Below, piece by piece: positions 1 through 64,000 of a stretch of DNA of 64,000 bases. The notes under the pieces are model-generated. The model was not told where the DNA came from and searched no databases. It worked only from the letters and a program-made list of their open reading frames with translations. A program made the position numbers and the translations under genes. The DNA comes from Stenotrophomonas sp. 57 (lineage in GTDB: Bacteria > Pseudomonadota > Gammaproteobacteria > Xanthomonadales > Xanthomonadaceae), in the NCBI RefSeq assembly GCF_030291075.1, contig NZ_CP127407.1, positions 3,904,001-3,968,000 on the forward strand, written 5' to 3'. Each line of letters opens with the position of its first letter. Position 1 is the stretch's first letter.

Positions 1-19
1 GGACGCCGACGCCCTGTGA
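1..19 (+). CDS. 3' end of an upstream gene (partial), probably YdbS-like PH-domain protein
   Basis: Only the last few codons are inside the window: an open frame reading Asp-Ala-Asp-Ala-Leu then TGA at 17-19. The stop overlaps the GTG start of the next gene (GTGA, 16-19), the usual sign of translational coupling. In many bacteria a YdbT-like protein is preceded by a smaller YdbS-like PH-domain protein, so that is the most likely identity, but the visible sequence is too short to show it. Confidence 0.5.
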
Positions 20-1554
20 GCCTGCCGCCTCCCCTGCCTGCACCGTCGCCTGCCGGTGGCGAGGATCAACGTCTGCACCCGTGGTCGTGGCTGTTCGTGC
101 TGCTGATGCAGCTGCGCCATTACTTCCTGCCACTGGTCGCGCTGCTGGTGTTCGGCCAGCGCGGCGACCGCGACCCGATGTGGGCGCAGTTGATCCCGCT
201 GACCGCAATCGCGGCGCTGGTGCTGGTATCGGTGCTGCAGTACCTCAGCTACCGTTACCGCATCGGCCGTGATGCGATCACCGTGCGCAGCGGCCTGCTG
301 GCGCGCAACCGTCGCGAGATCCCGTTCGCCCGCATCCACAACGTCGAGGTGCGGCAGAACCCGCTGCACCGCCTGTTCGGCGTGGCCGAGCTGCGCCTGG
401 AATCGGCCGGCGGTGTGCGCCCTGAAGCGGAGATGCGGGTGCTGAAGCTGGACCAGGCGCTGGCACTGGAACGGCTGGTCCGCCAGCGAGGGCAGGCGCC
501 GCACGCCGACGACGCGGTGGATGCGCCGCCCATTGCCGATGTCGACAGCGAACACGTGCTGCTGCGCCTGTCCAGCTGGGACGTGGTGCGCATGGGCCTG
601 TTGTCCAACCGTGGCTGGGCGCTGGCGATCGCCGCCTTCGGCGTGTTGTTCCAGACCGTGCCGCGGCCGGTGATGGATGACGCCCTCCAGCGCGGTGGCC
701 GCGAAATCTTCGGCTATGCCAGCAATCTGCACCCGGGCGTGACTGGCGGCGCCCTGCTGCTGGCCGCGGCGCTGTTGCTGGGCTGGCTGGCGCTGCGCGC
801 ACTGTCGGTGGTGCTGACCCTGCTGCGCTATCACGGCTTCACCCTGAGCGAACAGGAGCGCCGCCTGACGGTGTCGGCCGGCCTGCTCAGCCGGACCCGC
901 AGCAGCGTGGCGCGCCGCCGCATCCAGGCCTGGACGCTGCGCGAAGGCACCCTGCAGCGCTGGTTCGGCCTGCGCCAGCTACGCATCGACAGCGCCGCCG
1001 GTGGTCCATCGCGCGATGAGGATCGTGCCCTGCGCGAACTGGCCCCGCTGGCAACCCGGGAGCACTGCGAACAGCTGGTGCAGCACCTGCTCCCACAGCT
1101 GCACTGGCCCCCGGCGCAGTGGCAGGCCGTTCCGCAGCGCGGCTGGTGGCGGCTGTGCCTGGGCGTACTGCTGCTGGTGCCAGTGCTGGCTGCAGCCGCG
1201 TATTGGCGATGGGGGACGTGGGGCTTGATCGTGCTGGCATGGCTGCCGGTGGCGTTGTGGGTCGCATACCAGCAGATGGCGCGCATGGGCTGGTATCTGG
1301 ATGCGCACTATGTGGCGGTGCGTGGCGGCTGGTGGAAGCGCTGGTGGCGCTGGGCCGAACTGGACAAGGTGCAGGGGCTGCGCCTGCAGCGCTCGCCGCT
1401 GGACAAGCTGCTGGGCACCAGCAGCCTGCAGCTGGATACCGCAGGTGCACATGGCGATGTGGCGCTGACCCTGCACTACCTTCCGCAGGCACAGGCGCAG
1501 CAGCTGATGGAGCAGCTGGCGGCAGCGCTGGCGCGGCGCAAGCTGCGCTGGTGA
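16..1554 (+). CDS. PH domain-containing membrane protein (YdbT/DUF304-like)
   Basis: A 512-residue inner-membrane protein with three bacterial PH-like (bPH2, formerly DUF304) repeats. They lie near residues 75-150, 270-345 and 430-500; each has a conserved pattern of a short strand, Arg-rich turn, 'hRLFG/QRWFG' and a closing 'L..DTAG/ESAGG' segment. Hydrophobic helices sit between the repeats (about residues 28-80, 195-260 and 375-415). This matches the YdbT family, whose cellular role is poorly known; it has been linked to membrane or cell-envelope stress in some species. The GTG start overlaps the stop of the upstream gene, so the two are probably one operon. No catalytic motif is visible. 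Confidence 0.85.
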   Translation: MSLPPPLPAPSPAGGEDQRLHPWSWLFVLLMQLRHYFLPLVALLVFGQRGDRDPMWAQLIPLTAIAALVLVSVLQYLSYRYRIGRDAITVRSGLLARNRREIPFARIHNVEVRQNPLHRLFGVAELRLESAGGVRPEAEMRVLKLDQALALERLVRQRGQAPHADDAVDAPPIADVDSEHVLLRLSSWDVVRMGLLSNRGWALAIAAFGVLFQTVPRPVMDDALQRGGREIFGYASNLHPGVTGGALLLAAALLLGWLALRALSVVLTLLRYHGFTLSEQERRLTVSAGLLSRTRSSVARRRIQAWTLREGTLQRWFGLRQLRIDSAAGGPSRDEDRALRELAPLATREHCEQLVQHLLPQLHWPPAQWQAVPQRGWWRLCLGVLLLVPVLAAAAYWRWGTWGLIVLAWLPVALWVAYQQMARMGWYLDAHYVAVRGGWWKRWWRWAELDKVQGLRLQRSPLDKLLGTSSLQLDTAGAHGDVALTLHYLPQAQAQQLMEQLAAALARRKLRW

Positions 1555-1560
1555 GGCGGG

Positions 1561-1584
1561 CATCCACGCATGGCGTGGATCTAC
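1561..1584. repeat. SMAG-type palindromic repeat (monomer)
   Basis: A short hairpin with arms ATCCACGC/GCGTGGAT that ends in CTAC, the complement of GTAG. It belongs to the SMAG (Stenotrophomonas maltophilia GTAG) class of extragenic palindromes. Similar copies occur throughout the window. Confidence 0.85.
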
Positions 1585-1615
1585 CGGACATCACTGCCTG
1601 CGTGGACGCCCGACG

Positions 1616-1691
1616 GTAGAGTCGACTGTCAGTCGACTGGCGCGCGCAGCGCGGGGTTTTCCGCGGCCGATGGAAGTGCAGTCGACCCTAC
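1616..1691. repeat. SMAG dimer, GTCGACT arm type
   Basis: Two facing SMAG units: one starts GTAGAGTCGACTG at 1616 and the other ends GTCGACCCTAC at 1691. Together they fold as a long hairpin between two convergent genes. The same arm sequence recurs at 10931-11175 and 24419-24524. Confidence 0.85.
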
Positions 1692-1741
1692 CCAGCCGGC
1701 GCTACCCGGTGGACGCCACGCAGTAGACCTGTCGCCTTCCG

Positions 1742-2797
1742 TCAACGTCGCGACGGTCCCCAATAGCCCAGATCCTTCCGGATCTGCAGGTCACGCACCC
1801 AGCTGCCGAACGGCTTGCGGCGCAATGCTCCCATTTCGCCAGACAGGAAATCCTCGGTGGTGGTGATCACACGCTCGCTGGACAGGCCATCGCGGTACGG
1901 GTGGATCGCATCGGCATAGCGCACGATCTCCGCCTGCAGCGCGGCGTCAGGATGCAGCGCGCGCTGCAGCATCGCCGGCAGCTGAGTGGCATCGTCGAAG
2001 TCGATCATGTGCGGCTTCGGCACGCGGTTGCGGAAGGTCACCACCGGCTTGTGCTGGACGATGAACTCCGAAACGATCGACGAGGTGTCCGACACCAGTA
2101 CGTCAGCCGCGCGCTGCGCGGCCATCACCTGTTCGGGCTCGATGAAGCGCGCATTGGCACCGGCCAGCGCGCGGTAGCGCTCGAACAGTTCCGGCGGGCA
2201 CTTCGGGTGCAGGGTCAGCAGCCAGTAGCGCTCGCCGGCAGCGATGTCGGCGGCAATCGGTTCCAGCAGGTGCGGGGCCGCGCTCAGCCGCTCGGTGAAG
2301 GTGGAACCAAACAGGATCACCGGGCGGTCGCCGGCCGGCGCGCGCAGTGCGACGCTCTCGCCACCGTCATCGCGGAACAGCGGGTCCAGCTTCGGCCAGC
2401 CGGTTTCGGCCACCGCGAAATGGCCCTGCTGCTCGGCGATCTGACGGAACGGCACGGTGGTGGCCGGCCCCTGCGTGCAGTACAGGTCGAACATGCCGCG
2501 CACCCGGAAGTGGCCGCGCGCACTGTCGCGCTTTTCCACGTTGAAGCCATGGAACAGCTGTACCTTGGCTCCAGACAGGAAGGTCGGCACCCAGTTGGCG
2601 GCGCTGAACACCGCGCGCGGGCGCATTGCCAGCGCCTGTTTCAGGCCCACCGTGGGCACCCCCGGAAGGCTGCTGCCGGCCGCGCCGCCCTCGAACCAGG
2701 CCGCCACCTCCTGCCCGGAGGCGTGCAAGGCCTGCGCCAACGGGGCGAGAATAGGCAGCGCATAACGCTCCGTCGCAAACAACAGGTACCCGGCCAT
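1742..2797 (-). CDS. CDP-glycerol glycerophosphotransferase-like transferase
   Basis: A 351-residue soluble transferase that resembles the CDP-glycerol:polyglycerol-phosphate glycerophosphotransferase / GT-B group found beside LPS genes in xanthomonads. The N-terminal half has 'LFHGFN' and 'YCTQGP' segments. The C-terminal half has a nucleotide-binding stretch 'LFGSTFTE', a conserved 'SDTSSIVSEF' loop and 'KPVVTFRN', typical of this fold. I chose ATG 2797 because a GGAGG lies 5 nt upstream; an adjacent ATG at 2800 is too close to it. The gene runs divergently from the glycosyltransferase at 2799, with only one base between their starts. Its likely role is modifying surface polysaccharide. The exact donor and acceptor are unknown. 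Confidence 0.75.
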   Translation of the reverse strand: MAGYLLFATERYALPILAPLAQALHASGQEVAAWFEGGAAGSSLPGVPTVGLKQALAMRPRAVFSAANWVPTFLSGAKVQLFHGFNVEKRDSARGHFRVRGMFDLYCTQGPATTVPFRQIAEQQGHFAVAETGWPKLDPLFRDDGGESVALRAPAGDRPVILFGSTFTERLSAAPHLLEPIAADIAAGERYWLLTLHPKCPPELFERYRALAGANARFIEPEQVMAAQRAADVLVSDTSSIVSEFIVQHKPVVTFRNRVPKPHMIDFDDATQLPAMLQRALHPDAALQAEIVRYADAIHPYRDGLSSERVITTTEDFLSGEMGALRRKPFGSWVRDLQIRKDLGYWGPSRR

Positions 2798-2798
2798 C

Positions 2799-3605
2799 AT
2801 GTCCTCCACGACCGCTCCCATCGAACGGCCTCGCATCTCGGCGTGCATTATCGCGTTCAACGAGGCCGGACGCATCGGCGACTGCCTGGCCTCGCTGGCC
2901 TTCTGCGACGAGATCGTGGTGGTGGACTCGTATTCCACCGATGCCACCGTGGCCATCGCCGAGGCCGCCGGTGCCCGCGTGCTGCAGCGCACGTTCGAGG
3001 GTTTCCGCAGCCAGAAGGCGTTCTGCGTGACGCAGGCGCAGCACGATTGGGTGCTGTGCCTGGACGCCGACGAACGCATCAGCCCGGAACTGCGCGCGGC
3101 CATCGAGGCCGCGCGCGACGGCGGATTCAGCGGCCACGCAGGCTTCCGCTTCGCGCGCCTGTCCGAGTATTTCGGCAGGTTCCTGCGCCACGGCAATGCC
3201 TACCCCGACCGCGTGCTGCGTCTGTTCGACCGGCGCCACGGCGGTTGGCGCGGCAAGCGCGAGATCCACGAAGCGGCCAGCGTGGACGGCAGCGTCGGCA
3301 CCCTGCGCGGCGATCTCATCCACTACCCGTACCGCTCACTGCAGCAGCAGCTGGCCAAGACCGAGAAGTACGCACGGATGATGGCCGAACACGAGTTCGC
3401 ACGTGGCAAGCGGGCCACCCTGGGCAAGCTGGTACTGGCCCCGGCGTGGCGGTTCTGGCGCGGCTTCGTGTTCCGCGGCGGCTTCCGCGATGGCTGGCAC
3501 GGCCTGGTCTACGCCTATGTTCGCGCCAACTACGTGCGCCAGAAGACCATCATGCTGTGGATGCTGGGCAACGGCCAGGCCGTGGCTGACCCGCCGAATC
3601 CGTGA
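2799..3605 (+). CDS. Glycosyltransferase family 2 (WaaE/KdtX-like)
   Basis: A 268-residue GT-A family transferase. It opens with 'ISACIIAFNEAGRI', the nucleotide-sugar binding strand of GT2 enzymes. It carries 'VVVDSYSTDAT' and the metal-binding 'CLDADER' at about residues 86-92. The pattern matches the WaaE/KdtX group, which adds a sugar (often beta-1,4-glucose) to the heptose of the LPS inner core. The C-terminal third holds basic and aromatic segments that probably touch the membrane. The start lies one base from the start of the divergent transferase gene, and no good ribosome binding site precedes it. A role in lipooligosaccharide core assembly is likely; the sugar is not certain. Confidence 0.85.
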   Translation: MSSTTAPIERPRISACIIAFNEAGRIGDCLASLAFCDEIVVVDSYSTDATVAIAEAAGARVLQRTFEGFRSQKAFCVTQAQHDWVLCLDADERISPELRAAIEAARDGGFSGHAGFRFARLSEYFGRFLRHGNAYPDRVLRLFDRRHGGWRGKREIHEAASVDGSVGTLRGDLIHYPYRSLQQQLAKTEKYARMMAEHEFARGKRATLGKLVLAPAWRFWRGFVFRGGFRDGWHGLVYAYVRANYVRQKTIMLWMLGNGQAVADPPNP

Positions 3606-3635
3606 TCGCCGGGGCCTGCCCGGCGCGCCGGTGCG

Positions 3636-4922
3636 TCACGACCCGGTGACGGCCCGGTGGCGCGTGCCTTCGACGATCGACAGGCCGGTCAGCAGACCGA
3701 CCAGAGTCACGTAGAAACTGGCGGTCATCTGATGCGCGAACATCGACTGGGTCAGTCCACACAACGCGTAGGTGGTCACCAGCATGATGCCGGCTGCGGC
3801 CGGCCCACGGAAGGTCGGCCGTCCGCTGCGGCGGTGCAGGCGCACGAACACTCCCAGCGGGATGCCATACACCGCCAGCAACAGCAGCAGGCCGGGGACG
3901 CCCTGGGTCGCTGCCCATTCGGCTACGTCATTGTGTGCATGCCCCAGGTGGCAGCGCGCCTCTGCCGGGTTCTCGCGGCAGACCGGCACGCGTTCCATCG
4001 CACTGTCGAAATGACCGATGCCAACGCCCACCAGCGGGTGATCGAGGAAGGTCTGCCAGGCTACCTGCAGGCGCTCCACGCGGGCGCCGGCGGAAGAATC
4101 ACTGTCACCCAGCTCCATCCGCTGCACGTCACTGTGCAGCTCGCTCAGGCGGACCTGGTGGCGCAGCTCCGGTACTGACAGCAGCAGGGTCGCACCGATC
4201 GCCAGCATGCCGGCCAGCACCGACAGGCGCGCCGCGCCGGTGCGCCAGCGCAGGCTCAGTGCCAGTACCACCAGCAGCGCCAGCAAGGCGGCGAACACGC
4301 CGCGGCTGCCGGTCAGCACAATGGTGACGCAGCCGGCAGCCATGCCCAGGATCACCAGCGACCAGCGCCGCGACGGGCGGCAGAACACCAGCAGCACCAT
4401 CAGCACCATCACGATGTCGGCCAGCACGATGGCATTGGTGAACAGTTCCGCGCGCGGGGCACCAGCGAGTACCTGCCACAGCGACATCGCGAAGGTAGCG
4501 AGCAGGCCGGTCAATGACCCGTACCAGAGCCACCGCAGGTTAGGGCGCAGCGCGCAGACCCAGAGCGCAATCCATGGGATCACCACGAACCGGGAACGGT
4601 TGTCGACGTCGCGCAGGCCCTGCTCGAACAACACCACCGACAGCACGCCGAGCGCCAGCACCGCCAGCATCAGCCAGGCCAGCACTTTCACCGGCTGACC
4701 GGCCATGCCCCGCGCGCGCCACAGCAGCTCCGGCGCCAGCAGGGTGCTGAGCAGCAGCAGGACCCCATACGGCAAGAGGTTGATCGGCACGGTCAGCACG
4801 AGTGCCGGCAGGCAGAACAGGCCCAGCTGGGCCAGCGCGTGTGCGGCCCCGTGGCGGCCACCGACGGGAACGCCCAGCGGATCGCCGGCCATGCGGTTCA
4901 GGTTGTCCGGTGAAGCTGGCAC
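3636..4922 (-). CDS. O-antigen ligase / Wzy-like polymerase family protein
   Basis: A 428-residue polytopic membrane protein with about ten to twelve hydrophobic helices. It has one large loop near residues 245-335 containing 'GHAHNDVAEWAATQG', the His-Asn-Asp signature of the Wzy_C/WaaL superfamily. An 'TGSRGVF' segment at about residue 205 matches the conserved Arg region of ligases. Such proteins join lipid-linked polysaccharide to the lipid A core or polymerise it in the periplasm. It sits downstream of an ArnT-like transferase on the same strand with a 120-nt gap. Ligase versus polymerase cannot be decided from the sequence alone. A second possible start is Met11. Confidence 0.82.
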   Translation of the reverse strand: MPASPDNLNRMAGDPLGVPVGGRHGAAHALAQLGLFCLPALVLTVPINLLPYGVLLLLSTLLAPELLWRARGMAGQPVKVLAWLMLAVLALGVLSVVLFEQGLRDVDNRSRFVVIPWIALWVCALRPNLRWLWYGSLTGLLATFAMSLWQVLAGAPRAELFTNAIVLADIVMVLMVLLVFCRPSRRWSLVILGMAAGCVTIVLTGSRGVFAALLALLVVLALSLRWRTGAARLSVLAGMLAIGATLLLSVPELRHQVRLSELHSDVQRMELGDSDSSAGARVERLQVAWQTFLDHPLVGVGIGHFDSAMERVPVCRENPAEARCHLGHAHNDVAEWAATQGVPGLLLLLAVYGIPLGVFVRLHRRSGRPTFRGPAAAGIMLVTTYALCGLTQSMFAHQMTASFYVTLVGLLTGLSIVEGTRHRAVTGS

Positions 4923-5042
4923 GTCGGGAAGTATCGCTGCGATCTGCTGGAAAACGGGGGACCCATCGAGGCCGGTCCCAGCCTGTTGTTTTACTGCCTT
5001 TGGCCACGCTTGGGCAGACTGGACAAGGAGAAATCGCGGTGG

Positions 5043-6752
5043 CTAGTCATGTTCCTGTAAACGCCGTTCACGTTCGCGCTCTTCTGCGGTAACCACGCAG
5101 GGCACCGTGACCGCCGCCGCCGGTACCAGCCACCAGCGCCGCCGGTTGGCCACGCCGGCCAGTTCAGCGCGGTTGCGATCGATGCACGACAGCATTGCGT
5201 ATTCGTGGACCAGCAGCCAACGGCGTCCGGGCGCCAGCCGCTGCCAGCGCGTGGCGGCTATCAGCTGCTCGTCCCAGGCGGTCTCGAAGCCGAAGGTCGC
5301 CGCGGGGCGGTCGGCCAGCAGCAGATGCTGTTCCTTCCAGGCCACCAGCCCCAGCTCGGCATCCGGGCGCAGGCGTGCTCCGACCGTGCGCATCAGGCCG
5401 CGGGCGGAACTGGAATCGTTCAGCAGGGGGTAGCCGACCAGGCTGTACAGCGCCCATACCATGGCCAGGGTCGACACCAGCGCATGATGCCGGCGACGGC
5501 CGCAGGCCAGCAGGCTCAACCCGCCCCACAGCCCCATCGCCAACAGCGCCCACGCCAATGTATCGGTCGCGCCCGGCGGCAGCCCGCGCCCATGGGCAAG
5601 GCCCACCTCGAAGTGCGGATCACCCAGCAGTGCAAGCGCCCCGGCCAGGCCCAGGCCGATCGCCAGCAGCGCGGTGAACCCTGCCAGGACCGCCTGCACA
5701 TCGCGCCGTTTCAGCAGCCCGGGCAGCAGCGGGGCCAGCGCCAGGCAGAACATCGGCAACGCCGGCAGGATGTAGACATCGCGCTTGCCCTGTGGAATCG
5801 AGAAGAACAGTACGACCAGCCCCCACCAGGCCAGCGGCAGCAGGTAACGGGGGTCGCGGCGGCTCAGGCGCCGGCGCCACGCCGGGATCGCCCATGGCAA
5901 CGCCAGGAACGCCGGTATCCACATCGACGGCATCACGCCGAGGAAATACCACCATGGCTGGTGGTGGTCCCAGGACTGCGTGTAGCGTCGGGCCGTCTGC
6001 CGGAACAGGATGTCGTCGATGTAGGCTCGGTACGCGTCCGAACCGGTACCCCAGCCGGCCAGCAGCATCGGTACCAGCCACAGCGATACCGCCAGCAGGA
6101 AGGCCAGCGGTGCCAGCCAGAAGCGGCCGTCGCGCGCATGCAGGCAGACACGGGGCCAGTGCAGGGCCGCTGCGATGGCAGCCGGCACGATCATCAGCAG
6201 CGCCAGCATGCCCACGCCCTTGGTGATCACCCCGATGCCGGCGAAGAACCAGCCCAGCCACCACCAGCGCCAGGCGGGGCCCAGCAGCAGGTGGCGCAGA
6301 AGGCCATAGTTGGCCAGGGTGATGAACAGCACCAGCAGCGGATCGATCTGCGCCTTCTTCGCCTGGAAGGTGAACTGCAGCGCGAACAGCAGTGCCCATC
6401 CAGCGTAGAGCCCGACCTGGCGCGTCCACAGCCGGCGCCCCAGGTCGACCACGCACCACAGCGTGCCCAGCGCGGCCAGCAGCGAGGGCAGCAGGAAGGC
6501 CACGCGCCAGTGGCCGACCAGGCCGTACAGCGTGGCCTGCCACCACATCAGCATTGGTGGCTTGTCCGAGTAGAGCTCGGTGCCACGGTGCGGGAACAAC
6601 CAGTAACCGCTGTCGACCATCTGCCGGGCCACCAGCGCGAAGCGTGGTTCGTCAGAGGGCCACGGATCGCGGAGACCGAGACCGGCCCCCAGCACCAGCA
6701 GGGCCACCACCACGAACAACCACGTCTGGCGCGACGCGTGGGTTTTCAGCAT
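5043..6752 (-). CDS. ArnT-like glycosyltransferase, family 39
   Basis: A 569-residue inner-membrane GT-C enzyme. The first periplasmic loop carries 'PWPSDEPRFALVARQM' (acidic pair of the GT39/83 active site) and 'YSDKPPMLMWW'. About eleven further hydrophobic segments follow, then a periplasmic C-terminal domain from about residue 440. This is the layout of ArnT, which transfers 4-amino-arabinose from undecaprenyl phosphate to lipid A, and of its relatives that move other sugars. No arnBCA genes are beside it, so the sugar is unknown. It starts 23 nt after rsmB on the same strand and is probably co-transcribed with it. Confidence 0.8.
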   Translation of the reverse strand: MLKTHASRQTWLFVVVALLVLGAGLGLRDPWPSDEPRFALVARQMVDSGYWLFPHRGTELYSDKPPMLMWWQATLYGLVGHWRVAFLLPSLLAALGTLWCVVDLGRRLWTRQVGLYAGWALLFALQFTFQAKKAQIDPLLVLFITLANYGLLRHLLLGPAWRWWWLGWFFAGIGVITKGVGMLALLMIVPAAIAAALHWPRVCLHARDGRFWLAPLAFLLAVSLWLVPMLLAGWGTGSDAYRAYIDDILFRQTARRYTQSWDHHQPWWYFLGVMPSMWIPAFLALPWAIPAWRRRLSRRDPRYLLPLAWWGLVVLFFSIPQGKRDVYILPALPMFCLALAPLLPGLLKRRDVQAVLAGFTALLAIGLGLAGALALLGDPHFEVGLAHGRGLPPGATDTLAWALLAMGLWGGLSLLACGRRRHHALVSTLAMVWALYSLVGYPLLNDSSSARGLMRTVGARLRPDAELGLVAWKEQHLLLADRPAATFGFETAWDEQLIAATRWQRLAPGRRWLLVHEYAMLSCIDRNRAELAGVANRRRWWLVPAAAVTVPCVVTAEERERERRLQEHD

Positions 6753-6775
6753 GGGACTCGAAACGGCAACGGGGG

Positions 6776-8107
6776 TCAGCCTGCTTTTATCAGACGCGCG
6801 TAGAAGAAACCGTCAGCATCGTTGTCACCGGGCAGCCGCTGGCGTGCCACGCCCTCGCAATCCACGCCAAATGCGTCACCCAGGGGCTGCGCCACGGCGT
6901 CCGGATGCCACTTGAGGAACGCGCGCACCTGGTCGATGTTTTCCGCGCGCAGGATCGAGCAGGTGGCATACAGCAGCACGCCCCCCGGGCGCAGCATCGA
7001 CCAGCAGGCCTCCAGCAGGCGCGCCTGTACGCCCACCAGTGCATCGATGTCTTCGGCACGGCGGTGGAACATCACATCCGGCTGGCGACGGATCACGCCG
7101 GTGGCCGAACACGGCGCATCCAGCAGGATCGCGTCGAACGGCATGCCATCCCACCACGCGCCGGGATCGCTGGCGTCGGCGACCAGGGTCTGCGCATGCT
7201 CGCCCACGCCGGTGCGGGTGTAGGTGTCGCGCGCACGGGCCAGGCGACGCGCGTCGATATCCAGTGCCAGCAGGCGCAGGCTCGGGTCGCGCTCCAGCAG
7301 GTGCGCCGACTTGCCGCCAGGTGCCGCGCAGGCATCCAGCACGCGCGCGCCGGTTGCAGGCGCCAGCGCGTCGGCCGCGCATTGCGCCGACAGGTCCTGC
7401 ACCGACAGTGCACCATCGGCGAAACCCGGCAGCTGGTTGACGGCAACGGGAGCCGCCAGGCGCAATGCATCGGTGCAGAGCGCGCTCGGTTCAGCGGCAA
7501 TGCCGGCCTCGGCCAGCGCCGCCATGGCTTTGTCGCGGCCACCGTGCTGACGGTTGGCGCGCAGCCACAGCGGCGCAGGCTGCAGGCTGGCATTGAAGAT
7601 CGCCTCGGCCTGCGCCGGCCAGTCGCGTTCGATCGCATCAGCCAACCATTCCGGGAAGGCGTCGCGCGCAGGCTGTTCGGGGAACCCTTCGCGCTGGGCG
7701 CGGCGCAGGATCGCATTGACCAGGCCGGCCTGGCGCTCACGACCCAGCGCGCGCGCCGCATCGACCGTAGCCGAAAGCGCAGCGTGAGCAGGCAGTTCGA
7801 GCACGTCCAGCTGGGCGAAGCCGACCATCAGCAACGTACGCAGGTCGGCATCGCGCGCCGACAGCGGCTTCTGCATCCAGGCCTGCAAGGCCGCGTCGTA
7901 GGTGCTGCGACGGCGCAGTACAGCGAAACACAGGGCTTCCAGCAGCGCACGGTCGCGGCTGTCGGCCAGCTTCGGCAGCGCCCAGGCCAGTTCGGCCTTC
8001 AACGAACGGCCACGGGTGAACACCTGTGCCAGCACGCGCGCGGCCAGCATGCGCGTGGCCGCACCCGGCGCCGCCCTGGCGACGGAGAAATCGTTCTGCT
8101 TGGACAC
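6776..8107 (-). CDS. rsmB: 16S rRNA m5C967 methyltransferase RsmB
   Basis: A 443-residue protein that methylates cytosine 967 of 16S rRNA with SAM. The N-terminal NusB-like helical domain covers about residues 18-150. The C-terminal Rossmann methyltransferase has '[13 protein letters not shown]' (SAM loop), '[15 protein letters not shown]' (motif IV cysteine) and 'YATCSI' (motif VI catalytic cysteine). The start is GTG at 8107, only 3 nt after the fmt stop, which fits the conserved def-fmt-rsmB gene order. Confidence 0.96.
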
Positions 8108-8110
8108 CGC

Positions 8111-9034
8111 TTATGCCCCCACGCGCAGGTCGCGGCGAGCGTTGAGATAGTCGGCGGCGGTGATCGCCTTGCCGCCTTCACGCTGCAGCACGCGCAGGCG
8201 CAGTGCGCCCTGGCCACAGGCGATGTCGATGCCATCGCGGCTGGCGGCCAGTACGGTGCCCGGTGCCTGGCCGTGGTCCGCCTCCAGCGCCACCGCACCA
8301 TGGATGCGGACGCGTTCGCCGGCCAGCGTCGCCTCGGCGATCGGCCACGGATTGAACGCGCGCACGGTCCGCGCCAGCGCGCCGGCGTCCTGCGCCCAGT
8401 CCAGCTTGGCTTCGGCCTTGTCCAGCTTGTGCGCGTAGGTCACGCCCTGTTCCGGCTGCGGCCGCGCGATCGGCTTGATGCCGGCACGCAGCAGGCCCAG
8501 GCCATCGGACAGCACCTGTGCGCCCAGCTCGGCCAGCTTGTCGTGCAGCTGGCCACCGGTATCGGTGGCAGCGATCGGCAGTTCCTGGTGCAGCAGCACC
8601 GGGCCGGTATCCAGGCCCGCTTCCATCTGCATCAGGCACACGCCGGTCTTCGTGTCACCGGCCTGGATCGCACGCTGGATCGGCGCGGCACCGCGCCAGC
8701 GCGGCAGCAGCGAGGCGTGCACGTTCCAGCAGCCATGGGTCGGGATGGCCAGCACCGCCTTGGGCAGGATCAGGCCATAGGCCACCACCACCATCAGGTC
8801 CGGCTGCAGCTCGCGCAGCTGCTGCTGGGCGGCTTCGCCCTTCAGCGACTCCGGCTGGTAGACCGGAATGCCACGGGCCACGGCCTCAAGCTTGACCGGC
8901 GAAGGCGCCAGGCCACGGCCACGACCGGCCGGGCGGTCCGGCTGGGTGTAGACCGCCACGACCTCATGGTGGCGCGCAGCCGCGCGCAGCGACGACACCG
9001 CGAATTCCGGCGTACCGGCAAAGACAATCCTCAT
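8111..9034 (-). CDS. fmt: Methionyl-tRNA formyltransferase
   Basis: A 307-residue enzyme that formylates initiator Met-tRNA using 10-formyl-tetrahydrofolate. The N-terminal domain starts '[12 protein letters not shown]' and carries the signature '[18 protein letters not shown]', whose His belongs to the Asn-His-Asp active site; '[13 protein letters not shown]' supplies the Asp. The C-terminal OB-like domain begins near residue 205. The open frame extends further upstream, but ATG 9034 aligns with the family N-terminus and gives the usual length. It is separated from def by 120 nt that include an intrinsic terminator on the same strand. Confidence 0.97.
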
Positions 9035-9066
9035 GGCTACCCCACTTGCAGGATGGATTCGTGCAG

Positions 9067-9097
9067 GAAAGAAAACGGCGCCGTCGGCCGGCGCCGT
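9067..9097 (-). terminator. Intrinsic terminator between def and fmt
   Basis: On the minus strand an 8-bp perfect stem ACGGCGCC/GGCGCCGT with a 7-nt loop is followed by TTTTCTTT. It lies after the def stop and before the fmt start, so it probably ends or attenuates def transcripts; fmt may then have its own promoter. Confidence 0.65.
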
Positions 9098-9154
9098 ACA
9101 GCCCACGCGTGCGGCGCGGGCAAGGGCCACCCGGAGGGCGGCCCGGATGGGCGA

Positions 9155-9667
9155 TCACGCCACGTGCTTGCGCTGCTTGGCCAGCTTCTTGCGCACCATC
9201 TCGCGCTTGAGCGGCGACAGATAGTCGATGAACAGCTTGCCGTCCAGGTGATCCATCTCGTGCTGGATGCAGGTGGCCAGCACTTCGCCGGCTTCCATCT
9301 GCTGTTCCTGGCCGTTGCGGTCCAGGTACTTCACGGTGATGGTGTCGGCACGGGTGACGTCGGCGAAGATGCCCGGGACCGACAGGCAGCCCTCCTGGTA
9401 CACCCGGCCCCCGTCCCTGGCGACGATTTCCGGGTTGATGAACACATGCGGTTCATTCTTTTCTTCGCTGACGTCGATGACCATGAAGCGCTTGTGCACG
9501 TCCACCTGGGTGGCGGCCAGGCCGATGCCCGGGGCGTCGTACATGGTCAGGAACATGTTGTCGATCAGTTCCTGGAAGGCCGGCGTGGTGACTTCGGCAG
9601 CTTCGATCAACGCGGCCTTGGTACGCAGACGCGGATCGGGGAACTCGAGAATGGGGAGAAGGGCCAT
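9155..9667 (-). CDS. def: Peptide deformylase
   Basis: A 170-residue metalloenzyme that removes the formyl group from new protein N-termini. All three signature motifs are present: 'GIGLAATQV' near residue 45, 'EGCLSVPG' with the metal-binding Cys near 90, and 'HEMDHLDG' with two metal-binding His and the catalytic Glu near 132. The basic tail '[14 protein letters not shown]' is typical of type I enzymes. ATG 9667 gives the usual length; the open frame continues upstream without family similarity. It is divergent from the lysM gene, sharing a 126-bp intergenic region. Confidence 0.97.
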
Positions 9668-9752
9668 GGCTGTTTCCGGATAGGGGGCCGGCACGCCGGC
9701 ATACGTCGCAGATTCTAGCTCCAACGCTTGCCTTGCGCCCCGGTTTCTGGAC

Positions 9753-9758
9753 TATAGT
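9753..9758 (+). promoter_or_regulatory. Putative -10 element of the lysM gene
   Basis: TATAGT, five of six matches to TATAAT, about 35 nt before the lysM start. A -35 is unclear; TTGCGC or CCTTGC lie upstream at 14-16 nt spacing. Confidence 0.4.
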
Positions 9759-9793
9759 GCGCGGACCTGTTGGGGAATCAGGGCTTCACACCT

Positions 9794-10927
9794 ATGTTGC
9801 TTCGTTTTCGTACGGTCGTCGCCGCGGCGATGCTGACCGTGGCTGCCTATGCTACCGCCGTGGAAGTGAATGGCGGGCACCCGGACACCTATGTGGTCCG
9901 AAAAGGGGATACGTTGTGGGATATCGCCGCACGTTTCCTGCAGAAGCCGTGGCTGTGGCCGGAGATCTGGCAGGCCAATCCGCAGATCGCCAATCCGCAC
10001 CTGATCTATCCCGGTGACGTGCTCAGCCTGGCCTATCTGGACCGGGTGACCGTGGCTGCCCGGCCGGGCCCGCGCCAGGAGGCGCCGATCGACGCCATTC
10101 CGCTGGCCCAGGTCGAGCCGTTCCTGAAGCAGCTGAGCGTGGTCGACAGCATCGAGCAGCTGCCGTCCGTGGTTGGCCTTGAAGAGGAACGCCTGCGCGC
10201 CACCAGCGGCCACGCCGTCTACGTGCGCCTGGCCGAGGCCCAGCTGGGCCAGCGCTGGGCCGTGGTCCGTCCCACCGTGCGCTACGCCCAGCCCAAGCCG
10301 ACCGAGGACCTGACCGCCAACGGCAGCGTCACCCCGGGCAGCGGCAACCTGTGGCGGGACTACAACGCCCCCAACCACCGCCGCGGCGTGCTCGGCTATG
10401 AACTTGCCCAGGTCGCCACCGGCACCATCACCCAGGTCGCCGGCGGCAAGGTCCAGGCGTCCACGCTGGTGCTGGACAAGAACGAAGGCGGCCGTGAAGT
10501 CCGCGCGGGCGACCGCCTGGTCCCGATCGAGGCCAGGCCGTACGACCTGCAGTTCGTGCCGCATGTACCGGCAGCCAGCGTCGAAGGCGTCGATGTACGT
10601 GTGCTGGCGGTCACCGACATGTTCACAACCGGTGGTCCGCGCGACGTGATCGCAATCTCGGCAGGCCGCATCCAGGGCGTGGACAACGGCACCGTGTTCT
10701 CGCTGTGGCGGCCGGGCCGCCATGTGGCGGACCGCCTGAAGTACCCGACATCGTCGCGCACGGATGATGCCCTCGCCGGCAGCGTCGGCCGGGTGGTGCT
10801 GCCGGACGAGTACGCCGCGCACGCGATGGTGTTCCGCACCTTCGACAACGTCAGCTACGCACTGGTGATGCAGGGCGTGAAGCCGGTGCGCGTGGGGTAC
10901 AACGCACTGCACCCGGATGCGCGGTAA
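9794..10927 (+). CDS. LysM domain-containing secreted protein
   Basis: A 377-residue exported protein. A signal peptide covers about residues 1-24, followed at residues 33-80 by a LysM domain ('TYVVRKGDTLWDIAARFL...IANPHLIYPGDVL') that binds peptidoglycan glycan chains. The remaining 290 residues form a conserved region found in the same position next to dprA in related proteobacteria; I see no catalytic motif in it. ATG 9794 is the start that gives a proper signal peptide. Its TAA stop lies at the outer end of a SMAG dimer, where the repeat would normally read GTAG. Confidence 0.9.
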   Translation: MLLRFRTVVAAAMLTVAAYATAVEVNGGHPDTYVVRKGDTLWDIAARFLQKPWLWPEIWQANPQIANPHLIYPGDVLSLAYLDRVTVAARPGPRQEAPIDAIPLAQVEPFLKQLSVVDSIEQLPSVVGLEEERLRATSGHAVYVRLAEAQLGQRWAVVRPTVRYAQPKPTEDLTANGSVTPGSGNLWRDYNAPNHRRGVLGYELAQVATGTITQVAGGKVQASTLVLDKNEGGREVRAGDRLVPIEARPYDLQFVPHVPAASVEGVDVRVLAVTDMFTTGGPRDVIAISAGRIQGVDNGTVFSLWRPGRHVADRLKYPTSSRTDDALAGSVGRVVLPDEYAAHAMVFRTFDNVSYALVMQGVKPVRVGYNALHPDAR

Positions 10928-10930
10928 AAA

Positions 10931-11235
10931 GTCGACTGTTGGTCGACTGCTCTTCACCTCCCCGTGAAAGCGCCCGCGCTGCGCGCGATGGTCGACTGAC
11001 AGTCGACTCTACAGGGGCGGTCTCCGGCAAACCCTGACAATCACATGCGAAGGCGCCCTAGGGCGCCTTTGTTGCATGCTCTCGGTAGAGTCGACTGTTA
11101 GTCGACTGCTTTTCACCCGGCCACCGGAAACGCCCGCACTGCGTGCGATGGTCGACTGACAGTCGACCCTACACGGGCGGTCTCCGGCAAACCCTGACAA
11201 TCACATGCGAAGGCGCCCTAGGGCGCCTTCGTTGT
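10931..11235. repeat. Two tandem ~160-bp direct repeats, each a SMAG dimer plus a GC palindrome
   Basis: The interval between lysM and dprA holds two copies of the same block with a period of 159-160 bp. Each copy has a SMAG dimer with GTCGACT arms, then an almost perfectly repeated stretch ending in a 20-bp palindrome (AAGGCGCCC-TA-GGGCGCCTT) at 11050-11069 and again at 11210-11229. The SMAG parts of the two copies differ by scattered changes while the GGGCGGTCTCC...GCGCCTT part is identical. No gene is visible in this 328-bp gap. Confidence 0.85.
11050..11074 (+). terminator. Intrinsic terminator downstream of lysM
   Basis: GC-rich palindrome (stem GGCGCCC/GGGCGCC) followed by TTTGTT. A second identical hairpin at 11210-11229 lies in the second copy of the repeat, with TTCGTT after it. 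Confidence 0.6.
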
Positions 11236-11255
11236 ATCCGGCCGATAGTGGGGGA

Positions 11256-12383
11256 ATGACCAGACAGGTGGATGAGGCGCTGCTGCGCCTGGTGATGGCA
11301 GGCGGCGCGCTGGCGCCACGGCGGGCCCTGCTGCAGGCCGCGGGCAACGCAGAGATTGCGATCACGCAGGGCGCTGCGAACTGGCGCGCACACGGCTGTA
11401 CGCCAGAGCAGTGCGCTGCACTGGAACGCCCTGACGTCCGGGCCTGGACCGTGGCACGGCACTGGCTGGAAGACGACGACCACCATCTGCTGTCCTTCGC
11501 CGACGCAGCCTTTCCGCCGCCCCTGCTGGACGTCCCGAACCCGCCGCTGGCGCTGTTCGTTGCGGGCGATCCGAGCCTGGCCTGGCGCCCCTCGGTGGCG
11601 CTGGTCGGCAGCCGCTCGCCAACCCCGGGAGGACGCGCGCTGGCCGCGCGCTTTGCCAGCTGCTTCGTCGATGCCGGACTGGCCGTAACCAGTGGCCTGG
11701 CGGCCGGCATCGACGCGGCCGCCCACCTGGCCACGCTGGAGGCCGGCGGCTGTACGGTGGCGGTGATCGGGACCGGCCCTGACCGCGCCTATCCGGACAG
11801 CAACGCCCGCTTGCAGGCACGCATCGCTGCCGAAGGCGCGGTGCTCAGCGAGTACCTGCCGGGCACACCGGCACGCCCGGGCCACTTCCCCGCGCGCAAC
11901 CGGCTGGTGGCCGGGCTGGCGCTGGCGACAGTGGTGGTCGAGGCCGCGCAACGCTCCGGCGCCCTGATCACCGCACGGCTGGCTGCCGAGGCCGGCCGCG
12001 AGGTCTGCGCCCTGCCCGGCTCGGTGCTCAATCCGCGCGCGGCCGGCTGCCACCGGCTGATCCGTGAAGGCGCCGCGCTGGTCGAACGCCCCGAGGAAGT
12101 ACTGGAACTGCTCGCCCCCGCCCTTCGCCAGCAGCTTCCGGGCTTGCAATCGCGGCTGGCCACCCCCACTGAACAGGCACCGCCGGCACTCCTGCCGGCG
12201 CGCTGGGCCGACGCCCCTGACTACCAGCGCTTGTGGCGGGCCCTGGACCACAACCCAAGCAGTATGGATTCACTGATCACGTGCTGTGGATTGACGGCGC
12301 CCCAGGTGTCCTCCATGCTGCTGGCCATGGAACTGGCGGGAATCGTGGTGTGCGTACACGGCCGCTACTGTCGAACTCCCTAG
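11256..12383 (+). CDS. dprA: DNA-processing protein DprA (Smf)
   Basis: A 375-residue protein that loads RecA onto incoming single-stranded DNA during natural transformation. The Rossmann-like DprA domain (about residues 75-285) has 'ALVGSRSPT', '[12 protein letters not shown]', '[11 protein letters not shown]', '[13 protein letters not shown]' and '[23 protein letters not shown]', all family hallmarks. A winged-helix domain follows at about 310-372. ATG 11256 is preceded closely by GGGGG and fits the family N-terminus. It is followed by smg after 43 nt, a gene order conserved in this group. Confidence 0.96.
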
Positions 12384-12426
12384 TTTCTTCACCTCCACAG
12401 CGTCGCGCGACGCAGGCCGAGGGGCA

Positions 12427-12900
12427 ATGAAAGAGAGCATCCTGGACGTACTGCTGTACCTGTTTGAACACTATTTCAGCGAAGATGCGGACCTGATCCG
12501 TGACCGCGATTCGCTCCAGAACGGCCTGATCCAGGCCGGTTTCAGCCCAACCGAGATCAACAAGGCGTTCGACTGGCTCGATGCCCTGGCCGCGCAGCGG
12601 CCGAGCGTGGCCCAGGCGAGGGTCGATGGCCCCGTGCGCGTCTACCACGGCCCCGAGCTGGACAAGCTGGACGTGGAATGCCGCGGTTTCCTGCTGTACC
12701 TGGAACAGCACGGCATCCTCGACGCCGACCAGCGCGAGCTGGTGCTGGACCGGGCGATGGCCCTGGACCAGGACGAACTGGACCTGGACGACCTGAAATG
12801 GGTCGTACTGATGGTGCTGTTCAACCAGCCCGGCTCCGAGGCGGCGTATGCCTGGATGGAGACGCAGATGTTCATGGACGAGCCAGAACCCCTGCACTGA
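12427..12900 (+). CDS. smg: Smg family protein (DUF494)
   Basis: A 157-residue acidic, mostly helical protein of the Smg/DUF494 family. It begins '[17 protein letters not shown]', the conserved family start, and ends with '[18 protein letters not shown]...YAWME'. The family sits beside dprA in many gammaproteobacteria; its molecular function is unknown. Spacing to dprA (43 nt) suggests one transcript. Confidence 0.95.
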
Positions 12901-12939
12901 CCGTACACTTGGGGGCATAGCGCATTCAGGAGCGTCCCC

Positions 12940-13692
12940 GTGAGCGAGTGGTTCCATGCAGAAGGCAACCGGCAGCAAGGTCCGCTGCCGGCGGAACAGT
13001 TGGTGGAGTTGTTCCGCAACAACCAGATCTCCCTGGACACCCTGGTCTGGCGCGACGGCCTGCCGCAATGGCAGCCGTTGCGTACCGTCGTTGACGAACT
13101 GGGCCTGATCGTGCCGGCGCTGGACGCCGCTGTACCTCCGGTCGAACCGGATCCCGAACCAGTCGCACCGCCTCCGCCACAGCCTCCGGTACTGCCGGCG
13201 CCCACGCCTTATGCCACCAGCGCATCGGCCGGCGTGCTGCCGCCGCCGAAGAAGAAGCTGTCCGGCTGTGCATTGACCGCCATCATCGGGGGTGGCCTGT
13301 TGCTGGTGATGGTGCCGATCCTGGCCATCCTCGCCGCCATCGCGCTGCCGGCGTACAAGGACTACACCGTGCGCAGCAAAGTCGCCGGCGCCGTAGCCGC
13401 GCTGCAGCCGCTGAAGGACCAGGTGCAGCATTTCGCCGATGACGAAGGCCGCTGCCCGGGCGCCAATGACGCCGGCTTCCCGGCCCCGGGCGATTTCGCC
13501 CATGCCGGCCTGTCGGCAGTGAACATCGGCCGCTTCAACAACGGCCACTGCGGCATCGAAGCGACCCTGGCCGTGCCGGGCAAGAGCATCGACGGCGATC
13601 TGCTGTGGCTGGAATACGACCGCGACAGTGGCCGCTGGGAATGCAGCGGCGCCAGCGACGACAAGTACCTGCCGCCGTCGTGCCGCGGCTGA
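12940..13692 (+). CDS. GYF_2 domain protein fused to a pilin-like segment
   Basis: A 250-residue membrane protein starting with GTG (AGGAG lies 6 nt upstream). Residues 1-60 are a GYF_2 (DUF4339) domain: 'WFHAEGNRQQGPLPAEQL' and 'DTLVWRDGLPQWQPL'. A Pro-rich linker follows. From about residue 107 a hydrophobic segment ('IIGGGLLLVMVPILAILAAIALPAYKDY') resembles the N-terminal helix of type IV pilins, and the rest resembles a pilin globular domain with a Cys pair. No prepilin peptidase site is evident because the helix is internal. A paralogous GYF gene follows directly. The GYF_2 domain is thought to bind proteins; the partner is unknown. Confidence 0.85.
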   Translation: MSEWFHAEGNRQQGPLPAEQLVELFRNNQISLDTLVWRDGLPQWQPLRTVVDELGLIVPALDAAVPPVEPDPEPVAPPPPQPPVLPAPTPYATSASAGVLPPPKKKLSGCALTAIIGGGLLLVMVPILAILAAIALPAYKDYTVRSKVAGAVAALQPLKDQVQHFADDEGRCPGANDAGFPAPGDFAHAGLSAVNIGRFNNGHCGIEATLAVPGKSIDGDLLWLEYDRDSGRWECSGASDDKYLPPSCRG

Positions 13693-13741
13693 GCCGCATG
13701 CACGCCGGTACCTCCAAGGACGATCCAACAGGAAACATGCA

Positions 13742-14677
13742 ATGACTGAGTGGTACTACGCCGAAGGACAGCAACGCCAGGGCCCGCTGCCGGTCCAGGA
13801 GATCCGCCAGCGCTTCCAGCGCGGCCAGCTGAACCTGGACACCCTGGTCTGGCGCGAAGGCATGGCACAGTGGGCTGCACTGCGCCAGGTGGTCGATGAG
13901 CTCGGCCTGCAGACACTGGCCGATGCCAATGCAACAGCGGCCGGCAGCAGCGGTTTCGACCTGCGCAACGACTATGCGGCCATCGACAACGGCACCGCGC
14001 CGCTGCCCGGCACCGGCGCCCTCAGCAGTTCGCCCTACAGCGCCCCGGCGGCGCTTGGCGCTGGCACCCACGCACAACCGGTGGTGGGCGGCGAAGTGGT
14101 CTACGCAGGCTTCTGGAAGCGCGTCGCGGCATACATGATCGACTACTTCGTGCTGGTCATTCCCGGCAGCATCATCGGCGCCATCATCGGCGTGGTGCTC
14201 GGTGCCAGCATGGGCGCGATCGGCAGTGGTGAATCGACCATCGAAGTCGTCGCCCAGCTGTCCAGCGCGCTGATCAACTTCGCCATCGGCATGGCGTACT
14301 ACACCTGGTTCCATGCGTCGAAGGGCGGGGCCACGCTGGGCAAGATGGCGGTCGGCATCAAGGTCGTGCGCAGCAATGGCGAGCGCCTGACCAAGGCCCG
14401 CGCGTTCGGTCGCTACTGGGCCATGCTGCTGAGCAGCTTCACCCTCGGCATCGGTTTCCTGATGGCGGCCTTCACCGAGCGCAAGCAGGGCCTGCACGAC
14501 ATGATCTGCGACACCCTGGTGGTCGACCGCTGGGCCTTCACCGACCAGCCGCAGCTGCAGCGGCGCGAACTGGGCGCGGTCACCATCGCGATCCTGGTGG
14601 TGACCGGCCTGCTGACGCTGACAGGCCTGGCCCTGCTGGTCTTCGCCGTCGGCTTCATCGCCAAGATGGCCTCCTGA
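13742..14677 (+). CDS. GYF_2 domain protein fused to an RDD membrane domain
   Basis: A 311-residue protein with the same N-terminal GYF_2 domain as its neighbour ('WYYAEGQQRQGPLPVQEI', 'DTLVWREGMAQWAAL') and a different C-terminus. From about residue 120 it is an RDD-family membrane domain: 'YAGFWKRVAAYMIDYFVLV', 'SKGGATLGKMAVGIKVV' and 'ERKQGLHDMICDTLVV', plus a final hydrophobic helix. RDD proteins have been implicated in ion transport or stress in some bacteria. ATG 13742 follows the repeat-free 50-nt gap after the first GYF gene. The pair probably arose by duplication of the GYF module. Confidence 0.87.
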   Translation: MTEWYYAEGQQRQGPLPVQEIRQRFQRGQLNLDTLVWREGMAQWAALRQVVDELGLQTLADANATAAGSSGFDLRNDYAAIDNGTAPLPGTGALSSSPYSAPAALGAGTHAQPVVGGEVVYAGFWKRVAAYMIDYFVLVIPGSIIGAIIGVVLGASMGAIGSGESTIEVVAQLSSALINFAIGMAYYTWFHASKGGATLGKMAVGIKVVRSNGERLTKARAFGRYWAMLLSSFTLGIGFLMAAFTERKQGLHDMICDTLVVDRWAFTDQPQLQRRELGAVTIAILVVTGLLTLTGLALLVFAVGFIAKMAS

Positions 14678-14745
14678 GCGACCATCCTCACGCCCCGCTG
14701 CTTGACATGGGCGGGCCGGGCGTGATTCCTCTAGCAAGGTGAAAC

Positions 14746-14780
14746 CTGAACGCCCGGCACACTACCGGGCGTTCAGTTTA
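14746..14780 (+). terminator. Terminator hairpin after the RDD gene
   Basis: Perfect 12-bp stem CTGAACGCCCGG / CCGGGCGTTCAG with a 7-nt loop, followed by TTTA. The U-run is short. A second smaller hairpin (GGCCGC/GCGGCC) sits at about 14794-14814 before topA. Confidence 0.6.
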
Positions 14781-14869
14781 TGGATTTGCCCGTGGCCGCT
14801 TCACTAATGCGGCCGTTTGCTCCACCCTAGCGGCCCCTTCCCCCGGTCCGCCCACAGACCTTTCCCGAC

Positions 14870-17353
14870 ATGCCCAAGCACCTGCTCATCGTCGAATCGC
14901 CGGCCAAGGCCAAGACGATCAACAAATACCTCGGCAAGGACTACACCGTCCTGGCCTCGTATGGGCATGTGCGCGACCTGATCCCGAAGGAAGGCGCGGT
15001 CGACCCGGACAACGGGTTCGCGATGCATTACGACGTCATCGACAAGAACGAGAAGCACGTCGATGCCATCGCCAAGGCCGCCAAGGGCGCCGACGACATC
15101 CTGCTGGCGACCGACCCGGATCGCGAGGGTGAAGCGATCAGCTGGCACATCGCCGAGATCCTGAAGGAGCGTGGGCTGGTCAAGGACAAGCCGATGCAGC
15201 GCGTGGTCTTCACCGAGATCACCCCGCGCGCCATCAAGGAAGCCATCAACCAGCCGCGCGCCATCGCCAGCGACCTGGTGGACGCCCAGCAGGCGCGCCG
15301 CGCGCTGGATTACCTGGTCGGTTTCAACCTGTCGCCGGTGCTGTGGCGCAAGGTCCAGCGCGGCCTGTCCGCCGGCCGCGTGCAGAGCCCGGCGCTGCGC
15401 ATGATCGTCGAGCGCGAGGAAGAGATCGAAGCCTTCGTCGCCCGTGAGTACTGGTCGATCGCCGCCGAGTGCGCGCACCCCAGCCAGCACTTCAACGCCA
15501 AGCTGATCAAGCTGGACGGGCAGAAATTCGAGCAGTTCACCGTCACCGACGGCGACACCGCTGAAGCGGCACGCCTGCGCATCCAGCAGGCCGCGCAGGG
15601 CTCGCTGCATGTCACCGACGTGGCCAGCAAGGAGCGCAAGCGCCGCCCGGCGCCGCCGTTCACCACCTCCACCCTGCAGCAGGAAGCCTCGCGCAAGCTC
15701 GGTTTCACCACCCGCAAGACCATGCAGGTGGCGCAGAAGCTGTATGAAGGCGTGGCGATCGGTGACGAAGGCACCGTCGGCCTGATCTCGTACATGCGTA
15801 CCGACTCGGTGAACCTGTCGCAGGACGCGCTGGCCGAGATCCGCGACGTGATCGCCCGTGATTACGGCATCGCCTCGCTGCCGGACCAGCCCAACACCTA
15901 CCAGACCAAGTCGAAGAACGCCCAGGAAGCGCACGAAGCGGTGCGCCCGACCTCGGCCCTGCGCACCCCCGCCCAGGTCGCGCGCTTCCTGACCGACGAC
16001 GAGCGCCGCCTGTACGAGCTGATCTGGAAGCGCGCCGTCGCCTGCCAGATGATCCCGGCCACGCTCAACACCGTCAGCGTCGACCTGTCGGCCGGCAGCG
16101 AGCACGTGTTCCGCGCCAGTGGTACCACCGTGGTGGTGCCCGGCTTCTTGGCCGTGTACGAGGAAGGCAAGGACAACAAGAGCGCCGAGGACGAGGACGA
16201 AGGCCGCAAGCTGCCGGCGATGAAGCCGGGCGACCGCGTGCCGCTGGAACGCATCCTGGCCGAACAGCATTTCACCCAGCCGCCGCCGCGCTACACCGAA
16301 GCGGCGCTGGTGAAGGCGCTGGAAGAGTACGGCATCGGCCGTCCCTCGACCTACGCCTCGATCATCCAGACCCTGCTGTTCCGCAAGTACGTGGAAATGG
16401 AAGGCCGCAGCTTCCGCCCGTCCGACGTCGGCCGTGCGGTGTCCAAGTTCCTGTCCAGCCATTTCACCCAGTACGTGGATTACGACTTCACCGCCAAGCT
16501 GGAAGACGAGCTCGATGCCGTCTCGCGCGGCGAGGAAGAGTGGATCCCGCTGATGGCCCGCTTCTGGGAACCGTTCAAGGAGCTGGTGGAAGACAAGAAG
16601 GAATCGGTCGACCGCGCCGAGGCCAGTGGCGCGCGCGAGCTCGGCACCGACCCGAAGACCGGCAAGCCGGTCAGCGTGCGCCTCGGCCGCTTCGGGCCTT
16701 ACGCCGCCATCGGCAGCACCGCCGAGGACGCCGAGGAGAAGCCGAAGTTCGCCTCGCTGCGCCCCGGCCAGTCGATGCACACCATCTCGCTGGAAGACGC
16801 GCTGGAGCTGTTCCTGATGCCGCGCGCGCTGGGCGAGGACAACGGCGAGCCAGTCAGCGTCGGCATCGGTCGCTTCGGCCCGTTCGCCAAGCGCGGCAGC
16901 ACCTATGCCTCGCTGAAGAAGGAAGACGACCCGTACACCATCGACCTGGCCCGCGCCGTCTTCCTGATCGAAGAGAAGGAAGAAATCGCGCGCAACCGGA
17001 TCATCAAGGAATTCGACGGCAGCGACATCCAGGTGTTGAACGGCCGCTTCGGGCCGTACATCAGCGACGGCAGGATGAACGGCAAGATCCCCAAGGATCG
17101 CGAGCCGGCATCGCTGACCCTGGCTGAAGTGCAGCAGCTGATGGAAGAAACCGGCAAGCCGGTGCGCAAGGGCTTCGGCGCCAAGAAGGCCGCAGCGAAG
17201 AAGGCACCGGCCAAGAAGGCGGCAGTGAAGAAGGAAGCCGCGCCGAAGAAGGCTGCTGCCAAGAAGGCCCCGGCCAAGAAAGCGGTAAAGAAGGCGGTGA
17301 AAAAGGCCGCCGCGAAGAAGGCGCCGGCCAAGAAGGCCGCTGCAAAGAAGTAG
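14870..17353 (+). CDS. topA: DNA topoisomerase I (omega protein) with lysine-rich tail
   Basis: An 827-residue type IA topoisomerase that relaxes negative supercoils. The Toprim domain starts 'LLIVESPAKAKTI' and contains 'DILLATDPDREGEAISWH'. The active-site tyrosine is in 'GLISYMRTDSVNL' (Tyr308). Three C-terminal repeats with 'GRFGPY/F' follow between about residues 600 and 740, in place of the zinc ribbons of the E. coli enzyme. The last 55 residues are almost only Lys, Ala and Pro (repeated AKKAPAKKA), like histone H1 tails. The TAG stop (17351-17353) is part of the GTAG end of a SMAG repeat. Confidence 0.97.
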   Translation: MPKHLLIVESPAKAKTINKYLGKDYTVLASYGHVRDLIPKEGAVDPDNGFAMHYDVIDKNEKHVDAIAKAAKGADDILLATDPDREGEAISWHIAEILKERGLVKDKPMQRVVFTEITPRAIKEAINQPRAIASDLVDAQQARRALDYLVGFNLSPVLWRKVQRGLSAGRVQSPALRMIVEREEEIEAFVAREYWSIAAECAHPSQHFNAKLIKLDGQKFEQFTVTDGDTAEAARLRIQQAAQGSLHVTDVASKERKRRPAPPFTTSTLQQEASRKLGFTTRKTMQVAQKLYEGVAIGDEGTVGLISYMRTDSVNLSQDALAEIRDVIARDYGIASLPDQPNTYQTKSKNAQEAHEAVRPTSALRTPAQVARFLTDDERRLYELIWKRAVACQMIPATLNTVSVDLSAGSEHVFRASGTTVVVPGFLAVYEEGKDNKSAEDEDEGRKLPAMKPGDRVPLERILAEQHFTQPPPRYTEAALVKALEEYGIGRPSTYASIIQTLLFRKYVEMEGRSFRPSDVGRAVSKFLSSHFTQYVDYDFTAKLEDELDAVSRGEEEWIPLMARFWEPFKELVEDKKESVDRAEASGARELGTDPKTGKPVSVRLGRFGPYAAIGSTAEDAEEKPKFASLRPGQSMHTISLEDALELFLMPRALGEDNGEPVSVGIGRFGPFAKRGSTYASLKKEDDPYTIDLARAVFLIEEKEEIARNRIIKEFDGSDIQVLNGRFGPYISDGRMNGKIPKDREPASLTLAEVQQLMEETGKPVRKGFGAKKAAAKKAPAKKAAVKKEAAPKKAAAKKAPAKKAVKKAVKKAAAKKAPAKKAAAKK

Positions 17354-17373
17354 ATCCACGCCATGCGTGGATG
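17350..17373. repeat. SMAG repeat overlapping the topA stop codon
   Basis: GTAGATCCACGCC...GCGTGGAT hairpin; its first four bases include the topA TAG stop. A separate hairpin with GTGCGGACC/GGTCCGCAC arms follows at about 17382-17402 and may end topA transcription. Confidence 0.85.
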
Positions 17374-17482
17374 AGGGTCAAGGTGTGCGGACCAACGGTC
17401 CGCACCCACCGGGGGTGCGGGTTCCACCCCATCTGCACGCTGCAGGGGGATAATGAAGGCCCACGCCGGGCCGGTCTCCGCC

Positions 17483-18043
17483 ATGAAAGAACTCACCCTG
17501 GACTCTGCCGTCGCCACGCTCCGCGCGGGCGGCGTGATCGCCTACCCGACCGAAGCGGTCTGGGGCCTGGGCTGCGATCCCTCGCACGAAGCGGCCGTGC
17601 ACATGGTGCTGCGGCTGAAGCAGCGTCCGATCGAGAAGGGCATGATCCTGGTCGCCGCCGAGTTGCCGCAACTGGAAGGCTGGGTGCGCCTGCAGGCCCT
17701 GCCAGATGCCCGCCAGCGCGCGGTGCTGGCCAGCTGGCCCGGCGCCAATACCTGGATCCTGCCGGCGGGCCCGCGTGCGCGGCCCTGGGTGACCGGCGAA
17801 CACAGCGGCATCGCGGTACGCATCAGCGCCCACCCGCTGGTGGCCGAACTCTGCCGCGCCTGGGGAGGCCCGCTGGTGTCCACCAGCGCCAACCTGGCCG
17901 GCGAGCCCCCGGCACGCAGCCGCGAAGAGCTTGATCCGCGCCTGCTGCGCCTGCTCGACGGCATCCTCGATGGGGAGACCGGCGGCCTGGCCCAACCCAC
18001 GCCGATCCGCGACGCCCTCAGCGGCAACGTGCTGCGCTCCTGA
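17483..18043 (+). CDS. tsaC: Threonylcarbamoyl-AMP synthase
   Basis: A 186-residue Sua5/YciO/YrdC-family protein that makes threonylcarbamoyl-AMP for the t6A modification of ANN-decoding tRNAs. The signature 'AYPTEAVWGLGCDPSHEAAV' near residue 20, 'LKQRPIEKGMILVA' near 48 and 'PLVSTSANLAGEP' near 138 are intact. ATG 17483 gives the usual TsaC length without a Sua5 C-terminal domain. The gene lies downstream of topA, as in other xanthomonads. Confidence 0.95.
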   Translation: MKELTLDSAVATLRAGGVIAYPTEAVWGLGCDPSHEAAVHMVLRLKQRPIEKGMILVAAELPQLEGWVRLQALPDARQRAVLASWPGANTWILPAGPRARPWVTGEHSGIAVRISAHPLVAELCRAWGGPLVSTSANLAGEPPARSREELDPRLLRLLDGILDGETGGLAQPTPIRDALSGNVLRS

Positions 18044-18086
18044 GCGGCCGATTGCGCTGCCCCGGACAATCACGCACCCTGCCGCC

Positions 18087-18782
18087 ATGAACCTGTTGCG
18101 CGCCGCCCTCAGTCTCAGCCTGCTGCTGCCGTGGATGGCGCCTGCTGCGGACGCCGAGGACGTGCGCGTGTACCGCTGCGTGGCCAGCAACGGTGCCGTC
18201 GCCCTGCAGGACAAACCCTGCAACAGCGGCCGCCAGGAAGTTCGCGACCTGCAGCGTCCACGCGATCCGGCGCCGCGCGTGGTGCGCAGCGATGCGGCAC
18301 CCGCACCGCCGGACGCGGTTCCGGCCGTGCGCGATCGCGAAGTCCGCCACGTCTACATCCAGCCGCCGCAGCCGATGTACGAGTGCGTGAGCGACGACGG
18401 GCAGCGCTATACCAGCGACAACAACGAAGGCAATCCGCGTTGGGTGCCCTTGTGGACCAGCGTCTGGCTGCCGCACGGGCATCGTGGCCCGGCCTACCCT
18501 GGTCCACGCCCGGCCATCGGCACACCGATCGGTCCACCCGTCGGCGAAGGCGCAGGCTACCGGCCGCCTGCGGTCGGCGTAGGCGTGCAGGTCCCGGCCG
18601 GCAGCGTGCTGGTGCGCGACAGCTGCCATGCGCTGCCGCCACAGGAGGTGTGCGCGCGGCTGCGCGATCGCCGCTGGGAACTGGATCGTCGCTACAACAG
18701 CGCATTGCAGAGCGAGCGCACCGCCATCAGCAATGAACAGCGTGGCATCGACGCGCGCCTGTCGCGCGACTGCCAGCGCTGA
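18087..18782 (+). CDS. Secreted protein with DUF4124-like N-terminal domain
   Basis: A 231-residue exported protein. A signal peptide spans about residues 1-23. The mature N-terminus has 'VRVYRCVASNGAVALQDKPC', the short Cys-containing pattern of DUF4124-like domains. The middle is rich in Pro, Gly and Arg; the C-terminal part has further Cys residues and a helical 'RLRDRRWELDRRYNSALQ' stretch. Function is unknown. The next gene encodes a related secreted protein, so the two look like a duplicated pair. Confidence 0.78.
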   Translation: MNLLRAALSLSLLLPWMAPAADAEDVRVYRCVASNGAVALQDKPCNSGRQEVRDLQRPRDPAPRVVRSDAAPAPPDAVPAVRDREVRHVYIQPPQPMYECVSDDGQRYTSDNNEGNPRWVPLWTSVWLPHGHRGPAYPGPRPAIGTPIGPPVGEGAGYRPPAVGVGVQVPAGSVLVRDSCHALPPQEVCARLRDRRWELDRRYNSALQSERTAISNEQRGIDARLSRDCQR

Positions 18783-18817
18783 GCGCAGCCCGGCATCGCA
18801 GCCTGTACGCTGTAGGC

Positions 18818-19561
18818 ATGAAGAGACTGATCTGGCTGGCCCTGGCATTGCTGCCTGGCAGCGCACTGGCTGAGGAGAGTGTGATCTACCGCTGCACGTC
18901 CAGCAGCAGCGACATTCCGACCCTGCAACGTACGCCCTGCCCGTCCGGCAGCAAGCAGCAGGTGCTGCGCGTGCCCGACCCGTCCAACGCGCAGCCAGCG
19001 GTGGTCGTGCCGACGGCGGCGCCACCACCTGCGGTCGCCGAGATGCCCGCCGCAGCGCCGACCAGGTCCGCTGCAGTGCCTGCGGCCGCAGCGGCTCCAA
19101 GGCGCGCGGACGAAGGGCGCACCATCATGGAAGCGGGAATGGTCGAACGCGAAGGCGGCAACCAGATTCTCGACAGCGCGACCCTGCGTCGAGACGCCGA
19201 GGCCCGCGCCGAAGCGGGCAACGGGCCACCGAAGCCGCCGCTGCCCTCGATCTTCCAGTGCACCGACAGCCAGGGCGGTGGTTACCTGTACGAATACGAG
19301 GCCGCGCCTGGTCGCTGCGAACCGATGACGGTGCAGGGGCTGGGCGGTGTCACGCCGGCCAATGCGGCCGGTTGCGAAGTCGTGCGCGACCGTTGCGAGG
19401 AATTGCCCGAAGCACAGCGATGCGGCGGCTGGCAGCAACGCTTCCGCGACGCACGCGGCCGCGAGCGGTTCGCCACGCCGGAGAAGCGCGACGCCGCACG
19501 CGGGGAGCGCGAACGGCTGCAGGGTGTGCTGGAGGCGAGCAACTGCCCGGTACCAGGGTGA
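18818..19561 (+). CDS. Secreted Cys-rich protein, paralogue of the upstream gene
   Basis: A 247-residue exported protein with a signal peptide (about residues 1-19) and 'SVIYRCTSSSS...LQRTPCPSG' at the mature N-terminus, like its neighbour. The centre is Ala/Pro rich. The C-terminal half contains the same Cys-containing region ('IFQCTDSQGGGYLYEYE', 'CEELPEAQRCGGW') and a helical Arg-rich tail. It begins 35 nt after the upstream gene, so both are probably one operon. I do not recognise a function. Confidence 0.75.
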   Translation: MKRLIWLALALLPGSALAEESVIYRCTSSSSDIPTLQRTPCPSGSKQQVLRVPDPSNAQPAVVVPTAAPPPAVAEMPAAAPTRSAAVPAAAAAPRRADEGRTIMEAGMVEREGGNQILDSATLRRDAEARAEAGNGPPKPPLPSIFQCTDSQGGGYLYEYEAAPGRCEPMTVQGLGGVTPANAAGCEVVRDRCEELPEAQRCGGWQQRFRDARGRERFATPEKRDAARGERERLQGVLEASNCPVPG

Positions 19562-19566
19562 CCGCT

Positions 19567-19588
19567 TCCACGCGTGGCGTGGATCTAC
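19567..19588. repeat. SMAG repeat
   Basis: TCCACGCG/CGTGGA hairpin ending CTAC between two convergent genes; a second GCCGGGC-rich hairpin follows up to about 19655. Confidence 0.75.
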
Positions 19589-19662
19589 GCTACCTCCGCC
19601 GGGCATGACCGGGCACGGTCCCGGTGGCGCCGGGCCATGCCCGGCGAAAAGACCACCCGAGA

Positions 19663-20439
19663 TCAGAACCCGTAACGCAGGAAACCGCCATCCACCGCGA
19701 TGCACTCGCCGGTGACATAGCTGGCGGCAGGCAGGCACAGGAAGCCTACGGCCGCGGCCACTTCCTCCGGCTCGCCAATGCGGCGCATCGGTGTGCGGTT
19801 GACCACTTCCTCGTAGTAATCCGGGTCGGACAGCGGCCCGGACGTGCGCCGCGTGCGGATGTACCACGGCGCCACCGCATTGACCCGGATGCCATCCTCG
19901 GCCCACTCGACGGCCAGATTGCGGGTCATCTGGTGCATCGCGGCCTTGGTCATGCCGTAGACCACGCCGCTGCGCACATGGGTCAGGCCGGACACGCTGC
20001 CGACGTTGACGATCGACGACGATGCGTGGCGTGCCAGCAACGGATGCGCGTAGCGCGACAGCTCGAACGCCGAGAACAGGTTGGTCTCGAAGATCTTGCG
20101 CCATTCGTCCTCGGAATACTCCGTGGCCGCCCTGGTGACGTTGCCGCCGGCGTTGTTGACCAGGATGTGCAGGCCATCGCTGTGGTCTTCCACCCAGTCC
20201 AGGATCTGCCGGCGGTCCTCGTCGTCGGAGACATCGGCGGCCAGCGCGTGTACCTGCATCTGCGGATACACGTCCAGCAGTTCGTCGCGCGCGGTCTCCA
20301 GCATGTCGATATCGCGGCCGACGATCATCAGGTCAGCGCCGAAGCCGGCCAGTTCATGCGCGATGGCCAGGCCGATGCCGGCGCTGGCGCCGGTAATCAG
20401 AGCCGTCTGGCCATCCAGGCGCCACCGTTGCTGGGTCAT
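19663..20439 (-). CDS. SDR family NAD(P)-dependent oxidoreductase
   Basis: A 258-residue short-chain dehydrogenase. The cofactor loop 'ITGASAGIGLAIA' is at about residues 16-28, 'NNAGG' at about 95, and the catalytic Ser-Tyr-Lys triad in 'VNVGSVSG...YGMTKAAMHQM' at about 145-170. The C-terminus 'YVTGECIAVDGGFLRYGF' is typical of tropinone-reductase-like and 3-oxoacyl-ACP-reductase-like members. The basic 'GRD' after strand 2 suggests NADP(H). The substrate is not predictable from sequence. No neighbour points to a pathway. Confidence 0.88.
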   Translation of the reverse strand: MTQQRWRLDGQTALITGASAGIGLAIAHELAGFGADLMIVGRDIDMLETARDELLDVYPQMQVHALAADVSDDEDRRQILDWVEDHSDGLHILVNNAGGNVTRAATEYSEDEWRKIFETNLFSAFELSRYAHPLLARHASSSIVNVGSVSGLTHVRSGVVYGMTKAAMHQMTRNLAVEWAEDGIRVNAVAPWYIRTRRTSGPLSDPDYYEEVVNRTPMRRIGEPEEVAAAVGFLCLPAASYVTGECIAVDGGFLRYGF

Positions 20440-20550
20440 GTGTCCTCCGGGGCCGCGCCCGCTGCATTTCGATGCGGCAAGGATACGCGCTCACGGCCGC
20501 GCCCTGCCGGGGATGCGACACTGCACGTACGCCCACCGCGGAGACCCGCC

Positions 20551-20763
20551 ATGCGCATCCTGATCCTGTCCTCGCCCCTGCTGGCCAGCGTGCTGCTGGT
20601 GGCCTGCCAGCGTCCGCCGACACCGAACCCGGAGAAGCCACCGGTGCCCAAAGCGATCTCGCGTGCGATGCAGGAGCCGCTGGACCGTGCCAAGGGCGCG
20701 CAGAAGGCCGTGGACGAAGCGGCCGCACGCGAGCGCAAGGCCGAGGCCGACGCGACGCAATGA
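20551..20763 (+). CDS. Small lipoprotein
   Basis: A 70-residue predicted lipoprotein: a short hydrophobic signal followed by the lipobox 'LVAC' with Cys19. The mature part is Pro-rich and then a charged helix 'LDRAKGAQKAVDEAAARERKAEAD'. It resembles small helical outer-membrane lipoproteins of xanthomonads. Start ATG 20551 is the only one that yields the lipobox. It is convergent with sppA. Confidence 0.7.
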   Translation: MRILILSSPLLASVLLVACQRPPTPNPEKPPVPKAISRAMQEPLDRAKGAQKAVDEAAARERKAEADATQ

Positions 20764-20775
20764 CGGGTGGCCTGT

Positions 20776-20814
20776 GGGGTCAGAGCCCTTTGCGACGCAG
20801 AGGGCTCCTACCCC
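20776..20814. repeat. GGGGTC-family hairpin repeat
   Basis: A 39-bp inverted repeat opening GGGGTCAGAGCCC and closing GGGCTCC..ACCCC. Related elements occur at 28699-28735, 28744-28782 and 31918-31956. They lack GTAG, so they are a second palindrome family next to SMAG. Confidence 0.7.
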
Positions 20815-20820
20815 ATGAAC

Positions 20821-20850
20821 GAAAACGCCCGGCCGAAGCCGGGCGTTTCC
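20821..20850. terminator. Bidirectional terminator between the lipoprotein gene and sppA
   Basis: Perfect stem AAACGCCCGGC / GCCGGGCGTTT. On the minus strand it is followed by TTTTCGTT, so it works best for sppA transcripts; on the plus strand the tail is TTTCC. Confidence 0.7.
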
Positions 20851-20851
20851 A

Positions 20852-20876
20852 GTAGATCCACGCCATGCGTGGATGC
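20852..20876. repeat. SMAG repeat
   Basis: GTAGATCCACGCC / GCGTGGAT hairpin just downstream of sppA. Confidence 0.8.
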
Positions 20877-20883
20877 TTTCCGA

Positions 20884-22806
20884 TCAGAATCCGCAGAAGC
20901 AATACGCCAGCGCCTTCACCGGCGCGCCGTTGCCCTTCTCGCGGGCCGCGTTCTCGACGAAGCGCAGCTGCGTATCCACTTCCGGCATCGTGCGCGCCAG
21001 CATCATCCGCGCCATGCCCGAATCGGACAGCATCCAGGCGCCGGCACGGCTGCCGGCGAAACCGCTGACGAACTGCGCGAACGGCGTCGCCGCCTTCTCG
21101 ATGTAGCGCACGCGGTAGGCATCGGCCTTGCCCAGCTTGGCACGGCTGGCGGCGTCGGCCACGGCGTCCTTCAGGCCACCGAAGGCATCGACCAGGCCAC
21201 GTTCCTTGGCCTGCGCACCGCTCCACACGCGGCCACGGGCCACTTCATCGACCGCCTCGACCGGCTTCTTGCGGGCATCGGCCACGCGACCGGTGAAGTC
21301 GGCATAGCCCTTGTTGATCACCGTCTGGATGACCTGGCCGACGGCCGGATCCATCGGGCGGGTGACGTCGAAGGCGCCGGCAAAGCGGGTGGTGCCGACA
21401 CCATCGGTGTGCACGCCGATCTTGTCCAGCGCGCGGCTGAAGTTGGGCACCATGCCGAAGATGCCGATCGAACCGGTGATGGTCGACGGATCGGCATAGA
21501 TGCGATCGGCGTTCATGCTGATCCAGTAGCCACCGGAAGCAGCCAGGTCGCCCATCGACACCACCACCGGCTTGCCGGCAGCCTGCAGGGCAACCACTTC
21601 GCGGCGGATCTGCTCGGAGGCGAACACTTCACCGCCCGGCGAATCCACGCGCAGCACCACCGCCTTCACGTTTTCGTCGTCACGCGCGGCACGCAGCAGC
21701 GCCGAGGTCGACTCGCCGCCGATGCGGCCGGCCGGCAGGTCGCCACCGCTGATCTCGCCTTCGGCCACCACCACCGCCACCTGCGGACGCGAGTCCACCG
21801 GGTTGCGGCGCGCGTCGAGCAGGGCCAGGTAACGACCGAAGTCGACGTTGCGGAAACCGCCGTCGGCATCGTCGTCGGCCACGCCGCGCTCGATCATCAG
21901 ATCCTCGAATTCCTCGCGGGTCTTCAGCGCGGTCACCAGCTTCTGCTGCAGGGCGAACTTGGCCAGGTCGCCACCGGCGGCGGCGATGCCTTCCGGCAGG
22001 GTGTCGATGCCAGCCGCCAGCTGCGCCGGATCCAAGCGGCGGGCCTTGGCGATGTCGGCCAGGTAGCGCTGCCACACGTCGTTCATCCAGAACAGGTCGG
22101 CTTCCTTGGAGGCCGGCGAGGCGGCGTCGAGCACGTACGGCTCGGCAGCGGACTTGTACTCGCCCACCTTGAACAGGTGCACATCCACGCCCAGCTTGTC
22201 CTGCAGGCCGGTGCGGAAGTACTGGCGGTAGCGGCCCAGGCCCTCGAGCACCACCGACCCCATCGGGTCGAGGTAGACCTCGTCGGCCTGTGCGGCCAGC
22301 AGGTACTGCGACTGGCCCATGCTCTCGCTGTAGGCCACCAGCTGCTTGCCGGAGGCGCGCAGGTCCTGCAGCGCGGCGGCGACTTCACGCAGCGAGGCAA
22401 AGCCCGACGGCTGCAGCTTGTCCAGCTCCAGCACCACGCGCTCGATCTTCTTGTCTTCCTTGGCCGACTCGATCACCCGCAGCAGGTCGCGCAGCTGGAT
22501 CTCTTCGGCGCCGTTGTCGCCCACCGCCTTGGCCAGCGCACGGCTGACCGGATCGGCGCTGAACTGCTCGACCAGGCGGCCTTCCGGCGCGATCACCAGG
22601 GTGGTGCGGTCCTGCAGCGACTTGCTGGCGCCGGCACCCATGCCGGCGGCGATGACGAACATCACCAGCAGCAGGAACAGCAGGCCGAAGAACACCAGGT
22701 TGAGGATCAACCGGCGGGTGAAGTTCATGACGTCCCACAGCCCGATGAAGAAACTGGCGACGGGATTGCGACGCGCCGGGGGCAGTGGGGGCACGGGTTG
22801 ATTCAT
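20884..22806 (-). CDS. sppA: Signal peptide peptidase SppA (67K type)
   Basis: A 640-residue inner-membrane serine protease that degrades cleaved signal peptides. One N-terminal membrane helix ('LILNLVFFGLLFLLLVMFVIAA') anchors two tandem S49 domains. The catalytic lysine is in 'LFKVGEYKSAAEPY' of the first domain and the nucleophilic serine in 'GDLAASGGYWISMNADRI' of the second, the arrangement of E. coli SppA. ATG 22806 places the helix at residues 32-55. Confidence 0.95.
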   Translation of the reverse strand: MNQPVPPLPPARRNPVASFFIGLWDVMNFTRRLILNLVFFGLLFLLLVMFVIAAGMGAGASKSLQDRTTLVIAPEGRLVEQFSADPVSRALAKAVGDNGAEEIQLRDLLRVIESAKEDKKIERVVLELDKLQPSGFASLREVAAALQDLRASGKQLVAYSESMGQSQYLLAAQADEVYLDPMGSVVLEGLGRYRQYFRTGLQDKLGVDVHLFKVGEYKSAAEPYVLDAASPASKEADLFWMNDVWQRYLADIAKARRLDPAQLAAGIDTLPEGIAAAGGDLAKFALQQKLVTALKTREEFEDLMIERGVADDDADGGFRNVDFGRYLALLDARRNPVDSRPQVAVVVAEGEISGGDLPAGRIGGESTSALLRAARDDENVKAVVLRVDSPGGEVFASEQIRREVVALQAAGKPVVVSMGDLAASGGYWISMNADRIYADPSTITGSIGIFGMVPNFSRALDKIGVHTDGVGTTRFAGAFDVTRPMDPAVGQVIQTVINKGYADFTGRVADARKKPVEAVDEVARGRVWSGAQAKERGLVDAFGGLKDAVADAASRAKLGKADAYRVRYIEKAATPFAQFVSGFAGSRAGAWMLSDSGMARMMLARTMPEVDTQLRFVENAAREKGNGAPVKALAYCFCGF

Positions 22807-22921
22807 GGAGCGCTCCGGATGGCTTCTTGCCGTGGTACCAGCATAGCCGGTGCCGCGTGATGCGGCATCGGACACAAGTCAGGGGATCGCCCGCCATGGG
22901 TCGGCATGGCAGGCGGGAGGA

Positions 22922-24286
22922 TCAGGACAGCATCGACTGGCCGATGCGCAGGCTGCTGCGGCGCAGGCGCCAGCCCATCAGGATGGCGGCGGCAGTCAGG
23001 CCGACGATCAGGCCGATCCACATGCCCTGCGGGCCCATGCCCAGGCCCAGGCCGAGCCCGGCGCCGAGCGGCATGCCCAGGCCCCAGTACGCGAACATGG
23101 CGATGAACATCGGCACGCGGGTGTCCTTCAGGCCACGCAGCGCACCGGCCGACAGCACTTGGATGCCGTCCGGGAACTGGAAGGTGGCCGCGTACAGCAG
23201 CAGGGTCGAGGCCAGGCCGGCCACCGCCAGGTCATTGGTGTAGACACCGACGATGGCGTCGTGGCCGAACAGCAGCACCGCCGCCGACAGCGTCTGCGTG
23301 CCCATGATGATCGCGTAGCCGGCCCACGCCGCGCGGCGCACGCCGAAACCATCGCCGCGGCCGACCGCATGGCCGACGCGTACGGTGGTGGCCTCGGCCA
23401 CGCCCATCGGGATCATGAAGCACAGCTGCGCCACGTTGATCGCGATCTGGTGTGCGGCCGCTTCATTGGCACCGAGGCGGCCGATCAGCAGCGCGGTGAC
23501 GATGAACAGGCCGCCTTCCATCAGCACGGTAATGCCGATCGGCAGGCCGGTGCGCAGCAATTCCCAGATCGCCTTCCAGCGCGGCCCCTCGAAGTGCGAG
23601 AACAGCTGCAGGTGGGCGAAGCGCTTGGTGAACCACAGGTAGGTGGCGAAGGCGATCGCCTGCAGCCACATCATCACCGCCGAGGCGATGCCGAGCCCTT
23701 CGGCGCCCATTTCCGGGAAGCCGAGCTTGCCGTTGGCCAGCACATAGCCCATCGGGGCCAGCACCAGCAGGCCACCGAAACCGAGCAGCATGGTCGGCAG
23801 CGTCCAGTGCATGCCCTCGCTGAGGTAGCGCATGCAGAAGTACAGGGTCAGCGCCGGGCCACCCCAGCGCACTGCATGCAGGAACGCGGTGGCGCCCGGC
23901 ACGATGTCCGGCGCGATGCCGAAGGCCGGCAGCAGCGGCGGCACCACCGTGAGGAAGGTGAACATGATCAGGCCCAGGCCCAGCGCCAACCACAGCGCCT
24001 GGCGGAACAGCGGGCCGATCTCGCGCTCGCGGCCGGCGCCATGCAGCTGCGAGACCGAAGCGGTAAGCGAGATGAGCGTGCCGATCGGGATCAGCATCGG
24101 CAGCCACAACAGCGCGGTACCGATGGTCACCGCGGCCAGGGTCGCCGTGGCGTGGTGGCCGGCAATCACATTGTCGACGAAGGAGATCAGACCGGTGGAC
24201 ACGTGCCCGAGCACAAGCGGCAGGGCGAGCAGACCGGTGGCGCCGACTTCCTTGCTGAAGCGCGGCGTGGAGGTTGCAGTAGACAT
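22922..24286 (-). CDS. MATE family multidrug efflux transporter (NorM-like)
   Basis: A 454-residue membrane protein with twelve predicted helices in two related halves, the MATE layout. The first half starts 'ALPLVLGHVSTGLISFVDNVIAGHH'; the second repeats this pattern at 'GITVLMEGGLFIVTALLIGRLGANEAAAHQIAINVAQL'. MATE pumps export cationic drugs in exchange for sodium or protons. The order and lengths fit the NorM/MdtK group. It is monocistronic as far as can be seen and lies 115 nt upstream of sppA on the same strand. Confidence 0.92.
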   Translation of the reverse strand: MSTATSTPRFSKEVGATGLLALPLVLGHVSTGLISFVDNVIAGHHATATLAAVTIGTALLWLPMLIPIGTLISLTASVSQLHGAGREREIGPLFRQALWLALGLGLIMFTFLTVVPPLLPAFGIAPDIVPGATAFLHAVRWGGPALTLYFCMRYLSEGMHWTLPTMLLGFGGLLVLAPMGYVLANGKLGFPEMGAEGLGIASAVMMWLQAIAFATYLWFTKRFAHLQLFSHFEGPRWKAIWELLRTGLPIGITVLMEGGLFIVTALLIGRLGANEAAAHQIAINVAQLCFMIPMGVAEATTVRVGHAVGRGDGFGVRRAAWAGYAIIMGTQTLSAAVLLFGHDAIVGVYTNDLAVAGLASTLLLYAATFQFPDGIQVLSAGALRGLKDTRVPMFIAMFAYWGLGMPLGAGLGLGLGMGPQGMWIGLIVGLTAAAILMGWRLRRSSLRIGQSMLS

Positions 24287-24418
24287 AAGGTGCTTGACGC
24301 GAACTACGGTTGCGCGCGAAGGGCACAGACACCGGGTTGCGGCCGGTCATCTTACGCGCGCCGCGCGCGCATTCCCATGACATGGCGTGAATACCGGGTC
24401 CCGGCAGACCTCGGTGCA

Positions 24419-24524
24419 GTAGAGTCGACTGTTAGTCGACTGCGCTTTGGGTCGACTGCGCTTCATACAGAACCGCGAAAACCCCGCGCTGCGCGCGGAA
24501 GTCGACTCTACCCGTCGACGCTAC
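24419..24524. repeat. SMAG cluster, GTCGACT arm type
   Basis: Begins GTAGAGTCGACTGTTAGTCGACT and ends GTCGACTCTAC (24511), with a further CTAC at 24521-24524. An extra internal GTCGACTGCGCTT partial copy at about 24450 makes it longer than the simple dimers. Confidence 0.8.
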
Positions 24525-24534
24525 GCCTCGGGGT

Positions 24535-25110
24535 CTATTGACCGGCCTGGCGCTTGAGCCAGGTGTCGCGCTCGGCGGCCGGGACGGCGAGGAACGCGCC
24601 GCGCACCGCGTCGCGTTCCTGCGGTGGCGTGCGCTGCGCGACCAGGGTCAGCTGGGCCAGCTGCGCCGGGCTGAGCTGGCGCAGCACGGCCAGCGCGGCC
24701 TCGCGCTGTTCCGGTGGCACGAAGCCGAACAGGCCGTGCAGCTTGGGGAATTCCAGCCCCAGCTGCGGGCCCAGCCGCCAGCCTTCACGGAACGCCTGGT
24801 CCTGCGCCTGGAACTGCTGGCGCAGGCGCTGCTGCTGGTCCGTCGGCAACGCATTGAATCGCGCCGCGGCCTGTCGGATGCGCTCGCGCTCGCTCTCCGG
24901 CAGGGCGCGCCAGGCTGCGTAATCGGCACGGCGCTGACGCTGCTGCGGGGCATCGAGCTGGGCAAACGATGTGGGTGCGGCCGGGGGGGCTGGCGCGGCA
25001 GATGCAGTGGCCGGCACCGGCGGCGGCAACGGCACGTTCAAGGTCTGCGGCGCGGCCGAAAGCGACAACGGCAGGGCCAGCAGCACGCTGGCGAACACGG
25101 TCTTATTCAT
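24535..25110 (-). CDS. DUF3106 family secreted protein
   Basis: A 191-residue exported protein with a signal peptide of about 20 residues, a Pro/Ala-rich linker, and a DUF3106 region of helical repeats: 'YAAWRALPESERERIRQAAARFNALPTDQQQRLRQQFQ'. Function is unknown. The start ATG 25110 overlaps the stop of the upstream membrane-protein gene by 8 nt, so the two are translationally coupled. Confidence 0.85.
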   Translation of the reverse strand: MNKTVFASVLLALPLSLSAAPQTLNVPLPPPVPATASAAPAPPAAPTSFAQLDAPQQRQRRADYAAWRALPESERERIRQAAARFNALPTDQQQRLRQQFQAQDQAFREGWRLGPQLGLEFPKLHGLFGFVPPEQREAALAVLRQLSPAQLAQLTLVAQRTPPQERDAVRGAFLAVPAAERDTWLKRQAGQ

Positions 25111-26107
25111 CGGCAGCAGCGGTTTCCAGCGTGGCGCTGGCCGGCTCCGGCCGGCTCGGCTTGGATTGGGATTCATCCACCGGCAGCGGGCCGCCGGCGG
25201 CAGTCCAGGCGTACAGATCGGCATCGGCCACCAAGGGATAATCACGGTCTGCGAGCATGGTGGCGTCGTCGGCGGCCTGGGCCGGGGTCGCATCCGGCGT
25301 GGCGTTGACCTTGCTTGGCGGAAGAGCTTCCACGGTCACCGGACCGGCCTCGCCCACCACGCCTTCCGGCAACGGTGCATCACTGCCCAACGAACGGCCC
25401 TGCCAGTGGCGCCAGCCCAGCGCGGCAACCAGCAGCACAGCCACGGTCACCAGCAGGATCAGCGGGCCGCGCCAGCGTGGCTTGGCATTCGCGCGCCGGC
25501 GCTTGGCAGGGGCGGCCGCACGTTCATCGCGCTGCGGTGCGCGCCAGCTGGTCGTGGGCGCTTCATTGCTGGCGGCCGGTGCGGCTGGCTGCTGCAGCTG
25601 CTGCAGACGCTTGGCCGGCAGGTCGCGGATGCGCAGCTGCACCTGCTCGGCCAGCTGGCGCCAGGCCGAGGCATCGGGCTGGCCGTGTGCATCGCGCGGG
25701 CAGGCATCGGCCAGCAGGTGCTGATAACCGGCCTCGTCCTGGTCGAGTACGCGCATGGCAATGCCTTCGTCCAGGCTGCCGCCCACCCGCAGCAGCAGCG
25801 CCAGACGCGGCAGCGGCCCCATCTCGCCCAGCGCGGTCAACGGTGCGGCCCACTGCCCGCCCGCGGGTTCGCGCAGTGCCTGGCGCTGGCCGAGCAGGGT
25901 CCAGAAGCGGGTCGGCCACTGCGCCATCGGCAGGTCGCTGGCGACGGCGGCAAAGGCGCGCATCACCGCCACCAGGGTCTGCTCGGCACGCGCGGCATCG
26001 CCGCACTGCAGTTCAGCCACCACCAGGGCGCGGCGCTCGACGCCACGCAGGAACGCCGACAGCGCGCCGGCCGCGGTCGAGGAAACAGGGGCGGGCACAG
26101 CCGTCAT
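25103..26107 (-). CDS. Membrane protein with a degenerate ECF sigma-like N-terminus
   Basis: A 334-residue protein with three parts. Residues about 15-70 resemble sigma region 2 of ECF factors ('AELQCGDAARAEQTLVAVMRAF', then 'WPTRFWTLLGQRQAL'). Residues about 88-135 resemble region 4 ('LTALGEMGPLPRLALLLRVGGSLDEGIAMRVLDQDEAGYQHLL'). A basic linker leads to one membrane helix at about 215-235, and the last 100 residues are acidic and Pro-rich and would lie outside the cytoplasm. The gene overlaps the DUF3106 gene downstream. It may be a membrane-tethered regulator; whether it still binds RNA polymerase cannot be told. The similarity was judged by eye. Confidence 0.6.
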   Translation of the reverse strand: MTAVPAPVSSTAAGALSAFLRGVERRALVVAELQCGDAARAEQTLVAVMRAFAAVASDLPMAQWPTRFWTLLGQRQALREPAGGQWAAPLTALGEMGPLPRLALLLRVGGSLDEGIAMRVLDQDEAGYQHLLADACPRDAHGQPDASAWRQLAEQVQLRIRDLPAKRLQQLQQPAAPAASNEAPTTSWRAPQRDERAAAPAKRRRANAKPRWRGPLILLVTVAVLLVAALGWRHWQGRSLGSDAPLPEGVVGEAGPVTVEALPPSKVNATPDATPAQAADDATMLADRDYPLVADADLYAWTAAGGPLPVDESQSKPSRPEPASATLETAAADE

Positions 26108-26119
26108 CGGTCACTCCAA

Positions 26120-26520
26120 AGGTCTGCCGGCATGATAGCGGCAGCCCATCGGCACCCGTAGGACTTGCGCCCACGGGCACTTCGTGCTGCAGGTTGTGCA
26201 CAGCACCACGCCCCCCGGGGGAAAAACTGGGGCATCCGGCTGAATCCACTCTGTTTCAACATTGTTTCACACTCAAGTTATTGATTTTAATTGCTTTTGA
26301 TGTGTGGCTATTTTTTGACCAACTCAAGTGGCAGGCCGTCGCCATCGGCCTTCTGCGCGTCCGCCAGCTGGTAACGCACAACGTTATCCACAGAACATGT
26401 GGATAAGACTGAATCTCCAATGGACACCGATATTTAGGTGACATTTATGATTCAACGGAGGCTCCCCGACTGCCTTTGCCCCCTGCCATTGGCGCGCGCA
26501 TGGCCCGTTACACTGGCCCG
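26120..26520. other. AT-rich intergenic region upstream of priA
   Basis: About 400 bp without a convincing gene. The stretch from about 26254 to 26330 is strikingly AT-rich against the GC-rich background (TTGATTTTAATTGCTTTTG around 26281). It is followed by two perfect DnaA boxes. A weaker box-like TTGTGCACA lies at 26195-26203. Promoters for priA and the divergent membrane-protein gene must be here. Confidence 0.6.
26384..26406. promoter_or_regulatory. Inverted pair of consensus DnaA boxes
   Basis: TTATCCACA at 26384-26392 and its exact reverse complement TGTGGATAA at 26398-26406, 5 bp apart. Both match the DnaA-box consensus TTATNCACA in all positions. They lie about 115 bp upstream of the priA start. 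Confidence 0.65.
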
Positions 26521-28698
26521 ATGCTTTCACCCATTCCGACCCTGCAGGTCGCCCTGCCCGTCCCGCTGCCGCGCCTGTTCGACTACCTGTCGCCGGAGGG
26601 CGATGGCCCCACGGTCGCGGTCGGCTGCCGCCTGAAGGTGCCGTTCGGCAACCGCGAGCTGGTCGGCGTGGTGGTCGGCCACGGCCAGACCGATGACGGC
26701 CAGGGACTTCGCCAGGCCTTGGCCTGGTGCGATCCGCAACCGCTGCTGCAGGGCGAGCTGTGGCAGAGCCTGCAGTGGCTGGCGCGCTACACCCATGCAC
26801 CACTGGGCGAGGTGCTGAGCACCGCCCTGCCCGGCCCGCTGCGCCATGGCGACGCCCTGCCCGACACCCACCACTGGGGCTGGCAGCTGACGACCGAAGG
26901 CCGCACCCAGCGCGAAAAACTGCGCGCCGGCAGCCGCCCCCGGCAGTTGGCCGAGTTGCTGGCCGACGCCATCGTCGATGAAGACGTACTGGGCGAACGC
27001 ATGGAGGACTGGCGCACCGCCGCACGCAGCCTGGCCAAGCGCGCGCTGGCCGAACGCGTCGCGTTGAGCGTGGCGCCGCAGCACGCGCAGCCGCTGCCCG
27101 GCCCCACGCTCAATCCGGACCAGGCCGAGGCCGTGGCGGCGATCAACGCAGTCGAGGGCTTCCAACCGTTCCTTCTGGATGGCGTAACCGGCAGCGGCAA
27201 GACCGAGGTCTACCTGCAGGCCATCATCCACTGCCTGGCCCAAGGCAAGCAGGCGCTGGTGCTGGTGCCGGAAATCGGCCTGACCCCGCAGACCCTGGCA
27301 CGCTTCCGTGGCCGCCTCGGCATTGCCGTGCATGCCCTGCATTCGGGATTGAACGATAACGAGCGCGCTCGGGTCTGGGCGGCGGCTTCGCGTGGCGAGG
27401 CACGGGTGATCGTCGGCACACGGTCGGCAGTGTTCACGCCGTTGCCGCAGGCCGGCCTGCTGATCGTCGACGAAGAACACGATGGCAGCTACAAGCAGCA
27501 GGACGGCATCCGCTACCACGCCCGTGATTTCGCTCTGGTGCGGGCCAAGGCGCTGGGCATCCCGGTGCTGCTGGGCAGCGCTACACCCTCGCTGGAAACG
27601 CTGCACAACGCCTATGCCGGGCGCTACACCCACCTGCGACTGAAGCAGCGCGCCGGCGATGCGCGGCCACCGCGCGTGCGCATCCTCGATGTGCGCAAGC
27701 GACCGCTGCACGACGGCCTGTCGGCCGATGTGCTGGCCGGCATCGGCGAGCATCTGCAGCGTGGCCAGCAGGTGCTGGTATTCAAGAACCGCCGTGGCTA
27801 CGCGCCGGTGCTGCTGTGCCACGACTGCGGCTGGACCGCACCGTGCAACCGATGCGATGCACCGATGACCGTGCATGGCGGCGGCCGTCGCCTGCAGTGC
27901 CATCACTGTGGCGCACGGCAACCGGCACCGCTGGCATGCCCCGCGTGCGGCAGCCTGGCGCTGCAACCGCAGGGCATCGGCACCGAGCGCCTGGAAGAAC
28001 ATCTCACCGCCGCCTTCGCCGATTTCCCGGTGGTGCGCATCGACCGCGGCACCACGTCTCGTCGCGATGCACTGGAACAGCAGCTGGCGAAACTGGGCGA
28101 CCAGCCCGGCATCCTGGTCGGCACGCAGATCCTGGCCAAGGGCCACGATCTTCCCAAGCTGACCCTGGTGGTGGTGGTCGGCATCGACGAAGGGCTGTTC
28201 TCGGCCGACTTCCGTGCCAGCGAGAAACTGGCACAGCAGCTGATCCAGGTGGCGGGCCGCGCGGGCCGTGCACGTGATCCTGGCGAGGTCTGGCTGCAGA
28301 CCCATCATCCGGGGCATCCGCTGTTGGAAACCCTGGTCAGCGGTGGCTACCACCCGTTCGCGCAGGCCGAATTGAACCAGCGCCAGGCTGCCGGATTCCC
28401 ACCCTTCGCACACCTGGCGCTGATGCGCGCCGAAGCGCAGCAGGTGGAGCATGCCAACGCGTTCCTGCTGGCTGCGCGGCAGCTGCTGGGCGAGCAGAAC
28501 GTGGTGGAGGCGTATGGGCCGATGCCGGCGCCGATGCCGCGGCGGGCCGGCTACCAGCGCACGCAGCTGTTGCTGTCGGCGACGCAGCGGCCGCCATTGC
28601 ACGGCATGCTCGGGCAGTTGGTACCGCAGCTGTACGCGCTGCCGGAAGCACGCAAGGTGCGCTGGTCCCTGGATGTGGATCCGACGGATCTGTATTGA
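26521..28698 (+). CDS. priA: Primosomal protein N' (replication restart helicase PriA)
   Basis: A 725-residue DEXH helicase that recognises stalled forks and reloads the replisome. The N-terminal DNA-binding domain begins 'LQVALPVPLPRLFDYL'. Walker A is 'GVTGSGKTEVYLQ' (Lys227), Walker B 'IVDEEHDGSY' near 316. The zinc-binding cysteines are in 'LCHDCGWTAPCNRC' and 'QCHHCGAR...LACPACGS' (about residues 434-480). 'GILVGTQILAKGHD' and 'QLIQVAGRAGRA' are helicase motifs V and VI. ATG 26521 matches the family start; an in-frame ATG at 26500 is also possible. Confidence 0.97.
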   Translation: MLSPIPTLQVALPVPLPRLFDYLSPEGDGPTVAVGCRLKVPFGNRELVGVVVGHGQTDDGQGLRQALAWCDPQPLLQGELWQSLQWLARYTHAPLGEVLSTALPGPLRHGDALPDTHHWGWQLTTEGRTQREKLRAGSRPRQLAELLADAIVDEDVLGERMEDWRTAARSLAKRALAERVALSVAPQHAQPLPGPTLNPDQAEAVAAINAVEGFQPFLLDGVTGSGKTEVYLQAIIHCLAQGKQALVLVPEIGLTPQTLARFRGRLGIAVHALHSGLNDNERARVWAAASRGEARVIVGTRSAVFTPLPQAGLLIVDEEHDGSYKQQDGIRYHARDFALVRAKALGIPVLLGSATPSLETLHNAYAGRYTHLRLKQRAGDARPPRVRILDVRKRPLHDGLSADVLAGIGEHLQRGQQVLVFKNRRGYAPVLLCHDCGWTAPCNRCDAPMTVHGGGRRLQCHHCGARQPAPLACPACGSLALQPQGIGTERLEEHLTAAFADFPVVRIDRGTTSRRDALEQQLAKLGDQPGILVGTQILAKGHDLPKLTLVVVVGIDEGLFSADFRASEKLAQQLIQVAGRAGRARDPGEVWLQTHHPGHPLLETLVSGGYHPFAQAELNQRQAAGFPPFAHLALMRAEAQQVEHANAFLLAARQLLGEQNVVEAYGPMPAPMPRRAGYQRTQLLLSATQRPPLHGMLGQLVPQLYALPEARKVRWSLDVDPTDLY

Positions 28699-28782
28699 GG
28701 GGTCAGAGCCCACCCGTCGGGCGGGATCCGACCCCGATGCCCTGGGGTCGGGCTCCTTTTCGCAGAAAATGGCCCTGATCCC
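28699..28782. repeat. Two adjacent GGGGTC-family hairpin repeats
   Basis: First element 28699-28735 opens GGGGTCAGAGCCC and closes GGGATCCGACCCC. Second element 28744-28782 opens GGGGTCGGGCTCC and closes GGCCCTGATCCC. They lie between the convergent priA and GST genes and may end both transcripts. Confidence 0.65.
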
Positions 28783-28794
28783 GAATGCTTTCGC

Positions 28795-29415
28795 TTACGT
28801 CAGCGGCGACATCACGCCGCGCTGGTAGGCGGGGCGCTCGCGCAGGCGGGCGTACCAATCGGCCAGGTGCGGCAGCTCCGGGCGCTGGATCGGCAATTCG
28901 AACCACGCGTAGATCAGCGAGCCCAGCGGGATGTCGCCCATTGCGAACCTGTCGCCGGACAACCACGGCTGCTTGGCCAGGGTGGCGTCGGCCATGGCCA
29001 GGTAGTCACCGGTGCGGACGATCGCGGCATTGATCCGCGATTCGTCGCGGTCGGCCGGGGCGGTGCGCATGATGCCCCAGATGAGGTCGCTGTACAGCGG
29101 CGCCATCCGCGAGGTGCTCCAGTCCATCCACTTCTCGGCCTGGGCACGCTCCATCGGGTCTTCGGCGTACAGCGTGCCCAATGCGTAGCGTGCGCTCAGA
29201 TAGCGCACGATGGCGTTCGATTCCCACAGCGGCAGGCCATGGTCTTCGATCACCGGCACCAGGCTGTTGGGATTCATCGCCTGGTACTCCGGCGTCTGCG
29301 TGCCGCCGTGGCTGCCACCGACTTCGATGGATTCATACGGCAGGCCGATCTCCTCGGCGCACCACAGCACCTTGCGGACGTTACTGGAATTGCGGCGGCC
29401 CCAGATCTTCAACAT
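28795..29415 (-). CDS. Glutathione S-transferase family protein
   Basis: A 206-residue GST. The thioredoxin-like N-terminal domain has 'KIWGRRNSSNVRKVLWCAEEIG' with an active-site Ser at about 10-11, 'NPNSLVPVIEDHGLPLWESNAIVRYL' (cis-Pro and the Glu-Ser glutathione-binding pair). The all-helical C-terminal domain has 'FAMGDIPLGSLIYAWFELPI', the N-capping region. It fits bacterial theta/beta-like GSTs. Substrate is unknown. ATG 29415 is chosen because upstream sequence has no family similarity. It is divergent from a small membrane-protein gene. Confidence 0.9.
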   Translation of the reverse strand: MLKIWGRRNSSNVRKVLWCAEEIGLPYESIEVGGSHGGTQTPEYQAMNPNSLVPVIEDHGLPLWESNAIVRYLSARYALGTLYAEDPMERAQAEKWMDWSTSRMAPLYSDLIWGIMRTAPADRDESRINAAIVRTGDYLAMADATLAKQPWLSGDRFAMGDIPLGSLIYAWFELPIQRPELPHLADWYARLRERPAYQRGVMSPLT

Positions 29416-29494
29416 TGCGGATTTCCTTGCCTGCAGCGGTGCGCCACGGTGGCGCGGAAACGCTACGATACGCCCATCCAAAGGGAGAGACGAC

Positions 29495-29686
29495 GTGACT
29501 GCATGGGATGCTTTGAACTACGTTCTGCTGGCAGCAGGGCTGGGGATGCTGGTGCTGGGCTACCGCCGCTCCAATCGCAATCTGCTGCTGTGTGCGGGCC
29601 TGTTGCTGCTGGCCTTCAACGGCGTTGAGGATTTCGCCGCCGGGTTCGCCGACGGCTATGCGAATTCGGAAGCACGGGTGATCTGA
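29495..29686 (+). CDS. Small membrane protein of unknown function
   Basis: A 63-residue protein starting with GTG at 29495, with a good AAGGGAGAGA ribosome site 5-10 nt upstream. It has two hydrophobic segments, about residues 6-21 and 28-44, and a short acidic tail. I do not recognise the family. The strong ribosome site and typical codon use argue that it is real. Confidence 0.6.
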   Translation: MTAWDALNYVLLAAGLGMLVLGYRRSNRNLLLCAGLLLLAFNGVEDFAAGFADGYANSEARVI

Positions 29687-29700
29687 CCCGTTTGGGTGAT

Positions 29701-29724
29701 GTGCCGGCCAGCGGCCGGCACTAC
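29701..29724. repeat. SMAG-type repeat, GCCGGCC arm
   Basis: GTGCCGGCC / GGCCGGCACTAC hairpin. Its CTAC end contains the TAG stop (complement of 29721-29723) of the NYN gene. Confidence 0.75.
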
Positions 29725-30500
29725 CGGTTTTTCTTCGGCAGCGCGCGCACGTAGGAGGATTTGCCGTCCTTCTTCAGTTCGAACAGGCCGATCGCCGCCA
29801 GCAGATCGCTGAGCTTGCCGTAGCCGTAGTTGCGCGGGTCGAACGAGGCCTGGTTGCCGATCTGGCTGCCGACCGGTCCCAGGTGCGACCAGCCATCCTC
29901 ACCCTCGGCCGCGGACACCGCGCGACGCAGCATCTTCACCAGCCGCGTGTCGCTGCGCATTTCCGCACCACTCTTGCGCGGCCGCGCATCGTCGTTGGCC
30001 ACCGACTCGCTCGAGGCCTGTTCGCTGGACGCCTGTTCGGTATCCGGCACGCTGGCGTGGGTCTGGCCCAGTGCCTCCAGATAGGTGAATTTCGAGCACG
30101 CGTTGACGAATGGTTCCGGCGTCTTCTTCTCGCCGAAGCCATACACCTTCACGCCATCGGTCAGCAGGCGCATCACCATCGGGGTGAAGTCCGCATCGCT
30201 GGACACGATGGCAAAGCCGTCGAGGTTGCGCGCGTAGAGCAGGTCCATGGCATCGATCACCATCGCCATGTCCGAGGCGTTCTTGCCCTTGCTGTAGGCG
30301 AACTGCTGGATCGGCCGGATCGCGTATTCGTGCAGCACGGCTTCCCAGCCCTTCAATCGCGGGCTCTTCCAGTTGCCATAGGCGCGGCGCACGTTGGCCA
30401 CGCCGTAGCGGGCCACTTCGGCCAGCACCTCGTCGATCTTCGAGGCCGGCGCGTTGTCAGCGTCGATCAACAGGGCGATGCGCTTTTCCGGTTCGCTCAT
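29721..30500 (-). CDS. NYN domain / LOTUS (OST-HTH) protein
   Basis: A 259-residue putative RNase. The N-terminal NYN domain (DUF88, PIN-like) has the acidic active-site residues in 'IALLIDADNAP' (about 8-18), 'SDMAMVIDAMDLL' (about 76-88) and 'FAIVSSDADFTPMV' (about 97-110). The C-terminal 70 residues form an OST-HTH/LOTUS domain ('WSHLGPVGSQIGNQASFDPRNYGYGKLSDLLAAIGLFEL') that binds RNA or proteins. This two-domain protein is widespread in proteobacteria; its RNA target is not known to me. The stop TAG is formed by the end of a SMAG repeat. Confidence 0.88.
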   Translation of the reverse strand: MSEPEKRIALLIDADNAPASKIDEVLAEVARYGVANVRRAYGNWKSPRLKGWEAVLHEYAIRPIQQFAYSKGKNASDMAMVIDAMDLLYARNLDGFAIVSSDADFTPMVMRLLTDGVKVYGFGEKKTPEPFVNACSKFTYLEALGQTHASVPDTEQASSEQASSESVANDDARPRKSGAEMRSDTRLVKMLRRAVSAAEGEDGWSHLGPVGSQIGNQASFDPRNYGYGKLSDLLAAIGLFELKKDGKSSYVRALPKKNR

Positions 30501-30623
30501 GGGCTCCTCAAGGGCGGTTGCCTGAACCCGAGTATCGCCGATCCACGCGGGCGCTGACGTGACAGGCGGTCAGCGTGCGAAGATGCCAGGCGCTTCCCCC
30601 AATGCCCCCACTGGAGTGAGTCG

Positions 30624-31904
30624 ATGAGTCGTGAGCGCGTTCCGCATCTGGTCGTTGTCGGCGGCGGTTTTGCCGGTCTCTGGGCCACCCGTGCCTTGGC
30701 CCGCGAACGCATACGCATCACCCTGGTCGACCGCCGCAACCATCATCTGTTCCAGCCGCTGCTGTACCAGGTGGCCACCGCCGGCCTGTCCGCGCCGGAT
30801 ATCGCCGCACCGCTGCGCCACATCCTCGGCCACCAGCGCAATGTGGAAGTCCGTCTGGGCGAAGTGGTGGCCATCGACAAGCAGGCCCGGCAGATACGCA
30901 TGGCCGACGGCAGCACGCTGGACTACGACAGCCTGCTGCTGGCCACCGGCGCCACCCACGCCTACTTCGGCAACGATCAGTGGGCCGATGACGCGCCCGG
31001 CCTGAAGACACTGGACGATGCCATCGCGCTGCGCCGCAAGCTGCTGCTGGCCTTCGAACGCGCCGAGGCCGAACCGGACCCGGCAAAGAAGGCGGCGTGG
31101 CTGAGTTTCGCCATCGTCGGCGGCGGCCCTACCGGCGTCGAGCTGGCCGGCACCCTGGCTGAAATCGCGCGGCATACGCTGCGCAATGAATTCCGCCACA
31201 TCGACCCGGCCAGTGCCAAGGTGCGGCTGGTCGAAGCCGGTCCGCGCGTACTGTCCTCGTTCCCGGAAGTGCTTTCGCTGAAGGCGCGCCGACAGCTGGA
31301 AAAGCTTGGCGTGGAAGTGCTGACCGGCACCCCGGTGAGCGACATCGACAGCCACGGCTTCACGCTCGGCGATCAGTTCGTGCCGGCGCGCACCGTGGTG
31401 TGGGCCGCCGGCGTGGCTGCTTCACCGCTGGCGCGCACGCTGGAGGTGCCGCTGGACCGCGCCGGACGCGTACAGGTGCAACCGGACCTGACCCTGCCCG
31501 GTCACCCGGAGCTGTTCGTGGCCGGCGACCTGGCCGCGCTGAGCCAGGCCAATGGCAAGCCGGTGCCCGGTGTGGCGCCCGCGGCCAAGCAGATGGGCAA
31601 GTACGTGGCCGAGGTGATCCGCGCTCGCCTGCACGGCAAGCCCGAACCCGGTCCGTTCAAGTACGCCGACTATGGCAACCTCGCCACGATCGGCCGCATG
31701 GCCGCGATCGTGCACCTGGGCCGCCTGCAGCTGTCCGGTGTGCTGGCGTGGTGGTTCTGGCTGGCCGCGCACGTGTTCTTCCTGATCGGCTTCCGCAACC
31801 GCATCGTGGTGCTGCTGAACTGGGCGGTGGCGTACTGGAGCTACCAGCGCAGCGCACGCATCATCTTCGGTGATGACCGCGACGACCGGCGGCCGAAGCG
31901 GTAG
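30624..31904 (+). CDS. ndh: Type II NADH dehydrogenase (NAD(P)/FAD-dependent oxidoreductase)
   Basis: A 426-residue membrane-associated flavoprotein that passes electrons from NADH to quinone without pumping protons. FAD-binding 'VVVGGGFAGLWATRAL' is at residues 9-24 and the second Rossmann motif 'AIVGGGPTGVELAGTLAEI' at about 166-184. 'PELFVAGDLAAL' near 296 is the conserved FAD-binding GD motif, and 'PAAKQMGKYVAEVI' follows. The C-terminus has a hydrophobic stretch 'WFWLAAHVFFLIGFRNRIVVLLNW' that anchors it to the membrane. Length and motifs match NDH-2. Confidence 0.92.
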   Translation: MSRERVPHLVVVGGGFAGLWATRALARERIRITLVDRRNHHLFQPLLYQVATAGLSAPDIAAPLRHILGHQRNVEVRLGEVVAIDKQARQIRMADGSTLDYDSLLLATGATHAYFGNDQWADDAPGLKTLDDAIALRRKLLLAFERAEAEPDPAKKAAWLSFAIVGGGPTGVELAGTLAEIARHTLRNEFRHIDPASAKVRLVEAGPRVLSSFPEVLSLKARRQLEKLGVEVLTGTPVSDIDSHGFTLGDQFVPARTVVWAAGVAASPLARTLEVPLDRAGRVQVQPDLTLPGHPELFVAGDLAALSQANGKPVPGVAPAAKQMGKYVAEVIRARLHGKPEPGPFKYADYGNLATIGRMAAIVHLGRLQLSGVLAWWFWLAAHVFFLIGFRNRIVVLLNWAVAYWSYQRSARIIFGDDRDDRRPKR

Positions 31905-31917
31905 GGCTGCACGCAAC

Positions 31918-31956
31918 GGGGTCGGATCCCTTTCCGCAGGAAAGGGCTCTGACCCC
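31918..31956. repeat. GGGGTC-family hairpin repeat
   Basis: Opens GGGGTCGGATCCCTTTCC and closes GGAAAGGGCTCTGACCCC, a near-perfect inverted repeat and the clearest member of this family in the window. Confidence 0.75.
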
Positions 31957-31964
31957 TTGTTGCA

Positions 31965-31991
31965 GTAGATCCACGCCATGCGTGGCTCTAC
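31965..31991. repeat. SMAG repeat overlapping a stop codon
   Basis: GTAGATCCACGCC / GCGTGGCTCTAC. The CTAC end provides the TAG stop (complement of 31988-31990) of the next minus-strand gene. Confidence 0.8.
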
Positions 31992-32443
31992 CTCCTCATC
32001 GGGCCGCCCGGCACCCGCCGTTTCGACCATGCCCGGCAGAAATCCTCTTTTCTCGCGGTGTCGGCAATCTGCGCGGTACTCCAATGCCGGGTGATCCAGA
32101 TCGTCAATGCGGTGCTGCTGAGATGCCAGCGCAGCATGTCTTGCTGCGGTTGCCGCCACAGGTGGCGTCGGGCAATCCAGAAGGCCTCCCGCTCCACTTC
32201 AGGCACCTTCTTCTTCATCACGTCCTTGTCGAAGAACCGGGCGATGAAACGCCACGGGTCCACCGGCTGGTATCCCGTTCGTGGTTCACTGGTGCACGCA
32301 GCCACACCACTCGGCACACGGTCTGCCGGCTGCGGCCGGCCTTCGGCCAGCGTCAGCCCGAGCAGGTACAGAAGGCCAGGCAGCAGCGCGATGCCGGCGA
32401 TTAGCACGACGACGGAGATCCATGCTTTGCCGGCGGCACGCAT
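31988..32443 (-). CDS. Uncharacterised single-pass membrane protein
   Basis: A 151-residue protein with one N-terminal hydrophobic segment (about residues 8-30) and a basic, Trp-rich extracytoplasmic or cytoplasmic domain. That domain has 'FWIARRHLWRQPQQDMLRWHL' and a C-terminal Arg-rich tail. No family was recognised. It starts 3 nt after the end of the broken NTF2-like gene, so they were probably an operon. The stop is supplied by a SMAG end. Confidence 0.6.
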   Translation of the reverse strand: MRAAGKAWISVVVLIAGIALLPGLLYLLGLTLAEGRPQPADRVPSGVAACTSEPRTGYQPVDPWRFIARFFDKDVMKKKVPEVEREAFWIARRHLWRQPQQDMLRWHLSSTALTIWITRHWSTAQIADTARKEDFCRAWSKRRVPGGPMRR

Positions 32444-32446
32444 CGC

Positions 32447-32879
32447 TCACTGTGCCTTCGGCTTCGGGTACCACAACGCGTTGACGATGACCCAGCGTTG
32501 GTCAAAGCGCCCCATGTGGAAGTAATCGACGAACCATGGGGTTTCCAACCGCACCGAGGCCGCGTTGCCGGTCAAGTCCAGCACCGTGCAGCGACGGTCC
32601 CATTGATCCTTCGGCGTCTTCAGCGCGCCCTGCTTTGTCAGCGAAACCAGTTCCTCCTTCGACATGCGGCGCAGGCCTGAGCCGCTCGTCGGGCGTATCG
32701 CCGAGCACCGCGCGCTTGGCCAGGTCCGGATGCAGGGAACGGGCGACGCGCTGCGGGTCGGCTTCCAGCTGGCCATCGACGTAGTCGTGGCAGGTGGCTT
32801 CGGTGGGCGCGAGGGTGGCTGGGTCGGCGGCAGGACTTGTGGCTACGGAAAGGGCGAACAACAGGGCGATCGTGGACAT
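32447..32879 (-). pseudogene. Frameshifted NTF2-like (putative lumazine-binding) secreted protein
   Basis: Two overlapping minus-strand frames make one known type of protein. From ATG 32879 a signal peptide ('IALLFALSVATSPA') leads to 'CHDYVDGQLEADPQRVARSLHPDLAKRAV...TPDERL'. The family continues in the next frame with 'RRMSKEELVSLTKQG', 'CTVLDLTGNAASVRLE', 'WFVDYFHMGRFDQRWVIVNALW'. The change of frame falls at about 32672-32682; removing one base there restores a continuous frame of about 143 residues. It is either a real single-base insertion or a sequencing error. The fold is NTF2-like; no enzyme activity is established. Confidence 0.8.
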
Positions 32880-32927
32880 CCGGGTCTCCAGCGCTGAGGG
32901 CTGGGCGATCGTGGCATGTGCAAGCCG

Positions 32928-32951
32928 CATCCCCGCATGGCGTGGATCTAC
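32928..32951. repeat. SMAG repeat overlapping a stop codon
   Basis: CATCCCCGC / GCGTGGATCTAC; the CTAC end contains the TAG stop (complement of 32948-32950) of the lipoprotein gene. Confidence 0.8.
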
Positions 32952-33364
32952 GGCATCAGGCCCATTTCGTCGGTGCCCAGCTGCATGTACATGAACGCAG
33001 CGGCTTCTACAGACATGGGCTGCCCCTGCGGGAAGCTGTCCAACCAGGTGGTGATGCGCGCATGGCGCCCCGCCAGCGCATCCGCCAATGCCTGCTTTTC
33101 CGCGTCAGTGGCGCGCTCCTGCATTTCGTTGCGAAGCACGTCATCGCCGATCCCCCACCTTTCTGCGAACGGGATCAGATCGATCAGATCGGGAGGGACC
33201 CGGTCACGACGCAGGTGGATCGGTTCGGGTGTCCTCGGGCCATACGCGGCCAGCTCAGCGGCGGTGCCGATCTGCCCCTGCTGCAGTGGCGGTGGCGATG
33301 GTTCCTGGGTGCAGGCCAGAAGGGCCACGCAGGCAGCCAACTGCAGTATCCCGCGGTTCTTCAT
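32948..33364 (-). CDS. Putative lipoprotein of unknown function
   Basis: A 138-residue predicted lipoprotein. ATG 33364 gives a signal 'MKNRGILQLAACVALLAC' with the lipobox LLAC and Cys18 as the first mature residue. The mature protein is mostly helical with 'NEMQERATDAEKQALADALAGRHARITTWLDSFPQG'. No family was recognised. The stop codon is the GTAG end of a SMAG repeat. Confidence 0.7.
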   Translation of the reverse strand: MKNRGILQLAACVALLACTQEPSPPPLQQGQIGTAAELAAYGPRTPEPIHLRRDRVPPDLIDLIPFAERWGIGDDVLRNEMQERATDAEKQALADALAGRHARITTWLDSFPQGQPMSVEAAAFMYMQLGTDEMGLMP

Positions 33365-33418
33365 CGGACGGATCCATGTGTCGATGGGTGTGGCGATCAT
33401 GGCATGGACAAGGCCTAC

Positions 33419-33512
33419 CCACGCACGGCGTGGATCTACCGTAGAGCCCAGTCCATGCCCGGGCCCCGCATCGTGCAGACGGAACAGAAGCCGAGCGTGG
33501 GCTCGGCTCTAC
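33419..33512. repeat. SMAG cluster with two arm types
   Basis: Three pieces: CCACGC/GCGTGGATCTAC (33419-33439), GTAGAGCCCAG... (33441 onwards), and CCGAGCGTGGGCTCGGCTCTAC (33491-33512). The last CTAC gives the TAG stop of the GIY-YIG gene (33509-33511). Confidence 0.75.
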
Positions 33513-33784
33513 AGAAGCGCGGGATCCGGCGCCTGCAGCCAGGCCAGCTTGCGTTCGCGCGGCTGCTGCTTGAGCTGCCATTCGGCGCGCGAGGCGGCGG
33601 CGCGGTCCGGGTACTCGCGCACGGCAAGGATGCGCAGCGGCGGCCGGGCGCGGGTGTAGCGGGCGCCCTTGCCGGCCTGGTGGGCGGCGAAACGCGCGTC
33701 CACGTCGGTGCTGATACCGGCGTAGAAGCTGCCGTCGCGGCATTCGAGCAGGTACAGGAACCACGGGCGGAGGGACGGGGCCAT
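33509..33784 (-). CDS. GIY-YIG nuclease family protein (YhbQ-like)
   Basis: A 91-residue single-domain protein. '[18 protein letters not shown]' carries the GIY-YIG core (here LYL...YAG), followed by '[23 protein letters not shown]' with the conserved Arg, and '[10 protein letters not shown]' with the catalytic Glu. It is the short YhbQ/UPF0213 form without extra domains. Some relatives act on damaged or branched DNA; the role is not established. ATG 33784 is the start that leaves just the domain. Confidence 0.88.
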
Positions 33785-33833
33785 GGCCGGATTATGCCGT
33801 GCTGCACTGCAGCGGATATACTGGCGCCCGAAT

Positions 33834-34032
33834 GCAGGAGAGAGGCGCCGCGCTGGCGCCCGCCGAAGGCGCAGGCTCCCATGATCGCTCAGGCCGGTGG
33901 GCTGGAATCCCACCAACCATGCATTCGACTCGCCGAGCTGGAGAGAGGTCACCGGGCACGCCCGGGACGATCCGCCGAAGGGGCACGCGGCCTACGCCGC
34001 TGAACTCTCAGGCAAAAGGACAGCGGGAGCGG
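33834..34032 (+). ncRNA. Tandem glycine riboswitch
   Basis: Two glycine aptamers in a row. The second (about 33938-34031) is textbook: GGAGAGAG, CGCCGAAGGGGCA, then ACTCTCAGGCAAAAGGACAGCGGGAG. The first (about 33834-33925) has GGAGAGAGGCG, GCCGAAGGCGCA and GCTCAGGC. They are joined by a short linker, as in cooperative glycine riboswitches. A likely -10, TATACT, is at 33817-33822. The regulated gene is the TRIC/UPF0126 membrane protein that starts 84 nt downstream. No clear terminator hairpin with a U-run follows, so control may act on translation. Confidence 0.93.
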
Positions 34033-34115
34033 CACCGGTCATCGTCATCCCGTCATTGCGCAGGCAGTGGCGGTATAGGCGCATGGCCGGCCCCACCGCG
34101 CCCGGAGCCTGCCCC

Positions 34116-34733
34116 ATGCTGCTGTCCATCATCTACCTGATCGCCATTTCCGCCGAAGCCATGACCGGCGCCCTGGCCGCCGGCCGCCGCCGCATGGACC
34201 TGTTCGGTGTGGTCATGATCGCCTGCGTCACCGCGCTCGGAGGCGGTTCGCTGCGCGACATCCTGCTCGGCCACTATCCGCTGGGCTGGGTGAAGCATCC
34301 CGAGTACCTGGGCTTCACCGTGTGCGCGGCGCTGATCGCCACATGGGTGGCTCGCTGGATGCACCACTTCCGCCGTACCTTCCTGGTGCTCGATGGCCTG
34401 GGCCTCATCGCCTTCACCCTGATCGGCTGCTCGATTGCGCGCGAAGCGGGCCATGCGATGCCGATCGTGCTGATCGCCGGCATGCTGACCGGCGCGTTCG
34501 GCGGCGTGCTGCGCGACATCCTCTGCAACGAGGTGCCGCTGATCTTCCAGAAGGAGCTGTACGCGATCATCGCGTTGCTGACCGGCGCGGCGTACCTGTT
34601 GCTGCTGCACTGGGGCGTGGCCGACGCCACCGCGATCCTGTGCTGCCTGGGCGGCGGCTTCGCGTTGCGCCTGCTGGCGATCCACTACCGCTGGGAAATG
34701 CCGAAGTTCGTGTATCACGACGAAGTGCATTGA
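34116..34733 (+). CDS. TRIC/UPF0126 family membrane protein (YicG/YadS-like)
   Basis: A 205-residue membrane protein with seven hydrophobic helices made of two related triplets. Each triplet carries the family motif: 'ALGGGSLRDILLGHYPL' near residue 43 and 'GAFGGVLRDILCNEVPL' near residue 130. This is the UPF0126/TRIC fold, described as cation channels in some prokaryotes. The glycine riboswitch directly upstream argues for a role in glycine transport or tolerance. I chose ATG 34116, with GGAG about 9 nt upstream, over ATG 34083, which has no ribosome site. Confidence 0.88.
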   Translation: MLLSIIYLIAISAEAMTGALAAGRRRMDLFGVVMIACVTALGGGSLRDILLGHYPLGWVKHPEYLGFTVCAALIATWVARWMHHFRRTFLVLDGLGLIAFTLIGCSIAREAGHAMPIVLIAGMLTGAFGGVLRDILCNEVPLIFQKELYAIIALLTGAAYLLLLHWGVADATAILCCLGGGFALRLLAIHYRWEMPKFVYHDEVH

Positions 34734-34747
34734 ACGATAGCGTGTTC

Positions 34748-34769
34748 GCCGGGCATGGCCCGGCGCTAC
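34748..34769. repeat. SMAG-type repeat, GCCGGGC arm
   Basis: GCCGGGCATGGCCCGGCGCTAC, a hairpin ending CTAC after the TRIC-like gene. A longer hairpin with a 10-bp perfect stem (CCTGGCGCTG/CAGCGCCAGG) follows at about 34800-34832. The 210-bp gap holds no gene that I can support. Confidence 0.7.
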
Positions 34770-34923
34770 CCTTCGCGCCCTGCACCACCCCGGCGATGTA
34801 CCTGGCGCTGTCGCTCATGCGCAGCGCCAGGCGCATCGCCGGTGCAGATGGGCCGGTCTCCAACTCCGACCGGCCCTGATCGCGGCCGCACCCCCGCAGG
34901 CGCTGGCCGCCATCCACACTCGT

Positions 34924-34943
34924 GCCGCCGTGAGGCGGCTTTC
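34924..34943 (+). terminator. Terminator between the TRIC-like gene and the DAHP synthase gene
   Basis: Stem GCCGCC/GGCGGC with a GTGA loop, followed by TTTC. It lies immediately before the end of the convergent DAHP synthase gene. Confidence 0.5.
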
Positions 34944-34944
34944 A

Positions 34945-36018
34945 TCAGGCCGCTTCGGACACCTTCACTTCGCGACGGGCGCGCACGGCCGCAGCCAGTC
35001 GCTCCAGCACCGTCACGGTGGTGTCCCAGTCGATGCAGCCATCGGTGATGCTCTGCCCGTAGACCAGCGGCTGGCCTTCCACCAGTTCCTGGCGGCCACC
35101 CACCAGATGGCTCTCGATCATCACACCCACGATGCGCTGTTCCCCGTCTTCCAACTGAACGGCGATGTCCTCGATCACCTTCGGCTGGTTCTCGGGGTTC
35201 TTCAGGCTGTTGGCGTGGCTGGCGTCGATCATCAGGCGCGTCGGCAACCTGGCCTTGGCCAGTGCCTGGCAGGCCTCGGCCACACTGCCCGCGTCGTAGT
35301 TCGGCTGCTTGCCGCCACGCAGGATCACATGGCAATCCGGGTTGCCGGTGGTCGAAACGATGGCGGTGCCACCCTGCTTAGTCACCGACAGGAAATGATG
35401 CGGATTCGAAGCGGCACCCACCGCGTCGGCGGAGATCTTCACGTTGCCGTCGGTGCCATTCTTGAAGCCGACCGGGCACGACAGCCCCGACGCCAGTTCG
35501 CGATGCACCTGGCTTTCAGTAGTGCGCGCACCAATGGCACCCCATGCCACCAGATCGGCGATGTACTGCGGCGAGATCACGTCAAGGAACTCGACACCGG
35601 CGGGCAGGCCGAGCTTGTTGATGTCGCGCAGCAGGCCACGGGCGATGCGCAGGCCCTTGTCGATCCTGAAGCTGCCATCCAGGTCCGGATCGTTGATCAG
35701 GCCCTTCCAGCCCACCGTGGTGCGCGGCTTCTCGAAGTACACGCGCATGACGATTTCCAGTTCGCCGGCCAGCGCATCGCGCAGCGGCTTCAGGCGCTGT
35801 GCGTACTCGATGGCGGCGTTCGGGTCGTGGATCGAGCACGGGCCCACCACCACGGCCAGGCGGTCATCACGGCCATGCAGGATCTGGTGCAGAGCCGCGC
35901 GCGAGGCGCTGACGGTGTCGGAGGCTTCATCGTCACAGGGCAGCATCGCCAGCAGCTGGGCCGGCGGTGTCAGGGGTTCGATGGTGCGGATACGCAGGTC
36001 GTCGGTGTGCGGGGGCAT
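34945..36018 (-). CDS. aroG: 3-deoxy-7-phosphoheptulonate (DAHP) synthase, class I
   Basis: A 357-residue enzyme that condenses PEP and erythrose 4-phosphate in the first step of aromatic amino acid synthesis. Class I AroG/F/H motifs are all present: 'VVVGPCSIHDPNAAIEYA' with the metal-binding Cys near residue 60, 'MRVYFEKPRTTVGWKGLINDP', 'GARTTESQVHRELASGLS', 'GFKNGTDG', and 'LMIDASHANSLK' with a metal-binding His. Start ATG 36018 has GGAG 10 nt upstream. The 5' region holds a leader peptide rich in aromatic residues and a terminator, so expression is probably attenuated by supply of aromatic aminoacyl-tRNAs. Which of AroF, AroG or AroH it matches by feedback control cannot be told. Confidence 0.95.
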   Translation of the reverse strand: MPPHTDDLRIRTIEPLTPPAQLLAMLPCDDEASDTVSASRAALHQILHGRDDRLAVVVGPCSIHDPNAAIEYAQRLKPLRDALAGELEIVMRVYFEKPRTTVGWKGLINDPDLDGSFRIDKGLRIARGLLRDINKLGLPAGVEFLDVISPQYIADLVAWGAIGARTTESQVHRELASGLSCPVGFKNGTDGNVKISADAVGAASNPHHFLSVTKQGGTAIVSTTGNPDCHVILRGGKQPNYDAGSVAEACQALAKARLPTRLMIDASHANSLKNPENQPKVIEDIAVQLEDGEQRIVGVMIESHLVGGRQELVEGQPLVYGQSITDGCIDWDTTVTVLERLAAAVRARREVKVSEAA

Positions 36019-36064
36019 TGGGGGAGATCTCCGGAACGTTGGGGGTCCCCAGCGTGGCGACATG

Positions 36065-36094
36065 AAAAAAGCCGCCAGGTTCGCTGGCGGCTTT
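36065..36094 (-). terminator. Attenuator (intrinsic terminator) in the aroG leader
   Basis: On the minus strand an 11-bp perfect stem AAAGCCGCCAG / CTGGCGGCTTT with loop CGAAC runs into TTTTTT. It lies 24 nt after the leader-peptide stop and 47 nt before the aroG start. The 5' arm CCGCCAG (36084-36090) can instead pair with CTGGCGG in the leader reading frame (36141-36147), which would form an antiterminator. Confidence 0.85.
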
Positions 36095-36117
36095 CGGGAA
36101 TGCGTCTGAAGCTTTCT

Positions 36118-36195
36118 TCAGGGTGAGCGCAGTCCTTCCTCCGCCAGTGGCTTCGGAAAGTAATACCAGTAAAAGCTGGTGGGGGCTGCGTTCAT
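36118..36195 (-). CDS. Aromatic leader peptide of the aroG attenuator
   Basis: A 25-codon frame starting ATG at 36195 and ending TGA at 36118-36120. Codons 8-13 read Phe-Tyr-Trp-Tyr-Tyr-Phe, i.e. every aromatic amino acid made by the pathway, in an otherwise ordinary peptide. CTGGCGG, which can pair with the terminator's 5' arm, falls in codons 17-19. A ribosome held at the aromatic codons would leave it free, while a ribosome at the stop codon would cover it. There is no good ribosome site. A -10-like TATCAA ends 8 nt before the ATG, so the mRNA may be leaderless. This is the standard logic of trp or phe attenuators; here it is read from sequence only. Confidence 0.82.
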   Translation of the reverse strand: MNAAPTSFYWYYFPKPLAEEGLRSP

Positions 36196-36203
36196 GGGAT
36201 GTA

Positions 36204-36231
36204 TTGATAGCACAGCTTTTGCGCAGTGCAA
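36204..36231 (-). promoter_or_regulatory. Putative promoter of the aroG leader transcript
   Basis: TTGCAC (36231-36226) and TATCAA (36209-36204) with a 16-bp spacer on the minus strand. The predicted transcription start falls at or just before the leader ATG at 36195. Confidence 0.5.
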
Positions 36232-36313
36232 AATGTTTCATCCGCAACTGGGCACGCGGTGCAGCGTGGGGCCCGCCCGGCCCATCCCTGCGGCAGCTGG
36301 CACGCGAAGTCGC

Positions 36314-36571
36314 TCATTTGCCATGCACTTCCACGTCCAGCAGCAGGCCTTCATGGATGTCAGCCCAACGCTCCAGCACGCGGCCCAGTTCCTGCCGCGC
36401 TTCCTCCAGCTGTTCCGGGTTGAGCAGGGACCGGGCGGTGTAGAGGTCGGACACCAGCCGCCGCAGGACGGGCTCAGGGATGGCCACCGACGGCCCTTCC
36501 GCCTCCGGCAGCTGCAGTGCCGGGGTGTCGCCAAGCGGGCCGTACAGCGTTATCTGGAGCGTGCTCTGCAT
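36314..36571 (-). CDS. Hypothetical protein
   Basis: An 85-residue acidic protein without signal peptide or membrane segment. It starts as a beta-rich region ('STLQITLYGPLGDTPALQLPEAEGPSV') and continues with a helical region ('RRLVSDLYTARSLLNPEQLEEARQELGRVLERW'). No family was recognised. Codon use is like that of neighbouring genes. Confidence 0.55.
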   Translation of the reverse strand: MQSTLQITLYGPLGDTPALQLPEAEGPSVAIPEPVLRRLVSDLYTARSLLNPEQLEEARQELGRVLERWADIHEGLLLDVEVHGK

Positions 36572-36683
36572 GATCGACTTCCGCGCGGATGACAGGGGGA
36601 ATGCACTGTTTACCGCGTCCGGGTGACAGGCGCATGTGCCCCCCCATGCCGAGGACCGGCATCCACCGGCATCTGCCATCCTG

Positions 36684-37022
36684 CTACAAGGCGGCCAGGT
36701 CGGCCAGGTGCTGGGCCATGCTGTCCATCGCGCCTGCCGCATGGGTGGTGGTGAAGTACTCATGCCAGCCGGTAGCGGCAATGCCAGCCACCAGCGCATC
36801 GACCTCCTCGCGGCCCGCGCAGCGCCAGACCGCATAGAACTGCGCATCGCTGCTGTGCGGCACGCCCGCGGCAATGCGGCCCATCGCCAGCGGAGTGATG
36901 CGGACTGGATCGAACTGCTGCATGCCGGCTCCGATGCGGGCGAAGAAAGCGCTCCGCTGCTCGGGCGGGAGTGTGGTCCAGGCAGGCGTGGCGGTATAGA
37001 GCTCGATGAAGGTGTGCGACAT
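36684..37022 (-). CDS. DUF6616-like small protein
   Basis: A 112-residue soluble protein. It begins 'MSHTFIELYTATPAWTTLPPEQRSAFFARIGAGM' and ends with 'EVDALVAGIAATGWHEYFTTTHAAGAMDSMAQHL', an arrangement like the dimeric alpha/beta-barrel-type DUF6616 family. Function is unknown. It lies 54 nt after the DNA-alkylation-repair-like gene on the same strand and may belong to the same operon. Confidence 0.6.
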   Translation of the reverse strand: MSHTFIELYTATPAWTTLPPEQRSAFFARIGAGMQQFDPVRITPLAMGRIAAGVPHSSDAQFYAVWRCAGREEVDALVAGIAATGWHEYFTTTHAAGAMDSMAQHLADLAAL

Positions 37023-37076
37023 GGTGGTTCTTCCTTGAGGTTTACGAAGTTGGGCGGAGGCGGCCGGCAACCTGCA

Positions 37077-37817
37077 CTACCGCAGCGAGCGCAGTGCACG
37101 TTGGCGGATGTAGGCGTTGGCGCCGCTGTGGCGCTCGTGCTGCCAACGCGTGCACAGCTCACGCAGCCACTGCGGCTGCGTCTTGCCGGCATCATTGAGC
37201 CAGTTGCCGACCGAATCCTGCACATAGCGTTCCGGGTCGTCAGCCAGTGCTTCCAGCAGCGCGGATGCATGCTCCGGGTGCTGCTTGAAGAGTGCGATAT
37301 GCGTGGCCCATACACCGCGTGGACGCAGCGCTTCGCAGGCGAAGCGTCGCAGGTGCGGCGATACTTCCTGTGTCCACGATTGCAGGTACTCAAGCGCCTG
37401 CATCGGCGCGGCAACGATGTTCATGCGTAGCGCCAGCCACGCCCATTCGCGCACACCGAAGTGTGGATCATCGGCCAGCGCGCGCATCTGCTGCAGCTTC
37501 TCTGCCAACGTCGCGCGGACATCGCTGCCGATCAGATAGCAGGCCCAGCCGCGCACGGTGTCGGACACATGGTCCTGCCATTGCACGGGATCACCGTGCC
37601 CCGCCTCACGCAGCAGTTGCGCAGCCAAGGCCATGCGCAGTGTGATGCCCCTGCCTGAGGCATCCTGCATGCGTTGCAGCGCTTCCGGTGCAAGCGCAGG
37701 CGCCACCACCTGCAGCAGCGCGGCGAAATCCACTGCCAGGCATTCGGCCAGATGGGTGGTGGGGGCATGGCCGGTGTTGAGTGCATGCAGCCGTTGCGCC
37801 GCGATCGCCGGGCTCAT
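37077..37817 (-). CDS. DNA alkylation repair family protein (HEAT-repeat, AlkD-like)
   Basis: A 246-residue all-helical protein built of HEAT-like repeats, with 'SDTVRGWACYLIG', 'DPHFGVREWAWLALRMNIV', 'SPHLRRFACEALRPRGVW' and 'DPERYVQDSVGNWLNDAGKTQP'. These Trp/Asp-containing repeats are typical of the AlkC/AlkD superfamily, whose members remove or bind alkylated bases. The catalytic residues of AlkD were not confirmed by eye. The ATGA overlap (37814-37817) with the MarR gene upstream shows that they form an operon. Confidence 0.78.
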   Translation of the reverse strand: MSPAIAAQRLHALNTGHAPTTHLAECLAVDFAALLQVVAPALAPEALQRMQDASGRGITLRMALAAQLLREAGHGDPVQWQDHVSDTVRGWACYLIGSDVRATLAEKLQQMRALADDPHFGVREWAWLALRMNIVAAPMQALEYLQSWTQEVSPHLRRFACEALRPRGVWATHIALFKQHPEHASALLEALADDPERYVQDSVGNWLNDAGKTQPQWLRELCTRWQHERHSGANAYIRQRALRSLR

Positions 37818-38314
37818 GCTGCACGTTCTCGTCCAGCATCGGTGTGCTGCCAGACCTTGTGCAGCAACTGCGACAGCTGTTGCTGTTCATCCGTATCCAA
37901 CCCATTGAACAGGCCACCGATCCATTGCGTGTGCTGCTCGAACAACGTCCCAGCCAGGCGCGTTCCCTGCGTAGTCAACACGATCTGGAGGCGACGGCCA
38001 TCTTCGGCATCGCTGCGCCGCTGCAGCAGGGCTTCGCGTTGCAGGCCATCGAGCAGGCCGCTGATGGTGGCGCGGGTCACGCCGGCGCGCTCGGCCAGTT
38101 CGTGCGGGGGCAACGTGCCGCCGGCACCATGCAGCAGGAACAGCACGATGAAGCGGGCTTCACTGAGCCCGTGCGGTGCGAGACGGGTGGCGCAGTCGCG
38201 GTCGATGGCCGTGGACAGGGAAAGCAGCTGGAAGCACAGTCGCAGCTGCGCGATGTTGGCTTGCCCGCGTCGCTGCGCCTCATCCATCAGGGCATGGTGC
38301 TTGGGTTCGATCAT
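37814..38314 (-). CDS. MarR family transcriptional regulator
   Basis: A 166-residue winged-helix repressor-like protein. The HTH and wing are in 'LPPHELAERAGVTRATISGLLDGLQREALLQRRSDAEDGRRLQIVLTTQG' (about residues 68-118), the standard MarR pattern, flanked by dimerisation helices. A 22-bp perfect palindrome 14 nt upstream of its start is a likely operator, so the gene is probably autoregulated together with the coupled AlkD-like gene. The inducer is unknown; no Cys suggests an OhrR-like redox mechanism without closer analysis. Confidence 0.9.
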   Translation of the reverse strand: MIEPKHHALMDEAQRRGQANIAQLRLCFQLLSLSTAIDRDCATRLAPHGLSEARFIVLFLLHGAGGTLPPHELAERAGVTRATISGLLDGLQREALLQRRSDAEDGRRLQIVLTTQGTRLAGTLFEQHTQWIGGLFNGLDTDEQQQLSQLLHKVWQHTDAGRERAA

Positions 38315-38327
38315 CCTATGAACAACG

Positions 38328-38349
38328 TATGATTAGGCGCCTAATCATA
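38328..38349. promoter_or_regulatory. Palindromic operator, probably bound by the MarR regulator
   Basis: A perfect 22-bp palindrome with half-site TATGATTAGGC followed by its exact complement. It is AT-rich at its ends in a GC-rich context. The core TTAGGC-GCCTAA resembles known MarR-family operators. Confidence 0.7.
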
Positions 38350-38387
38350 AATCGGGACATCTGATCCAGGCAAGCCGGGAAGGCGTT

Positions 38388-39722
38388 TCAGCAAGCGCTT
38401 CCCAGCAGCAGGCGCGCGATCAGTCCACCACCCTCCCGGTGCAGCAGCTGCAGTTCGCCCGCATGCCGCCGCGCCACGTTGGCGGCGACCGCCAAGCCCA
38501 GCCCGGCCCCACCCGTGGCGCGGCTGCGTGAGCTCTCGCTGCGCTGGAAGGGCTGCAGCAGGCGGGTGCGGTCGGCCTCATCGATGCCTGGACCGCGATC
38601 CATCACGTCAAGGTGCGCCACGTTGCCGCACACGGCTGCCCGCAGTTGTACCGCCCCCGCGTAGCGATCGGCGTTGTCGATGAGATTGTCGATCGCCCGT
38701 CGCAGCAGTAGCGCATCCCCCTGCCACCGCAACGTATCCGGCCCGTCGAAGGAGATGTCGATGCCCCGCAGCAGTGCGCTCTGCACGCACTCCTCCAGCA
38801 ACACGGCCAGATCCAGCGGATGCATCTGCAAGGGCTGCAGCTCACCACGCGCGTAGTCGAGAACCTGCTCGATCATCGCGTCCATGCGCTCGATGTCGGC
38901 CACCATCCGCGCCGCCTGTTGCGGTGGCGCGAACTCCGCACGCAGGCGCAGGCCGGTCAACGGTGTGCGCAGGTCATGCGCGACGGCGGCCAGCATGCGG
39001 GTCATCTCCTGCGCCTGTTCGTGCAGCCGCTCGCGCCCGGCACTGATCGCGCGGGCCAGAACCTGCACCTCGCACGGACCATCGTCCGGAAGCGGTGTAC
39101 TGGCCTGCAGGTCCACGTTGGCGCTGGCCTCGGCCAGCCGCCGCAGGGGCCGGCCGAGGCGGATTGACGCCCATGCCGCCAGTGGTGCCAGCAGCACGGT
39201 TCCTGCCACCAGCGCCAGCACGACCTGCCGGCGCCATGCCGCCAGATCGCTGTGGTCGCTGCCCACCACCTGCCACCGACCATCTGCCTGGCGCACGGCC
39301 AGTTCGAACGGCGTCCACTGCATTGCGGTCAGCACCGCGACCTGTGCCTGCAACGCGTCCGCGCGCGCTTTGGCGTCAAGCACGGCCCCGCCTTCGATGA
39401 CCTGCACCTCCGGCGCCTTGCTCCGCCTGCCCCAGACCAGCTTCACATGCTCCAGCGGCTGGCGCAGCTGCGCGGCAACCAGGTGGGTGAGCCAGTCATT
39501 GCTGGTGCCCTCCGGCGCAGACGCGCGGGTTTCGAGATGCAGGCCCAGCGCCGCGGCCGACCGTTCACCGCGCAATACCTGAATGGCTTGGTCCAGGCGC
39601 ATCGGCGGCGGTGGCGGCCGCGGCATCCAGCCGACCACCGCCACACTGACCAAGGTGGCCAGCACCAGGCTTGCCAGCGCCAGCATCGCGATCCAGCGCG
39701 CGGTGGACCAGCGCGCCCTCAC
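38388..39722 (-). CDS. Sensor histidine kinase
   Basis: A 444-residue membrane kinase. Helices at about residues 10-33 and 165-190 border a periplasmic sensor domain of about 130 residues; a HAMP region follows. The H-box is 'AAVAHDLRTPLTGLRLR' (His near 250). The N-box is 'RRAIDNLIDNADRYAG', the G1 box 'DVMDRGPGID', and the G2 box 'GGAGLGLAVAANVARRH'. It overlaps the response regulator gene by 4 nt (ATGA at 39719-39722) and follows it in the operon. The signal is unknown. Confidence 0.93.
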   Translation of the reverse strand: MRARWSTARWIAMLALASLVLATLVSVAVVGWMPRPPPPPMRLDQAIQVLRGERSAAALGLHLETRASAPEGTSNDWLTHLVAAQLRQPLEHVKLVWGRRSKAPEVQVIEGGAVLDAKARADALQAQVAVLTAMQWTPFELAVRQADGRWQVVGSDHSDLAAWRRQVVLALVAGTVLLAPLAAWASIRLGRPLRRLAEASANVDLQASTPLPDDGPCEVQVLARAISAGRERLHEQAQEMTRMLAAVAHDLRTPLTGLRLRAEFAPPQQAARMVADIERMDAMIEQVLDYARGELQPLQMHPLDLAVLLEECVQSALLRGIDISFDGPDTLRWQGDALLLRRAIDNLIDNADRYAGAVQLRAAVCGNVAHLDVMDRGPGIDEADRTRLLQPFQRSESSRSRATGGAGLGLAVAANVARRHAGELQLLHREGGGLIARLLLGSAC

Positions 39723-40426
39723 AGCACCTGCACCTCAGCGTCGAAGCGATAGCCTTCGCCGCGCAGCGTCTGTACCAGTGCCTCGGCACCCGGTGCGGCG
39801 TGGCCCAGCTTGCGTCGAAGGCGACTGATCGCCAGATCAACGGCACGGTCGACGCTCTCGCTGTCCTCACCGCGGGTCAGGGACATCAGCTGCTCGCGCC
39901 CCAACACGCGCCCGGCGCGCTCGGCCAGCGCCAGCAGCAGAGCGAACTCGCCGCGGCTGAGCGCCAGTTCGCTGCCATCGGGTGCAAGCAGGCGGCGCTG
40001 ATCGGGCAGCAATCGCCAGCCGGAAAAGCGCAGCTCGCTGGCCACCTGGGTACGCAGCTTGTCCTGGCGGCGTAGCAGGGCGCGGACCCGCGCCAGCAGT
40101 TCGCGTGGGTCGAAGGGCTTGGCCAGATAGTCATCGGCTCCCATTTCCAGACCGATCACCCGGTCCGGTGCTGTTCCCATCGCCGACAGCATCAGGATGG
40201 GGATGGCCCGCGCCTGCAGCCGGCGGCACACCGACAGGCCGTCCTCGCCGGGCATCATCCAGTCGAGCACGATCAGGTCCGGACGTTCGACTTGCAGCAG
40301 CACATCCAGCGCCGCCGCGTCGGCAGCCACTCGCACGTGGTAGCCATGCAGCAGCAGGCAGTCGGCAATGGCATCACGGATGCTGGCATCGTCATCGACA
40401 ACGATGACCCGGGCGGGAGTGTTCAT
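39719..40426 (-). CDS. OmpR family response regulator
   Basis: A 235-residue two-domain regulator. The receiver begins 'VIVVDDDASIRDAIADCL' and has the phosphorylation site in 'LIVLDWMMPGEDG' (Asp about 55) and the conserved Lys in 'DDYLAKPFDPREL'. The C-terminal winged-helix domain (about 135-230) ends 'RLRRKL...VQTLRGEGYRF', the OmpR/PhoB pattern. It is transcribed divergently from the aspartic protease gene across 105 bp, so that gene is a possible target. Confidence 0.94.
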   Translation of the reverse strand: MNTPARVIVVDDDASIRDAIADCLLLHGYHVRVAADAAALDVLLQVERPDLIVLDWMMPGEDGLSVCRRLQARAIPILMLSAMGTAPDRVIGLEMGADDYLAKPFDPRELLARVRALLRRQDKLRTQVASELRFSGWRLLPDQRRLLAPDGSELALSRGEFALLLALAERAGRVLGREQLMSLTRGEDSESVDRAVDLAISRLRRKLGHAAPGAEALVQTLRGEGYRFDAEVQVL

Positions 40427-40531
40427 GCGGCCAGTATCGTGCAGGCGTGTATCAGGACGGTATCAACACCGATGTTCCGGTGATACGCCGCTGCGCGCCA
40501 ATGGACCTCCGCATTCACTCTGGAGTTTCCT

Positions 40532-41461
40532 GTGCGCCTCACCTTGCTGCCCCTGTTTGCTGCCGCCTTCCCCACGCTGGCCGCCGACACCCCCGAACAT
40601 GTGCTGCCGATGTGGATGCAGGGCGGCCACCCGACGGTAGCGCTCTCGCTGGATGGTCAAGCCGAGCCGCTGCGCTTCGTGGTCGACAGTGCAGCCGGGG
40701 CCACGCTCATCGATGGGCGTGTGGCACGCCGCTACGGCCTGGTCGATGGAAAGGCCGACGTTTCCACTGCCCAAGGCGCCAGTGCCTCGGGGGCACAGCT
40801 GAGGCGCACGCGCACTACCACCTGGCAGCTGGGTAGCTGGCAGCTGCGGGCCAGCGCACTGCAGGCTGATCTGGGGTCACTGTCCGGGGGCGACGACCCC
40901 GCCATCGACGGCCTCGTCGGCAACGACCTGACCGCGCGCTGGGACACCCGCTGGGACTTCGCTCGAGGTGAGCTATCGCTGTCGAGGACCGGCACTCTCC
41001 GCTTCGACGATGACAGCTGCCAGGCCAACGCGCTGCAGGACCGCACTGAAGGCCTGCGCGATTTTGGATTCATCACCCTCACCTTGGACGGAACGAACGT
41101 CGCCGCTGTTGCCGTGGTCGATACCGGCGCGGCGCAGACCGTACTCAACAATGCCGCCGCGCACGCGCTCGGGTTGCGTACTGATGGAAGCGATCCCCGC
41201 CTGCGCAAGCGAAGCAAGGGCACCGAAGGCCTCGGCGGCAAGCCGCACCCGACCTGGCTGTACACGCTGCCCGGCATGCGCGGCACCGCCTGGCGGCAAC
41301 CGGCCATGGAGGTCAGGATCAGCGAGCTGCCCGTGTTCAAGGCTATTGGCCTGGACACCCGCCCGGCTCTGATCCTTGGCGCCGATGCCATGCGTGGCGG
41401 CCAGGTCGACATCAGCACGGGTGCCGCGCGGATCTGCCTGCGCCGCCAAGCGGCCACGTGA
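40532..41461 (+). CDS. Retropepsin-like aspartic protease, secreted
   Basis: A 309-residue exported protein starting with GTG (GGAG 7-10 nt upstream). A signal peptide of about 18 residues precedes two half-domains. The first has 'RFVVDSAAGATLIDGRVARRYGL' and the second 'VAVVDTGAAQTVLNNAAAHALGL'. The D-S/T-G-A-like active-site motif is therefore present twice, as in aspartyl proteases of the TIGR02281 / aspartate-protease_2 type, although the first reads DSAAG instead of DSGA. Activity of the first site is uncertain. The target in the periplasm is unknown. Confidence 0.83.
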   Translation: MRLTLLPLFAAAFPTLAADTPEHVLPMWMQGGHPTVALSLDGQAEPLRFVVDSAAGATLIDGRVARRYGLVDGKADVSTAQGASASGAQLRRTRTTTWQLGSWQLRASALQADLGSLSGGDDPAIDGLVGNDLTARWDTRWDFARGELSLSRTGTLRFDDDSCQANALQDRTEGLRDFGFITLTLDGTNVAAVAVVDTGAAQTVLNNAAAHALGLRTDGSDPRLRKRSKGTEGLGGKPHPTWLYTLPGMRGTAWRQPAMEVRISELPVFKAIGLDTRPALILGADAMRGGQVDISTGAARICLRRQAAT

Positions 41462-41529
41462 TCCTGGGGCCATGACGTGTGCGGCGGGCCGGCGTAGCAT
41501 CGCGCCACGTCCCACCAGGAGGTTCACGC

Positions 41530-42684
41530 TTGCACCGTGCTGCCCTGTTGTTGCTGACGCTGTTCCCGCTGGCCGCGCCGCCCCCGTTACCCACCCCGGC
41601 CCACATCGACGCCGAAGCCCAGCGCTTGATGCATGCCGCCCACGCGCGCGGCATGGCGCTGGCGGTGATAGATGGCGGCAAGGTGGTGCATGTGGCCGCC
41701 TACGGCGAGCGAAATGCCGCAGGCGAACCGCTGCGCACCGATACCGTGATGTACGCCGCGTCGCTGACCAAGATGGCGTTCGCCCATCTGGTCGCACAGT
41801 TGGCGCAGGACCGGAGGATCGAGCTGGATGCCAGCATTGCTGCGGCGCTGGACACGCCCCTGCCGGAATATCCGCCGGAGCCGAAGAAGTACGCCGACTA
41901 CCGTGTGCTGGCCGACGATGCGCGCTGGCGCCAGCTCACCCCGCGCCTGCTGCTCAACCATTCCAGTGGCTTTGCCAACTTCGGCTTCCTGGAGCCCGAT
42001 GGGCGCCTGAAGTTCCACTTTGATCCGGGTAGTCGATATGGGTATTCCGGAGAGGGACTGATCCTGCTGCAGTTCGTGATCGAACGCGGGCGGCTGGGCG
42101 AGGATGTGGGCGCGTTGATGCAGCAGCGGGTGTTCGACCGCTTCGGCATGACCCGCACCAGCATGATGTGGCGCGAGGATTTCGCCGCCAACCTGGCCGA
42201 TGGCTGGACGGTGGAAGGTGTGCCCGAACCGCATGATGAGCGCAGCCGCGTACGTGCGGCAGGGTCCATGGATACCACCATTGCCGACATGGCCCGCTTC
42301 GCCGCCGGTTACGTGCGTGGCGACGGGCTATCCGCACCGATGCGCAGGGAGCTGGTGCGGCCGCAGCTGCCGATCACCACGGCCAGCCAGTTCCCCACCC
42401 TGCAACCGGAGTTGCCGAAGGCGCAGCAACGCAAGGACCTGGCGGCAGGTCTGGGCGTGGTGACGTTTCTCGGCCCGCAGGGCGCAGGCTTCTACAAGGG
42501 CGGCCACGACGATGCAGTGGGCAACACGCTGGTATGCGTGGAGCAGCACCAGCGCTGCGTGGTGATCCTGGGCAACGATGTGCGGGCAGAGGCGGCCTTC
42601 CCGGCCCTGGTAGCGTTTGTGCTGGGCGACACCGGCGTGCCGTGGCAGTGGGAGTACGGCGCGGCGAAGGCGTTCGTCAGATGA
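41530..42684 (+). CDS. Serine hydrolase (class C beta-lactamase-like)
   Basis: A 384-residue exported hydrolase of the beta-lactamase/penicillin-binding family (PF00144). A TTG at 41530, 8 nt after GGAGG, starts a signal peptide of about 20 residues. The Ser-x-x-Lys active-site motif is in 'YAASLTKMAFAHLV' and a Tyr-x-Asn equivalent in 'SRYGYSGEGLILLQFV'. 'GFYKGGHDDAVGNTLVC' occupies the position of the KTG region as 'KGGHD'. Such proteins are mostly esterases or D-amino peptidases, so the name does not imply drug resistance. Confidence 0.85.
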   Translation: MHRAALLLLTLFPLAAPPPLPTPAHIDAEAQRLMHAAHARGMALAVIDGGKVVHVAAYGERNAAGEPLRTDTVMYAASLTKMAFAHLVAQLAQDRRIELDASIAAALDTPLPEYPPEPKKYADYRVLADDARWRQLTPRLLLNHSSGFANFGFLEPDGRLKFHFDPGSRYGYSGEGLILLQFVIERGRLGEDVGALMQQRVFDRFGMTRTSMMWREDFAANLADGWTVEGVPEPHDERSRVRAAGSMDTTIADMARFAAGYVRGDGLSAPMRRELVRPQLPITTASQFPTLQPELPKAQQRKDLAAGLGVVTFLGPQGAGFYKGGHDDAVGNTLVCVEQHQRCVVILGNDVRAEAAFPALVAFVLGDTGVPWQWEYGAAKAFVR

Positions 42685-42757
42685 TCGAAGCGTTGCCATT
42701 GCACACAGGTCCCGCAGTCGTGCAGCATGCAGACACGGACGCAATGCAGGAGACAGG

Positions 42758-43024
42758 ATGAATCGCCCAGAGATCGATGCCATTGCCGAAGCGGTGTTGC
42801 AGCCGGATGCACGGCGCCTGCGCATCGCCGCACGCCATCGCCAGGCTGCACATCGGCAGCGGCGGCAGCGGGTGGGCGCCGGCGCCAGCCTGATCGGCAT
42901 GGCGGCGGGCCTGCTGCTTGCGCCGATCACGGAGCTGCCGTGGGTACAGGGCATGATCGCGGGTGGCGCGCTGGCCCTGCTGGCGGCCCACCTCTGGCTG
43001 CAGCGGCGCGAGGACCGCGCGTAG
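42758..43024 (+). CDS. Small membrane protein of unknown function
   Basis: An 88-residue protein with an Arg/His-rich helix (residues 15-40), then two hydrophobic segments (about 41-58 and 65-82). AGGAGACAGG lies just upstream of ATG 42758. No family was recognised. It begins 73 nt after the serine hydrolase gene and may be in its operon. Confidence 0.55.
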   Translation: MNRPEIDAIAEAVLQPDARRLRIAARHRQAAHRQRRQRVGAGASLIGMAAGLLLAPITELPWVQGMIAGGALALLAAHLWLQRREDRA

Positions 43025-43042
43025 ATACCCGCCTGGGAGCGG

Positions 43043-43066
43043 TATCCACGCATGGCGTGGATCTGC
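43043..43066. repeat. SMAG repeat with altered end
   Basis: ATCCACGC/GCGTGGAT hairpin in which the final CTAC reads CTGC. Confidence 0.65.
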
Positions 43067-43083
43067 TTCGATTCCGACCGGCC

Positions 43084-43116
43084 CCAAAAAAACCCCGCCT
43101 TCCGGCGGGGTTTTTC
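43084..43116 (-). terminator. Intrinsic terminator of groES-groEL
   Basis: Stem AACCCCGCC / GGCGGGGTT with a short loop, followed on the minus strand by a run of seven T. It starts 23 nt after the groEL stop. Confidence 0.85.
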
Positions 43117-43138
43117 ATTGCATCGGTAACGCGGGGAC

Positions 43139-44842
<1,704 letters not shown>

Positions 44843-44869
44843 TTACAGAAAAGCAGGTCGCGCCGAGGC

Positions 44870-45157
44870 TCAGCCGATGACGGCGAGCACGTCGTCTTCG
44901 CGCAGGACCTTGTACTCGACGCCTTCGCTCTTGTACGAGCTGCCGGCGTACTGGCCGTAGATGACCTTGTCGCCAACCTTCAGCGACGGAGCGCGCACGC
45001 TGCCGTTGTCCAGCGGCTTGCCCGGGCCGACGGCCACGACTTCACCCTTGGTGGACTTTTCCTTGGCCGAATCCGGAATGACGATGCCACCGGCGGAGAT
45101 TTCGTCGGCTTCGATCGGCTTGACCACAACGCGGTCGTGCAGCGGCTTGATGCTCAT
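44870..45157 (-). CDS. groES: Co-chaperonin GroES (Hsp10)
   Basis: A 95-residue lid protein of the GroEL ring. '[19 protein letters not shown]' is the conserved start, '[24 protein letters not shown]' includes the mobile loop, and '[14 protein letters not shown]' the conserved barrel strand. First gene of the groES-groEL operon, with CIRCE and a sigma-32-like promoter upstream. Confidence 0.99.
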
Positions 45158-45203
45158 GAGAGACCTCTTAAGTTATTGATTGGTCTAAAAAAGTCCGGCG
45201 ATG

Positions 45204-45230
45204 TTAGCAGTCGCACCAGGCGAGTGCCAG
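45204..45230. promoter_or_regulatory. CIRCE element (HrcA operator)
   Basis: TTAGCAGTC - 9 bp - GAGTGCCAG compared with the consensus TTAGCACTC-N9-GAGTGCTAA: one mismatch in the first arm and two in the second, correct spacing. It lies 47 nt upstream of groES, where HrcA would repress transcription. Confidence 0.8.
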
Positions 45231-45271
45231 CAACGCGCGTGAAAAAGCCCGACAAGTCGGGAGCACGACAG

Positions 45272-45299
45272 AGATGGAGACCTCCACAGGCCTTTCAAG
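45272..45299 (-). promoter_or_regulatory. Sigma-32-like heat-shock promoter of groES
   Basis: On the minus strand CTTGAA (45299-45294) and CTCCATCT (45279-45272) with a 14-bp spacer. The consensus is CTTGAAA-N11-16-CCCCATNT, so seven of eight -10 bases match. The CIRCE element lies downstream, in the 5' untranslated region. Confidence 0.75.
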
Positions 45300-45418
45300 G
45301 GCTGATCCCGAAATTTTTCTCCGGGCCAGGAAACCTCCCTCCCTGGGTGGACGGCTGTATAGGGATGCAGTGCGGCAAGCCAAGGGGGAAGGGGGGCCAT
45401 TTAGTGATAGATGTCCCA

Positions 45419-45436
45419 CTGTCAGATATCTGACGT
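45419..45436 (+). promoter_or_regulatory. Possible Pho box upstream of the nuclease gene
   Basis: CTGTCAG-ATAT-CTGACGT resembles the 7-4-7 direct repeat of PhoB sites (CTGTCAT), with 6/7 and 5/7 matches. The same bases also form the 14-bp palindrome at 45421-45434, so a dimeric repressor site is an alternative. Confidence 0.35.
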
Positions 45437-45507
45437 TCATTTACGACAAAGTGTCATCGGATCGGCCTTAGGCTCGGCCGCGCATTCCCAATCACAAGGA
45501 GTTGTCG

Positions 45508-47298
45508 ATGCGATTGCTGTCCCCGCTTGCCGCCGCCTGCCTGCTGGCGCTGGCCGCCGCGCCGGCCCAGGCCGAGGTCTTCATCAACGAACTGCACTAC
45601 GACGACAGCACCGCCGCCGGTGACGTCGGCGAAGCGATCGAGGTCGTCGCCACCGCCGGTGAGGATCTGTCCGGCTACCGCCTGTACCTGTACAACGGCA
45701 GCACTCCGTCGGCCGCCACGGTCTACGCCAACAACCCGGTTCCGGCCGGCAGCGCCGCCGGCTGCGGCAGCGCCACCATCGCCGTGGTCAATTACCCGAC
45801 CAACGGCATCCAAAACGGTCCGAACGACGGCATCGCCCTGGTCGATGCCAGCGGCAAGGTGGTCCAGTTCCTCAGCTACGAGGGCGCCATCACCGCCTCC
45901 GGTGGCCCTGCCGCCGGCATGACCAGCCAGAACATCCCGGTGGCCGAGACCAACAGCACGGCGCCAGGTACCTCGTTGCAGCTGACCGGCAGCGGCAGCC
46001 AGTACGCCCACTTCACCTGGGCCGAATCGGCCAGGCAGACCTTCGGCAGCTGCAACAACGGCCAGACCTTCATCGGCGGCGGCACCCCGGGCCCGAACAC
46101 GCCACCTTCGGTGTCCACCACCACCCCGGCGCAGGGCAGCAGCACCTTCCCGGCCGCCGCCGATCTGGAAGTGGTGTTCAGCGAAACCGTGAACCTGGCC
46201 AGCGGCGCGTTCGCGCTGAGCTGCGGCACTTCCGGCAGCGTGCCGCTGACCTTCCCGGCCAGCGGGCGCAGCGTGAAGCTGTCCACCAACACCGCGCTGG
46301 TGGCCGGTGAGGCCTGCCGCTTCGACATCCGCGCCGCGCGCATCACCGACCTGCAGGGCGCGCATCCGGCCGCCGACAGCCGCATCGCCTTCACCGTGGC
46401 CAGCACCGGCGGCAATCCGGACCCGGGCAACCCGGGCGTGCCGGCCGGCTACTACTCGAAGGTGAACACCTCCAGCCCCAGCCAGCTGCGCTGCTCGCTG
46501 CACGCCACCATCAAGGGCCACACCGCCTATCCGTACAGCGGCTCGGGCACCAGCACCTGGACCATCCTGGAGATTGCCGACGAGGACCCTAACAACCCGA
46601 ACCGCATCCTCGACGCGTATCGCAACCGCAGCTATGCCAAGGTCACCGATCGCGCCGGCAGCGGCAGTGGCCTGAAGTACAACCGCGAACACACCTGGCC
46701 GAACTCGCTGGGCTTCGCCAGCACCACCGGCGACAAGGGCCTGCCGTACGCGCCGTACACCGACACCCACATGCTGTACCTGACCGATGCACAGTGGAAT
46801 GCCGACCGTGGCAACAAGCCGTTCGCCAAGTGCGACGCCAGCTGCGGCGAGCGCGCCACCGAAGCCAACACCGGCCAGGGCGGCGGCAGCGGTGGCTATC
46901 CGGGCAATTCCAACTGGGTGCGCACGCCGGACGGCAACACCGGCACGTTCGAGGTGTGGGGCAAGCGCAAGGGCGACATGGCGCGTGCGGTGATGTACAT
47001 GGCCATCCGCTATGAAGGCGGCAAGGATGCGGCCACCGGCCAGTCCGAGCCGGACCTGGAGCTGACCGACGACCGCAGCAAGATCGTCAAGACCAGCAGC
47101 TCGCCGGCCTATATGGGCCTGCTGTCCACGCTGATCGACTGGCACCTGTCCGACCCGCCGGATGACGCCGAACGTGCGCGCAATGACGTGATCTACAGCT
47201 TCCAGGGCAACCGCAATCCGTTCATCGACCACCCCGAGTGGGCGACCCCGGGCCTGTTCACCTCGGCCAGGCCGGCGACCTGCCAGCTGGCCAACTGA
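45508..47298 (+). CDS. Secreted nuclease: lamin-tail + Ig-like + endonuclease I domains
   Basis: A 596-residue exported protein. A signal peptide covers residues 1-22. Residues about 23-190 form a lamin-tail-like (LTD) domain ('VFINELHYDDSTAAGDVGEAIEVV'). Residues about 210-310 are an SbsA-like Ig domain ('STTTPAQGSSTFPAAADLEVVFSETVN'). Residues about 320-590 are an endonuclease I / NucM nuclease with the signature 'YNREHTWPNSLGF', whose His and Asn coordinate metal and catalyse cleavage. 'DTHMLYLTDAQWNADRGNKPF' is also conserved. ATG 45508 has AAGGAG 6 nt upstream. It probably degrades extracellular DNA for phosphate or matrix turnover. Confidence 0.92.
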   Translation: MRLLSPLAAACLLALAAAPAQAEVFINELHYDDSTAAGDVGEAIEVVATAGEDLSGYRLYLYNGSTPSAATVYANNPVPAGSAAGCGSATIAVVNYPTNGIQNGPNDGIALVDASGKVVQFLSYEGAITASGGPAAGMTSQNIPVAETNSTAPGTSLQLTGSGSQYAHFTWAESARQTFGSCNNGQTFIGGGTPGPNTPPSVSTTTPAQGSSTFPAAADLEVVFSETVNLASGAFALSCGTSGSVPLTFPASGRSVKLSTNTALVAGEACRFDIRAARITDLQGAHPAADSRIAFTVASTGGNPDPGNPGVPAGYYSKVNTSSPSQLRCSLHATIKGHTAYPYSGSGTSTWTILEIADEDPNNPNRILDAYRNRSYAKVTDRAGSGSGLKYNREHTWPNSLGFASTTGDKGLPYAPYTDTHMLYLTDAQWNADRGNKPFAKCDASCGERATEANTGQGGGSGGYPGNSNWVRTPDGNTGTFEVWGKRKGDMARAVMYMAIRYEGGKDAATGQSEPDLELTDDRSKIVKTSSSPAYMGLLSTLIDWHLSDPPDDAERARNDVIYSFQGNRNPFIDHPEWATPGLFTSARPATCQLAN

Positions 47299-47366
47299 CC
47301 GCGCAACGCAGCGGTCCACTGCCGCCGCCGGGTCCTGACCCGGCGGCGGCCCTATACTCGACGGCC

Positions 47367-47705
47367 ATGTCGACCGTCGATCCCGTCCTGCTGCTGTTGA
47401 CCACCTGCCCGGACCGGGCCAGTGCCGAGCGCATCGCGCACGCACTGGTCGGCGAGCGCCTGGCCGCGTGCGTGACCCGCCTGGAGGGCGCACAGTCGAC
47501 CTATCGCTGGCAGGGCGAGGTGACCACCGACGCCGAGCTGCAGCTGCTGGTGAAGACCACCGCAAGCCGCGTCGATGACGCGATTGCCCGGATCGTCGAA
47601 CTGCATCCGTATGAACTCCCGGAGTGCATCGCGGTCGAAACCCGGGCCGGCCTGCCGGCGTATCTGGATTGGATCCGGGCACAGACCCGGGAGGAAGCTG
47701 ATTGA
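47367..47705 (+). CDS. cutA: Divalent-cation tolerance protein CutA
   Basis: A 112-residue ferredoxin-like trimeric protein. 'LLLTTCPDRASAERIAHALVGERLAACV' and 'YRWQGEVTTDAELQLLVKTT' and 'LHPYELPECIAVETRAGLPAYLDWI' cover the complete CutA domain, including the signature 'HPYELPE'. Its link to copper tolerance in E. coli is debated. The TGA stop overlaps the TTG start of dsbD (TTGA, 47702-47705), so both are one operon, an arrangement common in this group. Confidence 0.95.
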   Translation: MSTVDPVLLLLTTCPDRASAERIAHALVGERLAACVTRLEGAQSTYRWQGEVTTDAELQLLVKTTASRVDDAIARIVELHPYELPECIAVETRAGLPAYLDWIRAQTREEAD

Positions 47706-50074
47706 AGACTCTGTTTGCGCGTGGCGCCGCCCTGTGCGCTCTGTTGTGGTTCTCGCTGCCAGCGTCCGCGCTGGATGAGAAGGACCTGCTGCCGGTGGAC
47801 CAGGCGTTCGCGCTGACCGCCACTGCCCCCGAGCGCGGCCAGGTGCAACTGCAGTTCACGATCGCACCCGGCTACTACCTGTATCGCCACCGCACCAGCG
47901 TCAAGGCCGATCCGGCGTTCAATGCCGGCGCGCTGCAGATGCCCAAGGGTGACAGGCACCACGATGATTTCTTCGGCGAAGTCGAAACCTATCGCGAACG
48001 CCTGCAGGCCACCCTGCCCGGCACGCCGACCGACGCCGCCGGCACCATCAGCCTGGAAGTGCGTTACCAGGGCTGCGCCGATGCCGGTGTCTGCTATCCA
48101 CCGCAGAAGCGCGTGGTTCAGGTCACCCTGCCCGGTGGCGGTGCCCAGGCCGCGGCTCCGGCCACGCGTGCCGGCGCCACCAGCCCGTTCAACAACCCGC
48201 TGGCCGGTGCCGGCAACAGCGGCGGGCTGCGCCTGCCGGGTGCCGCCAGCAACAGCCAGGCGCTGCCGCTTCCGTCCGAGCAGGCATTCGGCTTCGATGC
48301 CATCGCCAGCGACGGCAACACCCTGCTGCTGCGCTTCAGCCCGGCGCCGGGCTACTACCTGTATCGCGACCGCACCTCGCTGAAGCTGGAAGGCAGCACC
48401 GGCGTGCAGGCCGGCACGCCGCGCTGGCCGGCTGCGCAGTCGCATCGTGATGAACACTTCGGTGATGTCTCGGTCTACTTCAACCAGGTGGAAGTACCAC
48501 TGCCGCTGCGTCGTTCCGCTGCCGACGCGGTTGACGGCACCCTGCTGGTGACCTTCCAGGGCTGCCAGACCGATGGCATCTGCTACCCGCCGATGACCCG
48601 CCGGGTGAAGCTGTCGATCCCCGCCGGCAAGGTCAGCGCCAGCGCCGACCAGGCACCGCCGCGTAACGAGGTGATCAGCCCGTTGGCTGCGGCGCCACGC
48701 GAAGGCGCCAACGGCGCCCCCCTGCGCCTGATGCCGACGGTGCCCAATACGGATGCGACCACCCCGGCCGTTGCAGGCGCCGGAAGCGGTAATGAATTCG
48801 CCGCCGATGCGCAGGGTGACAACGCACTGCGTACGCGCCCGCCGGCAACCACGCCGAACCCGGACCGCTCGTTCGTGTGGGTGCTGTTGTTGGCCTTGGC
48901 CGGTGGCCTGGTATTGAACCTGATGCCGTGCGTGCTGCCGATCCTGTCGCTGAAGGTGCTGAGCCTGGCGCAGAGCGGCGAGAGCCCGCAGCGCGCGCGC
49001 AGCCACGCGCTCTGGTACACGCTGGGCGTGCTGGTCGCCTTCGCGGTGATCGGCGCCTTGATGGTCGGCCTGCGCGCAATCGGCAACGCCGTCGGCATCG
49101 GCTTCCAGCTGCAGCATCCGGGTGTGGTGGCTGCGCTGGCCTACATCATGTTCGCGGTGGGCCTGAGCCTGTCCGGTGTGTTCACCCTCGGCGGCGGCAT
49201 CGGCAATCTTGGCCAGTCGCTGGCCAGCCGCAGCGGCCCGGCCGGTGACTTCTTCACCGGTGCACTGGCCTGCGTGGTCGGCAGTGCCTGCGTCGGCCCG
49301 TTCATGGGTGGCGCGATCGCCTACGCCTTCATTGCCCCGCCGCTGAAGGCGATGACCGTCTTCCTGTTCCTCGGCCTGGGCCTGGCGCTGCCGTTCCTGC
49401 TGATCGGCTTCGTGCCGGCGCTGGCGCGCCGCCTGCCCAAGCCGGGCCCGTGGATGGAAACGCTCAAGCACGTGCTGGCCTTCCCGATGTACGCCACCGC
49501 GCTGTGGCTGCTGTGGGTGCTGGGCAAGCAGCGTGGCGTGGATGGCATGGCGCTGGTGCTGGGTGGCCTGCTGCTGCTCGCCTTCGGCCTGTGGCTGTTC
49601 GAGCGCAACCGCTGGACCGGCTCCCGTGCAGTGACCCTGCTCGGCGTGCTGCTGGCGATCGGCGCGCTGGTGCCTGCCTGGGGCGTGACCCAGCTGGCAC
49701 CGCCGGCACGCGCCGCACAGGCGGCCAGCGACAACGTGGTGGAGTACTCGCCGCAACTGCTTGACCGCCTGCGCGCCGACAACCGCGTGGTGTTCGTCAA
49801 CATGACCGCCGACTGGTGCGTGAGCTGCAAGGCCAACGAGCGCGCCGTGCTGTCGCGCCCGGAGTTCAAGGACCTGCTCAAGCGCACCAATGCGGTGTAC
49901 ATGCGCGGTGACTACACCAACGTCGATCCGCAGATCACCACCTTCCTGGAAGAGCACAAGGCGGTGGGTGTGCCGTTGTACGTGGTGTACGGCCCCGGCG
50001 CACCGCCGACCGTGCTGCCGACCCTGCTGACCCAGGCGGTGGTGGAGGAAGCGCTGTTGCGCACCGCACGATGA
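47702..50074 (+). CDS. dsbD: Thiol:disulfide interchange protein DsbD with duplicated N-terminal domain
   Basis: A 790-residue inner-membrane protein that carries electrons from cytoplasmic thioredoxin to periplasmic oxidised proteins. The usual DsbD has one N-terminal alpha domain; here there are two. The first (about 25-145) has 'YQGCADAGVCYPP' and the second (about 195-310) has 'FQGCQTDGICYPP', so both keep the reactive cysteine pair. A transmembrane domain of about eight helices follows with 'NLMPCVLPILSLKV' and 'ACVVGSACVGPF'. A C-terminal thioredoxin domain carries 'DWCVSCKANE' (near residue 704). It starts with TTG overlapping cutA. The family length is about 565-600 residues, so the extra domain explains the size. 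Confidence 0.95.
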   Translation: MKTLFARGAALCALLWFSLPASALDEKDLLPVDQAFALTATAPERGQVQLQFTIAPGYYLYRHRTSVKADPAFNAGALQMPKGDRHHDDFFGEVETYRERLQATLPGTPTDAAGTISLEVRYQGCADAGVCYPPQKRVVQVTLPGGGAQAAAPATRAGATSPFNNPLAGAGNSGGLRLPGAASNSQALPLPSEQAFGFDAIASDGNTLLLRFSPAPGYYLYRDRTSLKLEGSTGVQAGTPRWPAAQSHRDEHFGDVSVYFNQVEVPLPLRRSAADAVDGTLLVTFQGCQTDGICYPPMTRRVKLSIPAGKVSASADQAPPRNEVISPLAAAPREGANGAPLRLMPTVPNTDATTPAVAGAGSGNEFAADAQGDNALRTRPPATTPNPDRSFVWVLLLALAGGLVLNLMPCVLPILSLKVLSLAQSGESPQRARSHALWYTLGVLVAFAVIGALMVGLRAIGNAVGIGFQLQHPGVVAALAYIMFAVGLSLSGVFTLGGGIGNLGQSLASRSGPAGDFFTGALACVVGSACVGPFMGGAIAYAFIAPPLKAMTVFLFLGLGLALPFLLIGFVPALARRLPKPGPWMETLKHVLAFPMYATALWLLWVLGKQRGVDGMALVLGGLLLLAFGLWLFERNRWTGSRAVTLLGVLLAIGALVPAWGVTQLAPPARAAQAASDNVVEYSPQLLDRLRADNRVVFVNMTADWCVSCKANERAVLSRPEFKDLLKRTNAVYMRGDYTNVDPQITTFLEEHKAVGVPLYVVYGPGAPPTVLPTLLTQAVVEEALLRTAR

Positions 50075-50634
50075 AGTGGCAACGGCCAGCGCTGCTGTGG
50101 ACAGCGGTGCTGGCCGCCGGCCTCGGCCTGTGGGCTGGGCATCGGCTGGCACCGGCGCCAGCTGTACCGGCTGCTTCGCCAGATGCGTCCGCAGCGGCTC
50201 CCGCGGCGCCGGCCCTGCAGGTGGGTGACCCGCTGCCGGCACTTTCACTGCCCGACCTCGAGGGCCAACCGCTGGACCTGCGCCAGCGCTTCGCCGGCCG
50301 CCCGCTGCTGGTCAACGTCTGGGCCAGCTGGTGCGCACCCTGCGTGGAAGAAATGCCCGAACTGGCGCGTTTCGCACATGTCCAGGACGAGGACGGTGTG
50401 CAGGTGTTGGGCCTGGCGCTGGATACCCCGGAGGACGTGCGCCGTTTCCTGCAGCAGGTGCCGGTGGATTACCCGATCGTGATCGAGACACCGGGCCCGC
50501 GCGACGCGAGCGTGCAGCTGGGCAACGCGCAGGGCCTGCTGCCCTACAGCGTGCTGTTCGATGCACAGGGGCGGATGGTCAAGGCGAAGCTGGGGCCGTT
50601 CGCCCACGGTGAGATCGAACGCTGGGTGAAGTGA
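50071..50634 (+). CDS. TlpA-like thiol-disulfide oxidoreductase
   Basis: A 187-residue periplasmic thioredoxin-fold protein. One N-terminal membrane helix (about residues 7-24) and an Ala/Pro linker precede the thioredoxin domain, whose active site is 'NVWASWCAPCVEEMPEL' (CxxC at about 93-96). 'YSVLFDAQGRMV' contains the cis-Pro region upstream as 'GLLPYS'. It overlaps dsbD by 4 nt (ATGA), so DsbD probably keeps it reduced. Confidence 0.93.
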   Translation: MKWQRPALLWTAVLAAGLGLWAGHRLAPAPAVPAASPDASAAAPAAPALQVGDPLPALSLPDLEGQPLDLRQRFAGRPLLVNVWASWCAPCVEEMPELARFAHVQDEDGVQVLGLALDTPEDVRRFLQQVPVDYPIVIETPGPRDASVQLGNAQGLLPYSVLFDAQGRMVKAKLGPFAHGEIERWVK

Positions 50635-50704
50635 GGGTTCGGCCGGGCGGCGCCCGGCCGATACCCCTGCTTGACCGCAGGCAGGGCGCCCCGGACAATT
50701 CCGC

Positions 50705-50721
50705 GACTAATTCTCATTTGC
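50705..50721 (+). promoter_or_regulatory. Possible Fur box
   Basis: GACTAATTCTCATTTGC. The complement reads AATGAGAATTA, matching the core of the Fur site (ATGAGAATNATTCTCAT half). It lies about 50 nt upstream of the PepSY-flavin reductase gene, whose family acts in iron uptake. Confidence 0.55.
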
Positions 50722-50767
50722 TGTTGCGCAGGATGCGGGCGGCAGCCGTCCGGGCCCCTCTCCTTCG

Positions 50768-53290
50768 ATGTTCAAGAACGTCCTGTTCCAACTGCACTGG
50801 CTGCTGGGCATCACTGCCGGTGCTGTCCTGGCCGTGATGGGCCTCAGCGGCGCCGTGCTGTCCTTCGAGGACGAGCTGCTGCGTGCCGCCAACCCCGGCT
50901 TCGCCGAAATTGCCGAACACCATTCCGAAGGCCAGCATCCGCTGGCGCTCACGGAACTGGTGCCGCTGCTGCAGGCAGGCAGCGAGCGCCCCCTGCAACG
51001 CCTGCGCATCGATGCCACCGGACAGCGACCGTCAGTGGCACGTTTCGTCGGCGGCAAAGAACACTGGGTGTATTTCGACCCCTACAGCGGTGAGCGCTTC
51101 AGCGCCTTGCGCGGACAGGCCTTCTTCGATTTCGTCGAAGACCTGCATCGCCACCTCGCCGCAGGCGAGCGCGGCAAATGGATCACCGGCAGCTGTGCGA
51201 TCGCCCTGCTGTTCTTCACCCTGTCCGGTCTGTATCTGCGCTGGCCGCGGCGCTGGTGGCACTGGCGCAGCTGGTTGGCGGTGGAGTGGAAACGCAGCGG
51301 CCGCGGGTTTCTGTGGAGCCTGCACTCGGTGGTCGGCACCTGGGTACTGCTGATCTACCTGATGAGCGCACTGACCGGCCTGTGGTGGTCGTTTGACTGG
51401 TACCGCAGCGCCGCCAACATCCTGCTGGGCGTCGCGCCGGCGGCCAAGCACAAGGTGGCCACCGACGCGACGCTGGACCTGCGCCGCGTCGAAACCACCT
51501 TGTACGCGCTGCCCGGCGTGCGTACCGGCTTCATCGACCTGCGCCTGCCGGAAAAGCCCGGCCAGGCGCTCAACGTGCGGGTGATGGCCGGTGATCCGTC
51601 GCAGCGTGGCGGCCACCATGACCGTGCACACGACCTGCTGCAGCTGGATCCGGCCAGCGGAGCGATCCTTGATTCACGCCCCTACGCGCGACAGGGCGCC
51701 GGCGCACAGCTGGCCACCAGCGTGTTCGCATTGCACTCGGGCAGCTACTTCAGCACACCCGGCCGCGTGGTGGTGATGCTCAGCAGCCTGGGCATGAGCC
51801 TGTTCTTCATCACTGGCTGGATGCTGTACCTGGACCGTCGCCGCAGCCAGCGCGTTGCGCGCGGGCTGCGCCAGTCGCTGCCGACTGCCGCCGCCGATGA
51901 TGGCCGCGCGCCTTGGCTGCTCGTGCATGCCAGCCAGAGCGGGCTGGCCGAACAGCTGGCCTGGCGTGCGGCCGCGCAGCTGCAGGCCGCTGGCCATGCC
52001 GTGCAGGTACTGCCATTGGCCCGGGTCGATGCCACGCAGCTCGCGCGCACTACGCAGGCTTTGTTCGTGCTGAGCACCTTTGGCGATGGCGAACCTCCGG
52101 ATGCGGCGCGGGGCGCTGCGCGACGGCTGCTGGCACAAGCGCCCGATCTGTCGGGCCTGCAGTTCGGCCTGCTCGCCCTCGGTGACCGCCAGTACCCGCA
52201 CTACTGCGGTTTTGGCCGCCAGGTCGATGGCTGGCTGCAGGGCAACGGTGCGCGTGCACTGTTCGAGCGCATCGATGTCGATGCCGCTGCGGTACCGGCG
52301 CTGCGCCAGTGGCAGCAACAGCTGGGCGCTTTGACCGGCATCGCCACCGATGACAGCGTGCTGCCGCCCGCCACGCAGATGCACGAGTGGCGCCTGCTCG
52401 GCCGCGACCACCTCAACCCGGGCAGCGTCGGCGGTGCGATCTGGCGCATCCGCCTTGCGGCGCCGGCGGAGGTGCGGTGGCAGGCGGGCGACATCCTGCA
52501 TATCGCGCCCCGCCACGATGCGCGGCACGCCAGTGCGGTGCTGAAGGCACATGGACTGGACCCGCTGCAGCCACTGCTGGCCGACGGCGCAGCACGCACG
52601 CTGCTGGCCCTGGCCAGCGAACGCGAACTGCCCGATGCCGATGCTGCGCTGGCGGTACAGGATCCGTGCCTGTGGCTGGCAGGGCTGCCGATGCTGCCCG
52701 GACGCGAATATTCCATCGCCTCGTGCACCGAGGATGGCGCGGTGGAACTGGTGGTGCGGCTGGTGCACGACGACACGGGACGCGCCGGGCTCGGTTCGGG
52801 CTGGCTGTCGCTGCATGCACCGATCGGTGCCAGCATCGTCGCCCGCGTGCACCGCAATCCCGGCTTCCACCGCGTTGCGGGTGCACCGATGGTGCTGATC
52901 GGCAATGGCACCGGCATCGCCGGCCTGCGCGGCCTGCTGCGCGAAGCCGCACACGCCGGCGAGCAAGGACACTGGCTGCTGTTCGGCGAACGCCAGCGTG
53001 CGCACGATTTCCTGTTCGCCGACGAGATCGAGGCCTGGCAGGCCAAGGGTCATCTTGCGCGGGTGGACCTGGCGTTCTCGCGCGATGGCGACGGTGGCTA
53101 TGTACAGGATCGCCTGCGTGCGGCGGCCGATGCACTGCGCGACTGGATGCAGTGTGGTGCCGTCATCCACGTGTGCGGTTCGCTGCAGGGCATGGCCGAA
53201 GGCGTGGACCAGGTGCTGCGCGAAGCGCTGGGCGATGAAGCAGTGGAAACACTGCTGGAGAACGGCCGCTACCGCCGCGACGTGTATTGA
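50768..53290 (+). CDS. PepSY-TM / flavodoxin / NADPH reductase fusion (siderophore-iron reductase-like)
   Basis: An 840-residue inner-membrane flavoprotein. The N-terminal PepSY_TM part (about 1-365) has four helices, two near the N-terminus and in 'GKWITGSCAIALLFFTLSGLYLRW', plus 'LWSLHSVVGTWVLLIYLMSALTGLWW'. It has His residues that could bind heme. A flavodoxin domain follows (about 385-510: 'VHASQSGLAEQLAWRAAAQL', 'STFGDGEPPDAARGA', 'LALGDRQYPHYCGFG'). The C-terminal FAD/NADPH reductase (about 540-840) has 'GREYSIASC' and 'GAPMVLIGNGTGIAGLRGLL'. Such proteins are thought to reduce ferric siderophores. A Fur-like site precedes it. Confidence 0.85.
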   Translation: MFKNVLFQLHWLLGITAGAVLAVMGLSGAVLSFEDELLRAANPGFAEIAEHHSEGQHPLALTELVPLLQAGSERPLQRLRIDATGQRPSVARFVGGKEHWVYFDPYSGERFSALRGQAFFDFVEDLHRHLAAGERGKWITGSCAIALLFFTLSGLYLRWPRRWWHWRSWLAVEWKRSGRGFLWSLHSVVGTWVLLIYLMSALTGLWWSFDWYRSAANILLGVAPAAKHKVATDATLDLRRVETTLYALPGVRTGFIDLRLPEKPGQALNVRVMAGDPSQRGGHHDRAHDLLQLDPASGAILDSRPYARQGAGAQLATSVFALHSGSYFSTPGRVVVMLSSLGMSLFFITGWMLYLDRRRSQRVARGLRQSLPTAAADDGRAPWLLVHASQSGLAEQLAWRAAAQLQAAGHAVQVLPLARVDATQLARTTQALFVLSTFGDGEPPDAARGAARRLLAQAPDLSGLQFGLLALGDRQYPHYCGFGRQVDGWLQGNGARALFERIDVDAAAVPALRQWQQQLGALTGIATDDSVLPPATQMHEWRLLGRDHLNPGSVGGAIWRIRLAAPAEVRWQAGDILHIAPRHDARHASAVLKAHGLDPLQPLLADGAARTLLALASERELPDADAALAVQDPCLWLAGLPMLPGREYSIASCTEDGAVELVVRLVHDDTGRAGLGSGWLSLHAPIGASIVARVHRNPGFHRVAGAPMVLIGNGTGIAGLRGLLREAAHAGEQGHWLLFGERQRAHDFLFADEIEAWQAKGHLARVDLAFSRDGDGGYVQDRLRAAADALRDWMQCGAVIHVCGSLQGMAEGVDQVLREALGDEAVETLLENGRYRRDVY

Positions 53291-53311
53291 TTCCTGCCAG
53301 CGCGCATTGGC

Positions 53312-53385
53312 GTGAGCCGAGCATGGGCTCGGCTCTACAGCGTTTCCCGGGCCTGATGATGTAGAGCCGAGCCTGCGCTCGGCTG
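53312..53385. repeat. SMAG repeats, GAGCCGAG arm type
   Basis: GAGCCGAGCATGGGCTCGGCTCTAC (53312-53338) and GTAGAGCCGAGCCTGCGCTCGGCTG (53361-53385) in opposite orientation between convergent genes. Confidence 0.8.
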
Positions 53386-53415
53386 ATTCCCCGCCGGCCC
53401 ACAGAACAGCACCGC

Positions 53416-55956
53416 CTAGGCCGCTGCGCGTGCCGCCCGCTGTTCCGGCTGCAGCCGGAACGCGCCAACGGCTTCCGCCAGCGCATGCACCTGCACCTGC
53501 ATCTGCGCGGTCGAGGCACCAGCCTCTTCCACCAGGCTGGCGTTGCGCTGGGTACTGGCTTCCATCTGCACGATGGTCTGGTTCACCTGCGCGATGCCAG
53601 CATGCTGGTCCTGCGATGCACTGCGGATACCGGCCAGCAGCTCGGCCAGCTGCTGCACGCTGCCAACGATCTCGCCCATGGTGGTACCCGCCTGCTCGGC
53701 CTGCCGGTTACCCTGGCCGACCCGCGCCACCGAATCCTCGATCAATCCCCTGATCTGCTTCGCCGCCTCGGCACTGCGCTGGGCCAGCAGGCGTACTTCT
53801 GCCGCCACCACGGCAAAGCTGCGGCCCTGCTCGCCCGCGCGTGCCGCCTCCACGGCCGCGTTGAGCGCAAGGATGTTGGTCTGGAAAGCGATGCCATCAA
53901 TCAGCTGGGTGATGTCGCCGATCCGTCGCGAGGCCTCGCTGATGCCCTGCATGGTCGCGACCACCTGGCCAACCGCCTCGCCGCCGCGCTGCGCCACCGC
54001 TGCGGCACCCTTGACCAGCGCGTCGGCACGCCCTGCGGCATCCGCATTGCGGCCAACGGTGTCGGTCAGCTCATGCATCGATGCGGCCGTCTCTTCCAGG
54101 TTGGCCGCCTGTTGTTCGGTACGCTGCGAGAGGTCGTGATGGCCGGCGACGATCTCGCCGACGCCGGTATCCAAGCTGGACGTGGCGTGCTGGATGCGGG
54201 TGACGATGCGGCCGAGCTGTGCGACGGTGGCGTTGGCATCGTCGCGCATGCGTGCGAACACCCCCTGCAGTTCACCCTCCATGCGCACGCTGAGGTCACC
54301 GCGGGCCAACGCAGCCAGCAGCGCCTGCAGGTCGCCGAGATTGGTTTCAAACGTCGCCAGCAGGCGGTTGATGCTGGTCGACAGGGTGCGTACGAAGCCC
54401 TGCTTGCCCTCCAGCGCGATGCGGCCGTGCAGGTCACCGTGCGCGGCGGCATCGACCAGCGCGGCCACTTCGGTTTCCAACAGGGTTTCCAGCGCACGGC
54501 TGCGCCATTCCACCGCCACGCCAAGGAACTGCGCTTCGTCGATGATGGCGTTGGCGATCAGCTGGTAGCGCACGCCGGCATGGCCGATCTCGCGCTCCTC
54601 GCGCTGGCGCACACCGGCCAGGCCGGCCAGGGCCGGATGCAGGTGTACCGCGTCGCTGCCCACCAGATCCTCGTACCGCAGTCCAAGCAGCTGCAGCAGT
54701 GCCGGGTTGGCGTAGGCGACCTGTCCTTCCGCATCGATCACCATCAGGCCGGTCTGCGCGCTGTCCAATGCCCGGCGCACGCGGGTGTTGCCGCGCGCCA
54801 CCGCGCGCTCGGTCTCGATGCGCGCGCGCAGGCGCTGCTGCATGTCGACCAGGCGCTGGGCCAGCTGGCCGATCTCGTCGTTGGTGTTGTAAACGCGCAA
54901 GGTGGTGTCCAGGCGGTCGTCAGCGATGTCGCTGGCGAAGCGCAGGGTGTCCTGGATCGGCTGGCGCACCGCGCGCAGGACCAGCACCAGACTGGTGATC
55001 AATACACCGGCAACCAGCAGCAGCGTCAGTGCGAACAGCACGCTCATGGTGCGCGCGCCCGTCTGCTGCCGTGCCTGCGCACTGGCCAGCGCCGCGACCT
55101 GCGCCTGCTGGAATGCGGCCAGTGCCGGTGCCACGCCAGCGGCGGTTTCCAGCAGTGACTGTGCCTCCACGTCCAGGCCTACACGGGCCGCGGTATAGCC
55201 CAGCAATGCGATCTGGTAGCTGTCCATTCCGCTGCGCAGGGTGTCCTGCACATCGGTGGACAGGCCCGCCAGCGCCAGATCAAACGGCAGTTTTTCTTCG
55301 CTCGCACGATCGGCATGTGTGGAATCACCATCGAGCAGCAACAGCGCTTCCTGACGGCGCATCTTCTGCAGGGACAGCGCCAGTGACGGCCGCTGCTGGG
55401 CGTCCACCTGGGTCTGCAGGGCATCGGCCGCCTGCTGCAGCTGCGCGGCAAGGCCAGCGTCACCGCGCCCCATTTCATCGACACGTTCGAACAGCGCCAC
55501 CACACCCTGCGAGAACGCATCGGCGGCTTCGGTCAGCGCCTGCAGGGCCTTGCGCCGGCTGGCATCCATCGGCATCGCGCGCAGCGCCCGCAGGTCGGCC
55601 TGCAGGGCGTTCTGGGTCACCAGCAGCTGGTCGCGGTCGGCATCATTGAAACTGCGTGCATACTGGGTCTGCAGGCGGCGCGCTTCGGCCACCCGTGTGG
55701 CCAGGCTGGCGGCCAGATCACTGCCGTGCTGGTAGCTGGCCTGGTCGCGTGCAGCCTGTGCGCTGGCGTGGCCGGTCCAGGCGTAGACGGCGGCGATCGC
55801 GACCAGCCCCAGGCCGCATACCCACAGGGTCGCCTTCAGCTTGTTGGCCACGCTGAGGCGGTGCGGCTGCAGCCACAACAGCAGGTCGGGGGACGCCGAG
55901 CGCCACGTGCCAAGGCGCGTGCGCAGGGACCGGAGGTGGAAAACAACGGCCGACAT
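53416..55956 (-). CDS. Methyl-accepting chemotaxis protein with PAS domain
   Basis: An 846-residue chemoreceptor. Helices near 42-62 and 305-330 border a periplasmic helical sensor of about 240 residues. A HAMP region (about 330-385) and a PAS domain (about 395-475, '[31 protein letters not shown]') follow. The signalling domain has the invariant hairpin tip '[50 protein letters not shown]' near residue 700. It lacks a CheR-binding NWETF-type tail. A FliA promoter upstream ties it to the flagellar regulon. Confidence 0.94.
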
Positions 55957-55984
55957 GACAGACTCCAGGCGGAAAGACGCATCT

Positions 55985-56011
55985 GTATCGGCCAGATCTG
56001 AAGCAACTTTA
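55985..56011 (-). promoter_or_regulatory. FliA (sigma-28) promoter of the chemoreceptor gene
   Basis: TAAAGTTG (56011-56004), 11-bp spacer, GCCGATAC (55992-55985) on the minus strand. The consensus is TAAAGTTT-N11-GCCGATAA, so 14 of 16 bases match and the spacing is exact. It is 29 nt upstream of the start. Confidence 0.85.
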
Positions 56012-56159
56012 GGAATTCTTTGGTTCGACCGCGCCGATCGCTGGCGGACACGGCCTTTGTACCGGGCACAGGCGACGGGGGGATGACATCGCCGCCGCGC
56101 TTGACCTCAACCCCGGTTGGGGGAACACAGTGGACCTCCCTCCCCCGCCCGGTGCCGCC

Positions 56160-56999
56160 ATGACGACGCTTGATGTCCCCCGCTACCTGCAGCGCCTGCA
56201 GCTGGATGCGCCACCACCGTTGACGCTGGCGGGCCTGACACTGCTGCAGCAGCGTCACAACGCACTGTTGCCGTTCGAGACCCTCAGCTGCCTGTTGCGC
56301 GATGCGGTGCCGATCGACCTGGACAGCGTGCAGCGCAAGCTGCTCGACGACCGCCGCGGTGGGTACTGCTTCGAACTCAATGGCGGCCTGCTGGCCCTGC
56401 TGCAGGCACTGGGCTTTGATGCGCAGCCTCTGAGTGCGCGCGTGCTGCTGGCAGCGCATGACGGCGAACTGACCGCGCGTACCCATCTGCTGCTGCGCGT
56501 GCATGTGGATGGGGACGACTGGCTGGTGGATGCCGGATTCGGCAGCCTGACCCCGACCGTACCGCTGCGCCTGCACGATGCGCAGCCGCAGGCCACGCCG
56601 CATGAGCGCTATCTGCTGCAGCGTCTGCCTGACGAGGGCGACTTCGTGCTGTCAGCCGAATCCAGCGACGGCTGGCGGGCGATGTACCGCTTCGATCTGC
56701 AGGCGCCTGCACCGATCGACAACGTGGTGGGCAACTGGTACGTATGCACCCACCCCGATTCCAGCTTCCCGGGCCAGCTACGCGTGTCGCTGACCGGACC
56801 GGACTGGCGCCGCACCATCGGCAGCGGCAACTACACCGAGTACCGCCCCGGGCAGGCGCCGGACAAGCGCCCGCTGCATGATGTGGGTGATGTGCGTGAC
56901 GTACTGCAGCAGCGCTTCGGCATGCAGCTGCCGGACGACCCGCGACTGGACCCGGCCATCAATGACTGGCTGCAGCGCTCGCGCGCCGCGACCTTGTAG
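56160..56999 (+). CDS. nat: Arylamine N-acetyltransferase
   Basis: A 279-residue enzyme that moves acetyl from acetyl-CoA to arylamines and hydrazines. The catalytic triad is visible: Cys in 'RRGGYCFELNGGLLALLQALGF' (about 68), His in 'ARTHLLLRVHVDG' (about 107) and Asp in 'WLVDAGFGSLTP' (about 122). ATG 56160 follows the family start 'RYLQRL'; an upstream in-frame start at 56130 is less likely. The TAG stop (56997-56999) is part of a SMAG GTAG. The last 27 bases of the gene have been copied three times in the array downstream. Confidence 0.93.
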   Translation: MTTLDVPRYLQRLQLDAPPPLTLAGLTLLQQRHNALLPFETLSCLLRDAVPIDLDSVQRKLLDDRRGGYCFELNGGLLALLQALGFDAQPLSARVLLAAHDGELTARTHLLLRVHVDGDDWLVDAGFGSLTPTVPLRLHDAQPQATPHERYLLQRLPDEGDFVLSAESSDGWRAMYRFDLQAPAPIDNVVGNWYVCTHPDSSFPGQLRVSLTGPDWRRTIGSGNYTEYRPGQAPDKRPLHDVGDVRDVLQQRFGMQLPDDPRLDPAINDWLQRSRAATL

Positions 57000-57796
57000 G
57001 GCCGAGCCCATGCTCGGCTGAGCTGGAGCGGCTGGGCCAACAGCAGCCGAGCGTGGGCTCGGCTCTACAGAGCTGCGCGCGTCTGCAGCGCAATGCGGTT
57101 GCCTTCGCTGTCGCGGATCTCGGCACCGAAGCGCAGTTCGGCATCTGCCTCCAGGGCGCGCGCAAGGCGGGTCTCAGCGCTCGCGTGCCGCGATCCTGTA
57201 GAGCCGAGCCCATGCTCGGCTGAGCTTGGCGCGGCGGGGCCAACAGCAGCCGAGCGTGGGCTCGGCTCTACAGAGCTGCGCGCGCCTGCAGCGCAATGCG
57301 GTTGCCTTCGCTGTCGCGGATCTCGGCACCGAAGCGCAGTTCGGCATCTGCCTCCAGGGCGCGCGCAAAGCGGGTCTCAGCGCTCGCGTGCCGCGATCCT
57401 GTAGAGCCGAGCCCATGCTCGGCTGAGCTTGGGCGGCGGGGCCAGCAGCAGCCGAGCGTAGGCTCGGCTCTACAGAACTGCGCTGGCCTGCAGCGCGATG
57501 CGGTTGCCTTCACTGTCGCGGATCTCGGCACCGAAGCGCAGTTCGGCATCTGCGTCCAGGGCGCGCGCAAAGCGGGTCTCAGCGCTCGCGTGCCGCGATC
57601 CTGTAGAGCCGACCTGTAGAGCCGAGCCCATGCTCGGCTGAGCCTGGCCGGCGGGGCCAGCAGCAGCCGAGCGTGGGCTCGGCTCTACAGAACTGCGCGG
57701 GCCTGCAGCGCGATGCGGTTGCCTTCACTGTCGCGGATCTCGGCACCGAAGCGCAGTTCGGCATCTGCCTCCAGTGCGCGCGCAAGGCGGGTCTCA
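56973..57796. repeat. Four-unit tandem array of the nat/VOC gene junction, ~202-bp period
   Basis: Units start at 56973, 57175, 57378 and 57580 (steps 202, 203, 202). Each unit contains the last 27 bp of nat (CAGCGCTCGCG...TGTAG), a GAGCCGAG-type SMAG dimer, and the last ~110 bp of the convergent VOC gene. Unit 1 holds the true nat end and unit 4 the intact VOC gene. In units 1-3 the VOC fragment breaks off at GGGTCT and continues with the nat tail, so the join is a simple tandem duplication breakpoint. Unit 4 has a 13-bp insertion (57603-57615) repeating CTGTAGAGCCGA. No new gene is made; remnants encode the tail 'ADAELRFGAEIRDSEGNRIALQA'. Confidence 0.9.
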
Positions 57797-57936
57797 AGGT
57801 TGTCGACGCCGAGGTAGATGCGCACGCCCTGGTTCACCCGCAGCCATTGCTGGTAGAACGCGATGGCACGGGCCAGGTCACTGGCGGGGATCTCAGCGTT
57901 CAGAATCGGGTCCACGCGCTTTCCAGGTTCCGGCAA
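57685..57936 (-). CDS. Short VOC (glyoxalase/bleomycin resistance) superfamily protein
   Basis: An 83-residue protein with the core of the VOC fold: 'ILNAEIPASDLARAIAFYQQWL' then 'GVRIYLGVDNLETRLARALEADAEL' and 'GAEIRDSEGNRIALQA'. The usual VOC module has about 110-120 residues, so it may have an internal deletion. The start could be TTG 57936, 1 nt after the response regulator stop, or GTG 57915. It is co-directional with the two-component genes and probably translated from their mRNA. Its stop TAG (57685-57687) is the end of a SMAG repeat. Function is unknown. Confidence 0.65.
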   Translation of the reverse strand: MPEPGKRVDPILNAEIPASDLARAIAFYQQWLRVNQGVRIYLGVDNLETRLARALEADAELRFGAEIRDSEGNRIALQARAVL

Positions 57937-57937
57937 C

Positions 57938-58576
57938 TCAGATGATGCGCAGGGTAATCGCCTTCAGCACCGCGCGGGTACGGTCGCGGGTGCCGAGCTT
58001 GTCGAGGATGGCCGAGACATAGTTCTTCACCGTGCCCTCGGCCAGGAACAGGCTGCGCGCGATCTCCTTGTTGCTGTAGCCACCGGCCAGCAGGCGCAGG
58101 ATCGCCACTTCGCGCTCGCCGAAGGTGTCGGTGGGCGGTGCTTCATCATGGAAGCGGTAGCGCGCGCGCACGGGCTCGGTGCTGACCGGCAACAGCAGGG
58201 TTTCGCCGGCGGCGACGCGCTCGATCGCCTCGCGCAGGTCGGCCGGCGCCGCGTCCTTGAGCAGGAACCCCTGCGCTCCTGCCTCGCTTGCGCGCAGCAG
58301 AAGATCGCTTTCATCGAAGGTGGTCAGCAGCAGCAGCGGGGTTCCATCACCGCGTGCACGCAGCTGGCGCAACGCTTCGATGCCATCCATCCCGGGCATG
58401 CGGATGTCACTGAGGACCACGTCCACCGGCTGGGTGGCCAGCGCATCCAAAAGCGCCTGGCCGTCTTCAGCTTCCAGCACCACGTCCACGCCCAGCCCCT
58501 GCAACAGCGCACGCAGACCCGCACGCACCAGCGCCTGGTCATCGGCCAGGGCAACGCGGATCGCGGCGCCGCTCAT
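57938..58576 (-). CDS. NarL/LuxR family response regulator
   Basis: A 212-residue regulator. The receiver has 'VALADDQALVRAGLRALL', the phosphorylation site 'VVLSDIRMPGMDG' (Asp about 54) and 'GFLLKDAAPADL'. The C-terminal LuxR-type HTH (about 148-208) contains 'FGEREVAILRLLAGGYSNKEIARSLFLAEGTVKNYVSAILDKL'. It overlaps the kinase gene upstream by 4 nt (58573-58576). Downstream a VOC gene follows at once. Confidence 0.95.
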   Translation of the reverse strand: MSGAAIRVALADDQALVRAGLRALLQGLGVDVVLEAEDGQALLDALATQPVDVVLSDIRMPGMDGIEALRQLRARGDGTPLLLLTTFDESDLLLRASEAGAQGFLLKDAAPADLREAIERVAAGETLLLPVSTEPVRARYRFHDEAPPTDTFGEREVAILRLLAGGYSNKEIARSLFLAEGTVKNYVSAILDKLGTRDRTRAVLKAITLRII

Positions 58577-59673
58577 GCCGGCACCCAGGCAGTCAGGTGC
58601 ATGCCACCCTGTGCGGTGCGGGCCAGTTCCAGCTGGCCGCGCACCGCCGCCAGGCGCTCACGCATGCCGGCGATGCCGTTGCCCTCGCGGATACGCTCGG
58701 CGCGCTGGCCGTCATCACGGATGTCGATACGCAACCGGGCGTCCTCTTCGTTGATCGTCAGCCATACGGTGTCTGCGTTGCCATGCCGGGCGGCATTGGT
58801 CAGCGCTTCCTGTACCAGGCGCAGCACGGTCTCTGCCAGCAGCGGGTCGGTCACGCGCACGCCCTCGCCGATACGCAGTTGCAGCGTCGGACGCGGGAAC
58901 GGCGCGGCCAGGGCGTGCAGTGCGGTCGCCAGATCGAGGCCGCGGTCGTCACGCATCGATTGCACCACCTGGCGGATGTCGGCCAGCAGCTCACCGGACA
59001 GCTGCTCGGCCAGCACCAACCCTTCGCGCCCGGCCAGCACCGGATCGGCCGCAAGCGCACGCAGGTTCAAGCGCATCGCGGTGAGTTTGTGGCCGGCCAC
59101 ATCGTGCAGCTCGCGGGCCAGGCGCAGGCGCTCGGCGTCGCGAGCACTGTCGGCCAGCAGCGCACGCGTAGCCAGTAGATCGGCATTGACGCGGGCCAGG
59201 TCGTCACGGGCCAACGCGGTGCTGCGTGCGTAGTGTGCGGTCAGTGCCGCGAACGCCTGGAAGCCGCCATACAGCAGCACCACCAGCAACGGCTGGGTGA
59301 AGCCACTGTGGCGCAGCACGAGATACATGGCGAGGTTGGCCACCAGTGCAATCCCCAGCACGAAGCGCGGCGGCCAGTGCTCGGCCAGCTGCGCGACCAG
59401 CACCACCAGCAGCACCGGCGCGGTCCCGGTACGCGGCTGCAGGGCGACCAGCGCGATCGCCAGCACAGCCTGCAGCACCGCAGCCAGTGCACGCACGCGG
59501 GTCGGCATTGCCGCCCATCCGTGCACCACGAACAGCAGCAGGAACATGCCGAGCAACGCTTGGCTGCGGCCGGCAACGGGGCCCTGCACGCCGAATGACA
59601 GGCCCACCACCAGCACGGTGACCAGGCCAGCGAGGCTGAGGGGACGCAACAGGTGGCGGAACAGGCTGGGCAT
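58573..59673 (-). CDS. Sensor histidine kinase, NarX/DesK type
   Basis: A 366-residue membrane kinase with five or six hydrophobic segments in the first 145 residues and no large periplasmic loop. The dimerisation domain has 'RLRLARELHDVAGHKLTAMRLNLRAL' (His near 185, HisKA_3). The ATPase domain has 'RLVQEALTNAARHGNADTVWL' and 'IDIRDDGQ...GNGIAGMRERLAAVRGQL'. It resembles DesK-like kinases that sense membrane state, but the signal is not known. ATG 59673 gives the first membrane helix a normal N-terminus. Confidence 0.92.
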   Translation of the reverse strand: MPSLFRHLLRPLSLAGLVTVLVVGLSFGVQGPVAGRSQALLGMFLLLFVVHGWAAMPTRVRALAAVLQAVLAIALVALQPRTGTAPVLLVVLVAQLAEHWPPRFVLGIALVANLAMYLVLRHSGFTQPLLVVLLYGGFQAFAALTAHYARSTALARDDLARVNADLLATRALLADSARDAERLRLARELHDVAGHKLTAMRLNLRALAADPVLAGREGLVLAEQLSGELLADIRQVVQSMRDDRGLDLATALHALAAPFPRPTLQLRIGEGVRVTDPLLAETVLRLVQEALTNAARHGNADTVWLTINEEDARLRIDIRDDGQRAERIREGNGIAGMRERLAAVRGQLELARTAQGGMHLTAWVPA

Positions 59674-59839
59674 GACCCGATGCTGACGGCCGCGACTGCA
59701 ACCGGCAATGGGTCCGATGCAGAAAGTGACTTCTGGCACGTCGGATCGATGACCTCTGGCCCTGAACCCGGCGCCGTGCCCCGCGCAGACTGGCCCCACA
59801 CCGCGGCACACCACCACGTCCTCTTCCGGAGCTACTGCC

Positions 59840-60262
59840 ATGATCCGAATCGCCCTGCTCAGCACCGCCCTGACTGCCCTGGCCCTGGCCGGCAGTGCCC
59901 ATGCCGCCGACCTGGCGGTGACCGTGCACGATGTCCGCGTGCAGACCGGCACCCTGCGGGTCGCTCTGGTCAACAGCACGGCCGCCTGGGACGGCAAGGC
60001 CGCACCGGTGCAGGCACAGCAGGCCAAGCCCAGCGGCGACAGCGCCCACTTCGTGTTCAAGGGCGTGCCCGCCGGCAGCTACGCGGTGCTGCTCACCCAC
60101 GATGAGAACGACAACGGCAAGCTCGATACCAACCTGGTCGGCATGCCGGTGGAAGGCTACGGCTTCAGCAACAACCCGCAGGTGATGCGCAAGCCGACCT
60201 TCGACGAGGCGCGCGTCGACGTGCCGGCCGCCGGCGCTGCCATCGACATCACCCTGCGCTGA
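59840..60262 (+). CDS. DUF2141 family secreted protein
   Basis: A 140-residue exported protein with a signal peptide (about 1-22, AHA-A cleavage) and a beta-rich DUF2141 domain: 'LAVTVHDVRVQTGTLRVALVNS', 'FVFKGVPAGSYAVLLTHDENDNGKLDTN' with an Asp/Asn loop that may bind calcium, and 'GYGFSNN'. Function is unknown. It precedes a Tat-exported carotenoid oxygenase by 26 nt, so the two are probably co-transcribed and act in the periplasm. Confidence 0.9.
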   Translation: MIRIALLSTALTALALAGSAHAADLAVTVHDVRVQTGTLRVALVNSTAAWDGKAAPVQAQQAKPSGDSAHFVFKGVPAGSYAVLLTHDENDNGKLDTNLVGMPVEGYGFSNNPQVMRKPTFDEARVDVPAAGAAIDITLR

Positions 60263-60288
60263 TTCCTGCATCCAGACCCGAGGCCATC

Positions 60289-61812
60289 ATGGACCGTCGC
60301 CGCTTCCTCCGTACCCTGCTCAGCAGCAGCGCCTGCCTGGCCCTGGGCGCCACCGCACTGCGCAGTGCGCCGGCCTTCGCCGGTGACCCGGCCCGTTTCG
60401 CGCAGGGCCTGCAGGAGCACCCGTGGCTGCTGGGCTGGCGCAGCGCCACCAGCGAGAGCCTCGGCCCGGCCACCGTGCAACTGCAGGGCCGGCTGCCGGC
60501 CGGCCTCGCCGGAACGCTGTACCGCAATGGCCCGGCCTGGACCGAGCGTGATGGCTTCCGCTACGACCACTGGTTCGACGGCGACGGCATGGTGCATGGC
60601 TGGCGCTTCAACGGCGATGGCAGCCTGACCCACCACGGGCGCATGGTCGCCACGCCGAAGTTCACCCGCGAACAGAAGGCCGGCCGTTTCCAGTACCCGG
60701 CCGCCGGCACCAGCGTTCCCGGCGCACTGGCCGTGCGCAACAACGATGACGCCAACGTGGCCAATACCTCGGTGACGATGATCAACGGCCGGCTGTTCGC
60801 GCTCTGCGAATCCGGCTCGGCGTTCGAAGTGGACCCCGATTCACTGCAGACGCTCGGCCCGGTCACCTGGCGCCCGGACCTGGCGGCGCTGCCGTTCTCC
60901 GCGCATCCGTTGCCCGATCGCGATGGCAGTGTGTGGAACTTCGGCTCGATCAGCCTGATGGGAGGCCATGGCCTGCTGGTCTGGCACATCGGCGGGGACG
61001 GCCAGCTGCGCAGCGCCAATGTGATCGAAACGCCGGAACACGGCTACCTGCATGCGTTCGCGATGACCGGGCAGCACCTGGTGTTCGTGCTGATGCCGTT
61101 CGACTTCACCGGCACCGGCGGCAGCTTCTTCGAGCGCATGCAGTTCGCGCCGCAGCGCCCCGCGCGCATCGCGGTGGTGGCCAAGGACGCGCCGGACAAG
61201 GCGCAATGGTTCGAGGCACCGTTCGCGGCGATCTACCACTTCGGCGATGCCTTCACCCGCGATGGCGGCATCGTGCTGCGTGCGGTGCGTCACGACGATA
61301 TCAACGAGGCGCGCTCGCCGATGAAGGAGGCGATGGCCGGGGACGGCGCCCACGCCGCGAACAGTGGTGCCAGCCTGGTCGAGCTGCACCTGGACCTGCG
61401 CCAGCGCCGCGCGCGCTGGGAGACGCTGGGCATCAGCGCGGTGGAGTTCCCGCTGTTCGACCCGCGCTCCGCCAACACGCGTGGCGCGCGGCTGTACGCC
61501 CCCACCATCGACGGCCCGGCTCATGCACCGTACTTCAACGCGGTGGCCGCGTTCGATATCGAGCGCGGGCGTCGCCAGCTGTGGCACTACGGGCCGGACA
61601 TCATGGCCGAGGAGCACGTCTTCGTACCGCGCCCGGGCAGCCGCAACGCCGATGACGGCTGGCTGGTCGGCACCCTGCTCGACCCGGTGAACAAGCGCAG
61701 CGGCCTGGCGGTGCTGGATGCGTGCCATGTGGATGACGGCCCGCTGGCACAGGCGTGGTTGCCGTATGCCGTGCCACTGGGCTTCCACGGCACCTTCGCC
61801 GCGCGCGGCTGA
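60289..61812 (+). CDS. Carotenoid oxygenase family protein, Tat-exported
   Basis: A 507-residue iron-dependent dioxygenase of the carotenoid/stilbene cleavage family (RPE65-like). A twin-arginine signal 'MDRRRFLRTLL...CLALGATAL' sends it to the periplasm. The seven-bladed propeller shows family segments 'LAGTLYRNGPAWTERDGFRYDHWFDGDGMVHGWRF', 'VANTSVTMINGRLFALCESG', 'YLHAFAMTGQHLVFV' and 'EEHVFVPRPG'. Iron-binding His residues lie in several of them. The substrate (carotenoid, stilbenoid or lignin-derived) is not predictable. It follows the DUF2141 gene. Confidence 0.9.
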   Translation: MDRRRFLRTLLSSSACLALGATALRSAPAFAGDPARFAQGLQEHPWLLGWRSATSESLGPATVQLQGRLPAGLAGTLYRNGPAWTERDGFRYDHWFDGDGMVHGWRFNGDGSLTHHGRMVATPKFTREQKAGRFQYPAAGTSVPGALAVRNNDDANVANTSVTMINGRLFALCESGSAFEVDPDSLQTLGPVTWRPDLAALPFSAHPLPDRDGSVWNFGSISLMGGHGLLVWHIGGDGQLRSANVIETPEHGYLHAFAMTGQHLVFVLMPFDFTGTGGSFFERMQFAPQRPARIAVVAKDAPDKAQWFEAPFAAIYHFGDAFTRDGGIVLRAVRHDDINEARSPMKEAMAGDGAHAANSGASLVELHLDLRQRRARWETLGISAVEFPLFDPRSANTRGARLYAPTIDGPAHAPYFNAVAAFDIERGRRQLWHYGPDIMAEEHVFVPRPGSRNADDGWLVGTLLDPVNKRSGLAVLDACHVDDGPLAQAWLPYAVPLGFHGTFAARG

Positions 61813-61874
61813 GTCCACGCCGCGCGGACACCCTGGCAGGCATGCTGGAGCTCCCCTGCACCGCGGAGCCCTGC

Positions 61875-62591
61875 ATGTCCCTGGCCGACCATCGAAGTGC
61901 GCTGGCACCGCAGGGCTTCCTGCGCGTGGCGATCAACCTCGGTAATCCTGTACTGGCACAGGGCGATGCACGCTCGCCGCGCGGGCCGTCGCTGGAACTG
62001 GCCACCGCATTGGCGCAGCGACTGGGCGTGCAGGCCCGCTTCACCTGCCACGACGCAGCGGCCTCGGTCGTTGCTGCGGCCGCCGAAGACGCCTGGGACC
62101 TGGCCTTCCTGGCGATCGATCCGGCGCGTGCCGACCGTATCGCCTTCAGCGCGCCCTATGTGGAAATCGAAGGCACCTACCTGGTGCGTGAGGACAGCCC
62201 GGCGCAGCAGGTGGCCGATCTTGACCGCGAGGGCCTGCGCATCGCGGTCGGCCGTGGCGCAGCCTACGACCTGTTCCTGAGCCGCGAGCTGCGCCACGCC
62301 ACGATCGAGCGCGCGGACACGTCTGCGGCGGCCATCGACCTGTTCGAGCAACACCATCTTGATGCCGCAGCCGGTGTACGCCAGCCACTGGAAGCCTGGG
62401 CGCGGTCGCATCCTGGCCACCGCGTGCTGGCCGATCGCTTCACAGCGATCCGGCAGGCGGTAGCGGCGCCGGCTTCGCGCCCGGTCGAGGCGTTGCAGGC
62501 GCTGTTCGATGAAGTGGAAGCGATCAAGGCCGGCCCGTTGCTGGGCGAAGCGTTCGCACGCGCCGGGCAGGCCGTCACGCTGGTGCGGTGA
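61875..62591 (+). CDS. Periplasmic-binding-protein-like (solute-binding family 3) protein without signal peptide
   Basis: A 238-residue protein with the solute-binding family 3 fold: 'LRVAINLGNPVLAQGDARSPRGPSLELATALAQRLGVQARFTCHDAAASVVAAAAEDAWDLAFLAIDPARADRIAFSAPYVEIEGTYLV'. The C-terminal lobe continues to 'HPGHRVLADRFTAIRQAVA'. No signal peptide or membrane-anchor sequence precedes it from either possible start (ATG 61875 with GGAG 6 nt upstream, or ATG 61842). It may therefore be cytoplasmic, or the true start may lie elsewhere. No ABC transporter genes are next to it. Confidence 0.78.
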   Translation: MSLADHRSALAPQGFLRVAINLGNPVLAQGDARSPRGPSLELATALAQRLGVQARFTCHDAAASVVAAAAEDAWDLAFLAIDPARADRIAFSAPYVEIEGTYLVREDSPAQQVADLDREGLRIAVGRGAAYDLFLSRELRHATIERADTSAAAIDLFEQHHLDAAAGVRQPLEAWARSHPGHRVLADRFTAIRQAVAAPASRPVEALQALFDEVEAIKAGPLLGEAFARAGQAVTLVR

Positions 62592-62616
62592 CGGTAGCGT
62601 CGGGCATGGCGCGATG

Positions 62617-63516
62617 CTAAAGATGCGCGCCTGCCATGTGCCGCACATGCTCGGCGGCCTGCGCGTGCAGCCAGTCGCGGAAGGCGAGGAAGCCGCGATG
62701 GCGGGCCGAGCGTGGCGGGTACACCAGCCAGTGCGGCCAGTCGGTCTTCAGGCGCTGGCTGGACAGCGCGACCAGCTGGCCGGAGTCCAGCAGCAGGCGT
62801 GCGCGGGTGATCCGCCCGAGCGCCACGCCCACCCCGTCCAGTGCGGCCCTGTGGTGTGCCTCCGAATCATCCAGCACCGCCACGAAGCGCGACGGTGGCC
62901 TCTGCCCGCTCAACGCGAACCACGCGCCCCACGCACCGTCCGGGTCACCGAGCAGCGGCCATTGGTCCAGCGGCACGCGGTCGATGCCGCCCATGCGCTC
63001 GATCAAGGCCGGGCTGGCCATCGGCAGCAGCCATTCGTCGAACAGCGGCTCCACCACCAGCCCCGGCCAGTTGCCGGTGCCCAGCCGCAGTGCGGCGTCG
63101 AACTGCCGCTGCCGCTCGAAATCGACCAGGCGTTCGCTGGACTGCAGGTTGATTTCGATCTGCGGGTGCGCGGCGACGAAATGCCCCAACCGCGGCACCA
63201 GCCAGGCCGAGGCCATCGACGGCACCGCACTGATCGTCAGTACGTGCTCGGCGCGCGCCGCATAGGGTTGGAACGCCTCGTTGATCGCATCCAGGTGCGG
63301 GCCGACCTGATCGAGCAGGCGCTGGCCCTCCAGGGTGAGGGTGACGCCACGCGCCTGGCGGATCAGCAACGGTTGGCCGAGGCGCTCCTCCAGCTGACGC
63401 ATCTGATGGCTCAGCGCACTGACGGTCAGGTTCATCGACGCCGCCGCGCGCGACAGGTTGCCGAGGCGGGCAGCGGTGACGAAGCCCTGCAGGGCGTGGA
63501 GGGGCGGACGAGACAT
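62617..63516 (-). CDS. LysR family transcriptional regulator
   Basis: A 299-residue regulator. The HTH is in 'ALQGFVTAARLGNLSRAAASMNLTVSALSHQMRQLEERLGQPLLIR' (about residues 8-53). The effector-binding domain (about 90-290) has 'LVPRLGHFVAAHPQIEINLQ' and 'FDAALRLGTGNWPGLVVEPLF', the pattern of the GcvA-like subgroup. ATG 63516 is the usual family start. It is divergent from a small gene of unknown function at 63615, which it may control. Confidence 0.93.
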   Translation of the reverse strand: MSRPPLHALQGFVTAARLGNLSRAAASMNLTVSALSHQMRQLEERLGQPLLIRQARGVTLTLEGQRLLDQVGPHLDAINEAFQPYAARAEHVLTISAVPSMASAWLVPRLGHFVAAHPQIEINLQSSERLVDFERQRQFDAALRLGTGNWPGLVVEPLFDEWLLPMASPALIERMGGIDRVPLDQWPLLGDPDGAWGAWFALSGQRPPSRFVAVLDDSEAHHRAALDGVGVALGRITRARLLLDSGQLVALSSQRLKTDWPHWLVYPPRSARHRGFLAFRDWLHAQAAEHVRHMAGAHL

Positions 63517-63614
63517 CAGACTTGAATCCTTCTCAAGGCCACCTTGCGGAAATGTCGCTTTTTGCCACCTCATGCTGCCCGTATCGTGCAACCCACTCAA
63601 GTGGAGGCACGCTC

Positions 63615-63812
63615 ATGAACCTCTTCAGCAGCCTGTTGTTCCTGCACGGCCACATCGCCAGCGCCGAGCTGGCGCGGCAACTGGCCAGCCCTTCCCCGAC
63701 GCCGTCGCCGTCGCCGTCGCCCAGCGGTACAGCTGGCAGTGCCGGCCGCTGGCCGGCAACCTCGCCGACCCGGCATCCCGCGGCTGCCGGCCAGCGGCCG
63801 GCGCTACCCTAG
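63615..63812 (+). CDS. Small hypothetical protein, C-terminus inside a repeat
   Basis: A 65-residue frame with a good GGAGG ribosome site 8-9 nt upstream of ATG 63615. The first 28 residues ('MNLFSSLLFLHGHIASAELA') look like a real N-terminus. From about residue 30 it is a Ser-Pro repeat and then frame through a SMAG dimer (63741-63807). The C-terminal part is therefore probably not functional coding sequence. It lies divergent to the LysR gene. Confidence 0.5.
   Translation: MNLFSSLLFLHGHIASAELARQLASPSPTPSPSPSPSGTAGSAGRWPATSPTRHPAAAGQRPALP
63741..63807. repeat. SMAG dimer, GCCGGCC arm type
   Basis: TGCCGGCCGCTGGCCGGCA (63741-63759) and a matching unit ending GCCGGCGCTAC (63807), between the small gene and the alkaline phosphatase gene. 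Confidence 0.75.
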
Positions 63813-64000
63813 CGTTGCAGGGCTTGCTGCACCGCCGCCGCCACATCGGTGTTGTCGATGTAGCTGCCGTCATTCCAGCCCACGTGCTTCTGGTAACCCG
63901 TATCGACGCCACGCACGCGCTGGCCGAGCAGCTCCGCACCCGCGCCCTTGGCCCACAGCGGCACCAGCGCATTGGAATGATTGCCGGTTGGACGGAAGCT
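63809..64000 (-). CDS. Alkaline phosphatase, C-terminal end (partial)
   Basis: The last 63 codons of a gene that continues past the right edge. The minus-strand frame reads 'SFRPTGNHSNALVPLWAKGAGAELL' and ends 'GSYIDNTDVAAAVQQALQR' then TAG at 63809-63811. 'NHSNALVPLWAKG' closely resembles the metal-site His region of PhoA-type alkaline phosphatases, and the tail fits the family C-terminus. A signal peptide and the active-site Ser would lie outside the window. Confidence 0.85.
   Translation of the reverse strand, partial: SFRPTGNHSNALVPLWAKGAGAELLGQRVRGVDTGYQKHVGWNDGSYIDNTDVAAAVQQALQR

Follow-up and report, generated by a model that had tools for sequence, protein, structure and literature searches.

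Attenuation upstream of a DAHP synthase gene has a described precedent in the actinobacterium C. glutamicum, in which the aroR leader, situated ahead of aroF, encodes a Phe-Tyr-Phe run and acts through ribosome stalling (Neshat et al., 2014, as recounted in the review PMC11802643). Limitation for phenylalanine raises transcription in this system (PMC11802643). The leader described here, upstream of aroG in Stenotrophomonas sp. 57, shares with aroR an aromatic leader peptide ahead of a DAHP synthase gene, and differs from it in host and in the make-up of the run; the two are likened by their described features. The original prediction knew of no description for this gene. That statement gives way to the C. 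glutamicum work as regards DAHP synthase, and stands for proteobacterial aroG, for which no leader description was found among the literature matches listed (titles, beginnings of abstracts and term searches), a result that does not prove absence. Term searches of the accessible text found neither aroG nor attenuation in two TSS papers (PMC4842269; PMC4603805), and no aroG in PMC2965389. Since attenuation at a DAHP synthase gene is already on record in C. glutamicum, the aroG leader joins a known type of switch, of which it is a new and widespread example.

In the E. coli attenuators trpL, pheL and pheST, a short frame carries the regulatory codons, and antiterminator and terminator are mutually exclusive. 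The aroG leader resembles them in combining such a frame with hairpins that may compete; unlike them, each of which senses one amino acid, it holds its putative antiterminator segment within the frame and lacks a Shine-Dalgarno word. All three are known attenuators (PMC11802643), and a hypothesis put forward at one time extended attenuation to E. coli aroF (PMC8632094). A leaderless attenuator mRNA, predicted below for the aroG leader, is described for rnTrpL/peTrpL of Sinorhizobium meliloti, whose transcript starts at the AUG and for whose RNA (rnTrpL) and peptide (peTrpL) functions in trans have been reported (PMC10117765); this system differs in sensing tryptophan only and in its position before trpE. 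The uORFC-13-1 motif of Acholeplasma is, like the aroG leader, a candidate uORF with a terminator ahead of a DAHP synthase gene, there aroF. The motif is presented as hypothetical (PMC8632094), and it differs in comprising 24 sequences with at least one Phe codon and in having another structure.

The window analyzed here, a 64-kb (64,000-nucleotide) stretch of the Stenotrophomonas sp. 57 genome, contains aroG on the minus strand at 36018-34945, with its ATG at 36018 and a product of 357 aa. This product scores 532.5 bits against the NCBIfam DAHP synthase model TIGR00034 (cut-off 173.2) and 557.7 against the narrower NCBIfam AroG model NF006723, slightly under the cut-off of 568; its top PDB sequence matches are named Phe-regulated DAHP synthase, and we take it to be a class I-alpha DAHP synthase. 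The same genome encodes a class II DAHP synthase (L218, G000:C1:886198-887502), so aroG is not the sole entry enzyme; inspection by eye of the 400 bases upstream of that gene revealed no aromatic leader. The genome holds another PF00793 match as well. Two tandem glycine riboswitch aptamers (RF00504, 40.1 and 45.5 bits) occupy 33825-34031 on the plus strand, where a frame begins that ends at 34733 and matches PRK10578 below the cut-off.

The leader peptide frame, MNAAPTSFYWYYFPKPLAEEGLRSP, runs for 25 codons on the minus strand (36195-36118), from an ATG at 36195 to a TGA at 36120-36118. Codons 8-13 (36174-36157, minus), which read TTT TAC TGG TAT TAC TTT from 5' to 3', encode Phe-Tyr-Trp-Tyr-Tyr-Phe, the proposed stall site. 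Six successive aromatic codons are found nowhere else in the six frames of the window, and at least six in eight at just two places, where 20 Markov sequences lead one to expect 0.05; the other such cluster is at 6266 on the minus strand. Between leader and aroG stands an intrinsic terminator (36094-36065, minus), consisting of the 11-bp hairpin AAAGCCGCCAG-CGAAC-CTGGCGGCTTT at 36094-36068 and a T run continuing to 36065. The hairpin lies away from the aroG start, ending 49 nt before it, with 46 bases between the T run and the start; a generic terminator scan of the window did not include it among its terminators. Leader frame, aromatic run, a CTGGCGG within the frame, hairpin and aroG are all present where the original prediction had placed them. 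Taken as a whole, the 214-nt leader region folds better than 200 of 200 shuffles (z -3.73).

The proposed leader promoter features an extended -10 box of conserved pattern, TGTGCTATCAAT (36214-36203, minus), with a weak -35-like TTGCAC (36231-36226, minus) across a 16-nt spacer. The pattern TG.TATCA.T is retained at 90% or more across 40 Xanthomonadaceae sequences, and a -10-like word starts 13-15 nt ahead of the leader start codon in 119 of the 139 distinct Xanthomonadales leaders collected below; by a loose pattern, no such word was found in 15 of the 139. A generic sigma-70 scan returned no promoter by its rule anywhere in the 64-kb window, the -10 box included. Shine-Dalgarno-like words at -16 to -4 precede none of the 139 leaders, as opposed to 89 of 139 aroG genes, and outside Xanthomonadales they precede one of 59 leaders versus 44 of 59 aroG genes. 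The absence of a Shine-Dalgarno word, together with a -10-like box that lies a near-fixed ~14 nt ahead of the start, makes it likely that the leader mRNA is leaderless or nearly so, as had been suggested from the single sequence. In the Burkholderia-type leaders inspected, the closest -10-like box lies ~40 nt upstream, and a leaderless start therefore need not apply there.

The leader with its aromatic run, the terminator and a possible alternative pairing are conserved among relatives. Searches at E 0.001 detected AroG in 90 of 91 genus genomes and 99 of 297 family genomes; at E 1e-60, 42 of 200 order genomes and 225 of 398 phylum genomes had a match. Upstream regions were taken for 71 of the 90 genus matches, 66 of 82 further family genomes and 17 of 17 further order genomes; the phylum set, 43 loci from 41 genomes, was picked to span the list and includes several from one genus. 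The rule used defines a leader as a frame 10-60 codons long that packs four or more aromatic residues into eight codons and is followed by a scored terminator. Such a leader is present at 62/62 loci of the genus search, 75/75 of the family search (nine of the 75 from the same genus) and 17/17 of the order, at 21 of the 43 phylum loci, which were chosen outside Xanthomonadales, and at 52 of 79 named GTDB loci, which are the best 80 of 589 less L058, dropped because it had no upstream sequence. All 161 Xanthomonadales aroG loci scanned, a number that includes named loci and near-copies and comes down to 139 distinct leaders, have both leader and terminator, 160 of them with at least five aromatics in eight codons, and not one has the hairpin without the aromatic codons. 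On the other hand, the rule finds nothing in 276 opposite strands and only three cases in 495 random windows, none of these with at least five aromatics.

A terminator score of at least 20 is seen after 187 of 196 candidate leaders versus 5 of 318 control stretches. In the terminator, 99.5% of cells remain paired and the covariation score exceeds that of 500/500 shuffles; in Xanthomonadaceae, box, leader, terminator and gene follow one another in the same order at near-constant spacing. The interpretation of this region as an attenuator is upheld by the 161 loci and by controls near zero; attenuation at aroG is strongly supported by the comparison of relatives.

The 27 negatives of the named GTDB set include seven Enterobacterales and two Vibrionaceae loci. 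They also include L071 and the Chloroflexota bin L065, in both of which an aromatic frame and a hairpin are visible by eye, the hairpins being imperfect or without a T run; AroG of L065 is preceded by an aromatic leader beginning MSRYFSFFSWYGYF... and by a GC-rich hairpin that lacks a clear T run. G622 and G389 each encode two AroG copies, of which just one has a leader by rule (L243 and L279) and the other does not (L277 and L280). A quick tree of 85 AroG proteins groups the alphaproteobacterial with the Xanthomonadales enzymes (SH-aLRT 96), and the leader label changes 11 times on it, a count that is approximate because L023 and L065 were scored as lacking the label despite a visible leader.

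As to the alternative pairing, the original prediction calls for refinement. It had CTGGCGG within the leader frame (segment 2, the 5' end of the antiterminator; 36147-36141, minus) compete with the terminator for CCGCCAG. Such a pairing is possible by sequence and by energy; its outer bases are not conserved, and a longer hairpin is the probable form. Folding from CTGGCGG to the 5' arm of the terminator predicts a composite hairpin (36147-36084, minus) in which CTGGCGG, GGA, TGCG and CTGAAG pair with CTTCAG, CGCA, TCC and CCGCCAG, and the inner part of which spans the leader stop codon. GGCGG is present in 136 of 139 leaders, and 129 of these have it 20 nt ahead of the stop codon. The GGCGG:CCGCC core is nearly invariant, and 19 of 40 sequences break one outer pair of CTGGCGG:CCGCCAG. 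With so little variation in the core, covariation cannot test its pairing; none is seen in the 40 sequences, and shuffles score as well. Of the hairpins proposed for a covariation check in relatives, then, the terminator covaries and the antiterminator core does not. In a swap test on the 81 leaders of 187 that are non-redundant, cognate core pairs hold no clear advantage over exchanged partners (+0.05 and -0.46 kcal/mol), and in just 23 of the 81 does the core pairing surpass 99 or more of 100 shuffles.

The energies of the composite hairpin depend on where the ribosome sits. Its median is -24.9 kcal/mol, versus -18.4 for the terminator, over 136 leaders (the three of 139 without GGCGG were dropped), and weakens to -9.7 kcal/mol when a ribosome occupies the stop codon; the composite hairpin is the stabler of the two in 134/136 leaders with the ribosome upstream and in 0/136 with the ribosome on the stop. 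Double-changed cells number 26, as compared with 15.7 in shuffles (0/500 as high), and a slide of the alignment by one column gives 29, above the unslid value. Against shuffles the stability of its interior is modest (median z -0.88 over 24 representatives). The antiterminator probably extends beyond CTGGCGG:CCGCCAG and is the composite hairpin that takes in the leader stop codon. A 1:2 protector hairpin (TTTCC..GCC with GGC..GGAAGG) was also considered and set aside, its covariation being no better than that of shuffles (186/500); 91.3% of its cells are paired, a level reached by 3/500 shuffles.

In the full transcript at equilibrium, the terminator dominates in all three ribosome states, the antiterminator taking a share of 0.024 with the ribosome stalled, 0.002 with it at the stop and 0.008 with no ribosome. 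The switch would therefore have to be kinetic; other attenuators likewise decide kinetically. Before the 3' arm is made, and with pairing allowed behind the ribosome, the corresponding values are 0.84 stalled, 0.64-0.71 at the stop and 0.69 without a ribosome. Omitting the RNA behind the ribosome yields a clear contrast, 0.85 versus 0.30, which depends on that omission; simple folding models of a switch set by ribosome position thus disagree with one another.

We regard it as highly probable that the aroG leader controls transcription as a ribosome-mediated attenuator, gauging how fully tRNAPhe, tRNATyr and tRNATrp are charged. Transcription would begin at the leader AUG or a few bases from it, assuming that the proposed promoter is used, and a ribosome would follow RNA polymerase along the leader, translating it. 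With charged aromatic tRNAs in ample supply, the ribosome would reach the stop codon and break the composite hairpin there, the terminator would form, and an RNA of ~130 nt would be left. When any of the three charged tRNAs is scarce, the ribosome would instead stall in the aromatic run, and CTGGCGG together with the stop-codon stem would pair with CCGCCAG ahead of synthesis of the 3' arm. With the terminator pre-empted, aroG would be transcribed; the folding order and the shift in readthrough are part of the model.

Which of the three amino acids matter is a question on which the codons themselves bear. Phe, Tyr and Trp are all present in 138 of the 139 distinct Xanthomonadales leaders; among 59 distinct leaders outside that order, Phe and Tyr occur in all and Trp in 40. 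Within Xanthomonadales, Phe is encoded by TTT at 306 of 358 leader positions versus 6 of 223 in the aroG genes collected for the group, and Tyr by TAT at 139 of 407 versus 15 of 225, a large contrast for which formal p-values are nonetheless too small owing to kinship. The use of rare codons where stalling is proposed would account for the preference, and so would a requirement for little structure. It is a real if somewhat doubtful possibility that the attenuator effectively senses only one or two of the amino acids, probably Phe and perhaps Tyr, with the others as passengers. The 19 of 59 leaders without Trp would fit such a sensor, as would the codon bias, which is strongest for Phe, and C. 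glutamicum aroR, which, according to the review, answers Phe limitation and not Tyr availability (PMC11802643). The retention of all three residues in 138 of 139 Xanthomonadales leaders argues against it, and the leader most likely functions as a three-amino-acid sensor for aroG.

A second alternative, that the region is a translation-independent RNA fold, riboswitch or protein-bound, with an open frame there by chance, draws on the strong structure (z -3.73) and on a pairing of the first with the last leader codons that shows some covariation (20 double-changed cells versus 11.8 in shuffles, 2/500 as high). We consider it very improbable, given how the run varies. Where run codons depart from the column consensus, 55 of 73 are still aromatic and 29 of 73 differ in the third position only (38 of 40 non-redundant leaders, those that could be anchored on Trp), whereas we estimate that random single-base changes would retain an aromatic residue in about a quarter of cases. 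By this comparison the aromatic run is preserved as peptide more than as bases, and it is from this coding constraint that we infer translation of the leader. At gathering thresholds, moreover, no Rfam family, riboswitch or T-box, matches 36018-36231. Least credible of all is a hairpin that merely terminates an upstream transcript, with an aroG promoter of its own between 36064 and 36018, for although 46 bases are available there and the promoter scan of the whole 64-kb stretch listed no promoter at all, the near-constant order and spacing of box, leader, terminator and gene in Xanthomonadaceae speak against it, as does the little room in L197, L198 and L184, where the hairpin ends 22-24 nt before aroG.

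Attenuation by the aroG leader may bear on observations already in the literature. In R. solanacearum, aroG1 and aroG2 reporters rise ~10- to 20-fold upon deletion of the other gene and are slightly lowered by added Phe (PMC6379268); the words leader and attenuation are absent from the main text of that paper. Ralstonia aroG is absent among the 60 listed of 470 plasmid-collection records. A putative leader of the aroG type could explain the reporter rise, which fits attenuation. A bolder proposal, by analogy with rnTrpL/peTrpL, is that a leaderless three-tRNA attenuator is the old and main control of such DAHP synthases in Xanthomonadales, many Burkholderiales and several Rhizobiales, and that the ~130-nt RNA and the aromatic peptide act in trans as well; we think this unlikely. 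For several large groups of Proteobacteria, the aroG leader offers a testable account of how entry into aromatic amino acid synthesis is controlled; it also supplies a natural sensor whose one short sequence may respond to all three aromatic amino acids.
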